Virus record (IMG/VR): IMGVR_UViG_3300044591_000806
Span: 1 to 45,934 of that record
DNA: 45,934 nt
From: a virus
Reading direction: 5' to 3' (one strand)
Below the pieces are notes generated by a model. The model was not told the DNA's origin. It made no database searches and saw nothing but the letters and a program-made list of their open reading frames with translations. The position numbers were made by a program, and so were the translations under genes. Positions 1 to 45,934 of the stretch are shown in pieces. The stretch's first letter is position 1. Each line of letters begins with the position of its first letter.

Positions 1-442
1 GAAACACGTGACCGCATTTGTGCTCTGGCGTTTCAGAGAAGTTCGTGTCAAGCATCGCTCGGTTCTCAAAAGACCAGTCAAGTGTAAACAAATAAATCCC
101 ACTGCGCTGTTCGCCCGAGGGAGTAATAAGTTTGGCACGTAGGCGATTGAGTCGCGACCGAACCTGAACGTCCACGTAGGAACTAAAGCAATCCCAGTAG
201 ACATGCTCGTTGAGCTGTCGAATAGGTGCATCAGGCTTCCAGCAAAATGCGGTGATTGGTCGGCGAGTCCAGTTGACGCCATTCTCTAGGAATGCTTCGA
301 ACAATGGAACTCGTCGCTCCATAGAAGCCACAGTATGAACGTCACAGGGAGTAAACTCACCATGACCTTTCTTATGATTAAACAGATACTCGTTTCGCAT
401 GAGACAAGTAATCGTTGGAATGTTATGATTGAGAAATGGCAT
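1..442 (-). CDS. Hypothetical protein, 3' end cut by window edge
   Basis: An open frame starts at the ATG at 442 and runs without a stop to base 1, giving 147 residues of a longer protein. Its ATG shares a base with the TAA of the upstream 50-residue gene (TAATG overlap), which argues for translational coupling and fixes the start. The visible part begins MPFLNHNIPT, is rich in Arg, Trp and Cys, and has no membrane segment or motif I recognise. It lies in the early operon behind the promoter at 631-659. The missing C-terminus may hold the diagnostic domain. Confidence 0.75.
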   Translation of the reverse strand, partial: MPFLNHNIPTITCLMRNEYLFNHKKGHGEFTPCDVHTVASMERRVPLFEAFLENGVNWTRRPITAFCWKPDAPIRQLNEHVYWDCFSSYVDVQVRSRLNRLRAKLITPSGEQRSGIYLFTLDWSFENRAMLDTNFSETPEHKCGHVF

Positions 443-594
443 TATCGATACACTTCGTCATTCATCTGTGGGGTGCGAATCAGCGGTTCTGGGCATTTTG
501 TTGCAATGCCATACTTCTCGACGCGATCGGCAAGGTCATTACCTGTTACTGAATTTCGCAACGCATCAATAATTTCGTTAATTGTAACTTGCAT
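442..594 (-). CDS. Small hypothetical early protein, 50 aa
   Basis: The frame begins MQVTINEIID at 594, directly after the ribosome site GGAGTAAAC, and ends in TAA overlapping the next gene's ATG. The promoter at 631-659 lies just upstream, so this is the first gene of its transcript. The protein looks like a short helical N-terminus followed by a Pro-rich tail. I recognise no family. Promoter, Shine-Dalgarno and coupled downstream gene together make it a credible gene despite its size. Confidence 0.7.
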   Translation of the reverse strand: MQVTINEIIDALRNSVTGNDLADRVEKYGIATKCPEPLIRTPQMNDEVYR

Positions 595-630
595 GTTTAC
601 TCCATATTATAGTGTTAGGCTACACCAATG

Positions 631-659
631 ATTATACTGTAAAAGTGTGAATTAGTAAA
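631..659 (-). promoter_or_regulatory. sigma70-type promoter, TTTTACTAAT class
   Basis: Minus-strand -35 TTTACT (654-659), 17-bp spacer and -10 TATAAT (631-636). The block TTTTACTAAT around the -35 recurs at three other promoters (16400, 38817, 42042). It lies just after the stop of the 665-922 gene and drives 594 to the left edge. It has none of the AAGTCATTGATT elements found at other early promoters. Confidence 0.8.
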
Positions 660-664
660 ATAAT

Positions 665-922
665 TCAGAGATTCCACCAGATAATGAATAAACCTGTGAG
701 AATGCATAGCCCAATGATAAACGCATTGACCCACATCGGTGCAGGTGGTTTCTTGTATTGGTTCATATAGTCACCAGCATTAGTGAACTTGATATCACGT
801 TCATGTGTCAACCTCTCGATTCGTTCAGCAGCCATAAGTAAAATCATAGACAAAGCGATGTTCTCCTGCTTGTAAGTTTCGCTTGCGGTTCGTAAAGTTT
901 GTGCCAGTTCGATGTCATTCAT
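665..922 (-). CDS. Small membrane-anchored protein, 85 aa
   Basis: I place the start at MNDIELAQTL (922), whose ATG overlaps the last codons of the upstream gene (stop 915-917). The longer frame back to 961 would lie wholly inside that gene. Residues about 1-60 are a charged helical region, followed by a hydrophobic stretch near the C-terminus (WVNAFIIGLCILTGLFIIWW), so the protein is probably C-terminally anchored in the inner membrane. No family is recognised. It is the last gene of the early operon descending from 2651. Confidence 0.75.
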   Translation of the reverse strand: MNDIELAQTLRTASETYKQENIALSMILLMAAERIERLTHERDIKFTNAGDYMNQYKKPPAPMWVNAFIIGLCILTGLFIIWWNL

Positions 923-1400
923 TTTCTTCTTCCCATGCTTCCATGCCTTCGATGATGCCAAACTGCTGGTCTAGGTCATCGTCTAGGATTTCGCGTGCTT
1001 CCTCGAGCGAAGACCATTGGACGAATTGATCCTCGCCGTCATAGAATCGACCAGCAAAGTTCATTCCTGGCTCATAGTACATGGCATCAACCGTGAAGCC
1101 AAGTTCTTCCACTAGGAAAGAATAGAATTCCACTGGCGGAGACCAAGCTGATTCGAAAGCAAAATAGACACTGTTTTCACTGAGACGGTCAACGTGACCT
1201 GCGGTTTCACCACCGATGTCCCATTTGGTTCCCCAGTTATCGACGCGCCAGCTGTACCAGCTTTCGTCCTCTAGGAGTTGCGGTTGCATCGGATGGAATT
1301 CCTGACACAGCTTTCCTTCTCTAAAAGCAGTGATGGCTCGATCGATCTGAGTCGGATCTTCGTGAGTCAGTGTAAGTGTATTGTCGCACCAATTAGGCAT
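915..1400 (-). CDS. Api92-like / DUF1281-type protein
   Basis: The start is MPNWCDNTLTLTH at 1400, after the ribosome site GGAGAAACAACA. An in-frame ATG eight codons earlier overlaps the previous gene. MPNWC-x-N is the hallmark N-terminus of the Api92/DUF1281 family, small ferredoxin-fold-like proteins common on plasmids and phages and of unknown biochemical role. The middle region has several Trp residues (ESWYSWRVDNWGTKWD), also typical, and the C-terminus is very acidic. It overlaps both neighbours in a compact operon. Family assignment rests on the N-terminal signature and length; function is unknown. Confidence 0.8.
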   Translation of the reverse strand: MPNWCDNTLTLTHEDPTQIDRAITAFREGKLCQEFHPMQPQLLEDESWYSWRVDNWGTKWDIGGETAGHVDRLSENSVYFAFESAWSPPVEFYSFLVEELGFTVDAMYYEPGMNFAGRFYDGEDQFVQWSSLEEAREILDDDLDQQFGIIEGMEAWEEENE

Positions 1401-1590
1401 TGTTGTTTCTCCGTTGATAGTCAAACATTAGTATATTGAAGTCGCCCATGGCAGCTTCGTTGAGTGTTTCTTCGATGTCAGTTTCTTCGTCGATTGCGTC
1501 CCAGATGCGATTTGCTTCCTGTTCCGAGCATTCGAAGTATTGTTGCAGGTCATCGACTGTGATTGTGATTGTGATTTGTCGTTTGCTCAT
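1393..1590 (-). CDS. Small acidic hypothetical protein, 65 aa
   Basis: The frame runs from MSKRQITITI at 1590 and overlaps both the upstream gene (stop at 1587) and the downstream start at 1400. An N-terminal beta-like strand is followed by an acidic helical part, VDDLQQYFECSEQEANRIWDAIDEE beginning near residue 12. No motif is recognised. Tight overlaps with both neighbours support it as a real member of the early operon. Confidence 0.7.
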   Translation of the reverse strand: MSKRQITITITVDDLQQYFECSEQEANRIWDAIDEETDIEETLNEAAMGDFNILMFDYQRRNNNA

Positions 1591-1784
1591 AGTGCGTTAA
1601 TTCCCATGAATGCGTTGAAATCGTCATTAGGTTCTTCCTTTACAGTATGGACGATTCTCTCATACCCTTTGTGCTGTGCGTAGTACCAGCGCATCTTCTC
1701 GTAGGCTTCCTCTAGGGAGTTGGCTTCGATCTCGGCGACGTCGTAGTTGACAGTCGTGTTTACTTGAAAGTGGAATCGTTTCAT
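1587..1784 (-). CDS. Small hypothetical protein, 65 aa
   Basis: Begins MKRFHFQVNT at 1784, a base shared with the stop codon of the sigma-like gene upstream, and its end overlaps the next start. The segment VAEIEANSLEEAYEKMRWY resembles the pattern of small phage proteins with an alternating beta strand followed by an alpha helix. I cannot assign a family or role. The longer overlapping frame 1660-1860 is a shadow. Confidence 0.7.
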   Translation of the reverse strand: MKRFHFQVNTTVNYDVAEIEANSLEEAYEKMRWYYAQHKGYERIVHTVKEEPNDDFNAFMGINAL

Positions 1785-1993
1785 TAGCGAATACCTTTAT
1801 CGTTATACATGAAGTCGCGAAGAAGTTCCTCGGCTCCAGGAATCGCTCGCAGTTTCGCAAGTGCTTCTTTCTCGATCTGACAGACGCGCATTTTGGTCAA
1901 GCCCATGTGCTCTGCGATCTCTTCGTGAGTGTAGACGCGACCCCATTCAACTTGGGAATCGTCGCCGATGTAGGTGGATGCTTTACGTGCCAT
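1784..1993 (-). CDS. sigma70 region 4-like DNA-binding mini-protein
   Basis: A 69-residue protein with a helix-turn-helix at about residues 21-49 (YTHEEIAEHMGLTKMRVCQI, then EKEALAKLR). The arrangement EEIA-x-GLT-x-RVxQIEKEALxKLR is the signature of sigma70 region 4.2, which contacts the promoter -35 box, with the C-terminal RxxQIExxALxKLR helix conserved. No region 2 or 3 is present, so it cannot be a complete sigma factor. It could redirect host RNA polymerase at -35 sites, act as a repressor, or compete with host sigma. The start is fixed by its position 15 bp after the preceding stop. Fold assignment is good; role is inferred. Confidence 0.75.
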   Translation of the reverse strand: MARKASTYIGDDSQVEWGRVYTHEEIAEHMGLTKMRVCQIEKEALAKLRAIPGAEELLRDFMYNDKGIR

Positions 1994-2007
1994 GTGATAT
2001 TTCCTTA

Positions 2008-2217
2008 TTAGATAACAGAAGTGATGAAGTCATTGTCAACGGGAACACGAGTAGGCTTCCCAGTCAGCAGGTCATTGACAGGACGCCAGCCCTCGCCACG
2101 AACCAGAGCAATCCAGCTGTTGCCAGCCAGCGTCACCCGAGTGGCAAGATATCCACGCTCGTTGAGAGTGCGTATCATTGACAGTTTGTAACTTTCGATA
2201 TCGCGGTAATTCAGCAT
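2008..2217 (-). CDS. Small hypothetical protein, 69 aa
   Basis: I choose MLNYRDIESY at 2217, preceded by AGGAG with correct spacing and 1 bp after the previous stop, over an ATG at 2280 inside the upstream gene. The sequence reads as an N-terminal helix followed by strands (GYLATRVTLAGNSWIALVRG). No family is recognised. It belongs to the early operon running 2651 to 665. Confidence 0.7.
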   Translation of the reverse strand: MLNYRDIESYKLSMIRTLNERGYLATRVTLAGNSWIALVRGEGWRPVNDLLTGKPTRVPVDNDFITSVI

Positions 2218-2218
2218 A

Positions 2219-2425
2219 TTATTCTCCTGAGTCAAGACGGACAGGGCGGACGATGTAGTCATACGAATAGCCGAAGCCATCGATTTCTTCCTGCATCAGT
2301 ACATCCATGCGCGCAGTGGCTTGCTCGGGCGAGGAGAAGACACCGCAATAGTCAGGTGCAAAACCATAGCGGTCACGGAAGAGAACATACACGAGATGGT
2401 CGTGCGCCACAGTAAAGTCATTCAT
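2219..2425 (-). CDS. Small hypothetical protein, 68 aa
   Basis: Frame MNDFTVAHDHLVYVLFRDRY from 2425, one base after the upstream stop at 2427. Its C-terminal half (FSSPEQATARMDVLMQEE) resembles the strand-helix pattern of the small proteins encoded at 5413 and 1587, which suggests a shared small alpha/beta fold. This is only a visual similarity. Function unknown. Confidence 0.7.
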   Translation of the reverse strand: MNDFTVAHDHLVYVLFRDRYGFAPDYCGVFSSPEQATARMDVLMQEEIDGFGYSYDYIVRPVRLDSGE

Positions 2426-2426
2426 A

Positions 2427-2651
2427 TTAGTTTCTCACTTGGTAGGTAGACAGCACCCATTTGGCGCGATTAATCAGCTGGCGCGACCACTCATAGTCTT
2501 TACGTTCGATAGCCATTTGCGCGTCAGACATCATAGACATAGCGATCATGTGGTAGTCAGTATAGGGGATAGCGGAGTCAATAGATTCCTTCATATCGTG
2601 TTCGGTACAGCCAAAACATGCGCGTTCGCGCTCAAATTTACTCAGGTTCAT
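2427..2651 (-). CDS. Small hypothetical protein, first gene of early operon
   Basis: The start is MNLSKFERER at 2651, after the conserved early leader (GTAATGAATAAGGAAA) whose AAGGA acts as ribosome site. The upstream in-frame ATGs at 2732 and 2672 lie in the promoter and leader. The 74-residue product has CFGC near its N-terminus and then helical segments (DAQMAIERKDYEWSRQLINR). It is translated first from the promoter at 2680-2708 and probably leads the operon to 665. No family is recognised. Confidence 0.75.
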   Translation of the reverse strand: MNLSKFERERACFGCTEHDMKESIDSAIPYTDYHMIAMSMMSDAQMAIERKDYEWSRQLINRAKWVLSTYQVRN

Positions 2652-2679
2652 AGTTTGCGTTTCCTTATTCATTACAGCT

Positions 2680-2801
2680 ATTGTACTCCCGTTGGGCTGG
2701 AAAGTCAAGCATCGAAACTCCTTGAAAATCAATGACTTGCAGAATCCCTGGAAAACCGAGTAAAATCAAGGACTTGTAACCCTATTGGAATCAATGACTT
2801 G
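2680..2801 (-). promoter_or_regulatory. Early promoter with three upstream AAGTCATTGATT elements
   Basis: Minus strand: -35 TTGACT (2703-2708), 17-bp spacer, -10 TACAAT (2680-2685). Upstream lie three copies of the 12-bp element at 2728-2739, 2765-2776 and 2790-2801, start-to-start 37 and 25 bp, with a 19-bp gap between the first copy and the -35. The middle copy carries one change (AAGTCCTTGAT). The same spacing recurs at other early promoters. Confidence 0.85.
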
Positions 2802-2993
2802 CGAGACCACGGCTCTTGGACGCTCGATCGGCTGGACTGTGACCTCGGTCCACTCAGGGAAGTTCTTCTGAGCCCAGTTGACTAGGCGAGTGTTTGTGGC
2901 TTTGATGCCTTTTTGCGTCTTTGCGAACACAGGCTTCTCGCGGATGTATACGAGTTCGTTCTTTTCGAAGACCTCTAGGCGAAGAATTCTCAT
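2766..2993 (-). CDS. Small hypothetical protein whose tail is encoded in promoter repeats
   Basis: A 75-residue protein starting MRILRLEVFE at 2993, overlapping the end of the upstream gene (ATGA type). It has a strand-rich N-terminus, then WAQKNFPEWTEVTVQPIER. The last dozen or so residues (SQVIDSNRVTSP) are encoded by the distal two AAGTCATTGATT elements of the downstream promoter, so the reading frame runs into regulatory DNA. Other early genes stop just before the repeats. Function unknown; the extended C-terminus may be unimportant. Confidence 0.7.
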   Translation of the reverse strand: MRILRLEVFEKNELVYIREKPVFAKTQKGIKATNTRLVNWAQKNFPEWTEVTVQPIERPRAVVSQVIDSNRVTSP

Positions 2994-3160
2994 TTCTTTT
3001 CACCTGCTTTAAGGAACCACAGGCTCAAGCCAACCGACACACCAGTCACGATAGCCAGCGTACGAATTTCATCAGGGTTAGCCAGCGTCAGGGCGAACAC
3101 GACACAGAACAGAGCCACGGTCATCAGACCCAGCGCGAAGTTGTTATAGATTGCTTTCAT
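2990..3160 (-). CDS. Small two-segment membrane protein, 56 aa
   Basis: The start is MKAIYNNFAL at 3160, seven bases after the leader AAGGA. ATGs at 3187 and 3166 are too close to, or upstream of, that site. Two hydrophobic segments (GLMTVALFCVVFALTL and IVTGVSVGLSLWFL) separated by a short charged loop predict a hairpin membrane protein with a Lys-rich tail. It is the first gene after the promoter at 3186-3214 and is coupled to the following gene. Possible host-takeover or superinfection-type small membrane protein; the role cannot be read from sequence. Confidence 0.75.
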   Translation of the reverse strand: MKAIYNNFALGLMTVALFCVVFALTLANPDEIRTLAIVTGVSVGLSLWFLKAGEKK

Positions 3161-3185
3161 TTGCATTTCCTTATTCATTACAGTC

Positions 3186-3286
3186 ATTATACTCCTATGT
3201 CAGGAGGAAGTCAAGCATTAAAAACGACTAGTCTTAAAACCCCTTGCAAATCAATGACTTATAAATCCTTCAAAATCAATGACTTG
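3186..3286 (-). promoter_or_regulatory. Early promoter with two upstream elements
   Basis: Minus strand -35 TTGACT (3209-3214), 17-bp spacer, -10 TATAAT (3186-3191). Two AAGTCATTGATT copies at 3250-3261 and 3275-3286 are 25 bp apart. The proximal third copy is missing, so the gap to the -35 is 35 bp. The spacer contains the inverted pair CTCCT/AGGAG. GAGCCGCAGTCTG follows the distal copy, as at several other arrays. Confidence 0.85.
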
Positions 3287-3302
3287 CCAGACTGCGGCTC
3301 TG

Positions 3303-3398
3303 TCAGCGATAGAACCAGTATAGGAAACTAAACATCGCCCCAGTGAAAACCACAGCCCAGAATGCTCCACTCAGTAGATCGCGGTAGACTCGGTTCAT
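3303..3398 (-). CDS. Tiny membrane protein, 31 aa
   Basis: ATG at 3398 overlaps the preceding gene's TGA (ATGA) and is preceded by AAGGAACAACA. The product starts MNRVYRDLLSG and continues with a single hydrophobic span of about 20 residues ending in Trp-Phe-Tyr-Arg. It ends immediately before the repeat array at 3250-3286. Coupling, ribosome site and a clean transmembrane segment support it. Function unknown. Confidence 0.6.
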   Translation of the reverse strand: MNRVYRDLLSGAFWAVVFTGAMFSFLYWFYR

Positions 3399-3589
3399 TG
3401 TTGTTCCTTGTCTAGGATGATGTCTGCGCGCTCTTGGCGTTTCGCAGCACGGATGAGTTCCACGATGTCGTCGAAGTCGATGATGACCTGTTCGCCATCG
3501 CCTGTGGGATTCAGCACGATCTCACCGCCATGTTGTTTAATCAGGCGACAGACGCGTTCTTCTTCCTCGTGGCTGATATCATTCACCAT
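3395..3589 (-). CDS. Small acidic hypothetical protein, 64 aa
   Basis: Start at MVNDISHEEE (3589) or three codons earlier (3598); both overlap the upstream gene's end. The earlier part of the long open frame to 3808 is a shadow of the upstream gene. The sequence holds HEEEERVCRLIKQHGGEIVL, then an acidic VIIDFDDIVELI helix. No motif is recognised. It is coupled by ATGA to the 31-residue membrane protein downstream. Confidence 0.65.
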   Translation of the reverse strand: MVNDISHEEEERVCRLIKQHGGEIVLNPTGDGEQVIIDFDDIVELIRAAKRQERADIILDKEQQ

Positions 3590-3833
3590 AGTAGCCATAG
3601 TCCTCGTCGGTGCCGAAGCCAGCCGAAGCGAGAGCGGAAGCGTGGTCGCCGTCCATGTCGTCGTTGTAGGCTTGGTCGCGCGCATCGAGGAACTCGGTGA
3701 TGGCATTGTCGATCTCGACGTCAGTATAGACCGTGCCATACTGCTTGTTGATGATCTCGGCAATCTCATCGGAGAACTTGCCTTCAGCCCAAAGTTCTTC
3801 GATGTCAATCAGAATGTTTGAGAAAGTGCTCAT
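3579..3833 (-). CDS. Small acidic hypothetical protein, 84 aa
   Basis: The start is MSTFSNILID at 3833; the longer frame to 3911 overlaps the upstream gene. The sequence FSDEIAEIINKQYGTVYTDVEIDNAITEFL looks like a small helical, possibly HTH-like, domain, followed by an Asp/Gly/Tyr-rich tail (DEDYGYYGE). Net charge is strongly negative, raising the possibility of a DNA mimic, but that is a guess. It belongs to the operon read from the promoter at 4173-4201. Confidence 0.65.
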   Translation of the reverse strand: MSTFSNILIDIEELWAEGKFSDEIAEIINKQYGTVYTDVEIDNAITEFLDARDQAYNDDMDGDHASALASAGFGTDEDYGYYGE

Positions 3834-3847
3834 ACGTGTTCCTTGTA

Positions 3848-4147
3848 TTAGAGAGTAATCATCGTGCGGATCGGGCGAACACCATAGCGTTCTTCGATCT
3901 TGGCTTTCCACTTAGCCATGGTGGTCTCAGACCATTTCGGATCGGCTTGTTCCAGAATCGTCAGCGGAGCGATGTTTTGCACCTGATGCTTGTGAAAGTA
4001 TTCCTCGACCGTATGGTTCTTCAGCAGTTGCTTCAGAAAGACAGCCTTGGTGAACGGACCACTGTACTTGAACCGCGCGACGAATTGACCGTCGTACATC
4101 AGATAGCCCGAGTAATAGGTGAATTTCGATTTGTCAAACTTTGTCAT
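3848..4147 (-). CDS. Conserved phage hypothetical protein, 99 aa
   Basis: Start MTKFDKSKFT at 4147, seven bases after the conserved leader AAGGA. The MNKE reading of the leader itself is not used. The segment YLMYDGQFVARFKYSGPFTKAVFLKQLLKN, then TVEEYF, resembles a small protein I associate with many large phages, with an aromatic beta-rich start and helical end. No catalytic residues are evident. It is first in its operon, behind a three-element early promoter. Confidence 0.75.
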   Translation of the reverse strand: MTKFDKSKFTYYSGYLMYDGQFVARFKYSGPFTKAVFLKQLLKNHTVEEYFHKHQVQNIAPLTILEQADPKWSETTMAKWKAKIEERYGVRPIRTMITL

Positions 4148-4172
4148 ATAGGTTTCCTTATTCATTACAAGT

Positions 4173-4282
4173 ATTCTACCCTAGATCGTCCCAAATGTCA
4201 AGTAATAAAATCAATGACTTGCGTTTCTCTGTAAAACCGACTGGAATCAATGACTTATAACTCTAGGGAAATCAAGGACTTG
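4173..4282 (-). promoter_or_regulatory. Early promoter with three upstream elements
   Basis: Minus strand -35 TTGACA (4196-4201), 17-bp spacer, -10 TAGAAT (4173-4178). Element copies begin at 4210, 4246 and 4271 (spacing 36 and 25 bp). The proximal copy is only 8 bp from the -35. The distal copy has the variant AAGTCCTTGAT and is followed by GAGCCGTAATCTG, which includes the stop of the upstream gene. Confidence 0.85.
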
Positions 4283-4287
4283 CCAGA

Positions 4288-4662
4288 TTACGGCTCCACC
4301 CAGCTCCCAGCGTCAGCACGGAAGTATCCGTACGGAAGATCCAAGTGGTAGCACAGGAACTCCCAGTCGCCGTTGGTGTCATTGGCGTCATGCAACCAAC
4401 GCAGAGCAGTCGCGCGGTCACCAGCACCCGAAGCAATCAGCTCGGCGATGTTGGCTTCCACCACACCGATGGTCTCGGCATCGCGCACCTGCTGCTCCTG
4501 CCACTGAATGTCAGCCTGAAGCTGAAGCTGTTCCAGCTCGGCTTCGTACCACTCAATGGTGGCTTCCTCGTGGTTCACCCAGCGAGGACGGATGCCATGG
4601 ACTTCCTTATAGAAGTCATAATAAACAGCACCCAGTTCGTCTTTACGGTCAGCTTCAGTCAT
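4288..4662 (-). CDS. Conserved phage hypothetical protein, 124 aa
   Basis: The start is MTEADRKDEL at 4662, positioned after the leader AAGGA; ATGs at 4689 and 4680 lie in the leader. The signature FYKEVHGIRPRW, followed by a long Gln/Glu-rich helix (EAELEQLQLQADIQWQEQQV), is a pattern I have seen in small proteins of many tailed phages and plasmids with no assigned role. The C-terminus has CYHLDLPYGYF. It is a single-gene transcript between two element-bearing promoters. Confidence 0.75.
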   Translation of the reverse strand: MTEADRKDELGAVYYDFYKEVHGIRPRWVNHEEATIEWYEAELEQLQLQADIQWQEQQVRDAETIGVVEANIAELIASGAGDRATALRWLHDANDTNGDWEFLCYHLDLPYGYFRADAGSWVEP

Positions 4663-4687
4663 GGTAGATTCCTTATTCATTACAGTC

Positions 4688-4775
4688 ATTATACCCTAGC
4701 CAGACTCATTTGTCAACTAATAAAATCAATGACTTAGCAACTCATTGATTTTGAAGGAGTTACAAGTTACTGATG
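4688..4775 (-). promoter_or_regulatory. Early promoter with inverted distal elements
   Basis: Minus strand -35 TTGACA (4711-4716), 17-bp spacer, -10 TATAAT (4688-4693). The proximal element begins at 4725, 8 bp from the -35. The two distal elements (4739-4750 and 4764-4775) keep the 25-bp spacing but are on the plus strand, so AAAATCAATGA (4722-4732) and TCATTGATTTT (4742-4752) form an 11-bp inverted repeat. Confidence 0.8.
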
Positions 4776-4782
4776 TGTAAGG

Positions 4783-4805
4783 AAAAAGGGACCTTTTCAG
4801 ATCCC
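4783..4805 (-). terminator. Rho-independent terminator
   Basis: On the minus strand GGGATC, loop TGAAAA, GGTCCC, then TTTTT. The six-pair stem has one G-U pair. It sits just after the stop of the 4814-4990 gene and before the next promoter, ending that transcript. Confidence 0.75.
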
Positions 4806-4813
4806 CTTATTTG

Positions 4814-4990
4814 TTAAATGATTGCGCCGATGAAACCGCCATTTTCTAGTGTACCGCTGAAACCGCCCTCGTCTACCTGTACTGCGCGCGATTTAATGTA
4901 TTCCTTTACCTTTTTCTCGCTGGTTAAAACGGTGACGACTTTACCGTCTACTTCGGGGGATTTCTCCCAAATAAAATATTCGCCTTTCAT
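4814..4990 (-). CDS. Small hypothetical protein, 58 aa
   Basis: Start MKGEYFIWEK at 4990, with ribosome site TAGGAGAGAG; an in-frame ATG at 5056 lies in the promoter. The product alternates short strands and charged helices (VVTVLTSEKKVKEYIKSR) and ends in a Gly-rich hydrophobic tail. No family is recognised. It forms a monocistronic unit between the promoter at 5015-5043 and the terminator at 4783-4805. Confidence 0.7.
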   Translation of the reverse strand: MKGEYFIWEKSPEVDGKVVTVLTSEKKVKEYIKSRAVQVDEGGFSGTLENGGFIGAII

Positions 4991-5014
4991 ACACTCTCTC
5001 CTAGTTAGAAGACT

Positions 5015-5125
5015 ATTGTACCGTAGACCGCGCGATTTGTCAACCAATAAAATCAATGACTTGCATGTTTACCAGAAAGTCCTGTGTTTTCAAGGACTTG
5101 TAACTCTAGGGAAATCAATCACTTG
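5015..5125 (-). promoter_or_regulatory. Early promoter with three upstream elements
   Basis: Minus strand -35 TTGACA (5038-5043), 17-bp spacer, -10 TACAAT (5015-5020). Elements begin at 5052, 5089 (variant AAGTCCTTGAA) and 5114 (variant AAGTGATTGAT), spacing 37 and 25 bp. The gap to the -35 is 8 bp. GAGCCGCCGATCTG follows the distal copy. Confidence 0.85.
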
Positions 5126-5139
5126 CAGATCGGCGGCTC

Positions 5140-5409
5140 TCACGCTCGCTTCAGCAGGTTGGCACCCACGCGCCAGATGCCCTGAGCGGTTCGCACGTCA
5201 ATGGACTTCTGATTGATCTTGGCGATAGAGCCAGACATCTGAGTGCCAGTTCGGCTGTTGTGCCACGTCACGGTGTCACCCTTGGAGAACTGTGCCTTGG
5301 CAGAGCGACGGAGAGAGTCTTGGCGGAAGCGATACGCATCCACGATCTTGGCCATGTCTTGTTGACTGGCTTGCGTGGAGATAAAGGTCAGGACGTCATT
5401 GATATTCAT
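5140..5409 (-). CDS. Small protein with SH3/KOW-like domain
   Basis: An 89-residue protein starting MNINDVLTFI at 5409. An N-terminal helical part is followed by a basic linker (RRSAKAQF) and a beta-barrel-like half: SKGDTVTWHNSRTGTQMSGS, then IAKINQKSIDVRTAQGIWRV. The order GDxVxW, T-x-SGxIxKxN, then a hydrophobic WRV strand resembles SH3/KOW-like nucleic-acid or protein binding barrels in small phage proteins. The domain call is from the pattern only. It ends the three-gene operon that starts at 5828. Confidence 0.7.
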   Translation of the reverse strand: MNINDVLTFISTQASQQDMAKIVDAYRFRQDSLRRSAKAQFSKGDTVTWHNSRTGTQMSGSIAKINQKSIDVRTAQGIWRVGANLLKRA

Positions 5410-5412
5410 AGA

Positions 5413-5601
5413 TTAGATTTCCCAGTTAGAGTCAATAGACGGAAGCATACGCACACCCCACTTCAGACCAGTGGCTTCGGTGGCTTCACGCGCGACGACA
5501 CTAGCCTTCTCAGCGGTAGAGTAGACGCCAGCAGTTTCAAGCACGCCAGCTTCATCAGTATAGACTAGCCAGAGAGGGCAACCGAGCCAGAGAGGGTTCA
5601 T
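5413..5601 (-). CDS. Small hypothetical protein, 62 aa
   Basis: The frame MNPLWLGCPL from 5601 overlaps the upstream gene's end (ATGA type). After a hydrophobic start it has LVYTDEAGVLETAGVYSTAE and an Ala-rich helix. No known family. It lies between the 76-residue leader gene and the KOW-like gene and is probably co-translated with both. Confidence 0.65.
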   Translation of the reverse strand: MNPLWLGCPLWLVYTDEAGVLETAGVYSTAEKASVVAREATEATGLKWGVRMLPSIDSNWEI

Positions 5602-5828
5602 TCAACCACCCCACCATATGGCCAAGCCCGACGAGACTTAGCATCAGCGACGACAGCAGCCCAGTCATCAGCGTCAAAGTCACCGTCATCAACACCCTCA
5701 CCGAACTCACGTTCAGCGACCAGCTCAAAGGTACTAGGACCGATTTCATTTTCAACCACGCGGTAGTCACTTTCACCCGCACCATTAGACCAGACGACGG
5801 TCACTACGTCATTCACGTACACTTTCAT
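5598..5828 (-). CDS. Small acidic hypothetical protein, 76 aa
   Basis: Start MKVYVNDVVT at 5828, after the leader GAATAGGGAGA. The N-terminal half is strand-rich (VVTVVWSNGAGESDYRVVEN) and the middle very acidic (EGVDDGDFDADDW). It is first in the operon read from the promoter at 5853-5880. Acidic character is shared with several neighbours; no family is recognised. Confidence 0.7.
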   Translation of the reverse strand: MKVYVNDVVTVVWSNGAGESDYRVVENEIGPSTFELVAEREFGEGVDDGDFDADDWAAVVADAKSRRAWPYGGVVE

Positions 5829-5852
5829 AGATTTCTCCCTATTCATACAGCT

Positions 5853-5961
5853 ATTATACCTGAACTGCTGGGAATGTCAACCAATAAAATCAATGACTTG
5901 CGATTCCCGTGAAAACCCAATGGAATCAATGACTTATAACTCCTTTAATATCAATGACTTG
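5853..5961 (-). promoter_or_regulatory. Early promoter with three upstream elements
   Basis: Minus strand -35 TTGACA (5875-5880), 16-bp spacer, -10 TATAAT (5853-5858). Element copies begin at 5889, 5925 and 5950 (36 and 25 bp). The proximal copy is 8 bp from the -35. All three match AAGTCATTGAT exactly. Confidence 0.85.
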
Positions 5962-6015
5962 CAGAACCCGCGCCTGCAGGGGTGGTTTAAGAATTCGCCC
6001 AAAGACATAGTTTTT

Positions 6016-6192
6016 TTACGTATCCAGGACGATTCGTAAACCAATAAAAAAGCCATCCATTTCTGGGTGGCGAGGTATTATGATGATATTTACAAAAAGG
6101 TTGTTGGCTACACACCACCACAGCGTGCCCCAACATGGGTCATCCACCCGTTTGTATAGAAGCGACGCATAGTATCGTGGTCGCACTATCAT
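6016..6192 (-). CDS. Doubtful small ORF, 58 aa, in an otherwise empty stretch
   Basis: The 360-bp stretch 5962-6322 has no clear gene. One open frame starts MIVRPRYYAS at 6192 after a weak GTGGA site and ends at 6016. It contains a hydrophobic run (ANNLFVNIIIIP), but its 3' part coincides with the hairpin at 6046-6071, which looks like a terminator. Either the frame is chance or the hairpin lies inside a gene. I favour chance. A second stop-terminated frame just after 6323 (ending PETKLGEMLGL) lacks a start codon. Confidence 0.25.
   Translation of the reverse strand: MIVRPRYYASLLYKRVDDPCWGTLWWCVANNLFVNIIIIPRHPEMDGFFIGLRIVLDT
6046..6071 (-). terminator. Probable rho-independent terminator
   Basis: Minus strand GCCACCC, loop AGAAAT, GGATGGC, then six T. 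One mismatch in a seven-pair stem. It would end transcripts coming from the HTH gene at 6323-6640, about 250 bp downstream of its stop. Confidence 0.65.
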
Positions 6193-6322
6193 TCCACGGT
6201 GAGTCAGGTCTCACTCACAGCCCCAGCATTTCACCCAGCTTGGTTTCGGGGATGGACTCAGTTCTGATTTGGCTCCCATCAAAGCCCCATCGGATATCCG
6301 CCGATGGACGTGGTTTTCTGTG

Positions 6323-6640
6323 TTACAGGTTGATGCCCAACTCAGCCAGTTGCTCGTCGATTCGAACGAACTCTTGAGCACCAGCGCGGTTCAGCGCAAA
6401 GCCAACAATAGGCTTCTTCTTGACACTCGAGCCAGACTTGATGGTCTTGCTGGATTGAATCGCGCGCGCAAGGCGAGCATCAGCCAGTCGGCGACCAATG
6501 GTCAGGCACTGGTTTTCTTTCAGACCAGTCTGCTTCGCAAGTTCGCGCGCAGTAGCAGACCAAGCAATAGCATCTTCGGGATTGTAATGCTCAAGCAGAG
6601 CGCGCATCACGAGGAACTTGTTTTTGTCAATCTTTTGCAT
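6323..6640 (-). CDS. Winged-helix-like putative regulator, 105 aa
   Basis: Starts MQKIDKNKFL at 6640, after ATGGAGTA. The segment WSATARELAKQTGLKENQCLTIGRRLADAR, from about residue 27, reads as a helix-turn-helix with recognition helix, followed by a basic wing-like stretch (TIKSGSSVKKKPIVGFALNR) and a C-terminal helix. This is the layout of small winged-helix DNA-binding proteins. Its 5' untranslated region holds a large hairpin pair (6659-6753), suggesting post-transcriptional control. It is a candidate, among others, to bind the early-promoter elements. The role is inferred from fold only. Confidence 0.6.
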   Translation of the reverse strand: MQKIDKNKFLVMRALLEHYNPEDAIAWSATARELAKQTGLKENQCLTIGRRLADARLARAIQSSKTIKSGSSVKKKPIVGFALNRAGAQEFVRIDEQLAELGINL

Positions 6641-6658
6641 TTGTTACTCCATTCTATT

Positions 6659-6753
6659 AGACCACTGAGTAAAGCGCGCGACGCTGGCGGAGTGTCCATC
6701 ACAGGCTCACACACGCGCTTCACTCAGTGGTCTGGGTGGGTTAGACCCAGACC
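6659..6753 (-). promoter_or_regulatory. Two overlapping RNA hairpins in an intergenic leader
   Basis: Arms 6659-6679 (AGACCACTGAGTAAAGCGCG) and 6713-6733 pair over about 20 bp with one mismatch and a loop of about 34 nt. A second perfect 9-bp hairpin pairs 6729-6737 (GGTCTGGGT) with 6745-6753. The two share bases 6729-6733, so they cannot both form fully. No T-run follows, so neither is a simple terminator. They lie between the stop of 6761-7060 and the ribosome site of 6323-6640. Confidence 0.7.
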
Positions 6754-6760
6754 GACCGAA

Positions 6761-7060
6761 TTACAGGGAAGCGTTCAGCTTCTCAAGCAGACGCAGACCG
6801 CTCGGGGTGAGCGAGGCATTGCGTTTCACGACCTTCTTATAGAAGATGGCGGTCTTGGTTTCGCGAGCCAGCACAGTTTCGCTGGTTTCGGTCACTTCGA
6901 CCAGATTCTTGCGACTCAGGCGACCAGCCATGGACGGAGTGGCATTGTAATAGCCAGAGTTGATACCGCGCAGAGCGATAAATTCGTCGAAGGAGACCGA
7001 CACGTCACGCACTTTGGCTTGGGTGGCTTTCGCAGCCTTTTGGTTTTTGGTGTTTTTCAT
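6761..7060 (-). CDS. Small basic putative DNA-binding protein, 99 aa
   Basis: Starts MKNTKNQKAAKATQAK at 7060, after TAAGGATATTATT. The N-terminus is Lys-rich. The remainder (SVSFDEFIALRGINSGYYNA, a turn, SRKNLVEVTETS, strands, then LTPSGLRLLEKLNASL) resembles a winged-helix half-domain; the final LTPSGLRLLEKL matches the C-terminal helix common in MarR/PadR-like folds. It is first in the operon with the second HTH-like gene, behind a three-element promoter. Moderate fold confidence; target unknown. Confidence 0.6.
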   Translation of the reverse strand: MKNTKNQKAAKATQAKVRDVSVSFDEFIALRGINSGYYNATPSMAGRLSRKNLVEVTETSETVLARETKTAIFYKKVVKRNASLTPSGLRLLEKLNASL

Positions 7061-7123
7061 AATAATATCCTTAGTAGAGGTTCAAATTCAGGGGAGAGAC
7101 CGTTCCCTCACCCTACAATAGAC

Positions 7124-7254
7124 ATTATACTCCATTTGCCAGCAATGTAAAGCATTTTCTTCGCCAAAACGCCCTGGAAAATCAATGACTTGCAAAAAAC
7201 CCGAAAAACCCCACAAAATCAGTCACTTGTAACTCCTTTGGAATCAATAACTTG
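7124..7254 (-). promoter_or_regulatory. Early promoter with three upstream elements
   Basis: Minus strand -35 TTTACA (7146-7151), 16-bp spacer, -10 TATAAT (7124-7129). Elements begin at 7181, 7218 (variant AAGTGACTGAT) and 7243 (variant AAGTTATTGAT), spacing 37 and 25 bp. The gap to the -35 is 29 bp. It drives the two HTH-like genes. Confidence 0.85.
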
Positions 7255-7262
7255 TCATTTTA

Positions 7263-7337
7263 AGCTCCCAAAGAGCTAGTACCCTCCGTGGACGGACTTT
7301 TTCGCAAAATCGCTTCACAGGAAGGCTTTGCAAAGCC
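7263..7337 (-). other. Two small inverted repeats downstream of the 7361 gene
   Basis: The palindrome GGCTTTGCAAAGCC (7324-7337) and the hairpin AGCTC/GAGCT (7263-7277) lie between the stop at 7361 and the next promoter array. Neither has a convincing T-run, so their function as terminators is uncertain. I see no gene in 7255-7360. Confidence 0.4.
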
Positions 7338-7360
7338 CTTGCAGCGACCCAAAAACGGAT

Positions 7361-7612
7361 TTAGTCGACTTTCTTCTTAGTTTTCAAGGACTTAGTCCTC
7401 GATTTCCCACCAACATAGGCTTCATTGGCTTCAGTCGACGGATCATCAGCGACAAACCGACCATCTTCATCACGTGCACGCTTCCCAACACCGACACCCT
7501 CTACTGGTCCCCTAGACATAAAGAACATCTTGAGCCCAAAATAGAAAGATAACACTATAATAAGCACTCCCAGAGCTTTATCAGCCCCAATATCAATTAA
7601 CCATTGTCCCAT
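7361..7612 (-). CDS. Single-span membrane protein with basic tail, 83 aa
   Basis: Starts MGQWLIDIGA at 7612, one base after the upstream stop. A hydrophobic segment (LGVLIIVLSFYFGLKMFF) is followed by a cytoplasmic-type charged tail that ends in Lys/Arg (KSRTKSLKTKKKVD). Topology is probably N-out/C-in by charge. It ends the operon of small membrane proteins. Function unknown. Confidence 0.65.
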   Translation of the reverse strand: MGQWLIDIGADKALGVLIIVLSFYFGLKMFFMSRGPVEGVGVGKRARDEDGRFVADDPSTEANEAYVGGKSRTKSLKTKKKVD

Positions 7613-7613
7613 T

Positions 7614-7688
7614 TTACTTTCTCCTTGCGTCTTTTATTAGTTTATAAGCGATCCACACCAGTGCAATCATTATGACTAGGCGAATCAT
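7614..7688 (-). CDS. Tiny membrane peptide, 24 aa
   Basis: ATG at 7688 overlaps the stop of the preceding gene (ATGA), giving MIRLVIMIALVWIAYKLIKD followed by a basic end. It is a single amphipathic or transmembrane helix with basic residues at its end. The coupled position and the ribosome site for the next gene (AAGGAGAAAG) embedded at its end support a real but unconfirmed gene. Confidence 0.45.
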   Translation of the reverse strand: MIRLVIMIALVWIAYKLIKDARRK

Positions 7689-7885
7689 ACGTGTGTTCCT
7701 CGGTTTAGTTGGACTTCGCCACCCTTTAGTAGTGCAATCAACACCCAGAATGCCAGACCAGTGCTCCACGTCAGGGGAATATGGAATGCAAACAGCGTGC
7801 CGATAGCCCAGAACCCGATCCATGGGATGAGTGCTAGGAGTGCAATCAGTAATGCAATCCCTAATGTCACATAGAATATCTTCAT
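7685..7885 (-). CDS. Small two-span membrane protein, 66 aa
   Basis: Starts MKIFYVTLGI at 7885 after AAGGAGATATAAACT, a strong ribosome site. Two hydrophobic spans cover most of the protein (ALLIALLALIPWIGFWAIGT and STGLAFWVLIALL), with a short polar tail. The size and hairpin topology resemble small holin-like or host-membrane proteins, but nothing specific identifies it. It is first of three coupled membrane genes. Confidence 0.65.
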   Translation of the reverse strand: MKIFYVTLGIALLIALLALIPWIGFWAIGTLFAFHIPLTWSTGLAFWVLIALLKGGEVQLNRGTHV

Positions 7886-8068
7886 AGTTTATATCTCCTT
7901 TTTATTGATTCAGACGATATATGTCGCGAGAGACACATACCCCATTTTTATCCCTTTTATTTAAGCATCAATTTTCAGCGAAAAATGTTCAAATATATCC
8001 ACACTATCACATACACGTATAGCATTATCCTTAGTGTTAGGAAGACGAGGGATATTTTATTCCTATCA
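7886..8068 (-). other. Intergenic leader of about 180 bp, AT-rich
   Basis: No gene is visible. Upstream of the 7885 start the minus strand carries AAGGAGATATAAAC, a weak inverted repeat (TATGT/ACATA), and TTAAATAAAAGG, which might be a degenerate late or middle promoter. I see neither a confident sigma70 promoter nor a convincing terminator here. Confidence 0.3.
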
Positions 8069-8362
8069 CTATGCACTGGGTGTTATTCCTAGTCCATTTT
8101 TCTCTAGGACTTCAAGGAATTTCTCATGTGGCAGTGGATTTCTTAGGATATCGCCAGTTTTGTTCCATAGTGTCAGCTTATGATTATAGATTTCTTTTAG
8201 AATATCTTGTAGTTCTGAGTTGTTTCTGGCTGATGGACGGATTTCTCCCTCGATGTCTTCGTGCGGGAATATTTCTATCATTGCTTTTATGCTGCTGAGA
8301 CTGCTAACAATGAAATGCACTGTGTTACCAATATTTTCTTGGTGGTGAATGATTACTTTCAT
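8069..8362 (-). CDS. Hypothetical protein, tandem paralogue A, 97 aa
   Basis: Starts MKVIIHHQEN at 8362, overlapping the upstream gene's end by ATGA. Residues around 38-62 (IEGEIRPSARNNSELQDILK, EIYNHK) line up with DVEGYILPDFQNNPQKALMI, ELIINHK of the adjacent gene, so the two are probably tandem duplicates that have diverged. A beta-strand N-terminus and helical C-terminus suggest a small alpha/beta fold. No family recognised. Confidence 0.65.
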   Translation of the reverse strand: MKVIIHHQENIGNTVHFIVSSLSSIKAMIEIFPHEDIEGEIRPSARNNSELQDILKEIYNHKLTLWNKTGDILRNPLPHEKFLEVLEKNGLGITPSA

Positions 8363-8679
8363 GACTGTAACAGTGTTGCTACAAATTTCTCGGCGGATGC
8401 GTTGCTGATTCTTCGTTTATGGTTTATAATCAGCTCTATCATGAGTGCTTTCTGGGGATTATTCTGAAAGTCAGGGAGAATATATCCCTCGACGTCAATA
8501 TCATCCATCTGCTTGTCGACGAACTCTGTTGTCAGAACATGCTCCAGCTCAGCTGTGTTAGATGCGGTATGCCAGCTATGATGGTGCTTGTCGCGAAAGG
8601 AATCTCCGTGCTTGGCGATCCATGCGAAGCCAGAATTAGGGGAACTTGCTAGGACTAGGATTGGTTTCACCAGCTGCAC
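8359..8679 (-). CDS. Hypothetical protein, tandem paralogue B, 106 aa
   Basis: Starts MQLVKPILVLASSP at 8679, overlapping the end of the small membrane gene by 13 bp. It has a His-rich piece (RDKHHHSWHT) and the shared EGY-x-LP-x5-NP-x-helix-INHK motif that links it to the downstream gene. The N-terminal VKPILVLASSPNSGF looks like a first beta strand of an alpha/beta domain rather than a signal peptide. Function unknown. Confidence 0.65.
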   Translation of the reverse strand: MQLVKPILVLASSPNSGFAWIAKHGDSFRDKHHHSWHTASNTAELEHVLTTEFVDKQMDDIDVEGYILPDFQNNPQKALMIELIINHKRRISNASAEKFVATLLQS

Positions 8680-8831
8680 CTCTCTAAGAAGATGATCATG
8701 AGCCCAGCCACGGTGCAGATTATAGAAATTGCTGTGGCTGGGATGCCGAGGTCAGGGTTGTCGTCGAGATTTTTCTCAGCAGTGTAGCCGAAGAGAGCAG
8801 CGACAATTAAAAAAATGAGAGCGAGGTTCAT
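8667..8831 (-). CDS. Small two-span membrane protein, 54 aa
   Basis: An open frame starts MNLALIFLIV at 8831 and ends TGA at 8667, overlapping the next start. It shows two hydrophobic segments (LIFLIVAALFGY and TAISIICTVAGLMIIFL) joined by an acidic loop. It is of the same type as its neighbours. Its start is supported only by a weak GGAA upstream. Confidence 0.55.
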   Translation of the reverse strand: MNLALIFLIVAALFGYTAEKNLDDNPDLGIPATAISIICTVAGLMIIFLERCSW

Positions 8832-8858
8832 GATAAAGTGGGTTCCAGAAAAAAATTT

Positions 8859-9377
8859 TTATTTCTGCTTGTTTAGAAAGTAAATTACTGCAAATAAAAT
8901 TGCAACGCCAATCGCAGCCAGAATGTATTGCCAGTAGGCGACAATCAGATAGAGGACACCGATTCCTCCGATGAGAAATAGCGTGGCCATCACCTCTTGC
9001 GGAGAAGCAGATCTTCCTCGGCTAGAGGAACTTCTTGACCTACCAGAAGAAGATCTTCTTCTAGAAAAGACATTCCGAATTTTTGTAGATTTATACTTGG
9101 GTGTTGATAATTTTGCTTTAATTTTCTTGGGCTTTTTAGATCCACCAGTTGTCTTAGAACTTTTGCTGATGAATCCGTTGGCTCCATGTCTAGTGATGGT
9201 TTTGGTGGTTCGCCCATCCGAGTGTATTGTGGTGGTGTAGCGAGCACCAGATCCAGTTTTTTGCTTGCCAGTAGAACTGGAAGAATAGGAACGAGAAAAT
9301 CCTGTTCCGTCGTTGTGCGTTGTAGTGGTGGTTCGATTACCACCACTACCACGTTTTGTTTTACGCTTAAATGCCAT
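8859..9377 (-). CDS. Ser/Thr/Arg-rich disordered protein with C-terminal membrane hairpin
   Basis: I place the start at MAFKRKTKRGSGG (9377), whose A is the last base of the upstream TAA. About 115 residues are low-complexity Ser/Thr/Gly/Lys/Arg with imperfect repeats of the type TTTxHxDGxxxxxxxSxS, including a run of Arg-Ser (SRRRSSSGRSRSSSSRGRS). The last 45 residues hold two hydrophobic spans. Composition suggests a basic, nucleic-acid- or membrane-surface-binding tail on a membrane anchor; the frame is real because the hydrophobic end is well formed. Function unknown. Confidence 0.65.
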   Translation of the reverse strand: MAFKRKTKRGSGGNRTTTTTHNDGTGFSRSYSSSSTGKQKTGSGARYTTTIHSDGRTTKTITRHGANGFISKSSKTTGGSKKPKKIKAKLSTPKYKSTKIRNVFSRRRSSSGRSRSSSSRGRSASPQEVMATLFLIGGIGVLYLIVAYWQYILAAIGVAILFAVIYFLNKQK

Positions 9378-9532
9378 TAGATGAAGACCAACACCACCAT
9401 TCCGACAGCCCACACAGTGACAGCGAGGAAGAAAATAGACTCAGGAATTTTAGCCAGAGTCAAGCCAAGAGCATAGTAAGCAGATGTCATGTTGGTGTCA
9501 AACTTGTGCCACATATATTTTAATGCATTCAT
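9377..9532 (-). CDS. Small membrane protein, 51 aa
   Basis: Starts MNALKYMWHKFDTN at 9532, at the stop of the upstream gene (ATGA type), and ends TAATG with the next. A polar N-terminus precedes a hydrophobic C-terminus (ESIFFLAVTVWAVGMVVLVF). Coupling at both ends supports it. No family recognised. Confidence 0.6.
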   Translation of the reverse strand: MNALKYMWHKFDTNMTSAYYALGLTLAKIPESIFFLAVTVWAVGMVVLVFI

Positions 9533-9750
9533 TTCGAATCTCCGTTAGGTTTGCGGTATTTTTTCCTGTTCTTTTTCGGGGTGTAGTCATAGTTGACATA
9601 GATGTCGTGCGGAAGCATGGCTCGCTTCGCCTTTCTATGCAACAAGTATGCCAACTTAAAATAACCCCAAATTCCTAGTCCAACAGCAAACGCGATTACT
9701 ACGATAGCAACCCCAATGCCAAAAGTCATCATTGCAAAATCCCAAAACAT
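9529..9750 (-). CDS. Single-span membrane protein with basic tail, 73 aa
   Basis: Starts MFWDFAMMTFG at 9750. A long hydrophobic N-terminal span (IGVAIVVIAFAVGLGIWGYF) is followed by a strongly basic cytoplasmic-type tail (LLHRKAKRAMLPHD, then PKKNRKKYRK). It is coupled to the 51-residue gene and follows the lipoprotein gene. Role unknown. Confidence 0.65.
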   Translation of the reverse strand: MFWDFAMMTFGIGVAIVVIAFAVGLGIWGYFKLAYLLHRKAKRAMLPHDIYVNYDYTPKKNRKKYRKPNGDSK

Positions 9751-9752
9751 TT

Positions 9753-10109
9753 TTATCTCACTTTAATAGGTTCAACGATAGTCGGAAGAATCCAATCCCT
9801 ACACAGCTGTTCGTAAGGAACACCAGTGTATTGTTCGTCTTTCATTAATCTTTCAGCACCCGACTTTCTTACTGAAACATATTCTACAATTTTTACAGTA
9901 GTGGTATTGGTGGCAGGACATTTGTATTGGCTGTCAAACAACTTGCTACAATTATCATTGTCACAGGTATAGCATGCGACGGATCTGACACAATTTACTT
10001 CACGGACCTCGTCGTAGGTTCTAACATCTACTCTTCGAACTTCATAATCGAATACACATCCACTCAAACATAATAAGGTTGACGCAAATAATACTTTGGC
10101 CAAACCCAT
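9753..10109 (-). CDS. Cys-rich lipoprotein, 118 aa
   Basis: Starts MGLAKVLFAS at 10109 after AAGGGGAAC. The N-terminus is a lipoprotein signal with lipobox LSGC (Cys18), so the mature protein should be lipid-anchored facing the periplasm. The mature part has a cluster of cysteines (CVRSVACYTCDNDNC, about residues 40-54) plus two more, likely disulphide bonded. A phage lipoprotein at this position could act in superinfection exclusion or lysis timing, but no motif proves that. Confidence 0.75.
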   Translation of the reverse strand: MGLAKVLFASTLLCLSGCVFDYEVRRVDVRTYDEVREVNCVRSVACYTCDNDNCSKLFDSQYKCPATNTTTVKIVEYVSVRKSGAERLMKDEQYTGVPYEQLCRDWILPTIVEPIKVR

Positions 10110-10121
10110 TAGAGTTCCCCT

Positions 10122-10475
10122 TTATTTTCTACCCACCCACTTGGCTTGTTCTTCGGAAGCGATATAGGTGTAATTTCCTTTGTTGAAAGCAGGAGCGACA
10201 CACTTAGCTTTGCGTGCGATTTCTTCCTGCGCGACTGCTTCACGAATAGCCAACTCACCATCATATTTAGTGGGAATGACGTGCGTTGGTGCGTGCTCGG
10301 CGAGGAACGATTCAATTTTAGAGGGGATGTGCGCTGTGTCGGTCGCGCGATATTTACCAGCAGTGAAGTCGATCTCGCGCATAGGTTTGAACGACGGAAC
10401 GAACTTCTTGGCTTTGGCAACAGGTGTGCGCTTTTTCTTCTTGGGCTTGAACGACGATTTACAATAGACCAACAT
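10122..10475 (-). CDS. Basic conserved hypothetical protein, 117 aa
   Basis: Starts MLVYCKSSFKPKKKKRT at 10475, after TAGGAGTATATT. A basic, Pro-containing N-terminus is followed by TAGKYRATDTAHIPSK and an Ala-rich helix, ending in YIASEEQAKWVGRK. I do not recognise a characterised family. First gene after the two-element promoter at 10500-10528, so the lipoprotein and small membrane genes downstream may share that transcript. Confidence 0.7.
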   Translation of the reverse strand: MLVYCKSSFKPKKKKRTPVAKAKKFVPSFKPMREIDFTAGKYRATDTAHIPSKIESFLAEHAPTHVIPTKYDGELAIREAVAQEEIARKAKCVAPAFNKGNYTYIASEEQAKWVGRK

Positions 10476-10499
10476 AATATACTCCTATCAGATAAGAAT

Positions 10500-10583
10500 A
10501 TTATACCCTAGTTGGAGCCAAAAGTAAAGGAATTAAACCCTTACAAATCAATGACTTATAACTCTAATGAAATCAATGCTTTA
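10500..10583 (-). promoter_or_regulatory. Early promoter with two upstream elements
   Basis: Minus strand -35 TTTACT (10523-10528), 17-bp spacer, -10 TATAAT (10500-10505). Elements begin at 10547 and 10572 (25 bp apart); the distal one has AAAGCATTGAT and overlaps the stop region of the upstream transpeptidase-like gene. The gap to the -35 is 18 bp. Confidence 0.8.
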
Positions 10584-11076
10584 CAGGAAGCGTGCCATTC
10601 TTAACTATCAGCCACGCTGAACTGGCGGTAGAGATAAGCGGAACGAGTGTACCTTTAACAAACCCACGATAGACAACGATACAGCCCTGCGAATATCCTG
10701 CGCGATACTTGGTGACATAGTCAGCTTCGTGTAGCACAATCGCACGACCACGCGCATTGCTGTTAGTTTTGTCAAGTCCATCAAGTCTGTAGGCTGGACT
10801 CCAAGAGCCACGATATCTCTCAGCTATTTTATAAACACCCTCGCTGTTGGCATAGGTGTTGTATTTGTTGCTGAATCTATCAATGTAGCCATCACGATTG
10901 CGGTCTGAGCCAATACCATGAGCGGTCTTAGTTCTTTTGACAAGAACAGCTTCTTGCTTATCGTTGACTTTGTAAATATACAGACGATCTTCGTTAATGT
11001 GCTGACTAGCATCCATCACAATTACAACAGAGTTCTGTGGGAAGTCACTTGGTATTGTCGGTGGTAAATCTATCAT
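10573..11076 (-). CDS. Murein L,D-transpeptidase-like protein
   Basis: Starts MIDLPPTIPS at 11076, after AGGAGAACAACCTG, overlapping the resolvase gene's end. The core TNSNARGRAIVLHEADYV (His116 region), then AGYSQGCIVV with SxGC at about 129-132, matches the catalytic layout of the YkuD-like murein L,D-transpeptidase domain, where Cys is the nucleophile. No signal peptide is visible, so export would need another route. In a phage it could remodel or cleave peptidoglycan during lysis, or be a virion-associated enzyme. Fold call is good; activity is inferred. Confidence 0.75.
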   Translation of the reverse strand: MIDLPPTIPSDFPQNSVVIVMDASQHINEDRLYIYKVNDKQEAVLVKRTKTAHGIGSDRNRDGYIDRFSNKYNTYANSEGVYKIAERYRGSWSPAYRLDGLDKTNSNARGRAIVLHEADYVTKYRAGYSQGCIVVYRGFVKGTLVPLISTASSAWLIVKNGTLPVKH

Positions 11077-11635
11077 CAGGTTGTTCTCCTGTCGTTGCTA
11101 GGTGGTGCGCATATTTGCACATATAGTATGAATCTATAATGTCACCGCTCGGCGACCATTGTTTCTCAGACTGGCTTAATACCAGCTTAACATCAATGTT
11201 GGTTTCTGCAATAAATGATTCTTGCATTTTTTCTTTGTTCGCATTACCTTTACCAGTTGCGAACTTCTTAATAGCAGTGGGAGCAATTACATCAAACTTG
11301 AACTTTGCTTCCCACATCTTGTGCTTCAACAATCCAATGTTCTCAGCGATATGAAATACTCGACCAGTAGAACCGAACGAATAACCCTCTAACACAATTC
11401 TATTCGCATCAACTGGTTGTATGATACTCATCGCCCAGTTTGAGATGTTGTCGTATCGCTGTTCTTCACATGAGTGAATAGGGTGTAGCGTTCCGTTGAA
11501 TTGATTTGTTTTGCCTTCCAGTTTAGGTCTATCTGTGAGAAAATAGAACTGGCAGTTTCGAATAGACCATTCTTCGCCATAATGAACACATATTGAAGGA
11601 CTGGTCATCGAATAATCGAGACCGATGGTTTTCAT
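11045..11635 (-). CDS. RuvC-like Holliday junction resolvase
   Basis: A 196-residue protein starting MKTIGLDYSMTSPSI. RNase H/RuvC-fold acidic residues are visible: Asp7 on the first strand, Glu83 in VLEGYSFG, and Asp165/Asp168 in SPSGDIIDSYY. The segment FDVIAPTAIKKFATGKGNANKEKM is the typical pre-motif helix of RuvC-type resolvases. It would cut four-way junctions or branched replicative DNA before packaging, substituting for the unrelated T4 endonuclease VII. It follows the nrd genes and abuts the small capsid-tagged protein. Confidence 0.8.
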   Translation of the reverse strand: MKTIGLDYSMTSPSICVHYGEEWSIRNCQFYFLTDRPKLEGKTNQFNGTLHPIHSCEEQRYDNISNWAMSIIQPVDANRIVLEGYSFGSTGRVFHIAENIGLLKHKMWEAKFKFDVIAPTAIKKFATGKGNANKEKMQESFIAETNIDVKLVLSQSEKQWSPSGDIIDSYYMCKYAHHLATTGEQPDDRFTTDNTK

Positions 11636-11917
11636 TTACATTCCGTATGGTAGCTGAGTTTCTGGTGGCTCAGGTTTCTTTTTCTTTGGTTCTTCGACGT
11701 TAGTAGGATCTAGCATGCGGTCGTCTTCACCAAGTGGCTTGACTGGTTTTGCTTCTCTGTTTGTAGCAGCAATAATCTTTTCGCTTTTCTTATCTACTTT
11801 TTCTGCGGCACGTGCATTTGATGCGCGTTTTGCCATTGCTGCACCAGCAGTGCTATTGGTTTTCGAACCAATTGTTCTGCCAGAATACTGTTCCATAAAT
11901 TGTTTGTAGGTTTTCAT
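11636..11917 (-). CDS. Small protein with capsid-targeting-like N-terminus, 93 aa
   Basis: Starts MKTYKQFMEQYSGRTIG at 11917, overlapping the NrdB stop (ATGA). The first nine residues, MKTYKQFME, closely resemble the T4 internal-protein capsid targeting peptide (MKTYQEFIAE), though the cleavage triplet here would be FME rather than the canonical L/IxE. The rest is Lys/Ala-rich (AAMAKRASNARAAEKVDKKS) and then Pro-rich. It could be a small packaged basic protein. Its placement within the nucleotide operon is unexpected. Confidence 0.65.
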   Translation of the reverse strand: MKTYKQFMEQYSGRTIGSKTNSTAGAAMAKRASNARAAEKVDKKSEKIIAATNREAKPVKPLGEDDRMLDPTNVEEPKKKKPEPPETQLPYGM

Positions 11918-13005
11918 AAGCTGAATCCTTGGAATGTTTCGGAAGTAGCATCTTTCTTGACACCACCGACAATGTACGAACTAATCTCTGTTTCCTGTGG
12001 TGCAACCTGAACCTCAGAACCAGCAATCCAACGCTGAGTCCATGGTAGAGGATTCGTACCGCTCTTATATTTAGTCGGTAGACCAATTGAGCGCATGCGC
12101 TTCGCAGCCAGCCACTCAACGTATTCACACAGCATCTGTTCGTTCAGACCAACCATAGAGCCATCCTTGAACAAATACTTCGCCCACGACTTCTCCTGCT
12201 CTACCGCTGAGTCAAAGATAGCGATGCAGTCTTGCTCGGTTTCGATTGCGATCTTAGCAAAGTCTGGGTCATCCTTTGGTAGCGTCTTTAGCATGTGTTG
12301 AGTAGAAGCGAGGTGTAGGTTCTCGTCGCGCGCAATCAGCTTGATAATCTTAGCATTGCCTTCCATAGATTTCTTCTGTTCGGCGAAAGCCCACGAACAA
12401 GCGAACGACACATAGAAGCGAATACCCTCTAGCACGTTGACAGCATTCAATGCGAGCCATAGTGCTTTCTTGTGTTTGTAGCTTCCGTACTCACCGTGGT
12501 TGTTCCATAGAACCAACTCATCGTAGTATCTACTGATATCCTTGGCGCAGTCGACGATCTCAGCAATAGAGTTGATACCGTCGAACACTTCGCTCGGATT
12601 AGCATAGACGTTGCGGATGATGTGAGTGTAGCTTCGTGAGTGAATAGTCTCAAAGAAAGCCCACGTCTGAATCCATGTCTCAACTTCAGGAAGCGAAACA
12701 ATAGGAAGGAATGCAGTGACTGGACTGCGACCTTGCACGGAGTCAAGCACGATCTGACGTTTCAGGTTGCTGGTAAAGATGTGCTGTTCGTGCGGTGTCA
12801 GTTCCTTGAAGTCCTTAGCATCACGTGTGACGTCGATTTCATCAGGACGCCAGAAGAAGCCGAGGTGGCGATCCGTCATCTTTTCAAAGAACGGATACTT
12901 CTGTACGTCATAACGAGCAATAGCAACTGACTCATCGAAGAACATCGTCTTCTCTTGGTCTGGCTTTACGTTTTCGTGGTTGTAGGTTTTGAATCTCAGT
13001 TTCAT
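11914..13005 (-). CDS. nrdB: Class I ribonucleotide reductase, beta subunit
   Basis: The 363-residue protein has the di-iron ligands of NrdB: Glu/His in WAFFETIHSRSYTHI (which also carries the radical Tyr, as in class Ia NrdB), Glu in VLEGIRFYVSFACSWAF, and Glu/His in IARDENLHLASTQHM. It makes the tyrosyl radical passed to NrdA to reduce ribonucleoside diphosphates for phage DNA synthesis. Length is near the usual 350-390. It sits 9 bp after nrdA in the same operon. Confidence 0.95.
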   Translation of the reverse strand: MKLRFKTYNHENVKPDQEKTMFFDESVAIARYDVQKYPFFEKMTDRHLGFFWRPDEIDVTRDAKDFKELTPHEQHIFTSNLKRQIVLDSVQGRSPVTAFLPIVSLPEVETWIQTWAFFETIHSRSYTHIIRNVYANPSEVFDGINSIAEIVDCAKDISRYYDELVLWNNHGEYGSYKHKKALWLALNAVNVLEGIRFYVSFACSWAFAEQKKSMEGNAKIIKLIARDENLHLASTQHMLKTLPKDDPDFAKIAIETEQDCIAIFDSAVEQEKSWAKYLFKDGSMVGLNEQMLCEYVEWLAAKRMRSIGLPTKYKSGTNPLPWTQRWIAGSEVQVAPQETEISSYIVGGVKKDATSETFQGFSL

Positions 13006-13014
13006 TTGTTTTCC

Positions 13015-15312
13015 TTAAATCTTGCAACTATCACAATCAGCTTCATCAGCTTCGACTGGTTTCAACTCTACGTCTACTTCACCAGCACCGTCAGCAGTGT
13101 TGAAGTAGTAAAGTGTCTTGATGCCCCACTTGTAGCACAGCAACAGATGCTGTAACAATTCGCTCATCGGGATTTGTTCTTCGGGATAGAACTTAGGATT
13201 ATAGCTGGTGTTGACGCTGATACTCTGGTCGACATACTTCTGTAGCACAGCCATAATCTTTAGATATCCAAGCGGTGACTTCTGATCCCAGAGCAGGTCA
13301 TATTTATTCTTGAGACGACGGATCTCAGGAACAACCTGAGCCAACACACCATCCTTCGATTGCTTGATAGATACCAACGCACGAGGTGGCTCGATGCCGT
13401 TGGTGCTGTTGGATATCTGCGCGGAAGTTTCAGCTGGCATCAGAGCCATGAGTGTGCTGTTACGAATACCATATTCTTTTAGATCTTTGCGTAGCTGAGT
13501 CCAGTGTGCGGTTGGTTCGCTTGCTCCGCTCATACCCATCAGCGCATCAACATCTTTCTTGTAGGTATCAATAGGAAGGATACCTTGTCCGTACTTAGTC
13601 TGGTCGCTCCACTCACACGCACCTTTTTCTTTTGCCAACTTGACGGATGCTTTGATTAGATAGTACGACCACGCTTCAGCCATGCTATCAATTTTCATCA
13701 GACCAGCTTCATCGATGTCCTGATACTTCAGATCGTTCTTAGCAAGCCAGTAAGCAAAGTTGATGATACCAATACCAAGCGGTCGGCGAGCCTTGTTCGC
13801 TATCTCTGCTGCTAGAACAGGATAACTCTGGTAGTCAAGCAACGCATCAAGCGCACGAACTGCCATCTCACATGGTTTCTCAAAGTCAGATGGGTCGTCA
13901 ATCAAGCCCCAGTTGATAGCTGACAGCGTACATAGCGCGATCTCGCCATTTGGGTCGTTGATATCGTTGAGTGGCTTAGTCGGTAGAGTAATCTCAGCGC
14001 ATAGGTTTGATTGACGCACAGGTGCTTTGTCTGCTAGGAACGAGCCATGGTCGTTAGCATGGTCGACGTTCATTAGATAGATGCGACCTGTGTCCTTGCG
14101 TTCCTGCATAAACATAGAGAACAGCTCGACTGCAGGAATAGATTTCTTACGGATGGAGCGAGTGCGCTCAGCTTTCTCGTACAACTCACGGAACTTGTCT
14201 TGGTCGTTGAAAAAGGCTTCGTATAATCCAGGAACATCCTTCGGCGAGAACAGCGTGATGTTTCCGCCAGTCACTAGACGCTCGTACATCAGCTTGTTAA
14301 ACTGCACGCCATAGTCCATCTGGCGCAGACGATTCATCTCAGTTCCCTTGTTGTTTTTGAGTACAAGCAGGTCTTCGACTTCTAGGTGCCACACAGGATA
14401 GTACACGGTCGCAGCACCACCACGCACACCACCTTGGCTGCATGACTTGACTGCTGACTGAAACAGACGTGCGAAAGGAACAACGCCAGTATGTACGGCA
14501 TCTCCGCCACGAATAGGTGAACCGATAGCGCGGATAGAACCAAGACCAACACCGATGCCAGCTTTCTGACTGACGTATTTCACGATAGCAGAACTGGTTG
14601 CGTTGATAGAATCAAGCGAGTCATCAGTTTCGATTAGCACACAGCTAGAGAACTGACGTTGCGGTGTACGCACACCTGCCATGATTGGAGTAGGAAGCGA
14701 CACATAGTGCTGGCTAATCATGTCATAGTAATCTCTGACAAACTTCAACCTTGTTTCTTTCGGGTATGATTGAAACAGAGTCATCGCGATTAGCATGTAT
14801 GCGATCTGCGGTGTCTCAAAGATTTGACCTGTGACACGGTTCTTGACTAGATACTTACCACGGAACTGCTCCATCGCAGCATAGGTGAGTGATAAATCGC
14901 GCTCGTGCTTGATGTACTTGTCTAGCGCATCCCAATCCTCTAGTGTATAAGCAGTAGAAAGTTCTGCGTCATAATAACCTAGTGCTTGAATCTTTTCGTA
15001 ATGGTCGTACAGGTTGTCTGGCTCAAACTTACCGAACACCTGCTTGCGTAGATGATAGTTAATCAAACGTCCAGCAACAAACTGATAGTTGGGAGTATCT
15101 TCGCTAATCAACTCGCTCGCAGCCTTGATGATGCACTCCTGAATCTCAGAGGTAGTGATACCATTATAGAACTGAATGTGTGATTTGATTTCTACTTCTG
15201 ACGCTGATACACCTGACAAATCGCCGCACGCGAACGAAACAACCTTATGAAACTTATCCAAGTCCATTGGTTCTTTTTCGCCAGTGCGCTTTGTCACTAG
15301 AATTTGACTCAT
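13015..15312 (-). CDS. nrdA: Class I ribonucleotide reductase, alpha subunit
   Basis: I start it at MSQILVTKRT (15312), 4 bp inside the primase end, rather than at 15324. An N-terminal ATP-cone-like region is followed by the barrel with catalytic Cys in RQFSSCVLIETDDS, RQSNLCAEITLPT and CTLSAINWG, and the C-terminal redox tail CDSCKI (CxxC) for thioredoxin/glutaredoxin re-reduction. At 765 residues it is close to E. coli NrdA (761). It works with NrdB to supply dNDPs. No intein or homing endonuclease interrupts it, unlike nrdA in some T4-like phages. Confidence 0.95.
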   Translation of the reverse strand: MSQILVTKRTGEKEPMDLDKFHKVVSFACGDLSGVSASEVEIKSHIQFYNGITTSEIQECIIKAASELISEDTPNYQFVAGRLINYHLRKQVFGKFEPDNLYDHYEKIQALGYYDAELSTAYTLEDWDALDKYIKHERDLSLTYAAMEQFRGKYLVKNRVTGQIFETPQIAYMLIAMTLFQSYPKETRLKFVRDYYDMISQHYVSLPTPIMAGVRTPQRQFSSCVLIETDDSLDSINATSSAIVKYVSQKAGIGVGLGSIRAIGSPIRGGDAVHTGVVPFARLFQSAVKSCSQGGVRGGAATVYYPVWHLEVEDLLVLKNNKGTEMNRLRQMDYGVQFNKLMYERLVTGGNITLFSPKDVPGLYEAFFNDQDKFRELYEKAERTRSIRKKSIPAVELFSMFMQERKDTGRIYLMNVDHANDHGSFLADKAPVRQSNLCAEITLPTKPLNDINDPNGEIALCTLSAINWGLIDDPSDFEKPCEMAVRALDALLDYQSYPVLAAEIANKARRPLGIGIINFAYWLAKNDLKYQDIDEAGLMKIDSMAEAWSYYLIKASVKLAKEKGACEWSDQTKYGQGILPIDTYKKDVDALMGMSGASEPTAHWTQLRKDLKEYGIRNSTLMALMPAETSAQISNSTNGIEPPRALVSIKQSKDGVLAQVVPEIRRLKNKYDLLWDQKSPLGYLKIMAVLQKYVDQSISVNTSYNPKFYPEEQIPMSELLQHLLLCYKWGIKTLYYFNTADGAGEVDVELKPVEADEADCDSCKI

Positions 15313-16355
15313 ACCTTTCTCCATGTCGCTAATTTTAATTTCGCTGCCAAACTACTCACAGCGTTCCTGTATATTATACCGCTAATTTCTTCAATAGTAA
15401 AGTTCTCTTTCGTCACCATATCGTTGACGTCTTTGCTTTGTATATTATCAGGAAAAAAGGATACCTGATAGCCAGCATCGATTGCTTTCTCTATTCTTCG
15501 TATTGTATCTGGGTTTCTTGGCTCGTTGTCGAAAACGAATATTGCTTTGTCTTTGCTTACAACGCGATTAATGTCAGCGTTGTCACCACCAGCAAGAGCA
15601 ATTGCGTTTGGAAGGAACATAGAATCAATCGGACCTTCTACAACGATTACATCCTTGGATCTGTCCATCGTATCAAGCCCATAGATTCTTGGAGCTGACT
15701 CGTCGAGCACGATGGTGATGTAGCGCAGTTTGCTGTTCGGGTCAAAGCTACGACCTTGAAAAGCAAAAACCCGACCGTCAGCGTCAATGAATGGAATCAC
15801 TAATCTCGGCTCATCTTTCTTGAGAGCTTCCGCTGAGAACTTGTCGGGAACGATCGAATTAACGAACGTCATATATTTAGTCGCATAGTACAGCTTGTAA
15901 TGTAAATTAGAAGGAATCTTTCTCTTCTCAACATACTTGCGTGCTGGGTGGTCAACTGGTAGCTGACTGATTTTCTTTAGTGCTTTGAGTGCATCAAACT
16001 TTTCGAACCTGCGCTTGGCAAACGAGCCGATGTCAGGTTGGAATGTAGTTGACACTTCACGATTAGAACCAGACTCGCGTAGTTTCTCTAGTGTGTATTC
16101 TTGATACAGAATCGGGTCGATATCTTTGAGAGCACGACCGAACGCAGTTGACTTGCCACAGTTGTGACAGAAGTAGATTAGAAAGTCTGCGCCACCTTTC
16201 TCAATCAAATAACCACGTGACTTGCCCTTGTTCTTCGCCGAGTCACCGCAATAGTGACAGCGAAAATTAGCAAGAAATGGTTTATTGTTTTTTAGCGAGT
16301 ATCGACCTAGACGGTTCGATATCATGTTAGCGTATTTTACATCAATCCAAAGCAT
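15309..16355 (-). CDS. DNA primase, T4 gp61-type
   Basis: The 348-residue protein has an N-terminal zinc ribbon (Cys33-x2-Cys36 in CHYCGDS, Cys63-x2-Cys66 in CHNCGKS) and a TOPRIM core: VIVVEGPIDSMF with Glu240 and FVFDNEPRN with Asp276. This is the layout of T4 gp61, which makes RNA primers with the gp41 helicase for lagging-strand synthesis. It has its own promoter at 16377-16405 and is followed by nrdA. Length matches T4 gp61 (342). Confidence 0.92.
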   Translation of the reverse strand: MLWIDVKYANMISNRLGRYSLKNNKPFLANFRCHYCGDSAKNKGKSRGYLIEKGGADFLIYFCHNCGKSTAFGRALKDIDPILYQEYTLEKLRESGSNREVSTTFQPDIGSFAKRRFEKFDALKALKKISQLPVDHPARKYVEKRKIPSNLHYKLYYATKYMTFVNSIVPDKFSAEALKKDEPRLVIPFIDADGRVFAFQGRSFDPNSKLRYITIVLDESAPRIYGLDTMDRSKDVIVVEGPIDSMFLPNAIALAGGDNADINRVVSKDKAIFVFDNEPRNPDTIRRIEKAIDAGYQVSFFPDNIQSKDVNDMVTKENFTIEEISGIIYRNAVSSLAAKLKLATWRKV

Positions 16356-16376
16356 AATATATCCCTCAATGAGAAT

Positions 16377-16405
16377 ATTATACTATATTTTGGTCTATTA
16401 GTAAA
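16377..16405 (-). promoter_or_regulatory. sigma70-type promoter, TTTTACTAAT class
   Basis: Minus strand -35 TTTACT (16400-16405), 17-bp spacer, -10 TATAAT (16377-16382), directly after the TAA of the XhlA-like gene. The block TAATTTTACTAAT is identical at 38817 and 42042. Drives primase and the nrd genes. Confidence 0.82.
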
Positions 16406-16406
16406 A

Positions 16407-16724
16407 TTATCCGAAAACAGCTTCCAGAGGGAGTTTTGACAGAATATAGCCAAGTGCCACAGCGCCACCAACTACCATCCAGCGCCATCTTTCTAGTGTT
16501 TCAACACGACCAGCGAGATTTCGTGTGGCGTCAATTTGAGCAGCATGTTGTTCTTTGTCAGCTTGTGCGAGTTCATCAACTTTATCGTCGATTTTCTCCA
16601 TGATCTCACGGTTGCCAGTTGTGATGCGAGAATGTAGATCTCTAATATCCTGTTTGACAGCCGCAACATCTTCCTTGATTCCCTCAACTTGCGCTTCCAA
16701 TTTGGCTACTCTCTCGATTTCCAT
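16407..16724 (-). CDS. XhlA-like lysis-associated coiled-coil membrane protein
   Basis: Start taken at MEIERVAKLEAQVEG (16724), five bases past the o-spanin stop; the ATG at 16781 lies within that gene. About 75 residues of heptad coiled coil (VAKLEAQVEGIKEDVAAVKQ onward, then VETLERWRW) precede one C-terminal membrane span (MVVGGAVALGYIL). LERWRW-M-x-GGAxxLGYIL is the characteristic end of XhlA/hemolysin-type proteins, which collaborate with holins in lysis. It completes a lysis cassette with the spanins. No distinct holin is identified. Confidence 0.75.
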   Translation of the reverse strand: MEIERVAKLEAQVEGIKEDVAAVKQDIRDLHSRITTGNREIMEKIDDKVDELAQADKEQHAAQIDATRNLAGRVETLERWRWMVVGGAVALGYILSKLPLEAVFG

Positions 16725-16728
16725 GAGA

Positions 16729-17007
16729 TCAATCTTTGTTTTTCTTGTCTTGTTCTTTTTTGATGAATCTAATGAGTTCATTGTGCATACTCGCGCAGTC
16801 AGCGTACTGTTTATTTAATGACATTTTCTCTTTATAGAATACTTCAAGAGATACACCATCAGCGGTAGCATCAATTGCTGTTTGTTCTAATTCTTTGCAT
16901 TCTTGTAGCACAGTTGGTGGATAGTCTGGCATCTTGACAAACGGATTTGTCGCAGCAGGACAGCCACCAAGCAATAGTAATACTGGGAGAATCAATAGTT
17001 GTTTCAT
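16729..17007 (-). CDS. Outer-membrane spanin lipoprotein (o-spanin, Rz1-like)
   Basis: The 92-residue protein has a short signal and a lipobox ending LLGGC (Cys15), then a Pro-containing stretch (PFVKMPDYPPTVLQE) and Cys/Lys-rich helix. The small outer-membrane lipoprotein partnered with an overlapping Rz-type gene (overlap 17004-17007) is the spanin arrangement that fuses inner and outer membranes in Gram-negative lysis. The arrangement is overlapping rather than embedded. Confidence comes from lipobox, size and partner. Confidence 0.82.
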   Translation of the reverse strand: MKQLLILPVLLLLGGCPAATNPFVKMPDYPPTVLQECKELEQTAIDATADGVSLEVFYKEKMSLNKQYADCASMHNELIRFIKKEQDKKNKD

Positions 17008-17369
17008 TTTATAACCTCACCGCGAATAGATTTGTTTAGTTCTTCAATCTGAGTGTTTAGAATTTCGATACCAGAAGCAGGAACAACGCATTCTCTATAG
17101 ACTGGCTTCTCTACTTCTGTTGTAACACGCTCAATAGTGCGTGTTTGAATTGTGTCGTTCTGACCCGCAAGTTCGATAACTTTACCAGACAGCGCATTGT
17201 ATTCTTTTTGCAGTCTTTCGTTTTCTGCGATGGCAGCTTTGAGCAATTCGTTTTCTTTCTCAGCAACTTGCATAGTCTTCAGGCGATAACCTGCGCCAAA
17301 TGAAAGCGCGATTACTAGAACTGCTGCGCCAATTTTAATGTACATAATGTACGGTGTTAGTGGTCCCAT
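17004..17369 (-). CDS. Inner-membrane spanin (i-spanin, Rz-like)
   Basis: 121 residues: an N-terminal anchor (YIKIGAAVLVIALSFGAGY), a periplasmic coiled coil (EKENELLKAAIAENERLQKE onward), and an Rz-type end VYRECVVPASGIEILN. The C-x-VPxxGxxxLN piece is shared by many i-spanins. It should bind the downstream o-spanin lipoprotein and collapse the outer membrane after peptidoglycan degradation. Together they show the host has an outer membrane. Confidence 0.85.
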   Translation of the reverse strand: MGPLTPYIMYIKIGAAVLVIALSFGAGYRLKTMQVAEKENELLKAAIAENERLQKEYNALSGKVIELAGQNDTIQTRTIERVTTEVEKPVYRECVVPASGIEILNTQIEELNKSIRGEVIK

Positions 17370-17929
17370 TATTGCTTTCCTCCATTAATAATACCGAGAA
17401 CGCGACGAGCGATCTCTTTTGTATCAATTTCATTTTGTGCTTTGTATTTGTTTCTTGGCTTTACAGGTGGTTCGCCCTTAGCACCCACGCCAAGACCAGC
17501 GATGGCACCACCAGATACGTTGTTGGTTGGTTCGCCCTCTTCTTCAACTTGTTCTTCTTTGAACATTTTTTCAGCTTCTGCTAAACAAATATTGAATTCT
17601 TTTTCTAACCAATCCATGTCAACATAATCATTAAAATCTTCTTTTACTTCTTTCTTGTTATATTCTCTTAGGAGTAGCAATGCTGCAGCATAAGACGCAA
17701 TAGCTGATTTACCGCCAGGAAGTTTTCCTAGCAGTTTCTTTAGATTCATTCCAATCAAATCAAAATAACCAAAAGAATCTCTTTGATCTGGTGTTCTATT
17801 TTTCTTTGGAATTAGAATCGCGCCATCTTTATCGATGACGCCAGTTTTATAGGCTTCCCATTTTTCGAATGGTAAAACAAGATTCTTTAAGAATCTATAA
17901 GCCAAATATAAGTCGATTACACCAGCCAT
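17369..17929 (-). CDS. Conserved T4-like hypothetical protein, 186 aa
   Basis: Starts MAGVIDLYLAYRFLKNLVLPF at 17929, its A shared with the upstream stop. The segments FEKWEAYKTGVIDKDGAIL and LGKLPGGKSAIASYAAALLLLREY match a protein I associate with the head-gene region of many T4-like phages, with no established function. The C-terminus is acidic then Gly/Lys-rich. It has neither a capsid-targeting peptide nor a membrane span. Being next to head genes it may be a virion or head-assembly factor. Confidence 0.7.
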   Translation of the reverse strand: MAGVIDLYLAYRFLKNLVLPFEKWEAYKTGVIDKDGAILIPKKNRTPDQRDSFGYFDLIGMNLKKLLGKLPGGKSAIASYAAALLLLREYNKKEVKEDFNDYVDMDWLEKEFNICLAEAEKMFKEEQVEEEGEPTNNVSGGAIAGLGVGAKGEPPVKPRNKYKAQNEIDTKEIARRVLGIINGGKQ

Positions 17930-18321
17930 TAAATATTCCTTAGTCTATTTACTATCTCATCATCAAGAGAAATGTTACTGTCAATTATAACTGCGTGTTG
18001 CCCAATTTCGTATAACCTTTCTGGCATGTAGCCAAGATAGACCAGAAATGGTTTTAGCAATTCCCAATTGCCGTCCAGCTTCAAGAAAAGCATTCTGGTT
18101 GTAGGGATTGCGCCGAACAAATTATAAAGAGCGATTAGGTGGTTTAGAACTAATCGCTCTTTGATTTCACCTGTTTCTTGATACTTCGTAAATAAACGCT
18201 TGATGTACTTAAAACGATTTAAGTCATCATGAAACTCTTCGATACTCTCGCAGCCAGGATTGTCATAATGTTTGGCTGCGTAGAGCACGAAGTTTTTAGC
18301 GTTCAAATTGTGGTATTCCAT
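17929..18321 (-). CDS. Conserved T4-like hypothetical protein, 130 aa
   Basis: Starts MEYHNLNAKNFVLYAAKHYDN at 18321 and is helical throughout. The part LNRFKYIKRLFTKYQETGEI, KERLVLNHLIALYNLFGA is strongly conserved in marine T4-like phages as I recall it, again without a known role. It is paired with the 186-residue gene by a one-base overlap, suggesting joint function. A perfect 7-bp palindrome lies just upstream (18334-18350). Confidence 0.7.
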   Translation of the reverse strand: MEYHNLNAKNFVLYAAKHYDNPGCESIEEFHDDLNRFKYIKRLFTKYQETGEIKERLVLNHLIALYNLFGAIPTTRMLFLKLDGNWELLKPFLVYLGYMPERLYEIGQHAVIIDSNISLDDEIVNRLRNI

Positions 18322-18333
18322 AATGATCCTATA

Positions 18334-18350
18334 AAGTAGTCTAACTACTT
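18334..18350 (-). other. Short palindrome between head gene and 130-aa gene
   Basis: AAGTAGT, CTA, ACTACTT is a perfect 7-bp inverted repeat with a 3-base centre, next to the stop at 18352 and ribosome site AGGATC. It could be an RNA hairpin for transcript processing or stability, or an operator. No T-run follows, so it is not a standard terminator. Confidence 0.45.
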
Positions 18351-18351
18351 A

Positions 18352-19593
18352 TTAGGCATCTTTGAAGACTGCATCTTCTTGGTCACCACCGATTGTACCA
18401 CCAGCGACTAGGGTTTCATAGAACACGCGACCAGCACGACCGCCAGTACCAACAGTGCGCTTCACCCAACCAGCGTGAGCGACGTTCTTGTCACCACCAG
18501 AGGATAGAACAGCAGCTGCAGTAGCAGTTTCACCAGTTAGACCGTGACCTGTTTCGCCAACACCAGGAACTAGAACAAGAGCAGCACCACCGTTTGTAGC
18601 AGCTATGCTGATTGTGGTCGAGTTCGAAGAAGCAACGTGATAGGTTGTTCCGTCAACAAGTGGCGAGATGGCAGTGTTGCCAGCTTTGACGTCATATACA
18701 ACTTTGTCACCAACTTGGAACTTGTTGGAAGCGATTGTGATATAACCCTGACCGACGCGACGTAGAGTGTGACCAGTTTCAGAAACACCAGCAGTCAAGT
18801 TAAGGTTTGCACCACCAGAAGTTAGTGCTAGTTGTAGAGCAGTTGTATTCGAGCTTACTACAAAGTAGCTGGTTCCGTTGACGATACCAGTAATAGCAGT
18901 GTTACCAGCAGCAACTAGATACTGAACCTTGTCACCGTTAGCTAGACCGTGAGCGGAAGTAGTTGTGATGAACTCAGTAGTATTAGCAACACCAGTTAGC
19001 GCGTTGAAAGTGTTATCTTTGATCAATGCGGTGTTAGCATTGAAAGTTTGCTCGGCTGGTGGATCAACAGTTACAGCTGGAGCAACGGTGTAAGTATTAC
19101 CAGCAGCATTAACAGCGATAACCGAGATATAACCAGTGCCGTTAGCAGTTGCAGTTGCGGTAGCATTACCACCAACAGTTACAGTTGGAGCTGAGAAGTA
19201 GCCCGAACCTTTGAAAGTAACGATGTATTGTTGAACAGAAGCGTTACCAGAAACAGTTGCTTCGGTAGTATCGACACCAAAAATTTCATCTAGGTCGCCT
19301 TTATCTTCCGAACCAATAAACGCTGGTCCTTCTTGAACTGTGAATGTGTTACCAGCATCAACGTTTGCTAGTAAAACACCAGTTAGATCGCCAGCTACAA
19401 CACCAGCAGTATTGCTTGTGATTGCAACTAGAAGATATTTTCTTCCGTCGGCGATAATGTAATTACCTACTTTTACTTCTGTTCCAAGTAGGGTAGAGGT
19501 TCCAGTTAAAGTACCATAGATTGCGTTTGCGTCAACGTTCGCAATCGCAATAGTACCAGTTCCGGATTTAACATCAGTATTTCCCCATAGCAT
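18352..19593 (-). CDS. Head decoration/structural protein with tandem beta repeats
   Basis: 413 residues, starting MLWGNTDVKSGTGT after TAGGAGAAAG. MLWGN-type N-termini with a C-terminus HAGWVKRTVGTGGRAGRVFY are typical of a structural protein family in marine T4-like phages. Residues about 208-277 and 283-352 are two copies of one module (GDKVxYxVxAGNTAIxxxVxGTxY, then VSSNTTALQLALTSGGA), ending GVxETGHxL. The composition (Gly, Ala, Thr, Val) fits an all-beta surface protein. Probably on the capsid surface or a fibre; no enzyme motif. Confidence 0.75.
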   Translation of the reverse strand: MLWGNTDVKSGTGTIAIANVDANAIYGTLTGTSTLLGTEVKVGNYIIADGRKYLLVAITSNTAGVVAGDLTGVLLANVDAGNTFTVQEGPAFIGSEDKGDLDEIFGVDTTEATVSGNASVQQYIVTFKGSGYFSAPTVTVGGNATATATANGTGYISVIAVNAAGNTYTVAPAVTVDPPAEQTFNANTALIKDNTFNALTGVANTTEFITTTSAHGLANGDKVQYLVAAGNTAITGIVNGTSYFVVSSNTTALQLALTSGGANLNLTAGVSETGHTLRRVGQGYITIASNKFQVGDKVVYDVKAGNTAISPLVDGTTYHVASSNSTTISIAATNGGAALVLVPGVGETGHGLTGETATAAAVLSSGGDKNVAHAGWVKRTVGTGGRAGRVFYETLVAGGTIGGDQEDAVFKDA

Positions 19594-19608
19594 ATTCTTT
19601 CTCCTAAG

Positions 19609-19833
19609 TTATTTTATTAAGTGGCTTACATAATCAGATTCTTTGATACTCAGCCACTTTGAGGAAGGCTGTCTCTTATTATCTATTTTCGTATCTTCAA
19701 CAACAGGCTTTTCAATAACTACTTCCTGTTGTTTATTGCGATTCGCTTGCCATTCACCGAAATTGTTAATAACGGTAGGCTGTTTTTGCTCTACCTTTTC
19801 TTTCTTAACAATGTTCTTGGCTACGATACCCAT
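19609..19833 (-). CDS. Small hypothetical protein, 74 aa
   Basis: Starts MGIVAKNIVKKEKVEQKQPTV at 19833. It is Lys/Glu/Gln/Val-rich, has no membrane span, and ends in SKWLSIKESDYVSHLIK. It probably contains a disordered charged linker between short conserved ends. Located between the small membrane protein and the decoration protein; may be virion-associated. No family recognised. Confidence 0.6.
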   Translation of the reverse strand: MGIVAKNIVKKEKVEQKQPTVINNFGEWQANRNKQQEVVIEKPVVEDTKIDNKRQPSSKWLSIKESDYVSHLIK

Positions 19834-19839
19834 TATTTA

Positions 19840-20112
19840 TTATTCCTGATATGGCTCATCAGCCACAACTGGCTCTTCTTTTTGCTTACCATCACCGCTC
19901 AGCGATAGACCACCAAGCAGACCTACGAATGCACCAATTACGGTGTTAAAAGCTGGACCAATAATGGCAAAGATTTGCTGATTGTCAACAACATCATTTG
20001 GCATGAAAATACCAACAAGAAGAGCAAGCACAACTACAACGCAGATAGAAGCGAGTGTGCCTACTGTGACCTTTAGAATCCAGCGAATTAGTTTTTGAGA
20101 ATCTTTATCCAT
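19840..20112 (-). CDS. Small two-span membrane protein, 90 aa
   Basis: Starts MDKDSQKLIRWILK at 20112, one base shared with the preceding stop. Two hydrophobic segments (VTVGTLASICVVVVLALLVGIF and IIGPAFNTVIGAFVGLLGG) flank a short acidic loop, with a charged C-terminal tail. The segment IIGPAFNTVIGAFVGLLGG recurs in small membrane proteins of marine T4-like phages. Topology and size are holin-like, but it is far from the spanin genes' start and the assignment is uncertain. Confidence 0.65.
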   Translation of the reverse strand: MDKDSQKLIRWILKVTVGTLASICVVVVLALLVGIFMPNDVVDNQQIFAIIGPAFNTVIGAFVGLLGGLSLSGDGKQKEEPVVADEPYQE

Positions 20113-22388
20113 TACTTTTTATCCTTTGGTGTGTTTAATTTTTGCATGCCTTTGGCAATCTTCTTGACTCGCATAGCAGCTGGCTTTGAAGACTTGACTT
20201 CACGACCGCCCTCGAATGGAGCTTTTTCTACTTCTTCGTTCTTAGGTTTCTTGCCAGATTTCTTCATAGCAATAGCGATCGCTGCTTGTTGCGCAGGATT
20301 AGTAGCTTCTTCCAACTCTGACATCAGATAGTCATTAGCGGTCTGTAGATAGTCAGTTGCTAGTGTAATCTTTGACTGAACCCACTCTGGCATGTCAGTT
20401 TCTTTGTCAAGAACTTTCATCATTTCTTGGCAGTTGCGGATGATGGTGCGCAGTTGCGACATAGCCATATCACCCTCGTAGCCATACTCGCCTTCGTCTT
20501 GCTTGTCTTTAGCACCGATGGCTTCGCCTAGTGTGCTTTTAGGTTTAGAGTCGCCTTCTGATTTGGGAATTGGTTTCAAATGTTGTTGTGATACAATGTG
20601 ATTCTTTCCATCGTGATGGACAGCCATTCCAGCAGTACGTGTGCCATACACCCTACCAGCTCCACCCAGAACAGATACGGGTTTACCATGTAGCGGATGT
20701 CCTGGCTTGTCAACGATGTGCGTTGCTGCTGGTTTAGGTCGTGGCTTGTCACCGATGGCCACGAGGGCTTCGCCTAGTGTTCTTTTAGGTTTAGGGTATG
20801 AGAGAATTGTCCTGCCCAACGGACCATCGTCTTTATTGTCAGTCGTTGCTGCTGGTTTAGGTGTCGCTGGTTTATGCGTTGCTGGAATTTGTCCGTGCGT
20901 ATCTTTATCGTAAGAAGCCAAACCACCATGACGTCTGCGAACAACCGAGTCCTTTTTTACATGTCCTACTACTTTTCCTGTTGATTTATGCACCACATGA
21001 CCAGTGGATGTTACTACGTGATCTGAAGTAAGTTTTTGTTTTTGCTTGTGACGAAGATTTGCAGAATGATAATGTGTTGGAGATGACTTATTGGCTTCAT
21101 CCAACTCAACTTCTTCTGGCATTTTCATTTTCGCTTTCTGAAAGCCCATCTTGGTTCTTTGTAGAAGCGAAGGATCAGCTGTAGTCAGATTCATCATCTT
21201 GTCAAGCATCGCTAAGATTTCCTGACGAAGTGCTGGATTGGTCAGAGCCTTGTCGCCCATCTTGATTGCGCGCTTCATCTTCATTAGATCGGAAGGATCC
21301 TTAGCCATTGCACGAAGCAACATGTTTTGCTGTTGGTCTTCTGCTTCGTTGAACATAGTTGTGTATGCTTCCCAGAAGTTTTCTAGTTGTTCGTCTAGGT
21401 TGACTGACTCGTACATGTCTTCTCTTTCTGCTCTATTATAAGAAGAAAGAATGTGCTTTGGATGCGCATGTCCTTTTACTACAAACGTACCACCACCTGC
21501 TGGATCATGTACATGATTGATTATGGTATGTGTTGTTTTTCCTTTTGAATCTTTGACATGGTGAACGTGCAATGTCGTTCCTCCATGTGTTTCTAGTTCG
21601 TGGTCTGGTTTGCGGTCAGGAATATCGCCATGTTCTTCTGGATCATGATCGTCCAGATTTCTATCAACGTCTGCGCCACTCTTCGTGGTAATTTCTTGCA
21701 GGTTGACTTCTTCTGCACGATAGTTGCTGATTCTGCCACCAGATACATTTTGTTTGCTTAGACGAGCAGCTGCGCTCTTGACGCCAAGAAGACGCTTGAA
21801 TGCTTTTTTCGATGCATCCTTGCTTCCGCTTTCGCCAGCAAACTTAGCATCGTTGTGTACATCGACAACGGCTTTGCTGACATAATTGCCTAGTGTCTTG
21901 TCGCTGATTTCATCGATCTGCTCGAACGATTCATTAAACATCTTTTCGCCTTCCGTGTGAGGCAGTGGCTTCGCGCCACGTTTTTTTAATTCAGCCTTAA
22001 TATGTGGAAGATGTGGGTCTTCATGGCCACCGCCACCACTGTATCCCATGTTATGGTGATGTAGATACTGAAGATGCTTCGTAGGAACTTTCTTGATGTG
22101 TTCGATATTTTTTTCGATTTTGTCGCCGTGCTTGGCAGCTGTAGCGTGGTCAGCATCAGTAAATGGCTTCATGGCTTCGTCTAGCTCGACTTCTTCAGCA
22201 ACTTTCTTCGCTGTAGCAGTAGCAATCGCCATCTTCTTACCCATGTCCATTCCTGGATTTTCGCGTTCCATGGCTTTTGCGATTTCTTCGCGTTTCTTCA
22301 TCTCAGCGTCGGTCAGTTTCTTCTCACCAAGCATAACTTGCTTGATGATATCGACTAGTGGATCTTTTGTGGTAAATGGGTTCGACAT
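20112..22388 (-). CDS. 758-aa virion-associated protein with eight candidate prohead-protease sites
   Basis: Starts MSNPFTTKDPLVDIIKQV at 22388 after a weak AAGGAAC. Candidate (L/I)xE cleavage sites, most followed by a small residue, occur after residues 71 (LDE/A), 160 (IDE/I), 232 (LQE/I), 333 (LDE/Q), 431 (LDE/A), 540 (LGE/A), 622 (LGE/A) and 694 (LEE/A), often inside the recurring EEVELDEA. Between them lie His-rich pieces (LHHHNMGYSGGGGHEDPH; HVHHVKDSKGKTTHT), a helical DEGEYGYEGDMA block, and a basic C-terminus. It looks like a polyprotein of internal head peptides processed by a T4 gp21-type protease. No enzyme motif recognised. Confidence 0.8.
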   Translation of the reverse strand: MSNPFTTKDPLVDIIKQVMLGEKKLTDAEMKKREEIAKAMERENPGMDMGKKMAIATATAKKVAEEVELDEAMKPFTDADHATAAKHGDKIEKNIEHIKKVPTKHLQYLHHHNMGYSGGGGHEDPHLPHIKAELKKRGAKPLPHTEGEKMFNESFEQIDEISDKTLGNYVSKAVVDVHNDAKFAGESGSKDASKKAFKRLLGVKSAAARLSKQNVSGGRISNYRAEEVNLQEITTKSGADVDRNLDDHDPEEHGDIPDRKPDHELETHGGTTLHVHHVKDSKGKTTHTIINHVHDPAGGGTFVVKGHAHPKHILSSYNRAEREDMYESVNLDEQLENFWEAYTTMFNEAEDQQQNMLLRAMAKDPSDLMKMKRAIKMGDKALTNPALRQEILAMLDKMMNLTTADPSLLQRTKMGFQKAKMKMPEEVELDEANKSSPTHYHSANLRHKQKQKLTSDHVVTSTGHVVHKSTGKVVGHVKKDSVVRRRHGGLASYDKDTHGQIPATHKPATPKPAATTDNKDDGPLGRTILSYPKPKRTLGEALVAIGDKPRPKPAATHIVDKPGHPLHGKPVSVLGGAGRVYGTRTAGMAVHHDGKNHIVSQQHLKPIPKSEGDSKPKSTLGEAIGAKDKQDEGEYGYEGDMAMSQLRTIIRNCQEMMKVLDKETDMPEWVQSKITLATDYLQTANDYLMSELEEATNPAQQAAIAIAMKKSGKKPKNEEVEKAPFEGGREVKSSKPAAMRVKKIAKGMQKLNTPKDKK

Positions 22389-22397
22389 AATGGTTCC

Positions 22398-22916
22398 TTA
22401 TTTGTTTCTACGAGATTTGGTCCAAGAACCAAAGTCATATTTTTCGTTGATGTCAGCAATACGTTGGTTTACTTCTTCACGGACACCAACTCCAGAAGCG
22501 ATAGAGCGAAGCATCCAAGCGTGTTTTTCGTGAGCGTCGATTCTACCACCTAAGAAATCGTTCATGCCGTATTTCTTTACAGCGTTTGACTCGTCGAACG
22601 CGCGAGTCAGGAGATTAATCATTTCAGCGTTGCTTTGATACAAATCCATAATCATATCAACTGGAGTTGTAGCAGTTCCATCGGCAATAGTTCTTAGTGC
22701 AACGAACTCACTCAGACCAGCTGGAGCGTCGATACCCAGAGTGCGAATTTCTTCAGCAGTAGGATCGATTGCGCCTTCAAAATCTTCGTATAATTCACCA
22801 AAGAACTCATGTAGTTGTGGGAAGAACATGCCTTTAACATTCCAGTGATAGCCCTGCGCTTTGTACTTCAAAACGACAGTATTGGCTAGGATGGTTTTCA
22901 TTGTATCTTGTAACAT
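22398..22916 (-). CDS. Dps-family ferritin-like protein
   Basis: Starts MLQDTMKTILANTVV at 22916 after GGAGATTAATCT. Helix A/B carry the Dps ferroxidase set with exact spacing: His24 and His36 (12 apart), Asp51 and Glu55, within YHWNVKGMFFPQLHEFF and GAIDPTAEEI. Length 172 matches Dps (about 150-180). Dps dodecamers oxidise and store iron and can bind DNA, protecting it from oxidation. It lies between two capsid-tagged genes with a late-type promoter motif upstream, suggesting expression late and possibly virion association, although it lacks the targeting peptide. Confidence 0.85.
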   Translation of the reverse strand: MLQDTMKTILANTVVLKYKAQGYHWNVKGMFFPQLHEFFGELYEDFEGAIDPTAEEIRTLGIDAPAGLSEFVALRTIADGTATTPVDMIMDLYQSNAEMINLLTRAFDESNAVKKYGMNDFLGGRIDAHEKHAWMLRSIASGVGVREEVNQRIADINEKYDFGSWTKSRRNK

Positions 22917-22940
22917 AGATTAATCTCCGTGGGAACCCTA

Positions 22941-22947
22941 TATTTAG
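22941..22947 (-). promoter_or_regulatory. Late-type promoter motif CTAAATA
   Basis: CTAAATA on the minus strand directly after the stop of the 374-residue gene and 25 bp upstream of the Dps start. It resembles the T4 late -10 element (TATAAATA) and recurs at the junctions at 28146, 28961, 31206 and 32179. The same 7-mer also occurs by chance inside some genes. Confidence 0.5.
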
Positions 22948-24072
22948 TTATGCTTCGACCTTAGCTGAAGCTCTCCATTGCCTACAACTCCAGTATCTCG
23001 GAGTCGTTCTATCAGTTGCAGTGTCGCAGTTGTGACGTGCGCGGAAGTTCTTTCTGCGAGCAGGATCGTCGCGTTTGATTTCCATGTTAGGATCGCCGAA
23101 GCCAACCTTTACTACATTTCCTTTTTCATTCCTTACAAACACCTTGAACTTCTTTTTGCCGTCACCAGCGCGCATCACTTTACCTAGTGGCTTGTTCTCG
23201 TTTTCTTCTTCTCTGACTAATCCACCACTAGTACCAATATTGCCAGCTGGCGGAGGAACTACGTTCTTGCCAGCTGTTGGTGATGTTTCTTTGATAGTCT
23301 TACCATTCATCTCTACGCTGTCGCCCATGTAGCGTTTTCCGCCATGGCTATCTGGATAGTAAGGCATTCCACCGCCAGTTTTTGGTTTGGTCGCAGGAGT
23401 TGGCTTGCTTGGTTCAGCATCTTTGTGGTCAGCTGGTGGCTTCGAGAAATCGTTCTTGACTTTCTCAAGAGCAGCTCTTAATCGCGCATTTCTGTCGGTT
23501 TCTTCAGGAACACAGTTAGGAACCATCTTGTCGCCTTTCTTTTTCATGCCGACTCTTTTGTATCCAGTCCAGCATGCTTCGCCAAACATCTTACGAGCTT
23601 TGATGGTGTGCTTTGATTCTTTGGTCTTTGCGGTTGCGTCGCCAGGAGCTGGTTCATAGGCAGCAGGATCTTTGTCAGAAAGTTTGTCCATCTTTTCCCA
23701 ATGTGCTGCGCGTGCTTTTGCGGTAGATGGCGAAAGACCAGACACATACTTCTTAGGCAGACCTGACTCTTTGTCCTTTGCGACTTCTTCTAGTTCCTCT
23801 TCGCGCAGATCTTTATCAGCACCATGATAAGTTCCCTTACCCTTAGTGATGTAGGAGTTGACGCGAGCCATGCCCCACTGTTGCGGAGTTGTTCCTGGAC
23901 GGTGACCTGAGTTCCACGCAGCAACGCCACGCTTGTAAACTTTGCGTAGAGTTGATAGTGGCATGCCAGACTTGTCAGCTTTCGCTGCTAGACCTGAGTC
24001 AGATTCTTCCATCTCGCTACGTTTTTCGCAAGCAGAGCAACAAGCTTCGTATAGTTCTTTGAATGTCTTCAT
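22948..24072 (-). CDS. Mosaic virion-associated protein with capsid-targeting peptide
   Basis: 374 residues. The N-terminus MKTFKELYE/A (cut after Glu9) matches the T4 internal-protein targeting peptide. Residues about 27-80 form a DUF5824-type module (SGMPLSTLRKVYKRGVAAWN, TTPQQWGMARVNSYI). A middle Ser-Pro-Ser-Thr-Ala-Lys-Ala-Arg motif is followed by an ACWTGYKRVGMKKKGDKMVP-N-C-V-P segment, and the C-terminal about 80 residues (KPLGKVMRAGDGKKKFKVF; VKVGFGDPNMEIKRD; RHNCDTA) form a Cys-containing basic module, all recurrent in phage structural mosaics. Further LxE/IxE sites occur after residues 96 and 262. Probably an internal head protein. Confidence 0.78.
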   Translation of the reverse strand: MKTFKELYEACCSACEKRSEMEESDSGLAAKADKSGMPLSTLRKVYKRGVAAWNSGHRPGTTPQQWGMARVNSYITKGKGTYHGADKDLREEELEEVAKDKESGLPKKYVSGLSPSTAKARAAHWEKMDKLSDKDPAAYEPAPGDATAKTKESKHTIKARKMFGEACWTGYKRVGMKKKGDKMVPNCVPEETDRNARLRAALEKVKNDFSKPPADHKDAEPSKPTPATKPKTGGGMPYYPDSHGGKRYMGDSVEMNGKTIKETSPTAGKNVVPPPAGNIGTSGGLVREEENENKPLGKVMRAGDGKKKFKVFVRNEKGNVVKVGFGDPNMEIKRDDPARRKNFRARHNCDTATDRTTPRYWSCRQWRASAKVEA

Positions 24073-27000
24073 TTCTTTTTCTCAGGTTGTGTTTTTAGGA
24101 AGTCTTTCATTGACATCATTGGACCGATATCTTTTTCTGGTGTTGGATTCTTTAGGAATTCGCCGACGTCTTCTGGATGTTTTAGATCAGATTGTGAGTA
24201 TACTCGGACTTTCTGACCAGATGCATCAAGATACCAAGAGTTCTCATCACCAGTGTATTTCGGTGTAATCTTCTGCTCGTCGACTGGCTCGCCAGCGTGA
24301 ATGTGAGCAAGTTCTTTGCTGTATTTAGCAAACATCTTTTTGGTGGTCGGTGTTGTTCCGACACCAATCTCGTCTGGTATACCAGCTTTTGGCTTATCAA
24401 ATTCATCTGTGTCACCATCAATGTCTAGGTCTTTGCGGTCAACTGCGTGCTTGACTTGATGCATCATTCCTAGATTAGGATTGATCATGTGATGAACGTG
24501 ATACTTATGGCCAGATGCTTTGTGGTGAATCGGCTTCGGATTTACAGTTGGCTGATTACCGACTGCCATGTCAGCGGATTCCATTAGGAAGTCACCGAAG
24601 GATAGGAAGGATTCGTTCTTTTGTTTTTTAGATTTCTTAGGTAATTTAGAAACCTCGCGTGTCATATTATCTTGTCGAGCTTTGGCTTTAGCCCCTTTAT
24701 TTGTTGGACTTGCTTTCTTAGCAGGCTTTGGCTTAACAACAATATGTCTCCACAACATTTTTGTTGATCCTCTTTTCTCCGTTTTAAAGTCAAGCTGAAG
24801 CATTCTTACTGGTTCGTCTCCCTCTGGAGACTCTTCCATGTTTACAACAACTTTAGTTCCGTCAATAGATACTTTGAAATTTCCCTTAGGATTACAGTAG
24901 TAATCAGGTGGTTTGATTTCGGTTTTATTAGTTTTCTTATTAGTTATCAATGTAGCAACGTCATTTCCACAACCATGAACTTTTAACCATATATCTTTCA
25001 ATTGTTCTTGGCCATCTTTAGTTTTTGCTAGATCTGCCATTGATCCACCAAATTCTTTAAGGTAATCTTTTTTCAAGTCTTCTTTACGTCTTTTTACCTC
25101 AGCTTCATCTATGTCATCTGCCCAGTAATTATATTTTGACTTAGATTTCATGTTTTTCAATTTTTCATCTATTTTCTTACCAATTTCTCCGCCGAGCCAA
25201 GTTTCTCCCGCCTTATCTGTACCAGAGTTTTTCATAGTAATGTTGTTTACATTATCGTAAGTCTTGAAAGAAAACTTTTTATTGATTAGATTTCCAGATT
25301 TATCTTTGATAGTAACGATAACATCAGTAGGATCAGTTAATGGAGTTATACCAAGCTCTTTTAGCTTGTTAGGTCCTAGACCACCGACTTGCTGAGAAGA
25401 AACTATTTCAGCTCCTTCATGTAGCAATTGTATGTAATCACGAAGTTCTTTTGCAGCATCTTCGTTTTGTTTTTCAGCAATATCCAGATCTCCACCAGCT
25501 TTAACAAATCTATCGCGCAATTTTTCTGCTGCTTCGGTGTTTTCTGGACTTGGATGTATAAGAGCTGCTATTCCTGCTTCGTGTAGTTTTCCACTTAGGT
25601 CAGCAAGCAATCTGCCAGGATCATCTCCTGGTTCAATCTCTATCCCATATTTTTCGATCAGACGATTTGCTTCTAATGAGAATGTATCTCCTTTATCTGG
25701 AGCCAATTTTTTTCTCAACTCATCATGCACTGTTTCATTTCCTTTCATACCACCTAATACATTGCTATGCACGTAAATCTTTTTACCGCCACTGTGACTG
25801 GATATTAGATTATTCTCTGCTAGATAACGAAGAGCTTCAACTCGATCTTCTTCTGTATCAGCATTAACAAAATCTTTGTAACCCTTAATCATAGAATTAA
25901 ATCTATCTAAATCTGGACCAGAAATAAAACTTGATTTATGTTTTTCTGCAAGATCTTCTAGTTTTTTGTTCATTTTTTTGGTTGTTGTATCTTGTTCGAT
26001 CTCTGCTCCGATTTCTTTTCCACGCTTAATTTTCTGACTAGCTGTTTCAGTACTTTGTTGATCTACGGCTGTTTCAATTTCTTGCGGAGAAAGAGATGCT
26101 CCTCTATCTGGTTGAGCATCAACAGGTTGACTATTTGGTGAATTACTTTGTACACCTGCTGTATAAGTGTTTAGAGCAGACGCTGGACCATCCATTACTT
26201 TTGGCGCTAGGTTTACAGCAGCAGCTGGTTGACCATCACCTTGTGGTGCTTCTCTACCATTAGTAGCTGTTGGCTGCTGCGCTGGTTGTTCGCCACCCAG
26301 TTCTTCTAATTTTTTTGCGGCTGCAGCCTTAACTTTATCAGTCGAACCTCTAGATGCATATTGACCTAACGATAGCTTGTTGTCTGTATCTGCAATTTTG
26401 GCAAGGGCTTCTTCCTCTCCATGAGTTGCAACGTCATCTTGCTCTAACAAATCTCTGTCGGCTGTATGAGCATTGAATCCACCAGCTAAGAATGAATTGA
26501 CACGCGCGAAACCCCACTGTTGTGGAGTTGTATCTTCACGCAAGCCCATGTTCCATGATGCTACACCACGCGCATAGACTTCTTTGATGACCTTGACAGG
26601 AACACCAGTTTCATTCGACTTTCTAATTAGTGATGCTTGTTCGAGCGGAGCTAAAGAATAGTTCTGCTCTGCGATGATGCGCTTCATGATAGTATTGACT
26701 GAGTGAATCAGATTATCACGTGACATGCTTTCTCTTAGTTTCTTTTTCTTTACTGGCGTCGGACTAAGCGAAATAGACTTGAAGCCCTGACCAGATCTAC
26801 GGCGACCTTCAGCTTGACGTAGTTTTGGCTCGATACGTTTTGCTAGACGAGCAATGGCTGTTTTTCTGCGCGCGATCTGACGATCTACTGCTGCGCGCGA
26901 GGAATAAGAAAGATCTTGATACTTTCTACCACGTAGAATGCGTTTGCGCATCATCTTGATTGCTACGCGCTTAGAGCGTCTACTAATTACCTTAGAGGTG

Positions 27001-28106
27001 GCTTTACGAGCAAGAGCGCGTCTTTGGCCAAGGCGAATCTTACCTTTGACACGACGCATTTGTGTGCGACGCTTTAGACGTTGGCTCAATGTAAGAACTG
27101 CTTCGTCTAGATCTTCAGAAAGATATTGTTTTAATTTATCCATCACAAGTTTAGCAGCAGACTTCAAACGAGAAGGCAGACCTGACTTGAACTTGGCTAG
27201 ATCGCCAGCTTTCGCAGCAGCACGCATCTTTGACGCTGACATTCCGCCGACACCTTCTTCGTCTGGGTCGCGCTCGCCAGCGGAAACAACTTCGATTTCT
27301 TCGAACTTATATTCTGAACCGTTGTACTTGTTTGCTAGTGATTTGATATTTGCAAGACGATCGGAACCGACAACGATAATGACCTTATCGTATTTGTCTT
27401 CGAGCATTTTAAGCAAGCCGATAAAGCCAGCAGGATACATACTCTTTGGTGTATCTTGTACGATTCCTGGGAATGCCATCTTGGCTAGTTTTAGTTTATC
27501 GGAATAAGGCAATGGATTCTTATCATCGCCTTCTGTTCTTGACAAGAAAAGACGAGCGTCTGCTTTGTTAGCTTTAGCGACAGCTTGAATTTTATCTACC
27601 AGTTTTTCATGTCCGACTGTTGGCGGATTCATGCGACCGAACGAGAACACAACTGACTTCATCGCAGCTTCTTTGATACCATCAGCGCGGATGATGTATT
27701 GTGGGTTTAGTTCGATAGCATTTGGCGCATCACCAGAAACGGTTTTGCCTTTCTTGAGATTGTTTAGAATATCTTTGCCAGAACCTTTCTTGAAAGGAGC
27801 AATTCTATTAGGCTCGACTTCCTTGGTCTTGGTTTCTTTTTCTTGGGCTTGTGCTTGTTCGCCACCGACCTGAGTTTGAGCAGTGTGTACGCTAGGATCT
27901 TTGGGAGGTTGAACATGAGCAGCTGCATCTTGGTCACCAGAATCACGACGACGCTTTAGTTCTTCTTCAGCTGCATTACGTACGACGAGATCTTCGCTTC
28001 TTGCGAGATTAGCGATAGATTTGCTAGAACTCTTTGGATCTTGAATGAACTTGAGTCTAGCTTGAGTTTCGTCTGCTTCTTTGATTACTTCTATAAAGGA
28101 CTTCAT
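24069..28106 (-). CDS. 1345-aa modular capsid-targeted polyprotein
   Basis: N-terminus MKSFIEVIKE/A is a T4-like targeting peptide. Candidate cleavages follow residues 10, 146 (IKE/A), 335 (LDE/A), 459 (LRE/S), 480 (IAE/Q), 555 (LLE/Q) and 1176 (LME/S). Modules between them: a nucleotidyltransferase (about 151-315; GRMNPPTVGH, SASKMR), a highly basic segment (about 340-455), a DUF5824-type module (about 485-553), an AT-rich unrecognised cargo (about 690-1130), and a His-rich C-terminal domain preceded by its own internal targeting-like SFLSFGDFLMES. The order suggests successive fusions of capsid-targeted genes, giving a payload cut into enzymes and DNA-binding peptides. Start fixed by GGAGATAAG and coupling (ATGA) to the next gene. 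Confidence 0.85.
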   Translation of the reverse strand: MKSFIEVIKEADETQARLKFIQDPKSSSKSIANLARSEDLVVRNAAEEELKRRRDSGDQDAAAHVQPPKDPSVHTAQTQVGGEQAQAQEKETKTKEVEPNRIAPFKKGSGKDILNNLKKGKTVSGDAPNAIELNPQYIIRADGIKEAAMKSVVFSFGRMNPPTVGHEKLVDKIQAVAKANKADARLFLSRTEGDDKNPLPYSDKLKLAKMAFPGIVQDTPKSMYPAGFIGLLKMLEDKYDKVIIVVGSDRLANIKSLANKYNGSEYKFEEIEVVSAGERDPDEEGVGGMSASKMRAAAKAGDLAKFKSGLPSRLKSAAKLVMDKLKQYLSEDLDEAVLTLSQRLKRRTQMRRVKGKIRLGQRRALARKATSKVISRRSKRVAIKMMRKRILRGRKYQDLSYSSRAAVDRQIARRKTAIARLAKRIEPKLRQAEGRRRSGQGFKSISLSPTPVKKKKLRESMSRDNLIHSVNTIMKRIIAEQNYSLAPLEQASLIRKSNETGVPVKVIKEVYARGVASWNMGLREDTTPQQWGFARVNSFLAGGFNAHTADRDLLEQDDVATHGEEEALAKIADTDNKLSLGQYASRGSTDKVKAAAAKKLEELGGEQPAQQPTATNGREAPQGDGQPAAAVNLAPKVMDGPASALNTYTAGVQSNSPNSQPVDAQPDRGASLSPQEIETAVDQQSTETASQKIKRGKEIGAEIEQDTTTKKMNKKLEDLAEKHKSSFISGPDLDRFNSMIKGYKDFVNADTEEDRVEALRYLAENNLISSHSGGKKIYVHSNVLGGMKGNETVHDELRKKLAPDKGDTFSLEANRLIEKYGIEIEPGDDPGRLLADLSGKLHEAGIAALIHPSPENTEAAEKLRDRFVKAGGDLDIAEKQNEDAAKELRDYIQLLHEGAEIVSSQQVGGLGPNKLKELGITPLTDPTDVIVTIKDKSGNLINKKFSFKTYDNVNNITMKNSGTDKAGETWLGGEIGKKIDEKLKNMKSKSKYNYWADDIDEAEVKRRKEDLKKDYLKEFGGSMADLAKTKDGQEQLKDIWLKVHGCGNDVATLITNKKTNKTEIKPPDYYCNPKGNFKVSIDGTKVVVNMEESPEGDEPVRMLQLDFKTEKRGSTKMLWRHIVVKPKPAKKASPTNKGAKAKARQDNMTREVSKLPKKSKKQKNESFLSFGDFLMESADMAVGNQPTVNPKPIHHKASGHKYHVHHMINPNLGMMHQVKHAVDRKDLDIDGDTDEFDKPKAGIPDEIGVGTTPTTKKMFAKYSKELAHIHAGEPVDEQKITPKYTGDENSWYLDASGQKVRVYSQSDLKHPEDVGEFLKNPTPEKDIGPMMSMKDFLKTQPEKKK

Positions 28107-28145
28107 CTTATCTCCAGGATTGCCTTAGCTTTCTGAGCCACATAC

Positions 28146-28152
28146 TATTTAG
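28146..28152 (-). promoter_or_regulatory. Late-type promoter motif CTAAATA
   Basis: CTAAATA between genes, about 40 bp upstream of the 1345-residue gene's ATG, followed by the ribosome site GGAGATAAG. One of a small set at late-block junctions. Confidence 0.5.
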
Positions 28153-28158
28153 TAAAAA

Positions 28159-28632
28159 TTAATCTTTGTCTTCGAAGTCCAGTTCCTCTGGTGCACCATA
28201 TTCGGTGTCTTCTGGATAATCATCAATATCGTCGACATCAATGTCAGATTCTTCGTCATCATATTCGTCATATACTGCATCTGGTTCGTCGAGTTCTTCG
28301 ATCTCTGACATATCAATTTCGTACCAGTTAATCATACCTGCTTCGTGGAAGTCGCGGATATAATAGTGCTCTTCTAATTCGCCCAACTCGTCTAGGATTT
28401 CTTCAGCTTGTGACGCATACTCATCAAATTTGTCAAGATCTTGGTCTGTAGTTTTACGACCAAGAGTTGTCTTGCGAACAACAGCTAATGCTTTGTCCAA
28501 GTGTTGAGCAGCTTCACGAACTAAACCTAGTTCTTCATCAAACTTACGCGCAGCCAGAGCAGAGAATGCTTCTGATGCAAGTGGCGAGATGTCAAAGTTT
28601 TTAGTTTCGTAGTTGTCGATGATTAGATTCAT
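28159..28632 (-). CDS. Acidic hypothetical protein, 157 aa
   Basis: Starts MNLIIDNYETKNFDISPLA at 28632. The first 100 residues are helical (FSALAARKFDEELGLVREAA; LDKALAVVRKTTLGR; two EELEDELGE-type heptads). The last 45 are almost all Asp/Glu/Tyr (EYDDEESDIDVDDIDDYPED). The acidic tail could mimic DNA or bind a basic partner such as the basic segment in the adjacent 1345-residue protein. That link is inference. No capsid-targeting peptide or LxE start is present. Confidence 0.65.
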   Translation of the reverse strand: MNLIIDNYETKNFDISPLASEAFSALAARKFDEELGLVREAAQHLDKALAVVRKTTLGRKTTDQDLDKFDEYASQAEEILDELGELEEHYYIRDFHEAGMINWYEIDMSEIEELDEPDAVYDEYDDEESDIDVDDIDDYPEDTEYGAPEELDFEDKD

Positions 28633-28650
28633 ACTGCAGTTTCCTTAATT

Positions 28651-28932
28651 TTATTTCTTTGGTGCAGGTGGTTGTTCTGGTTCAGTCTTAGCTTTCATAG
28701 CTAGAGCAGCACCACCAGCAGCGAGAACGATGCCAAGACCAGTTGCCCAATCCATAGCATCAAACTTACCATTGTTGTAAAGATCGTACATTGTTAGGGC
28801 GAAATAAACAAACACACCCTTTGCCCATAGTAAACGACCTAGATCTAGTGTTTGATTATCTTTACCAGTAAAGGTATTTCTTAACATGTCTTTTAGCGAT
28901 GTCATAAATGTTTTCTCCTTATTGTCGGACAT
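28651..28932 (-). CDS. Small membrane protein, 93 aa
   Basis: Two starts are plausible: MSDNKEKTF (28932, after GGAGAATTGTT) and MTSLKDMLRN (28905, after AAGGAGAAAACATTT); I annotate the longer. Two hydrophobic stretches (WAKGVFVYFALTMYDLY and WATGLGIVLAAGGAALAM) and a Pro/Lys tail (EPEQPPAPKK) suggest a membrane hairpin of the holin or virion-membrane type. It is adjacent to capsid-tagged genes and preceded by a late-type motif. Function uncertain. Confidence 0.6.
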   Translation of the reverse strand: MSDNKEKTFMTSLKDMLRNTFTGKDNQTLDLGRLLWAKGVFVYFALTMYDLYNNGKFDAMDWATGLGIVLAAGGAALAMKAKTEPEQPPAPKK

Positions 28933-28959
28933 AACAATTCTCCATCACCTTACATGAAA

Positions 28960-29562
28960 CTATTTAGTGGTTTTATACCTTGAGATGGACCCTGAATGGT
29001 CAACATAAAAGGTCTCAAATTTCATCTCTGGGAACTCAGATTCAAGTTCGTGTAGTGCATCTAGGTTTGATTTGGCGTCGTCAAACAGGCGAACCATTTC
29101 ATACTTACCATCCTTGATTAGTTCTCGGATGACTACCTTTTTGTTTTGGGCTGAGTCAGCGCCACCGACATTACCAGCGCGGTGAACATATACTTTACTT
29201 ATATCGAAGCCATACTTCTTGAATGTATCAAGGAACACGTTCTTGTCGTCTAGATCGCCGCGAGCAGTGACGATGACTATCTTCTTGTTAGCAAATGCGC
29301 TGAATCGCGAGATGATAGACTTGGCTGTCTTAAACACCGTGGCGATCGGCTTGGCTGTTTTCTGAAACACCTCGGCACTGCGAAAGTCAGAGAAGTCAAG
29401 TGACTCTCCGCTCTTTACTTTATACACATTGAACTCAGCAGGAGTCAGCGACTTGATGCGCTTGCCACCCTTTACGATATGGATCTTAGTATCTGTGGTG
29501 AATAGCGTGTCATCAATATCAAATATTGTCAGGCTGGCGGTCTTTGATTCAAACAATCTCAT
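28960..29562 (-). CDS. HAD-superfamily phosphatase, possibly packaged
   Basis: 200 residues. HAD motif I is FDIDDTLF (Asp15, Asp17), motif II is VIVTARG (Thr), and the motif III/IV acidic residues appear in VRLFDDAKSN. HAD phosphatases remove phosphates through an Asp phospho-intermediate; T4 Pnkp uses a related domain for nucleic-acid 3' end repair. The first residues MRLFE/S could be a minimal LxE-cleaved start. It is ATGA-coupled to the Cys-rich gene and, through it, to the KxDG ligase-like gene. Substrate unknown. Confidence 0.8.
   Translation of the reverse strand: MRLFESKTASLTIFDIDDTLFTTDTKIHIVKGGKRIKSLTPAEFNVYKVKSGESLDFSDFRSAEVFQKTAKPIATVFKTAKSIISRFSAFANKKIVIVTARGDLDDKNVFLDTFKKYGFDISKVYVHRAGNVGGADSAQNKKVVIRELIKDGKYEMVRLFDDAKSNLDALHELESEFPEMKFETFYVDHSGSISRYKTTK
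28961..28967 (-). promoter_or_regulatory. Late-type promoter motif CTAAATA
   Basis: CTAAATA overlapping the stop of the HAD gene, 29 bp upstream of the ATG at 28932 and followed by GGTGATGGAGAATTGTT. Consistent with a late promoter that starts the 28932 transcript. Confidence 0.45.
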
Positions 29563-29954
29563 TTAATTGGTCCATTTACTAGCCAAGCGGTGCAAGATCG
29601 ACTGGCAGCACACTTGAAGTGAAACAGATTACAATAACCCAGCTCTGCTAAATCAACAGTCTTCTCACCGTCAACGTGCTTAACATCATTGACAATACCA
29701 GATTCAATACACTTTAACATCTTCGGTGACTCATCAAACGCAGCACAATTTCCACACTTCATAGTTTTGGCAGTAGCTTCGTCAATCTTCCATCGTTTGG
29801 CTGCATCTTTCCAGTAATTTCCTGGCTCGTTAGGATTAGCTGGACCATAATAGTATTCGTCGATTGCATGCTGACGATTTTCTAGGTTTACATGAATATC
29901 CTGTGTAGCAACAGGACAAGATTCTTCAAGTAAGAAAGGAATAAACTTTTTCAT
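29559..29954 (-). CDS. Cys-rich protein with capsid-targeting-like N-terminus
   Basis: Starts MKKFIPFLLEESCPVATQD (29954), an ATG overlapping the upstream stop (ATGA). MKKFIPFLLE/E fits the ten-residue targeting peptide with cleavage at LLE. Six cysteines in two clusters, CGNCAAFDESPKMLKC and YCNLFHFKCAASRSC (about residues 67-121), resemble a metal- or cluster-binding fold; a high-potential iron-sulphur protein is one idea, a zinc ribbon another. The N-terminal half contains a Tyr/Pro-rich loop (YYYGPANPNEPGNYW). Between the ligase-like and HAD genes; role unknown. Confidence 0.7.
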   Translation of the reverse strand: MKKFIPFLLEESCPVATQDIHVNLENRQHAIDEYYYGPANPNEPGNYWKDAAKRWKIDEATAKTMKCGNCAAFDESPKMLKCIESGIVNDVKHVDGEKTVDLAELGYCNLFHFKCAASRSCTAWLVNGPIK

Positions 29955-31183
29955 CTTTGCCAACCTTTTAGTATATCTGGTGAGAAGTTTGCGCGCGAGA
30001 ACTCAAGACGATCTACAATTTTGACTGCGTTCTTGCCAGTATGATCAATAGCAACGTATCCTTCTTGACTTGTAGCCATAAATCCTACAGCTGTTTTTAA
30101 GAATGTACCGATGCCTTCTGCTTTGTTCATTTTAGAAACAATAACAATCTTGGCTTCGACGAGTAGTTTCATCAAGTCAAACACCTTGGCTATTTCCATA
30201 GGATCGTTGTTGCTGAAGAACTTTAATACTCTTTGTTTTCTTTCACGAACTGCTTGCTTACCAGCTTCAGTTTTCTTTGAGTCTTCATCTTTCTGAAACT
30301 TGTCGGTGATGAACTGAACTAGACCACGAACGTGAGATGCGCCATTATCAATAATAGGTTGACCCATTCTAATCTTGCTGTTGTTAAAAGTCTTAGTCAT
30401 AATAAGCAGTTCTTCATCATTAGCAAAGCCATTTAGAATAGCTGGCTTGATAGTTTGAAATAATGTACCAGCCCTAGAAAGAACCTTTGTAACTTCTTCG
30501 GTTTCAGTTTGCGTCATGGTAGCTGTACCAGTCACATCGCGATAAGTCGCGTCATCAAACCAGACATTTTTGCTTGCTTTTAATTTACTTTTAATGTTTT
30601 TACCGAAGCTGGCTTTCATTGTTTCAAAAGAACTGCCAGTATAAGTTGTGTGCCAGACGATTCCCATCTTAGCACTCTGAATCTGTTTTGCTAATTTAGT
30701 TTTGGTAGGAACTGCATAGACGATAGTGTTTGGGTGAAATGTCACACAAGATTCACCGCCAATTTCCTGCGTTCTTAAGTCTGACTGAGTAAACATCAGG
30801 TCACCTTGGATAACACCTTTGATGCCCAACTCAGGTAAATACTTTAGACAGGTTACAAGTTTATCAGCTAGGTCGCCCGATGTATCAGCGCGCACTTCAG
30901 CTGGTGTCTTATAGACTTTAGGATTCTTGTTAAAGATACCTTTCTTGGCTACAAAGAACTTGCCATCACGAGGATCGATGCCAGCAAATACAGCAGGTGC
31001 GCCATCCCACTTCACAGTGGTGTTTACTTTTACATTGCTATTACCAGCAAGCATGTCGCGTAGTGACTGAAGAAAGTTAATTGATTGTCTTGCTCCATCA
31101 ACACCACCGTTTAGAACATTATCTTCAAGATGTTCCATGTGTGTGTTCTTTGCTTCGACGAGATATTTGTTAAATCCAATCAT
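29951..31183 (-). CDS. Ligase/nucleotidyltransferase-fold protein with capsid-targeting N-terminus
   Basis: 410 residues. MIGFNKYLVE/A is a T4-like targeting peptide (cut after Glu10). The core TTVKWDGAPAVFAGID, with Lys58-Trp-Asp-Gly61, matches motif I (KxDG) of covalent nucleotidyltransferases (DNA/RNA ligases), followed by DGKFFVAKKGIFNKNPKVY, and by VIQGDLMF as a possible motif III-IV strand. The family (DUF6267-like as I recall) is common in marine T4-like phages. If active it would join or cap nucleic acid ends. ATGA-coupled to the Cys-rich gene. Confidence 0.78.
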   Translation of the reverse strand: MIGFNKYLVEAKNTHMEHLEDNVLNGGVDGARQSINFLQSLRDMLAGNSNVKVNTTVKWDGAPAVFAGIDPRDGKFFVAKKGIFNKNPKVYKTPAEVRADTSGDLADKLVTCLKYLPELGIKGVIQGDLMFTQSDLRTQEIGGESCVTFHPNTIVYAVPTKTKLAKQIQSAKMGIVWHTTYTGSSFETMKASFGKNIKSKLKASKNVWFDDATYRDVTGTATMTQTETEEVTKVLSRAGTLFQTIKPAILNGFANDEELLIMTKTFNNSKIRMGQPIIDNGASHVRGLVQFITDKFQKDEDSKKTEAGKQAVRERKQRVLKFFSNNDPMEIAKVFDLMKLLVEAKIVIVSKMNKAEGIGTFLKTAVGFMATSQEGYVAIDHTGKNAVKIVDRLEFSRANFSPDILKGWQR

Positions 31184-31205
31184 AGATCTTCCTTTTTGCG
31201 TAATC

Positions 31206-31212
31206 TATTTAG
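31206..31212 (-). promoter_or_regulatory. Late-type promoter motif CTAAATA
   Basis: CTAAATA 23 bp upstream of the ATG at 31183, with AAGGAAGATCT as ribosome site, directly after the terminator at 31215-31235. This is a well-placed start for the transcript of the capsid-tagged ligase/Cys-rich/HAD genes. Confidence 0.55.
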
Positions 31213-31214
31213 GT

Positions 31215-31235
31215 AAAAAGGGAGCCGAAGCTCCC
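31215..31235 (-). terminator. Rho-independent terminator with TTCG loop
   Basis: Minus strand GGGAGC, TTCG, GCTCCC, then TTTTT. A perfect 6-bp stem with the stable UUCG tetraloop, four bases after the ThyX stop. It ends the thyX transcript. Confidence 0.92.
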
Positions 31236-31239
31236 TTTG

Positions 31240-32124
31240 TTACTTTTTGTAGGACCAGCAGGTGTGGTCTTCAATCAATTGACGGTGTTGTATCCACTGT
31301 CGGAAGTTGCCAGACCAAGCATTACCTTTGTTGTCAAATCCAGTCGTTCCTTTCACTTGAACATCACCAGCCATACCATACGTCAGCGGTGTAGCCTGAT
31401 GCTCAAACGGCGAAGCATGAACTGGCTTTGATTCTACCAGACGCTTAAAGATATCGCGAGCCTTCTCAAGCGAGTCATCTAGTCTGCGGTAGGATACCTG
31501 AGCGCAACAAGACGACGAGATAGCCAGCGCGTCTTCTAGTGTATCCTCTGAATCGAACGACCACTTACCGTCAGCGTAGTAAGGAACGTGCCATTCATTA
31601 GCACCAATATTCTGAATGTTGCTCTTGTTGTATTCTTCCCACATCACAACAGCTAGTTCGTGAATCTCTGGTTGCGCGTCAGGATGATTGCGTAGCCAGA
31701 AGAAATTGTCAAACTCAGTAGCGGTACAAACAACTTTAATCATAGTAAATGGTTCAAGGATGCGATTCACTAGCTGTTTGTGATAGCCAGCAAACGCATA
31801 ACGATTAGCATATTCAACCGCAGACTTCATAGCCTGCAACCAAATCATCGTTCCTTCTTCTGCGCTTAGTTCTTCCTTCGCACTCATTCCTGGCTGGTTC
31901 TTGCCCCAGTGAATAGGTTTGGCTGTATTGCTTTCTACCAAGTCAATCATCTTGCTGACTGGAATGGCACGAGAACTCGCAGCATTGCGCGAGAATAGGC
32001 GGTGCGTCATGAACTCTGCGTGAATAAAGCGCGGATACTCAAGTTCGAATGTTGTGAGTCTCACGTCATCAGGTGAGATAGAGTCAGCGATAATCTTCGC
32101 CGAGATGTTTCCTTTGCCAATCAT
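31240..32124 (-). CDS. thyX: Flavin-dependent thymidylate synthase
   Basis: Starts MIGKGNISAKIIADS at 32124 after GGAGAAATT; the longer frame back to 32178 translates the terminator hairpin. THRLFSRNAASSR at residues 40-52 is the ThyX signature (RHRxxSxNxxSxR type). A downstream FRQWIQHR helix and Arg-rich core complete the family pattern. It makes dTMP from dUMP using FAD and methylene-THF. Length (294) is in range. Together with NrdAB, MazG and the dATP/dGTP-hydrolase-like gene, it shapes the phage nucleotide pool. Confidence 0.92.
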   Translation of the reverse strand: MIGKGNISAKIIADSISPDDVRLTTFELEYPRFIHAEFMTHRLFSRNAASSRAIPVSKMIDLVESNTAKPIHWGKNQPGMSAKEELSAEEGTMIWLQAMKSAVEYANRYAFAGYHKQLVNRILEPFTMIKVVCTATEFDNFFWLRNHPDAQPEIHELAVVMWEEYNKSNIQNIGANEWHVPYYADGKWSFDSEDTLEDALAISSSCCAQVSYRRLDDSLEKARDIFKRLVESKPVHASPFEHQATPLTYGMAGDVQVKGTTGFDNKGNAWSGNFRQWIQHRQLIEDHTCWSYKK

Positions 32125-32137
32125 AATTTCTCCAAAC

Positions 32138-32163
32138 AAAAAGGAGCCACCCGAAGGTGGCTC
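32138..32163 (-). terminator. Rho-independent terminator with TTCG loop
   Basis: Minus strand GAGCCACC, TTCG, GGTGGCTC, C, TTTTT. A perfect 8-bp stem with the UUCG loop, 22 bp downstream of the CobS-like stop. It lies between the CTAAATA motif at 32179 and thyX, so transcripts from upstream should end here. Confidence 0.93.
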
Positions 32164-32178
32164 AAGTACCACTACCAA

Positions 32179-32185
32179 TATTTAG
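32179..32185 (-). promoter_or_regulatory. CTAAATA motif upstream of a terminator
   Basis: A CTAAATA follows the CobS-like stop. Unlike the other late-type motifs, a terminator lies between it and the next gene (thyX), so it may be non-functional, or transcription from it may be subject to attenuation. Confidence 0.3.
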
Positions 32186-33406
32186 TTAGAAAGCAATAGC
32201 GTCTTCTGCGGTTTCCACTTTAGGTTCAGTCGCAGAAGCATCAGGCTTCTTCTTGCTTGTGGTCGGATCGATCTTGGTGTAAAGGTCAAGCCAGCTGTCA
32301 CGAGTGTCAGTATCGAAGCGAGCAACGCACAGCTTGATAGCTTTCAGTCGGTCTTTGAACATCACATACGCACGAGCGATATGAAGCAGACGACGAGTAG
32401 ACATGGTTTCGTTAGCACCACCATCATCGAAAGTCTTACGGATAGTTTCAGCCCAGTCGGTCAGATAGCCGACGAACTCTTCTTGCTTGTCACCAAGGGT
32501 GTCAAAGAATTCTTGAGTCAGGATGTTAGCTTCGGTTTTCTTGGTCGGATATTCCTGCTCCATGGTGATAGAGAATCGCTCAAGGAATGCTTCGTTCAGG
32601 AACTGCGTACCAACGAAACGACCGTCTTCCGAACCTTTACCTTTGGTGTTCGCGGTAGCGATGACGTTGAATCCAGGAACAGGATACACCATCTCACCAG
32701 TCTTCTTGTTAAGGAACGGTTTACCTTCGAGAATAGATTGCAGAGCAGTAAAGCCTTGCGCGGTTGCGTAGTCAACTTCGTCGAGCAACAGGATGGCGCC
32801 ACGTTTGGCAGCAGTGATAACAACACCCTCTTCGAAGATGACGTTGCCATCGACCAGCGTCTTGTCGCCGAGCAGGTCAGACTCGTCGGTCAGCGGAGTG
32901 AAGTTGACGCGATACATTTCGCGCTTCAGTTCGGCACAGATTTGCTCGACCATCGCGGTCTTACCATTACCAGATTGACCAGTAATAAAGACAGGATAGA
33001 ACATGTTGGAGTCGATGATACGTTTCAGGTCAGCATAGTGACCGAACTTGACGTAGTTCTTGTTCTTCTCAGGAACGTTGGTGTCAAAAGTATTAGAAGC
33101 GACACGACGTTCAGTGTGAACGATATTCTCAACGACAGGAGCAGTCACTTTGGCTGCGCGTTTGAGTTCTTCTTGTTTCGCGATACTCATCGGAACTTTC
33201 ACAGGCTGAGTGTTGTTGACAGCGAGGTGCATACTCGGAAGCATGTAAGTACCGCGACCGACACGCAGAGATTTATCGTTAGCGATAAACCCATAAGAAC
33301 GACCGCATTGTTCTTCAACAGCAGACAGTTCGGCGCGTGTGAATTCCGTTTTATTCGGAAACATTTCCGCAGCTTTTGACAAAAATTCGATTTGATTAAC
33401 TTTCAT
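32186..33406 (-). CDS. AAA+ ATPase, MoxR/CobS-like
   Basis: 406 residues. Walker A GQSGNGKT (143-150) and Walker B ILLLDE (205-210) in a MoxR-type AAA+ core, after an N-terminal region with a small winged-like start (FPNKTEFTRAELSAVEEQ). Marine T4-like phages often carry this gene annotated as CobS. In bacteria MoxR ATPases work with VWA-domain proteins as chaperones for enzyme maturation, and the VWA/HExxH partner gene lies two genes upstream. A cobalamin role is unlikely without other cob genes. Own promoter at 33450-33478. Confidence 0.85.
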   Translation of the reverse strand: MKVNQIEFLSKAAEMFPNKTEFTRAELSAVEEQCGRSYGFIANDKSLRVGRGTYMLPSMHLAVNNTQPVKVPMSIAKQEELKRAAKVTAPVVENIVHTERRVASNTFDTNVPEKNKNYVKFGHYADLKRIIDSNMFYPVFITGQSGNGKTAMVEQICAELKREMYRVNFTPLTDESDLLGDKTLVDGNVIFEEGVVITAAKRGAILLLDEVDYATAQGFTALQSILEGKPFLNKKTGEMVYPVPGFNVIATANTKGKGSEDGRFVGTQFLNEAFLERFSITMEQEYPTKKTEANILTQEFFDTLGDKQEEFVGYLTDWAETIRKTFDDGGANETMSTRRLLHIARAYVMFKDRLKAIKLCVARFDTDTRDSWLDLYTKIDPTTSKKKPDASATEPKVETAEDAIAF

Positions 33407-33449
33407 AGTATATTCCTTGGTAGAGGTGTGGTTTTCAACTTACAAACAT

Positions 33450-33548
33450 AGTATAACTGAATTAGACTGCGAAGTAAAATAATACACAGTAATTCTATAA
33501 TATCTAGCAAAATCAATGACTTAAAGTTCTAATGAAATCAATGACTTA
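33450..33548 (-). promoter_or_regulatory. Promoter with two upstream elements
   Basis: Minus strand -35 TTTACT (33473-33478), 17-bp spacer, -10 TATACT (33450-33455). Elements at 33512-33523 and 33537-33548 (25 bp apart), gap to the -35 33 bp. GAGCCGTAGTCTG follows. Drives the CobS-like gene. Confidence 0.8.
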
Positions 33549-33565
33549 GCAGACTACGGCTCCTG

Positions 33566-34015
33566 TCAGACATCCCAGAACAAGCGGTTCAGACAGTATT
33601 GATATCCGTATGCTTCAACTTCCCATGGCTGAAGAAAATACTCAAACTCCTTCAGGTCATAGTTCTTTCTTCCATACTTTGCTACACGATAGTTTTTGAT
33701 TACAAGTTTGCCAGTTGCGAACTGCCAAGCATGAGTCAATTCGTGGAATAAGATTTCCGTATATTGTTGCGGAGTCAAGTCTTTCTTAAACATCTTCTGG
33801 TTTACTTCGATGCTAAACTCTTCTGGTTTAGTACCGTGGTCTGGAATGTGCGGATCGCACCATGCTTCAGCATGAGTGTTGCTTGACACAAACTCAACAT
33901 GAACGTGACCAAACGCAAACTTCTTATCAGAAGGAATATTGTCTACGAAAAACTTAACTGCTTTCCTAGTGTATGGTTTTAGTTTCTTTGGTACTTTACA
34001 AGATGTGATTCGCAT
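33566..34015 (-). CDS. SprT-like zinc metalloprotease
   Basis: 149 residues with ILFHELTHAWQ (His91-Glu92-x2-His95), the gluzincin-type HExxH zinc site, preceded by a beta-sheet core (FAFGHVHVEFVSSNTHAEAW). A downstream Glu in FLQPWEVEAYG may be the third ligand. SprT/Spartan-family proteins act on DNA-protein crosslinks; phage versions are uncharacterised. It lies between the CobT-like and CobS-like genes and could process their substrate. Inference limited to fold and context. Confidence 0.8.
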   Translation of the reverse strand: MRITSCKVPKKLKPYTRKAVKFFVDNIPSDKKFAFGHVHVEFVSSNTHAEAWCDPHIPDHGTKPEEFSIEVNQKMFKKDLTPQQYTEILFHELTHAWQFATGKLVIKNYRVAKYGRKNYDLKEFEYFLQPWEVEAYGYQYCLNRLFWDV

Positions 34016-34023
34016 GGTTATCC

Positions 34024-36165
34024 TTATACAATTTTAGCAGCGATGTCATCAATGAATTTCGACAGAATGACGCGGTTATCTCGTTTAGATTGAGAGTGTG
34101 AAGCAAAAGATTTTTTGATTTCTTTGACGATAGCTTCCTCGTTCTTGATAACTTTTTGTTTCTTCGGAGGAACAGGTGCAGTCGGATCGTGTTCCTGTTC
34201 TTTACCACCGACGACATAATCATCAAAGTCAAAATCCCATTCGTCGTTGACAACAATGTTCTTGTTAGACACGAGGAAGAAACGGTCAGCACGGAACGTT
34301 TTGGTTTTATGAATTACAGCAAACCCATTCTTGAGTTTGGCGGAGTAGTCACCGCTCCACTGACGCGCAGTGTTTAAGACAGAGCGAGTGTCGGAGATGT
34401 AATAACCGATAATGTTTACACGACCATGATTGCGGTCGCGAATCAAATCAAAACCCAGATGCGTTTCACAGTTGCGGTCGTGAGCAGTTCGATAGGTGAC
34501 ACCAGTTTTCGGATCAAAGATGTGATACGAACTACCCCACCACAGATTGCGATTGCTACCAGATTCACCATCAGTCAGAACAATAACGTTGGTGACTTCA
34601 GATTTGTGCTTGGCGCGGAACTGCTTTACATACTCAGAGGTGATAAACAGCGCAGCATTCAGCGGAGTACCGTTGAGATGGAAACAACTAAAGTCACCAT
34701 CACGAATAACGCTGTCGCGCGGAAGCCAACTATATTTGGCTTGCAACTCGCTGTCCCAGTAGTTGGCACCCTCGTACACAGAGATTGCATAGAAGTTAGC
34801 GATGTGTTGTTTGAATTCAGAAGCAGTAGATTCAGAAGACAGCATCTCAAACATAGTCACATTATTATGTACACCGTAGTCTCCGTCTTGCTCTTGCGGT
34901 TTACCAGTTGAGAAACTAGGAATGCGATTAGCGAAGATCTGAACCGAGAACGGAATACCAACCTTGCGACAGAACATAGCGAGGTTGATAGTTTGAATGA
35001 CAGTGTCAATCAACTGGTTGCTCATAGAGCCAGACCAGTCAACAATCATTACCATCGAGTGGTTCTTACCTTTGTGTTCGATAATGTTGCGACGGAAGAT
35101 GTCATCTGACAACTGATACTTGGAAAGTTTCTTCATATCAAGACGACCAGATTTAGAATACTGAGTGCGAGCATACGAAGTTGCGCGTTTCTTGGACTCA
35201 AATTCTTTCACCATCGTATTCACGATGACAGTTTGTTGAGCCAACATTTCGTTGGTGGCATTGTTGATGCCAGAAATAAGGTTAGAAAATGCGTGGTTGA
35301 GAACTGCATGCGATTGTTTAGCAGGAATCACCCAGTCTTTCAGGTTCACATTACCAACTTTCATAAAGGTATCTTTGTTACCTTTCTGTGCTGCGTTGTT
35401 CTCGAGGTTAAACATGCGTTCGCGGTATTCTTTATCAGTGACAGAACTGATACCGTCAACTGAAGCATCTTTACCAGTAGCTTCGTTCGGATCTTCATCG
35501 TCTGATTCAATTCCGTCACCACTGCCTTTGCTTTCTTTAGCACCACCAGAAACTTCCTGCATCAGCATTTCAGTTTCGTTGGTCTGAGCCTGTTCCTTAG
35601 CGTATGCGTACAGTTCGCGAGCAATGCGCTCAACATCTTCCCAAGTTTCAGCTTGGTCGATTTTGAATAGCCAGTCGCGCTCTTCGTCGTTAAACGGAAC
35701 GTGCACGAGCGAGCCGAGTTTGTAGTAGATATTGATGCGGTCAATAAGCGAAGCAGTATTGACATCGACGTTGTGTTTCTTCATGCCAAAGAAGTCGTCT
35801 TCGTTCAGGCGACCATAACCCTCGCGGAAAGTGTTAGATGCGCCAGCGAAACGACGCTTGATAGTTTTCTCAATGCGAGCATCTTCGATGATATTGAGAT
35901 AGCCTTTAAGGTTCGGGTCATTAACAACCGCAGTGTGCCAGCCATCAGCTGGAGTATAGAGCGCATGCGCCATCTCGTGAATAGTCAGCAGGTCATAAAC
36001 TTCCTCGCTGGTTTTCCAGATTGGCATATACATCGTGCGCGTCTTCGGATCGAAGGACGCAGTAGCGAAGTCGGGCGAGCGGACAATGTTGATATTCTCG
36101 GTTGCGATTAGACGCGCGAGATATTCTTTAGATGAGTTGTATTCGTAAAACGATTGTTCGGACAT
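34024..36165 (-). CDS. CobT-like protein: HExxH N-terminal domain plus VWA domain
   Basis: 713 residues, starting MSEQSFYEYNSSKEYLARL (36165) after AAGGAGTATCGCTT; the ATG at 36189 overlaps the promoter. IHEMAHALYT places an HExxH at His63-Glu64-x2-His67 with Glu94 as possible third ligand. A central acidic linker follows (about 200-240), then a VWA domain with metal-binding DWSGS (Asp376, Ser378, Ser380). It should pair with the MoxR/CobS-like ATPase as an ATP-driven metal-dependent remodelling or insertion machine. Target unknown; its presence in an early/middle region suggests host or phage enzyme modification. Confidence 0.85.
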   Translation of the reverse strand: MSEQSFYEYNSSKEYLARLIATENINIVRSPDFATASFDPKTRTMYMPIWKTSEEVYDLLTIHEMAHALYTPADGWHTAVVNDPNLKGYLNIIEDARIEKTIKRRFAGASNTFREGYGRLNEDDFFGMKKHNVDVNTASLIDRINIYYKLGSLVHVPFNDEERDWLFKIDQAETWEDVERIARELYAYAKEQAQTNETEMLMQEVSGGAKESKGSGDGIESDDEDPNEATGKDASVDGISSVTDKEYRERMFNLENNAAQKGNKDTFMKVGNVNLKDWVIPAKQSHAVLNHAFSNLISGINNATNEMLAQQTVIVNTMVKEFESKKRATSYARTQYSKSGRLDMKKLSKYQLSDDIFRRNIIEHKGKNHSMVMIVDWSGSMSNQLIDTVIQTINLAMFCRKVGIPFSVQIFANRIPSFSTGKPQEQDGDYGVHNNVTMFEMLSSESTASEFKQHIANFYAISVYEGANYWDSELQAKYSWLPRDSVIRDGDFSCFHLNGTPLNAALFITSEYVKQFRAKHKSEVTNVIVLTDGESGSNRNLWWGSSYHIFDPKTGVTYRTAHDRNCETHLGFDLIRDRNHGRVNIIGYYISDTRSVLNTARQWSGDYSAKLKNGFAVIHKTKTFRADRFFLVSNKNIVVNDEWDFDFDDYVVGGKEQEHDPTAPVPPKKQKVIKNEEAIVKEIKKSFASHSQSKRDNRVILSKFIDDIAAKIV

Positions 36166-36191
36166 AAGCGATACTCCTTTCAGATACACCT

Positions 36192-36312
36192 ATTATACCG
36201 CGAAACGCACACTGAATAAAACAATAAAACCCTTACAAATCAATGACTTGCAAGGGTCTTAAAATAGCTAGGAAAATCAGTGGGTTGAAAACCCTTATAA
36301 ATCAAGGACTTA
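36192..36312 (-). promoter_or_regulatory. Promoter with three upstream elements
   Basis: Minus strand -35 TTTATT (36215-36220), 17-bp spacer, -10 TATAAT (36192-36197). Elements begin at 36239, 36276 (variant AACCCACTGAT) and 36301 (variant AAGTCCTTGAT), spacing 37 and 25 bp, gap 18 bp. Drives the CobT-like gene. Confidence 0.82.
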
Positions 36313-36314
36313 CA

Positions 36315-37700
36315 TTAGAACTGAAGTTCCTTGAATTTTCCTTTGTTTTCGCTAGTTTTCATTCTTGTTCCGAATTCACTATTATCGAACGCAGGTTTAT
36401 CCTCTTCGTTGCTTAGGGATTGCGCCGATTGTTCGACGTCATACAGGCGCATCTTTGCGCGGTCAACACCAACAACAAATCGTTTGTGGAATGTCGGATC
36501 GTTATAACGGTTCTTCAACTGCTTAATCATCAATTGACCAAGGGACTCTAGTTGCTCGGATGAAATCAAAGCGAACATCAAGTCAGCGGTCGCTGGCAAA
36601 CCAAAAGACTCAGAAGTGTCTTCCAATCCTACGTCGGTGTTGCTGTATCCACCTCGTGTAGTTTGGGTCGCAGATACAACTGGTACATTAAATTCTACGG
36701 CAAGACCGCGAAGTTCTTCAGCGATAGCCTTAATGTAAGTGTAGCTGTTGACATTGGCGCCAGACTTAATTCTGGACGAACAACAAATGTTAAGATAATC
36801 GATATAGATAATATCTGGAACGAAGTTCTTCTTTAGACGAAGCTCGTTCAACAAATGACGGAAATGTCCAGAGCCAGCCGAAGCGGTTGGGAACTCCTTG
36901 ACAATTAGTTTACCAACAGTCTTTTGACGGACTCGGTCAACTTTCTTTTGATAGGTGTCGCGTGGCAGCGATTCAAGATCTTGAATATTCGTATCGAGTA
37001 AGTTTGCGTCAATTCTTTCAGCAATCTTCTCTTCTGCCATCTCCATAGTAATATAGAGCACATTCTTACCTTTAATCAGGTTAGCCGAAGCAAAGCTACA
37101 CATAGCGAGGGACTTACCCACACCTGTACCAGCAAGAATGATATTCAAGGTTTTCCTCGGAAGTCCACCTTTAGTGATACGATTCAAGTAATCTAAGTCA
37201 AATTCGATACGCTCTTCTCTGCGATGATAAAAGTCAAAACGAGATTCATAATCTTCAAGGAAGTCGTGACCGATGTTAGTGTCAAAGCTGACACCGAGAG
37301 CGTCCGAAAGAAGCTTCGGAATCGCGCCACGCGACGATTCGGTTTTGTCGTCCATAATTTTAATGGACTGCATAATCGCGTTATAGATTGCCTTGTCCTG
37401 ACAGAACTTCTCAGTCTTGTCAACCAGCCAATCCATTGTGTGTTCTTCGGTAGCCAAGTCGCCGATTAGTTTCTTGGCTTGCTCAAAGCGCACGCCATTG
37501 ACTCCGTCTTTACCAGACAGGTCAATAGCCAACGCTTCCCGAGTAGGAAGCGCGTTGTACTTGTCGATGTATTCCTTTACGATTTGATAAACAAGTCGCT
37601 GGGAATCATCTGCAAAGTATTCTTCTCGAACAAAGGGTAGAGCCTTGCGACTATACTCTTCGTTGAATGCAAGATTCGACAGTATTAGTTGTTCAATCAT
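36315..37700 (-). CDS. Replicative DNA helicase, T4 gp41-type
   Basis: 461 residues of DnaB/gp41 type: an N-terminal helical domain, then Walker A GTGVGKS (191-197) and the DnaB-like core with DIIYIDYLN (Walker B) and the QLKNRYND Arg-finger region. It unwinds the fork 5' to 3' and binds the gp61 primase. Directly follows uvsX with a one-base overlap, matching T4's uvsX-41 order. Length is close to T4 gp41 (475). Confidence 0.94.
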   Translation of the reverse strand: MIEQLILSNLAFNEEYSRKALPFVREEYFADDSQRLVYQIVKEYIDKYNALPTREALAIDLSGKDGVNGVRFEQAKKLIGDLATEEHTMDWLVDKTEKFCQDKAIYNAIMQSIKIMDDKTESSRGAIPKLLSDALGVSFDTNIGHDFLEDYESRFDFYHRREERIEFDLDYLNRITKGGLPRKTLNIILAGTGVGKSLAMCSFASANLIKGKNVLYITMEMAEEKIAERIDANLLDTNIQDLESLPRDTYQKKVDRVRQKTVGKLIVKEFPTASAGSGHFRHLLNELRLKKNFVPDIIYIDYLNICCSSRIKSGANVNSYTYIKAIAEELRGLAVEFNVPVVSATQTTRGGYSNTDVGLEDTSESFGLPATADLMFALISSEQLESLGQLMIKQLKNRYNDPTFHKRFVVGVDRAKMRLYDVEQSAQSLSNEEDKPAFDNSEFGTRMKTSENKGKFKELQF

Positions 37701-38767
37701 TAATCTTCAATTCCATCAAACACTTCGCTGACTTCATCATCACTCATGATGGCACCGTTAGCGATCTGATAATTTTGTTTAATCCAGTCTTGGAAAGTTG
37801 GGTCGCCGAGTACTGGTAGCCAGAACTCTTTGCTATCTGTATCTTTAATACGGAACTTCTTCTCTTCAACTTCACCAGTTGTAGTATTGACGCGCGAGTA
37901 CCAGCCATTACTTGGCTTGACTACGTGACCTGATTCGGTTGCCATATCTAGCAGACCAGACCAAGTAGAGATACCACCATCAAACGAAACTGTCACTGGA
38001 ATCTTCGACTTCTCGCGAACATAGCGCGACTTCTCAACGTTGATAATGAAGTTGTAGCCAATCAAATCAGTACCATCTTTATCTTGCTGACGACCGACGA
38101 TGTAGATATTCTGAGCGGAATAGTAGATACCTGTACCACCAGATACGATAGCTTTCGGGAACATACCTTGTTCCATGTAAATATGATTCACCACAATCAT
38201 CGGAATATCTTTCAGAGTCAGATGTGGTGTAACCATACGGAAGAACGACTTGAGTTGCTTGGCACGAGTCATATCACCGACCGACTTACCATCAAGCGCA
38301 TCTTCGACTTCTTTCTTAGAAGCAAGATTACCGATAGAGTCAACGACGATGATAACTTTATCACCACGCTTCAATTCATTCATCTGTTGCATGACGTCAA
38401 ACTTAATCTGTTCGATATCAGTAATAGGAGTATGCATCACGCGCGAAGTATCAATACCGAACGAATCAAAGTACGATTGCGGAGTACCAAACTCAGAGTC
38501 ATAGAACAGCAACGCAGCATCAGGATATTTGTCCATGTAGGACTTTGCCATCAGCAAGGTGAATGCAGTTTTGAAGTGCTTAGATGGGCCAGCCCAAACG
38601 GTCAGACCAGGAGTCATGCCACCATCAAGGCGACCAGACAACGCGACGTTGATTGCTGGGATTTTGGTTGGAATCATATCCTTCTTAGAAAACAGAACAG
38701 AATCTGCTAGGATATTAGTTTCTTTAATAGTTGAATTTTTCTTTAGTTTTTCAAGCAATGCGGACAT
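37700..38767 (-). CDS. uvsX: UvsX, RecA-type recombinase
   Basis: 355 residues. Walker A GPSKHFKT (60-67) is almost identical to T4 UvsX (GPSKSFKS). The Walker B area is KVIIVVDSIGN, and NHIYMEQGMF with SGGTGIYYSA matches the DNA-binding-loop region. UvsX drives strand exchange for recombination-dependent replication. Its promoter at 38794-38822 belongs to the TTTTACTAAT class. Length matches T4 (391) less the C-terminal tail. Confidence 0.94.
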   Translation of the reverse strand: MSALLEKLKKNSTIKETNILADSVLFSKKDMIPTKIPAINVALSGRLDGGMTPGLTVWAGPSKHFKTAFTLLMAKSYMDKYPDAALLFYDSEFGTPQSYFDSFGIDTSRVMHTPITDIEQIKFDVMQQMNELKRGDKVIIVVDSIGNLASKKEVEDALDGKSVGDMTRAKQLKSFFRMVTPHLTLKDIPMIVVNHIYMEQGMFPKAIVSGGTGIYYSAQNIYIVGRQQDKDGTDLIGYNFIINVEKSRYVREKSKIPVTVSFDGGISTWSGLLDMATESGHVVKPSNGWYSRVNTTTGEVEEKKFRIKDTDSKEFWLPVLGDPTFQDWIKQNYQIANGAIMSDDEVSEVFDGIED

Positions 38768-38793
38768 AGTAAACCTCTCATAGATATAGTCAT

Positions 38794-38822
38794 ATTATAC
38801 GCTATTACAGCGCATTAGTAAA
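38794..38822 (-). promoter_or_regulatory. sigma70-type promoter, TTTTACTAAT class
   Basis: Minus strand -35 TTTACT (38817-38822), 17-bp spacer, -10 TATAAT (38794-38799), directly after the stop of the 88-residue gene. Drives uvsX and gp41. Confidence 0.85.
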
Positions 38823-38823
38823 A

Positions 38824-39090
38824 TTATTGAAGCGTTAATAGCTTCTTTTTGAACTCATCAATTTTGGCAACACGGTTTGGCCACAAGATGTATTCGTTTT
38901 CTGGGTTCTTAGCCAGATTGTTAAGCAGTGGCATGACTGCGTTAATCACTGCTGTTGTCTTTGCTTTTTGTTCAGCAAGCTGGGCTTGAAGTTGCTCAAC
39001 CTCTGTTCCTAGCTTTTCATTAGGAATCTCATCCGCAGCTACGGTAGAAAAACCAAAGTCAAAGTCAAAATCGAATTGATTCGTACTCAT
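38824..39090 (-). CDS. Conserved small T4-like protein, 88 aa
   Basis: Starts MSTNQFDFDFDFGFSTVAADE at 39090, ATGA-coupled to the polymerase end. An Asp/Phe-alternating N-terminus is followed by a coiled coil (LGTEVEQLQAQLAEQKAKTT) and an ordered end. Its position between gene 43 and uvsX recurs in other T4-like phages. It might be a polymerase or UvsX cofactor; no direct evidence. Confidence 0.7.
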   Translation of the reverse strand: MSTNQFDFDFDFGFSTVAADEIPNEKLGTEVEQLQAQLAEQKAKTTAVINAVMPLLNNLAKNPENEYILWPNRVAKIDEFKKKLLTLQ

Positions 39091-41582
39091 GAGAAGAAAT
39101 CCTCTAGGGTTGCTATTTGCTCAGTTTTCATACCTGCAGCAGAAGCAATGGTTGTTATGGGAGTAAGGAAGCCGACATCTATGTGGTCTTCGCGATTAAT
39201 ATACTTTTCGAGCCTAAACTCTGGCGGTAGATATCCAGCTGGGAATGCGATAACTTCACATTGTGCTGGGTTAGGAACAACCAAGGAAACGAACTTAATC
39301 TTGTCACCATCGGAGATCCTTGGGTATTTATTAGTCAGATTAAGTTTGCGCAGGAAATCGTTATATTGTAGCGCACCCTTGACATGCATCGGAACACCCT
39401 TGTCGCCCAACTTGTACTTCGACATTTCTTTTACAGAACTGTTGCGCGCGATGTCAGCTGGATTAGCTTCATTAAACTTATCACGGAACGATTCGATGTA
39501 ATCAAACAAAGCAGATTGGTCGCCTTTCAGGATTATCTTGGCTGCTTCTTCGATAGCACCACGACAGATAGTAGGAGTTGATGAGCGAACAGCTTCGATG
39601 CCTGTCATCTTAAACTTGGCTTCTTTGAACGCAACACCCTCGTTGTTCCATACTGACATGATGTAACGCTTCGCGCCAGTCCAGATCGCAGACTCAGCAA
39701 TCGCTTCTCGTTTCATAGCCATGGCTTGTTCGAATGCATTCATTTCTGTGGCAAGTTCGCCATAGAACTTATCGATGTATGGCTGAATCTTTCCTTCGCA
39801 GACTTGGTCTAGGAAGTCAACTTTCTCAGCGGTGGTCTTATCAGGTACGAACTTGTTTACCAGATCTTCCATCTCGATATACAACGAGTCAGTATCTGAA
39901 GCAATAACGTAGTCTTTGTCAGTTCCGAGCAGTTTGCGCAGATATTCGTTCATGCGATTCATCGCCCACTGGATGGAAACCTGACCTGACAGAGTAATCG
40001 CTTCGGCGAGGTCATCTGAATAGAAGCGGAAGTATTGATTCGACAACGCACCATAAGCTGAGTTAAGTGAGATCTTCTTAGCCATCTGCATATTGTTATA
40101 TTGGACGATCTTACGTTCTAGTTCCTGATTGCCTTTGTCGTTCTGTAGTTGCTTCTGACATTCAATCATCATCTTCTTGAATCGTTTGCGATCCTCGTAG
40201 TATTTCTTCATGAGCGCAGGTAGGAAACCCTGCTTGTCACGCGAGAATACTGCACCATTACCAGCGATGGTTTGGTTTTTAGATTTAGCTATGCTGATTG
40301 AATCTTGCCAATGCTCGGTGTTCTTTAGAACTGAGTCTGGTCTGATTCCCATTAGCGTTTCGACGAAGCACTCAGGCGAGATGTTATACTGCATGATTAG
40401 ATGCGGATACAGACTATTCAAGTCAAACGAAACAACCCAGTTGTAGCGACCGACTTCAGGATGCTTAACGAAAGCACCAGCGATCTGCGCATCTTTGCGA
40501 CTATCTCTCTGCATCGGAATCACGACACCTTGGTCGCGCAGATAGTTGTGAATGATGACATCCCATAGCAACACAGAAGTCATCGCATCGCCGTAGTTGA
40601 CCTTGGCATCGTACGCAATAGCACAAGCCTGTTCGATAAACTTCATCTTCTGCTCGAGTTTGACAACGAGCGAAACGTCTTTGACGTTGTACTCCATGTA
40701 CAACTGATGATTGCGCTGATACAGATCGTCTAGGTTTGTATAACCTAGTTCGCGATAGTCAACTTTCTTCTCACCGAGTTCTACCTGAGAAATATAGTCA
40801 AGTGAATACTGTTCTTGTTTGATGTAGGTGAACTTCTGATACAGCTGAATGTAGTCAAGAACTGGAAGTCCGACCAGCTCAACGATGTTCTGTTCGCGTC
40901 CCATCTTGTCGTAATATGTACGGAACTCCGTCATATTCCAAGGCGACATCTTCTTGGCTTCTTCCTCGTTAATCTCATTAGCAATACGCTGATACAGATA
41001 AGGAATATCGAAGCCATCTACGTTCCAGCCAGTCACGATATCCGCATCAAGCTCACGCCATTTGCGAATAAACTTCATCAGCATTTCTTTTTCTGAAGTG
41101 CACTCAACGTACACGATGTCTTCGTTGTGCGGGATGAATCCTTTGAGTGCCCAAGCATAGTAAGTGATGCCATCGCTGATAGTGATAGCAGTTACAGCTT
41201 TGTCAGCTGTCTTTAGATTAGGGAAGCCACCGCGCGAATCAGTTTCGATATCGAGATAAGTTATGCGAAGTGCTTTTACATCAAAGTCTATTTCGCCTGG
41301 ATACTCATCGTTGATGTAAACATATGGCCAACGGTTCATGCCATAGTATTCAAACGAAGAGATATCCTTATACTGTTTGACAAAGTCACGTGCTTCGCCG
41401 ATAGAGTCAAACTGAATCTTATCAACTTGCTTGCCGTCTAGCGTTTTGTACTGACTGGGTTGCTTGGTAGGAACGAACAGATAAGGTTTGTATGCGATGC
41501 GACGCTGGACTCGTTTACCATTTTCATAGCCACGAACCAGCAGATCGTTTCTTCGTTGTTCAACAGACGTGTAGAACTTCAT
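39087..41582 (-). CDS. DNA polymerase, T4 gp43 family B
   Basis: 831 residues, from MKFYTSVEQRRNDLLV (41582), whose ATG overlaps the upstream stop (TGATG). 3'-5' exonuclease motif I is LDIET (Asp111/Glu113), motif II VDGFDIPYLYQ. Polymerase motif A is DLNSLYP (387-393), motif B KKISLNSAYG (502-511), motif C SDTDS (562-566). Replicates the genome with gp45 clamp. Shorter than T4 gp43 (898), as in other marine T4-like phages. No intron is visible. Confidence 0.96.
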   Translation of the reverse strand: MKFYTSVEQRRNDLLVRGYENGKRVQRRIAYKPYLFVPTKQPSQYKTLDGKQVDKIQFDSIGEARDFVKQYKDISSFEYYGMNRWPYVYINDEYPGEIDFDVKALRITYLDIETDSRGGFPNLKTADKAVTAITISDGITYYAWALKGFIPHNEDIVYVECTSEKEMLMKFIRKWRELDADIVTGWNVDGFDIPYLYQRIANEINEEEAKKMSPWNMTEFRTYYDKMGREQNIVELVGLPVLDYIQLYQKFTYIKQEQYSLDYISQVELGEKKVDYRELGYTNLDDLYQRNHQLYMEYNVKDVSLVVKLEQKMKFIEQACAIAYDAKVNYGDAMTSVLLWDVIIHNYLRDQGVVIPMQRDSRKDAQIAGAFVKHPEVGRYNWVVSFDLNSLYPHLIMQYNISPECFVETLMGIRPDSVLKNTEHWQDSISIAKSKNQTIAGNGAVFSRDKQGFLPALMKKYYEDRKRFKKMMIECQKQLQNDKGNQELERKIVQYNNMQMAKKISLNSAYGALSNQYFRFYSDDLAEAITLSGQVSIQWAMNRMNEYLRKLLGTDKDYVIASDTDSLYIEMEDLVNKFVPDKTTAEKVDFLDQVCEGKIQPYIDKFYGELATEMNAFEQAMAMKREAIAESAIWTGAKRYIMSVWNNEGVAFKEAKFKMTGIEAVRSSTPTICRGAIEEAAKIILKGDQSALFDYIESFRDKFNEANPADIARNSSVKEMSKYKLGDKGVPMHVKGALQYNDFLRKLNLTNKYPRISDGDKIKFVSLVVPNPAQCEVIAFPAGYLPPEFRLEKYINREDHIDVGFLTPITTIASAAGMKTEQIATLEDFFS

Positions 41583-41977
41583 CAATACTTCTGCCCTTCG
41601 AACCACTTGGTCGGGCGATCGTCTAGGTGAGCGAGTTCTGGGTTTTGTTCAATTAGATTCAAGAGTTGTTCCATCATCATTAGATTACATACAGCGTGAC
41701 CGATGTGTCGTGCTTTCGATTCATGGTCGATATCGTCGCCCATCTCAATCGCAGCAAGATGCCGTTTGACACAGCCGATGTATTGACTCATCGGTCCACC
41801 CTTCGCCCAGTTCCATGGCGCATACTTGTTAGCACCATAAGCAAAAACATCGGCGGTTGATTTAAGAAGATGGGTTGGTACTAGGTCGTACCGAGTTTTA
41901 TTTGCATTGTAGCGAGCGCATGTGCCAAATTCCTCTGACTCAAGGTCGCCCTGTGCTGGCTTTTCTTTCTTACTCAT
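41582..41977 (-). CDS. dATP/dGTP diphosphohydrolase-like (DUF5664/MazZ-type)
   Basis: 131 residues. GTCARYNANKTRYDLVPTHLLKS followed by AYGANKYAPWNWAKG is the ARYNxGKxRYDLxP...FGAxKYxxxNW signature of the DUF5664 family, which contains the MazZ-type nucleotide hydrolases. A helical C-terminus carries His/Asp residues (ESKARHIGHAVCNLMMM). It probably adjusts dNTP pools; MazZ itself supports 2-aminoadenine DNA, but no PurZ or other Z-pathway gene is in this window, so Z-DNA is not implied. Leader hairpin at 41991-42017. Confidence 0.75.
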   Translation of the reverse strand: MSKKEKPAQGDLESEEFGTCARYNANKTRYDLVPTHLLKSTADVFAYGANKYAPWNWAKGGPMSQYIGCVKRHLAAIEMGDDIDHESKARHIGHAVCNLMMMEQLLNLIEQNPELAHLDDRPTKWFEGQKY

Positions 41978-41990
41978 AATCTCTCCAAAG

Positions 41991-42017
41991 TTGGAGTGGG
42001 CATTGCACCCACTCCAA
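41991..42017 (-). promoter_or_regulatory. Perfect 10-bp hairpin in the 5' leader
   Basis: Minus strand TTGGAGTGGG, loop TGCAATG, CCCACTCCAA, then CTTTGGAGAG before the ATG at 41977. It is in the leader of the DUF5664 gene and immediately downstream of the promoter at 42019. No T-run, so control of translation or RNA stability is more likely than termination. Confidence 0.7.
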
Positions 42018-42018
42018 T

Positions 42019-42047
42019 ATCATACTATAAAATCGCGAATTAGTAAA
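42019..42047 (-). promoter_or_regulatory. sigma70-type promoter, TTTTACTAAT class
   Basis: Minus strand -35 TTTACT (42042-42047), 17-bp spacer, -10 TATGAT (42019-42024), directly after the TAA of the Lys-rich gene. Drives the DUF5664-type gene and polymerase. Confidence 0.8.
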
Positions 42048-42048
42048 A

Positions 42049-42378
42049 TTATTTACCGATTGATGTCAACCAAGCAACAACTTTTTGTAGCCATGTTGGT
42101 TGTTTATCTTCAGCCCAGACAAAAGATGCTGGTTCTGGTTGTTTTGCGTTTTCGCGGAAGAAAGGCAGTTCAGGTTGTACTGCTTCTGGCTTTGCTTTTT
42201 CAGCAGTTTTAGCAGAAGCAAGATTACCGTCTAGTTTGTCTTTCTTATCGCCCTTGGCAGCAATTGCCTGAACGCGAGATTTCTTAGAAGGATAGTATCT
42301 CTTCTTTTTCTTCTTTGGAGTAATAGCATCTGCAACAATTTTTGCTGCTTGTGCTTTATTCGTTGGTTTCTTTTCCAT
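42049..42378 (-). CDS. Lys/Ala-rich basic protein, 109 aa
   Basis: Start MEKKPTNKAQAAKIV (42378) after AAGGTGATAATA, overlapping the MazG-like gene end; an in-frame ATG at 42396 is further back. The first 50 residues are very basic (ITPKKKKKRYYPSKKSRVQA), then a Pro/Glu-rich part with a Trp-containing hydrophobic end (QPTWLQKVVAWLTSIGK). It may bind DNA or RNA. No family recognised. Confidence 0.65.
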   Translation of the reverse strand: MEKKPTNKAQAAKIVADAITPKKKKKRYYPSKKSRVQAIAAKGDKKDKLDGNLASAKTAEKAKPEAVQPELPFFRENAKQPEPASFVWAEDKQPTWLQKVVAWLTSIGK

Positions 42379-42793
42379 TATTATCACCTTGTACAATTGT
42401 AATTAAATCGGGATCAAAATAGTTTTGTCCTTTTAGGATTTTACCATCCTCCCTGTATATTGGCTTCCCGTCCAATCCTAGCTTAGACATGTTAGAACGA
42501 TGCACCTCGTTAAAACATTTATCTAAGTCAATACCAAATGCGTGACCTGCACCATACACCACGTATAGCAAATCGGTCAGCGCATCAGCAACTTCGACAA
42601 TATCCTTGTCACGAATTGCTTCCTTCAATTCGCCCAGTTCCTCTGCAATCAATTCAACTCTCAGTTTGCAGATATCTTTCGATGGGAACTCAGCTTTGTA
42701 CTTAACTTCTTGACCGAAGGTATGCATAAACACACCAACATCTTCAAAGTTACTCAGCTGTTCTTTTCTTCCATTATAAAATTTGTCAGTCAT
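42356..42793 (-). CDS. MazG-like nucleotide pyrophosphohydrolase
   Basis: Start MTDKFYNGRKEQLSN (42793). The sequence VELIAEELGELKEAI, then EVADALTDLLYVV, carries the MazG metal-binding pattern (Glu51-Glu52-x2-Glu55 ... Glu67-x2-Asp70). MazG-type enzymes hydrolyse NTPs/dNTPs to monophosphates, and phage versions have been proposed to alter ppGpp or nucleotide pools. Pairs with the DUF5664 gene two positions on. Length (145) suits a single-domain MazG. Confidence 0.82.
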   Translation of the reverse strand: MTDKFYNGRKEQLSNFEDVGVFMHTFGQEVKYKAEFPSKDICKLRVELIAEELGELKEAIRDKDIVEVADALTDLLYVVYGAGHAFGIDLDKCFNEVHRSNMSKLGLDGKPIYREDGKILKGQNYFDPDLITIVQGDNNGKETNE

Positions 42794-42794
42794 A

Positions 42795-43190
42795 TTAAAA
42801 CTTCTTCCCAATTTTGTATTTGCTAATCAATTCCCACTCATGCTTTTCTTTGTAAGGAATCACCTTAATGAATTTCATCGGAGCTTGGTTTTCTTCGCTC
42901 ATCTTAGGATTCACTAATTCAATTAAACCCCAATCAGCCAACAAGTTCGCAATAGTATTTCTACGCGCAAGATCTTCGTCATCTAGTGATGATGGCTTTC
43001 CGTCTAATGCGAAAAGTTCTTTGAAGTGCACGATGTAATACTTACCACGTTTATGTAGTATATGGCATGACTGATATAAGGTTTTGTTTTTCTCTGAAGC
43101 AACACCTACTCTAGTTAATGTTTCCTTAACTTTTAGAAAATCATCTTCCTGATGTAGCTTCACTTCGACAAACGTATCTAATGAAGTCAT
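42795..43190 (-). CDS. regA: RegA translational repressor
   Basis: 131 residues with near-continuous similarity to T4 RegA: FLKVKETLTRVGVASEKNKT, LYQSCHILHKRGKYYIVHFK, NTIANLLADWGLIELV and YKEKHEWELISKYKIGKKF. RegA binds mRNA start regions of early genes to shut off translation and regulates itself. As in T4 it lies between gene 62 and gene 43. ATGA-coupled to gene 62. Confidence 0.95.
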   Translation of the reverse strand: MTSLDTFVEVKLHQEDDFLKVKETLTRVGVASEKNKTLYQSCHILHKRGKYYIVHFKELFALDGKPSSLDDEDLARRNTIANLLADWGLIELVNPKMSEENQAPMKFIKVIPYKEKHEWELISKYKIGKKF

Positions 43191-43582
43191 TTTGTATTTC
43201 CACCTTTTTGTAGTTTTTGTAATATAAGGTCAACTTGCTCGGTGGTTAATACTGTAGAGATATCTTTTGCTTTCTGAACACTGCAACCATAATATTCTGC
43301 GAGTTGCATGACAATTTCATCCTTACTAGCTTTAGCCCACTTCGAAAATCTTTTACTCTTCCGCACACTATTTAGTAAATACTCATACTGAAGCAGACCA
43401 CCCAGCTCTGGGCGCATGTTCATATCATTTGCGTACATGATGGTGTCAGGAAAGTAGGAAAGACCTCGGTTGGTTAGGAATGCGTTATATTGCTTCTCAG
43501 CTAGTTCTGGGTTCTCGGTGTCACGAATCAGGTTCTTCTTAGTATAGGTGATGCTGTTGGTGTAATCGAATGGATTTGACAT
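43187..43582 (-). CDS. Clamp loader small subunit, T4 gp62-type
   Basis: 131 residues starting MSNPFDYTNSITYTKKNLI. The order 45-44-62-regA-43 fixes its identity; the sequence (YNAFLTNRGLSYFPDTIMYA; LLNSVRKSKRFSKWAK) matches the gp62 family rather than anything else. With four gp44 subunits it loads the gp45 clamp. T4 gp62 is 187 residues, so this is a compact version as in other environmental T4-like phages. Confidence 0.88.
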   Translation of the reverse strand: MSNPFDYTNSITYTKKNLIRDTENPELAEKQYNAFLTNRGLSYFPDTIMYANDMNMRPELGGLLQYEYLLNSVRKSKRFSKWAKASKDEIVMQLAEYYGCSVQKAKDISTVLTTEQVDLILQKLQKGGNTK

Positions 43583-43583
43583 G

Positions 43584-44525
43584 TTACACCCACTCGGCTT
43601 CGACCATAACTTCAGTTAGGAATGCGACCGTATTGATTTCTTGGTCGGCAACGAACGCTGACTGATACTGATAGCGACCTAGCAACAGAACCAGTTGCGG
43701 GATGCTGTTTGGCTTCATATAGGTTGAAGCCATGTCATAGAACTTGCGAAAGAACGCAGTTGGCTCGGTGTCTAGATTTTCGGAAACCCACTTGCGCATA
43801 TCATTGAACCGCTTGTTCTTCAGCAAGTCAACAAGACCCTTGAAGTTTTCTTCGCCGAGATTAGCGAGGATACCGCTGTCGATTTTACCTGTAGCACTAT
43901 AACGCTGAAGCTCATTTAGAACTCGACGCCAGTCTGGGAAGTGCTTGGTTACGACTTCGGCAACAACAGCCTTGTCAAACTCGACTCCTTCTTGCTCTAG
44001 GATACCACAAGCACGCTTATGGAACTGAGCTGCCAGTTTCGGCTTCTGGCTAGATGGGATTTTGAATTCAATTACTGAACAACGCGAATGTAGCGGTTCA
44101 ATGATACGATTCTTGAAGTTACAGGTCAGAATGAATCCGCAGTTCTTAGAGAACTCTTCCATGAAGTTGCGAAGAGCTGGCTGAGTTGACTGCGCATTTA
44201 GATAGTCTGCCTCATCGAGGATAACCATCTTGCGAGTACCTGTAAACGAAATAGTAGAAGCGAAGTTCTTAATCTCGGTGCGTAGAGTATCGATACCACC
44301 GTTCATAGAACCATTGATTTCGATATAGTCAAGTCCGAGTTCTTCACACATCGCACGAGCGACGGTGGTTTTACCAGTTCCTTGCGAACCAGTCAGCAAC
44401 AGGTTAGGGATGCTACCCTGTTTTACAAATTCTGAGAAAGTCGACTTCAGACTTTCTGGCAGAATGCAATCTTCAATCTTGTGTGGGCGATACTTCTCGA
44501 CCCAAAGAAAGTCGTCTTTCATCAT
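43584..44525 (-). CDS. Clamp loader large subunit, T4 gp44-type AAA+ ATPase
   Basis: 313 residues. Walker A GSQGTGKTT (46-54), Walker B VILDEADYL, sensor LTCNFKNRIIEPLHSRC (SRC Arg finger), then helical collar. Opens the gp45 clamp at primer ends with gp62. MMKDDF offers two adjacent starts; I keep the first. Length matches T4 gp44 (319). Confidence 0.95.
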   Translation of the reverse strand: MMKDDFLWVEKYRPHKIEDCILPESLKSTFSEFVKQGSIPNLLLTGSQGTGKTTVARAMCEELGLDYIEINGSMNGGIDTLRTEIKNFASTISFTGTRKMVILDEADYLNAQSTQPALRNFMEEFSKNCGFILTCNFKNRIIEPLHSRCSVIEFKIPSSQKPKLAAQFHKRACGILEQEGVEFDKAVVAEVVTKHFPDWRRVLNELQRYSATGKIDSGILANLGEENFKGLVDLLKNKRFNDMRKWVSENLDTEPTAFFRKFYDMASTYMKPNSIPQLVLLLGRYQYQSAFVADQEINTVAFLTEVMVEAEWV

Positions 44526-44540
44526 AATATAATTCCTTCA

Positions 44541-45095
44541 TCATATAATCCTCTTGTATGGTTTTTCATGAATCCATACAGTGGCAATCCATTTAATTTC
44601 TCCATCAGTCGGTGGTTCACCAACGTGGAGTGTTTTCATATTTGTTTCTTCGTCTTTGTAATCATATCTAAAGTATGATGCTCTGCCACAAACAGGCTTT
44701 ACTGAATAGTTTAATTTCGGAAAGGAAGTTAAACCGCCAGACGAAACATCATTTAAGTAAATGATTACAGTCGCAACTCGAATGTTGGTGGATAGAGTGT
44801 TGAAGTCTACATGTTTCTTGTATTCTTCACCCGATTCATATTTAATGATAGAGATCGGTTCGCAATACTCTAAACCAACATTTGCTACTTTGGTAACAGC
44901 TTCAAGTAAGGACACAGTAGCATGGCTATGCGTATGCGATAACCATGTACTCTTGCTTGTACGATATCCAGATTCACCGCCCGATATCTTAGAAGGCTCC
45001 AACAATGGAGTTGCTTCATTTATGATATCTTGACAAACTTCCTTAGTCAGGAAGTTGTCAATTACTTTGATGAGTGGGCGATCGTTTAGAATCAT
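44541..45095 (-). CDS. 2-oxoglutarate/Fe(II) oxygenase, prolyl-4-hydroxylase-like
   Basis: 184 residues. Iron ligands His95-x-Asp97 in YKKHVDFNT and His157 in LHVGEPPTDGEIKW; the 2OG-binding Lys168 follows as in P4H (HxGxPVxxGxKW). RVATVIIYLNDVSSGGLTSFP is the P4H core strand. It sits between clamp and clamp loader genes, coupled by ATGA to gene 45, which is not T4-like. Similar genes occur in marine phages. It could modify a replication protein, a host protein or DNA; target unknown. Confidence 0.85.
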   Translation of the reverse strand: MILNDRPLIKVIDNFLTKEVCQDIINEATPLLEPSKISGGESGYRTSKSTWLSHTHSHATVSLLEAVTKVANVGLEYCEPISIIKYESGEEYKKHVDFNTLSTNIRVATVIIYLNDVSSGGLTSFPKLNYSVKPVCGRASYFRYDYKDEETNMKTLHVGEPPTDGEIKWIATVWIHEKPYKRII

Positions 45096-45763
45096 TGACC
45101 GTATTTTGAGCTGCTTTCTGTTGCGATGAAGTATTCAAGTCCAGCCTTTTCGTTGGCGAACTTACCCATACCTTTCGAAGAGATGGATACTTTATAGTCA
45201 CCGCTGATTAGCTTCAAGTTCTCAGACTTGAATACCATACGGAACTTTGCTTCGTTGGTAACTGCAACATCAACGTGATATTCGTTAGAAGTATCGTTCT
45301 TGACGTTGGTAGCAACCAGCTTGGTCTGGGTTGAACCATCAGAAACAACAGCGATTTCTGGAGCCTGAAGGACGCTCGCAGCTTTCAACACTTCGCTGAT
45401 GTTAGAGGCAGACGCATCAAACACAACTTCTTCGGTAGGAAGTTGTAGCTTCTTCTCAGGAGCAGCAAGAATCATGCTTGGCTCGGCGAACCAATACTTG
45501 ATGCTACGCTTACCGCTAGAGATGGTGACGAACTTGTCAGTAAAGTCAAAGTCAGGATCTTCGAACAAGCTGACAGCACCAAGGAACTGACCGAGGTCAT
45601 AGATCGCGAAGCTGGTCGGGAAGTTTTCAGAAACGACAGCAGAAGCTAGAATATTTTTCTGCGGTGAGATAGTCGACAGTGTTGAACCTGCACGAACTAG
45701 GATGTTTCCATTGATAGAAGAAAAGTTCTTCAGAATGGAAAGGGTTTGGCTTGAGATCTTCAT
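45092..45763 (-). CDS. Sliding clamp, T4 gp45-type
   Basis: 223 residues starting MKISSQTLSILKNFSSINGN, matching the gp45 family in length (T4: 228) and pattern: FVTISSGKRSIKYWFAEPSM; DYKVSISSKGMGKFAN. The clamp holds gp43 to DNA and in T4 also couples late transcription with gp33/gp55. Start after AAGGATAATATT. Gene order with gp44/gp62/regA/gp43 supports identity. Confidence 0.93.
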   Translation of the reverse strand: MKISSQTLSILKNFSSINGNILVRAGSTLSTISPQKNILASAVVSENFPTSFAIYDLGQFLGAVSLFEDPDFDFTDKFVTISSGKRSIKYWFAEPSMILAAPEKKLQLPTEEVVFDASASNISEVLKAASVLQAPEIAVVSDGSTQTKLVATNVKNDTSNEYHVDVAVTNEAKFRMVFKSENLKLISGDYKVSISSKGMGKFANEKAGLEYFIATESSSKYGQ

Positions 45764-45767
45764 AATA

Positions 45768-45934
45768 TTATCCTTGTTTGGTCAATTGTTCGTAAACTTC
45801 TACGAATGTCTCATTTGTTGCTACTTCGTCATTGAAGTTTTGTTTATGATAGGTCTTGGCAATTTTGCGCAAGACCTTCTTATCAATGTTAAAGTTTTTA
45901 CTTGCTTCATTAATGGCTTCGTTGATGGCAGATC
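45768..45934 (-). CDS. Possible DsbA-like double-stranded DNA-binding protein, 5' end cut
   Basis: An open frame entering from the right edge ends in TAA at 45768, just before gene 45. The 54 visible residues (INEASKNFNIDKKVLRKIAK; YHKQNFNDEVATNETFVEVY) resemble the C-terminus of T4 DsbA (a dsDNA-binding late-promoter protein), with the shared pattern of LYHK, D, ETxEVVELYD. Truncated, so the assignment is tentative. Confidence 0.5.
   Translation of the reverse strand, partial: SAINEAINEASKNFNIDKKVLRKIAKTYHKQNFNDEVATNETFVEVYEQLTKQG

Follow-up and report, generated by a model that had tools for sequence, protein, structure and literature searches.

A modular 758-residue protein of a T4-like phage is a predicted prohead-protease polyprotein

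The prohead protease gp21 of phage T4 cleaves after L/I-x-E and converts core proteins into multiple fragments (PMC9026906). Its substrates include the internal proteins IPI, IPII and IPIII and the Alt protein, from which gp21 removes a short propeptide at the N-terminus, the last residues of which are (L/I)xE; these proteins are packed in the head and vary between related phages, and once injected, Ip1-3 block the GmrSD restriction enzymes (PMC12373910). The core proteins gp22, gp67 and gp68 are cut by gp21 into several fragments (PMC9026906). Head proteins of the giant phages phiKZ, SPN3US and 201phi2-1 carry propeptides with one or several Glu-ending sites processed by a gp21-like protease (PMC9026906, PMC7411985), the redundant sites removing a propeptide. 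Many domains in one chain, rapid domain exchange and presumed delivery with the DNA also characterize the polyvalent proteins (Iyer et al. 2017; PMC5512222). No paper dealing with multi-site polyproteins of the head in marine T4-like phages was found in a search that most subscription journals lay outside.

The window, which is the whole 45.9-kb stretch of DNA analysed here, is a fragment of the genome of a T4-like (Kyanoviridae-related) phage. An earlier note on this DNA had placed a 758-residue open reading frame at 20112-22388; the frame is real, has exactly these coordinates and lies on the minus strand (22388..20112). We read its product as a modular polyprotein, a substrate of the prohead protease that would yield internal head peptides and whose cassettes are exchanged at the cut sites, and assign this reading a probability of roughly 0.7. 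An N-terminal propeptide would take the protein into the prohead core, where a gp21-type (Peptidase_S77) prohead protease would cut it behind the Glu of (L/I/V/M)xE, at nine sites at most. About ten pieces would result: the propeptide, 22 residues long, and nine fragments of between 49 and 109 residues. Some fragments would remain with the DNA and, like T4 IPI-III, reach the host cell; others may serve core assembly and then leave the head.

Set beside the described systems, the protein as proposed would resemble IPI-III and Alt in its predicted N-terminal propeptide, its packing in the head and the variability of its class, although these T4 proteins are single products and this chain would give about nine. 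Where the redundant sites of giant phages remove a propeptide, those described here separate distinct modules. Polyvalent proteins have known enzyme domains, often with peptidases of their own, whereas the present modules are 49-109 residues long, mostly unknown, and joined by head-protease motifs. The likeness to gp22, gp67 and gp68 drawn in the earlier note applies to the proposed mode of processing and not further: these families were absent from the Pfam, PHROG and NCBIfam matches, and the modules are diverse and swapped between phages, which puts the protein closer to the internal proteins of T4, themselves variable. The searches made reported no sequence similarity to IPI-III or Alt; the resemblance to T4 internal and core proteins is one of working, not of sequence homology. 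Closest are proteins of S-CREM2 (gp160), P-TIM68, S-SKS1, Cr30 and S-SCSM2R, annotated only as hypothetical, which belong to the same multi-site class, carry common modules and often lie in the same island, with module sets that differ from the one described here. A whole-length homologue was not found in cultured phages, where single segments match different proteins. Profile and structure-database searches returned no Pfam, NCBIfam or PDB match, recognized no enzyme or peptidase domain, and gave a single weak PHROG match of unknown function (phrog_32745, E 7.9e-6); an account of the protein by known domains was dropped on this result.

The nine (L/I)xE sites of the protein end at Glu 22, 71, 160, 232, 333, 431, 540, 622 and 694, successive gaps being 49, 89, 72, 101, 98, 109, 82 and 72 residues. 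The earlier note had counted eight; those from 71 to 694 are real, and the ninth, LGE/KKLT at residue 22 (a slash marks the predicted cut), had been overlooked. The regular spacing that it described was confirmed, with gaps of 49-109 residues more even than random placement would give (CV 0.22, p=1e-4). The bare (L/I)xE count does not exceed chance in residue shuffles (9 versus 6.0 expected, p=0.13) and was rejected as evidence. Longer forms do: (L/I)xEA occurs five times against 0.53 expected (p=1.5e-4) and EEVELDEA twice against zero, bearing in mind that the narrower patterns were picked after the sites had been seen and that their p-values are optimistic. An exact eight-residue repeat never arose in 500 shuffles of the protein, the longest being six residues; TLGEA also occurs twice. 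Three synonymous codons separate the two EEVELDEA copies (GTC/GTT, CTA/TTG and GAC/GAT), which are therefore not a fresh DNA duplication; the KPKxTLGEA copies at 540 and 622 have almost the same DNA sequence and possibly arose by local duplication. When all proteins of the window are compared, an extended motif, defined post hoc, is concentrated here (8 versus 0.36 expected); a 374-aa neighbour shows a smaller excess, and so does a 157-aa protein that is very acidic, a sign that composition affects such counts. This 157-aa protein (28159-28632, minus strand) contains 33% D+E and probably scores through its composition.

Cutting at the nine sites would divide the chain into ten segments, F0 to F9, all on the minus strand. 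F0 (residues 1-22, 22323..22388), MSNPFTTKDPLVDIIKQVMLGE, is the predicted propeptide, with its site at Glu22. F1 (residues 23-71, 22176..22322) is the KKLT module, which ends at ..EEVELDE/A (Glu71) and had no match among cultured phages. The His-rich module F2 (residues 72-160, 21909..22175) ends at FEQIDE/I (Glu160) and is 46% identical to a stretch of a 1079-aa modular protein in another contig (L120). F3 (residues 161-232, 21693..21908), a basic TLxxY module of pI 9.8, ends at EEVNLQE/I (Glu232); modules of this type also occur in phages P-TIM68, Cr30 and S-SKS1. The His-rich, beta-predicted F4 (residues 233-333, 21390..21692) ends at ESVNLDE/Q (Glu333), and the helical F5 (residues 334-431, 21096..21389) at PEEVELDE/A (Glu431). 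F6 (residues 432-540, 20769..21095; KRTLGE/A, Glu540) and F7 (residues 541-622, 20523..20768; KSTLGE/A, Glu622) are both basic and His-rich. F8 (residues 623-694, 20307..20522), an EYxYEGDM module ending at SELEE/A (Glu694), contains the phrog_32745 match and has 102 database matches; it is also matched in phages S-WAM2 and S-H9-1. The chain closes with F9 (residues 695-758 and the stop codon, 20112..20306), a PAQQAAIAIA module that forms a basic C-terminal tail. No relative was found for F4, F6 or F7, and the boundaries of these segments therefore rest mainly on the motif. The expectation of His-rich and basic peptides was borne out, with 9-13% His in the His-rich segments and a pI of about 10 in the basic ones.

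The predicted structure is consistent with a string of separable units. The model consists of small separate folds connected by long low-confidence links, with no overall fold (pTM 0.28). The helices of F1 are confident (pLDDT about 92-94 over residues 31-60), and F5 and F8 are modelled as helical with pLDDT of about 80. Sites 431, 540 and 622 fall in low-confidence stretches and sites 71 and 694 at helix ends; Glu160 lies inside a low-confidence predicted helix, which counts against our reading.

An N-terminal targeting peptide had been thought to be absent, probably wrongly. Residues 1-22 end in LGE/KKLT at the same place where a relative, L016, has the T4-like targeting peptide MKTFKELFE/KKLT. 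Three N-terminal contexts of the KKLT module can be compared: MKTFKELFE/KKLTPAE in L016, MKKFNQIRLDLVE/KTLTPAE in L011, and F0 in the window. F0 is longer than the L016 capsid-targeting sequence (CTS) and lacks an MKTF-type sequence; it is 64% identical in the ortholog described below. We predict that F0 is a propeptide standing where a capsid-targeting sequence would be.

Module exchange among relatives bears on what the motif does. Proteins of about 300-1280 aa in viral contigs carry common modules in varying order and number. The residue before the KKLT module is Glu in 37/37 distinct contexts and in 18/18 dissimilar ones, and 15 of these 18 have L/I/V/M at P3, against backgrounds of 8.6% for Glu and 17.9% for LIVM; the upstream contexts comprise T4-type targeting peptides as well as quite different internal modules. 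[LIV]xE precedes the TLxxY module in 34/34 distinct contexts, which are alike (four clusters), and Glu directly precedes the PAQQA module in 6/6 dissimilar contexts. In a set of 95 non-redundant modular proteins, the Glu of [LIVM]xE was the exact end point of partial BLAST matches 4.8 times more often than background would predict; the control motifs [LIVM]xK, [LIVM]xD and [LIVM]x[QN] gave 0.5-1.2 in the same test, and [^LIVM]xE gave 1.6. Match starts are less sharp than ends, as expected because the motif itself is common to the matched proteins. This coincidence of module boundaries with the Glu of (L/I)xE favours cleavage sites. A linker or helix cap between domains that repeat, or a spot of recombination at the DNA level, would give the motif no role in proteolysis; common joints would aid the swapping of modules between genes that is seen, yet unrelated modules have the same joint, which is also present at the targeting-peptide site of L016. 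Moreover, the 193 contexts with an [LI]DE junction encode it in 28 different nucleotide spellings, so that selection acts on the peptide, and we consider this explanation very unlikely.

A syntenic 302-aa ortholog in the contig L102 records a change of modules at the predicted sites. Gene order is the same, and identity to the window over the aligned parts is 82% for the Dps-like protein, 93% for the 374-aa protein, 86% for DUF7207 and 84% for the primase; neighbours including a 186-aa protein span 74-93%. The ortholog keeps F0, F1, F5 and F8 (F5 and F8 at 80-84% identity, that of F5 being 80%) and lacks F2-F4, F6-F7 and F9. At the joint of F5 and F8, L102 reads ..MKMPEEVQIGE/AIGAKDKQ where the window reads ..MKMPEEVELDE/[F6,F7]/AIGAKDKQ; the predicted cut positions are precisely where F6-F7 were gained or lost. 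The F1-F5 junction of L102 is less clean, with a short unrelated stretch between the two modules.

A protease of the appropriate kind accompanies these modules in relatives. Of 22 module-bearing records tested, 12 encode Peptidase_S77 (gp21-type), and these are mostly long contigs. No gene of the 45.9-kb window was recognized as gp21 or gp23; the window is a genome fragment, in which a missing protease gene does not show that the virus lacks it, and the protease of this virus is accordingly deduced from its relatives. At the usual maturation place, the gp23 of module-bearing phages reads LFE/AAPAN, MFE/AAPAN, LGE/AAPAN, LTE/AAPGN or LFE/DIPNG, which by analogy with T4 would be the gp23 maturation site. 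Could the (L/I)xE repeats instead dock the protein onto the prohead core or the protease, making it a tether or scaffold that leaves whole or is otherwise cut? The T4 targeting peptide is itself a binding signal that ends in a cut site, and an acidic stretch recurs before the sites (EEVELDE). Against docking stand the module boundaries exactly after Glu, whatever the module, and the same (L/M)xE/A site in the gp23 of these phages, and we judge it unlikely.

Virion proteomes provide a further line of evidence. Table 3 of the S-CREM2 virion study contains gp154 (a cytidylyltransferase), gp155, gp156 and gp160, all from the island described below (PMC10665884). Multi-site as well, the 297-aa S-CREM2 gp160 contains CWxGY and CYHKVKARY modules; it has other modules of the class and none of the nine found here, and its 13% coverage is uninformative on cutting. 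S-CREM2 gp154 (L200 4609-5469) has the targeting-peptide-like start MKNFSSFLTE/A. Two other reports place a cytidylyltransferase in the S-SM1 virion (PMC3037559) and an NMNAT-like protein in that of S-SCSM1 (PMC9602691); a start of the gp154 type would explain cytidylyltransferases in cyanophage virion proteomes. Targeting peptides or cut sites are not given as the reason in the available portions of the S-CREM2, S-SM1 and S-SCSM1 papers. These proteomes support head residence for the modular class, not for the 758-residue protein itself, which would share that location, and they are silent on cutting. Taken together, the invariant boundary Glu, the ortholog junction at a site, gp21 with matching gp23 sites and a related virion protein lend good support to gp21-like multi-site processing; of the earlier proposal of about nine peptides, this part stands as a prediction.

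The detection of a modular protein of this class in mature S-CREM2 virions also speaks against a core or scaffold protein like T4 gp22, gp67 and gp68, the pieces of which exit the head to make room for DNA. Many sites per chain are found in T4 core proteins too (PMC9026906), and this account includes the cleavage step of our main explanation, so that the confidences in the two overlap. The modules are, however, diverse, exchangeable and often basic or His-rich, and we regard a purely core function as a serious but doubtful alternative. An uncut multidomain effector, injected like the polyvalent proteins known from phages and plasmids, would likewise combine many small domains in one chain (PMC5512222); the lack of any recognized enzyme or peptidase domain and the fit of the joints to the prohead-protease motif leave this highly improbable.

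Returning to the internal-peptide polyprotein, modules turn over quickly, which suggests that some fragments at least have host-facing roles and, by analogy, that a pressure similar to that on T4 Ip1-3 is at work. A wider proposal, which we advance tentatively and would not yet favour, is that cleavable head polyproteins are cassette arrays in T4-like aquatic phages: the cut site would double as the swap boundary, and one gene would load exchangeable small injected proteins, some of them anti-defence, in equal dose. If this is true, a large share of the "hypothetical proteins" of these phages could be read as pre-cut virion peptide sets evolving by module exchange at protease sites. Peptide boundaries could then be predicted from sequence, and candidates for injected proteins could be listed for abundant phages; the T4 precedents, IPI-III, are anti-restriction proteins. 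The long-standing question of what T4-like phages inject could be put to a direct test with cultured phages, Caulobacter phage Cr30 among them.

The gene lies in an island that, on the minus strand from the cytidylyltransferase gene, encodes a 1345-aa CTS-like/cytidylyltransferase protein, a 374-aa CTS-like protein, a Dps-like protein and the 758-residue protein, followed by several small genes, DUF7207, primase, nrdA and nrdB. The same island is present in Synechococcus phage S-CREM2, and partly in Cr30, S-SKS1, HTVC008M and Melnitz. The 1345-aa protein (24069..28106, minus strand) has the CTS-like start MKSFIEVIKE/A, a cytidylyltransferase domain (phrog_3041, E 4e-80) and DUF5824, with 21 LxE against 12.1 expected (p=0.008). 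The 374-aa protein (22948..24072, minus strand) starts MKTFKELYE/A and combines DUF5824 (PF19141, E 5e-20) with a CWxGY module; it has four LxE against 1.3 expected (p=0.03). The 172-aa Dps/ferritin-like protein (22398..22916, minus strand; PF00210, E 7e-21) is encoded directly upstream of the 758-residue protein in transcription order, in the same position as in L102, and no targeting peptide was seen in it.

Targeting-peptide-like starts were also noticed elsewhere on the minus strand of the window: MIGFNKYLVE/A in a DUF6267 protein (29951-31183), MKKFIPFLLE/E, following an upstream start (29559-29963), and MKTYKQFME/Q (11636-11917). The Cr30 protein of the modular class is a 682-aa hypothetical protein (L195:6762-8810) that starts MRSKILAE/ISKKTLANY; since the host of Cr30 is a laboratory organism, this protein would be well suited to tests. 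In L102, a 105-aa protein (782-1096) starts MKTFKQFMSE/GPMSP and has a phospholipase A2-like domain just under the cut-off (PF08398, E 8e-5), making it a candidate head-packed lipase.
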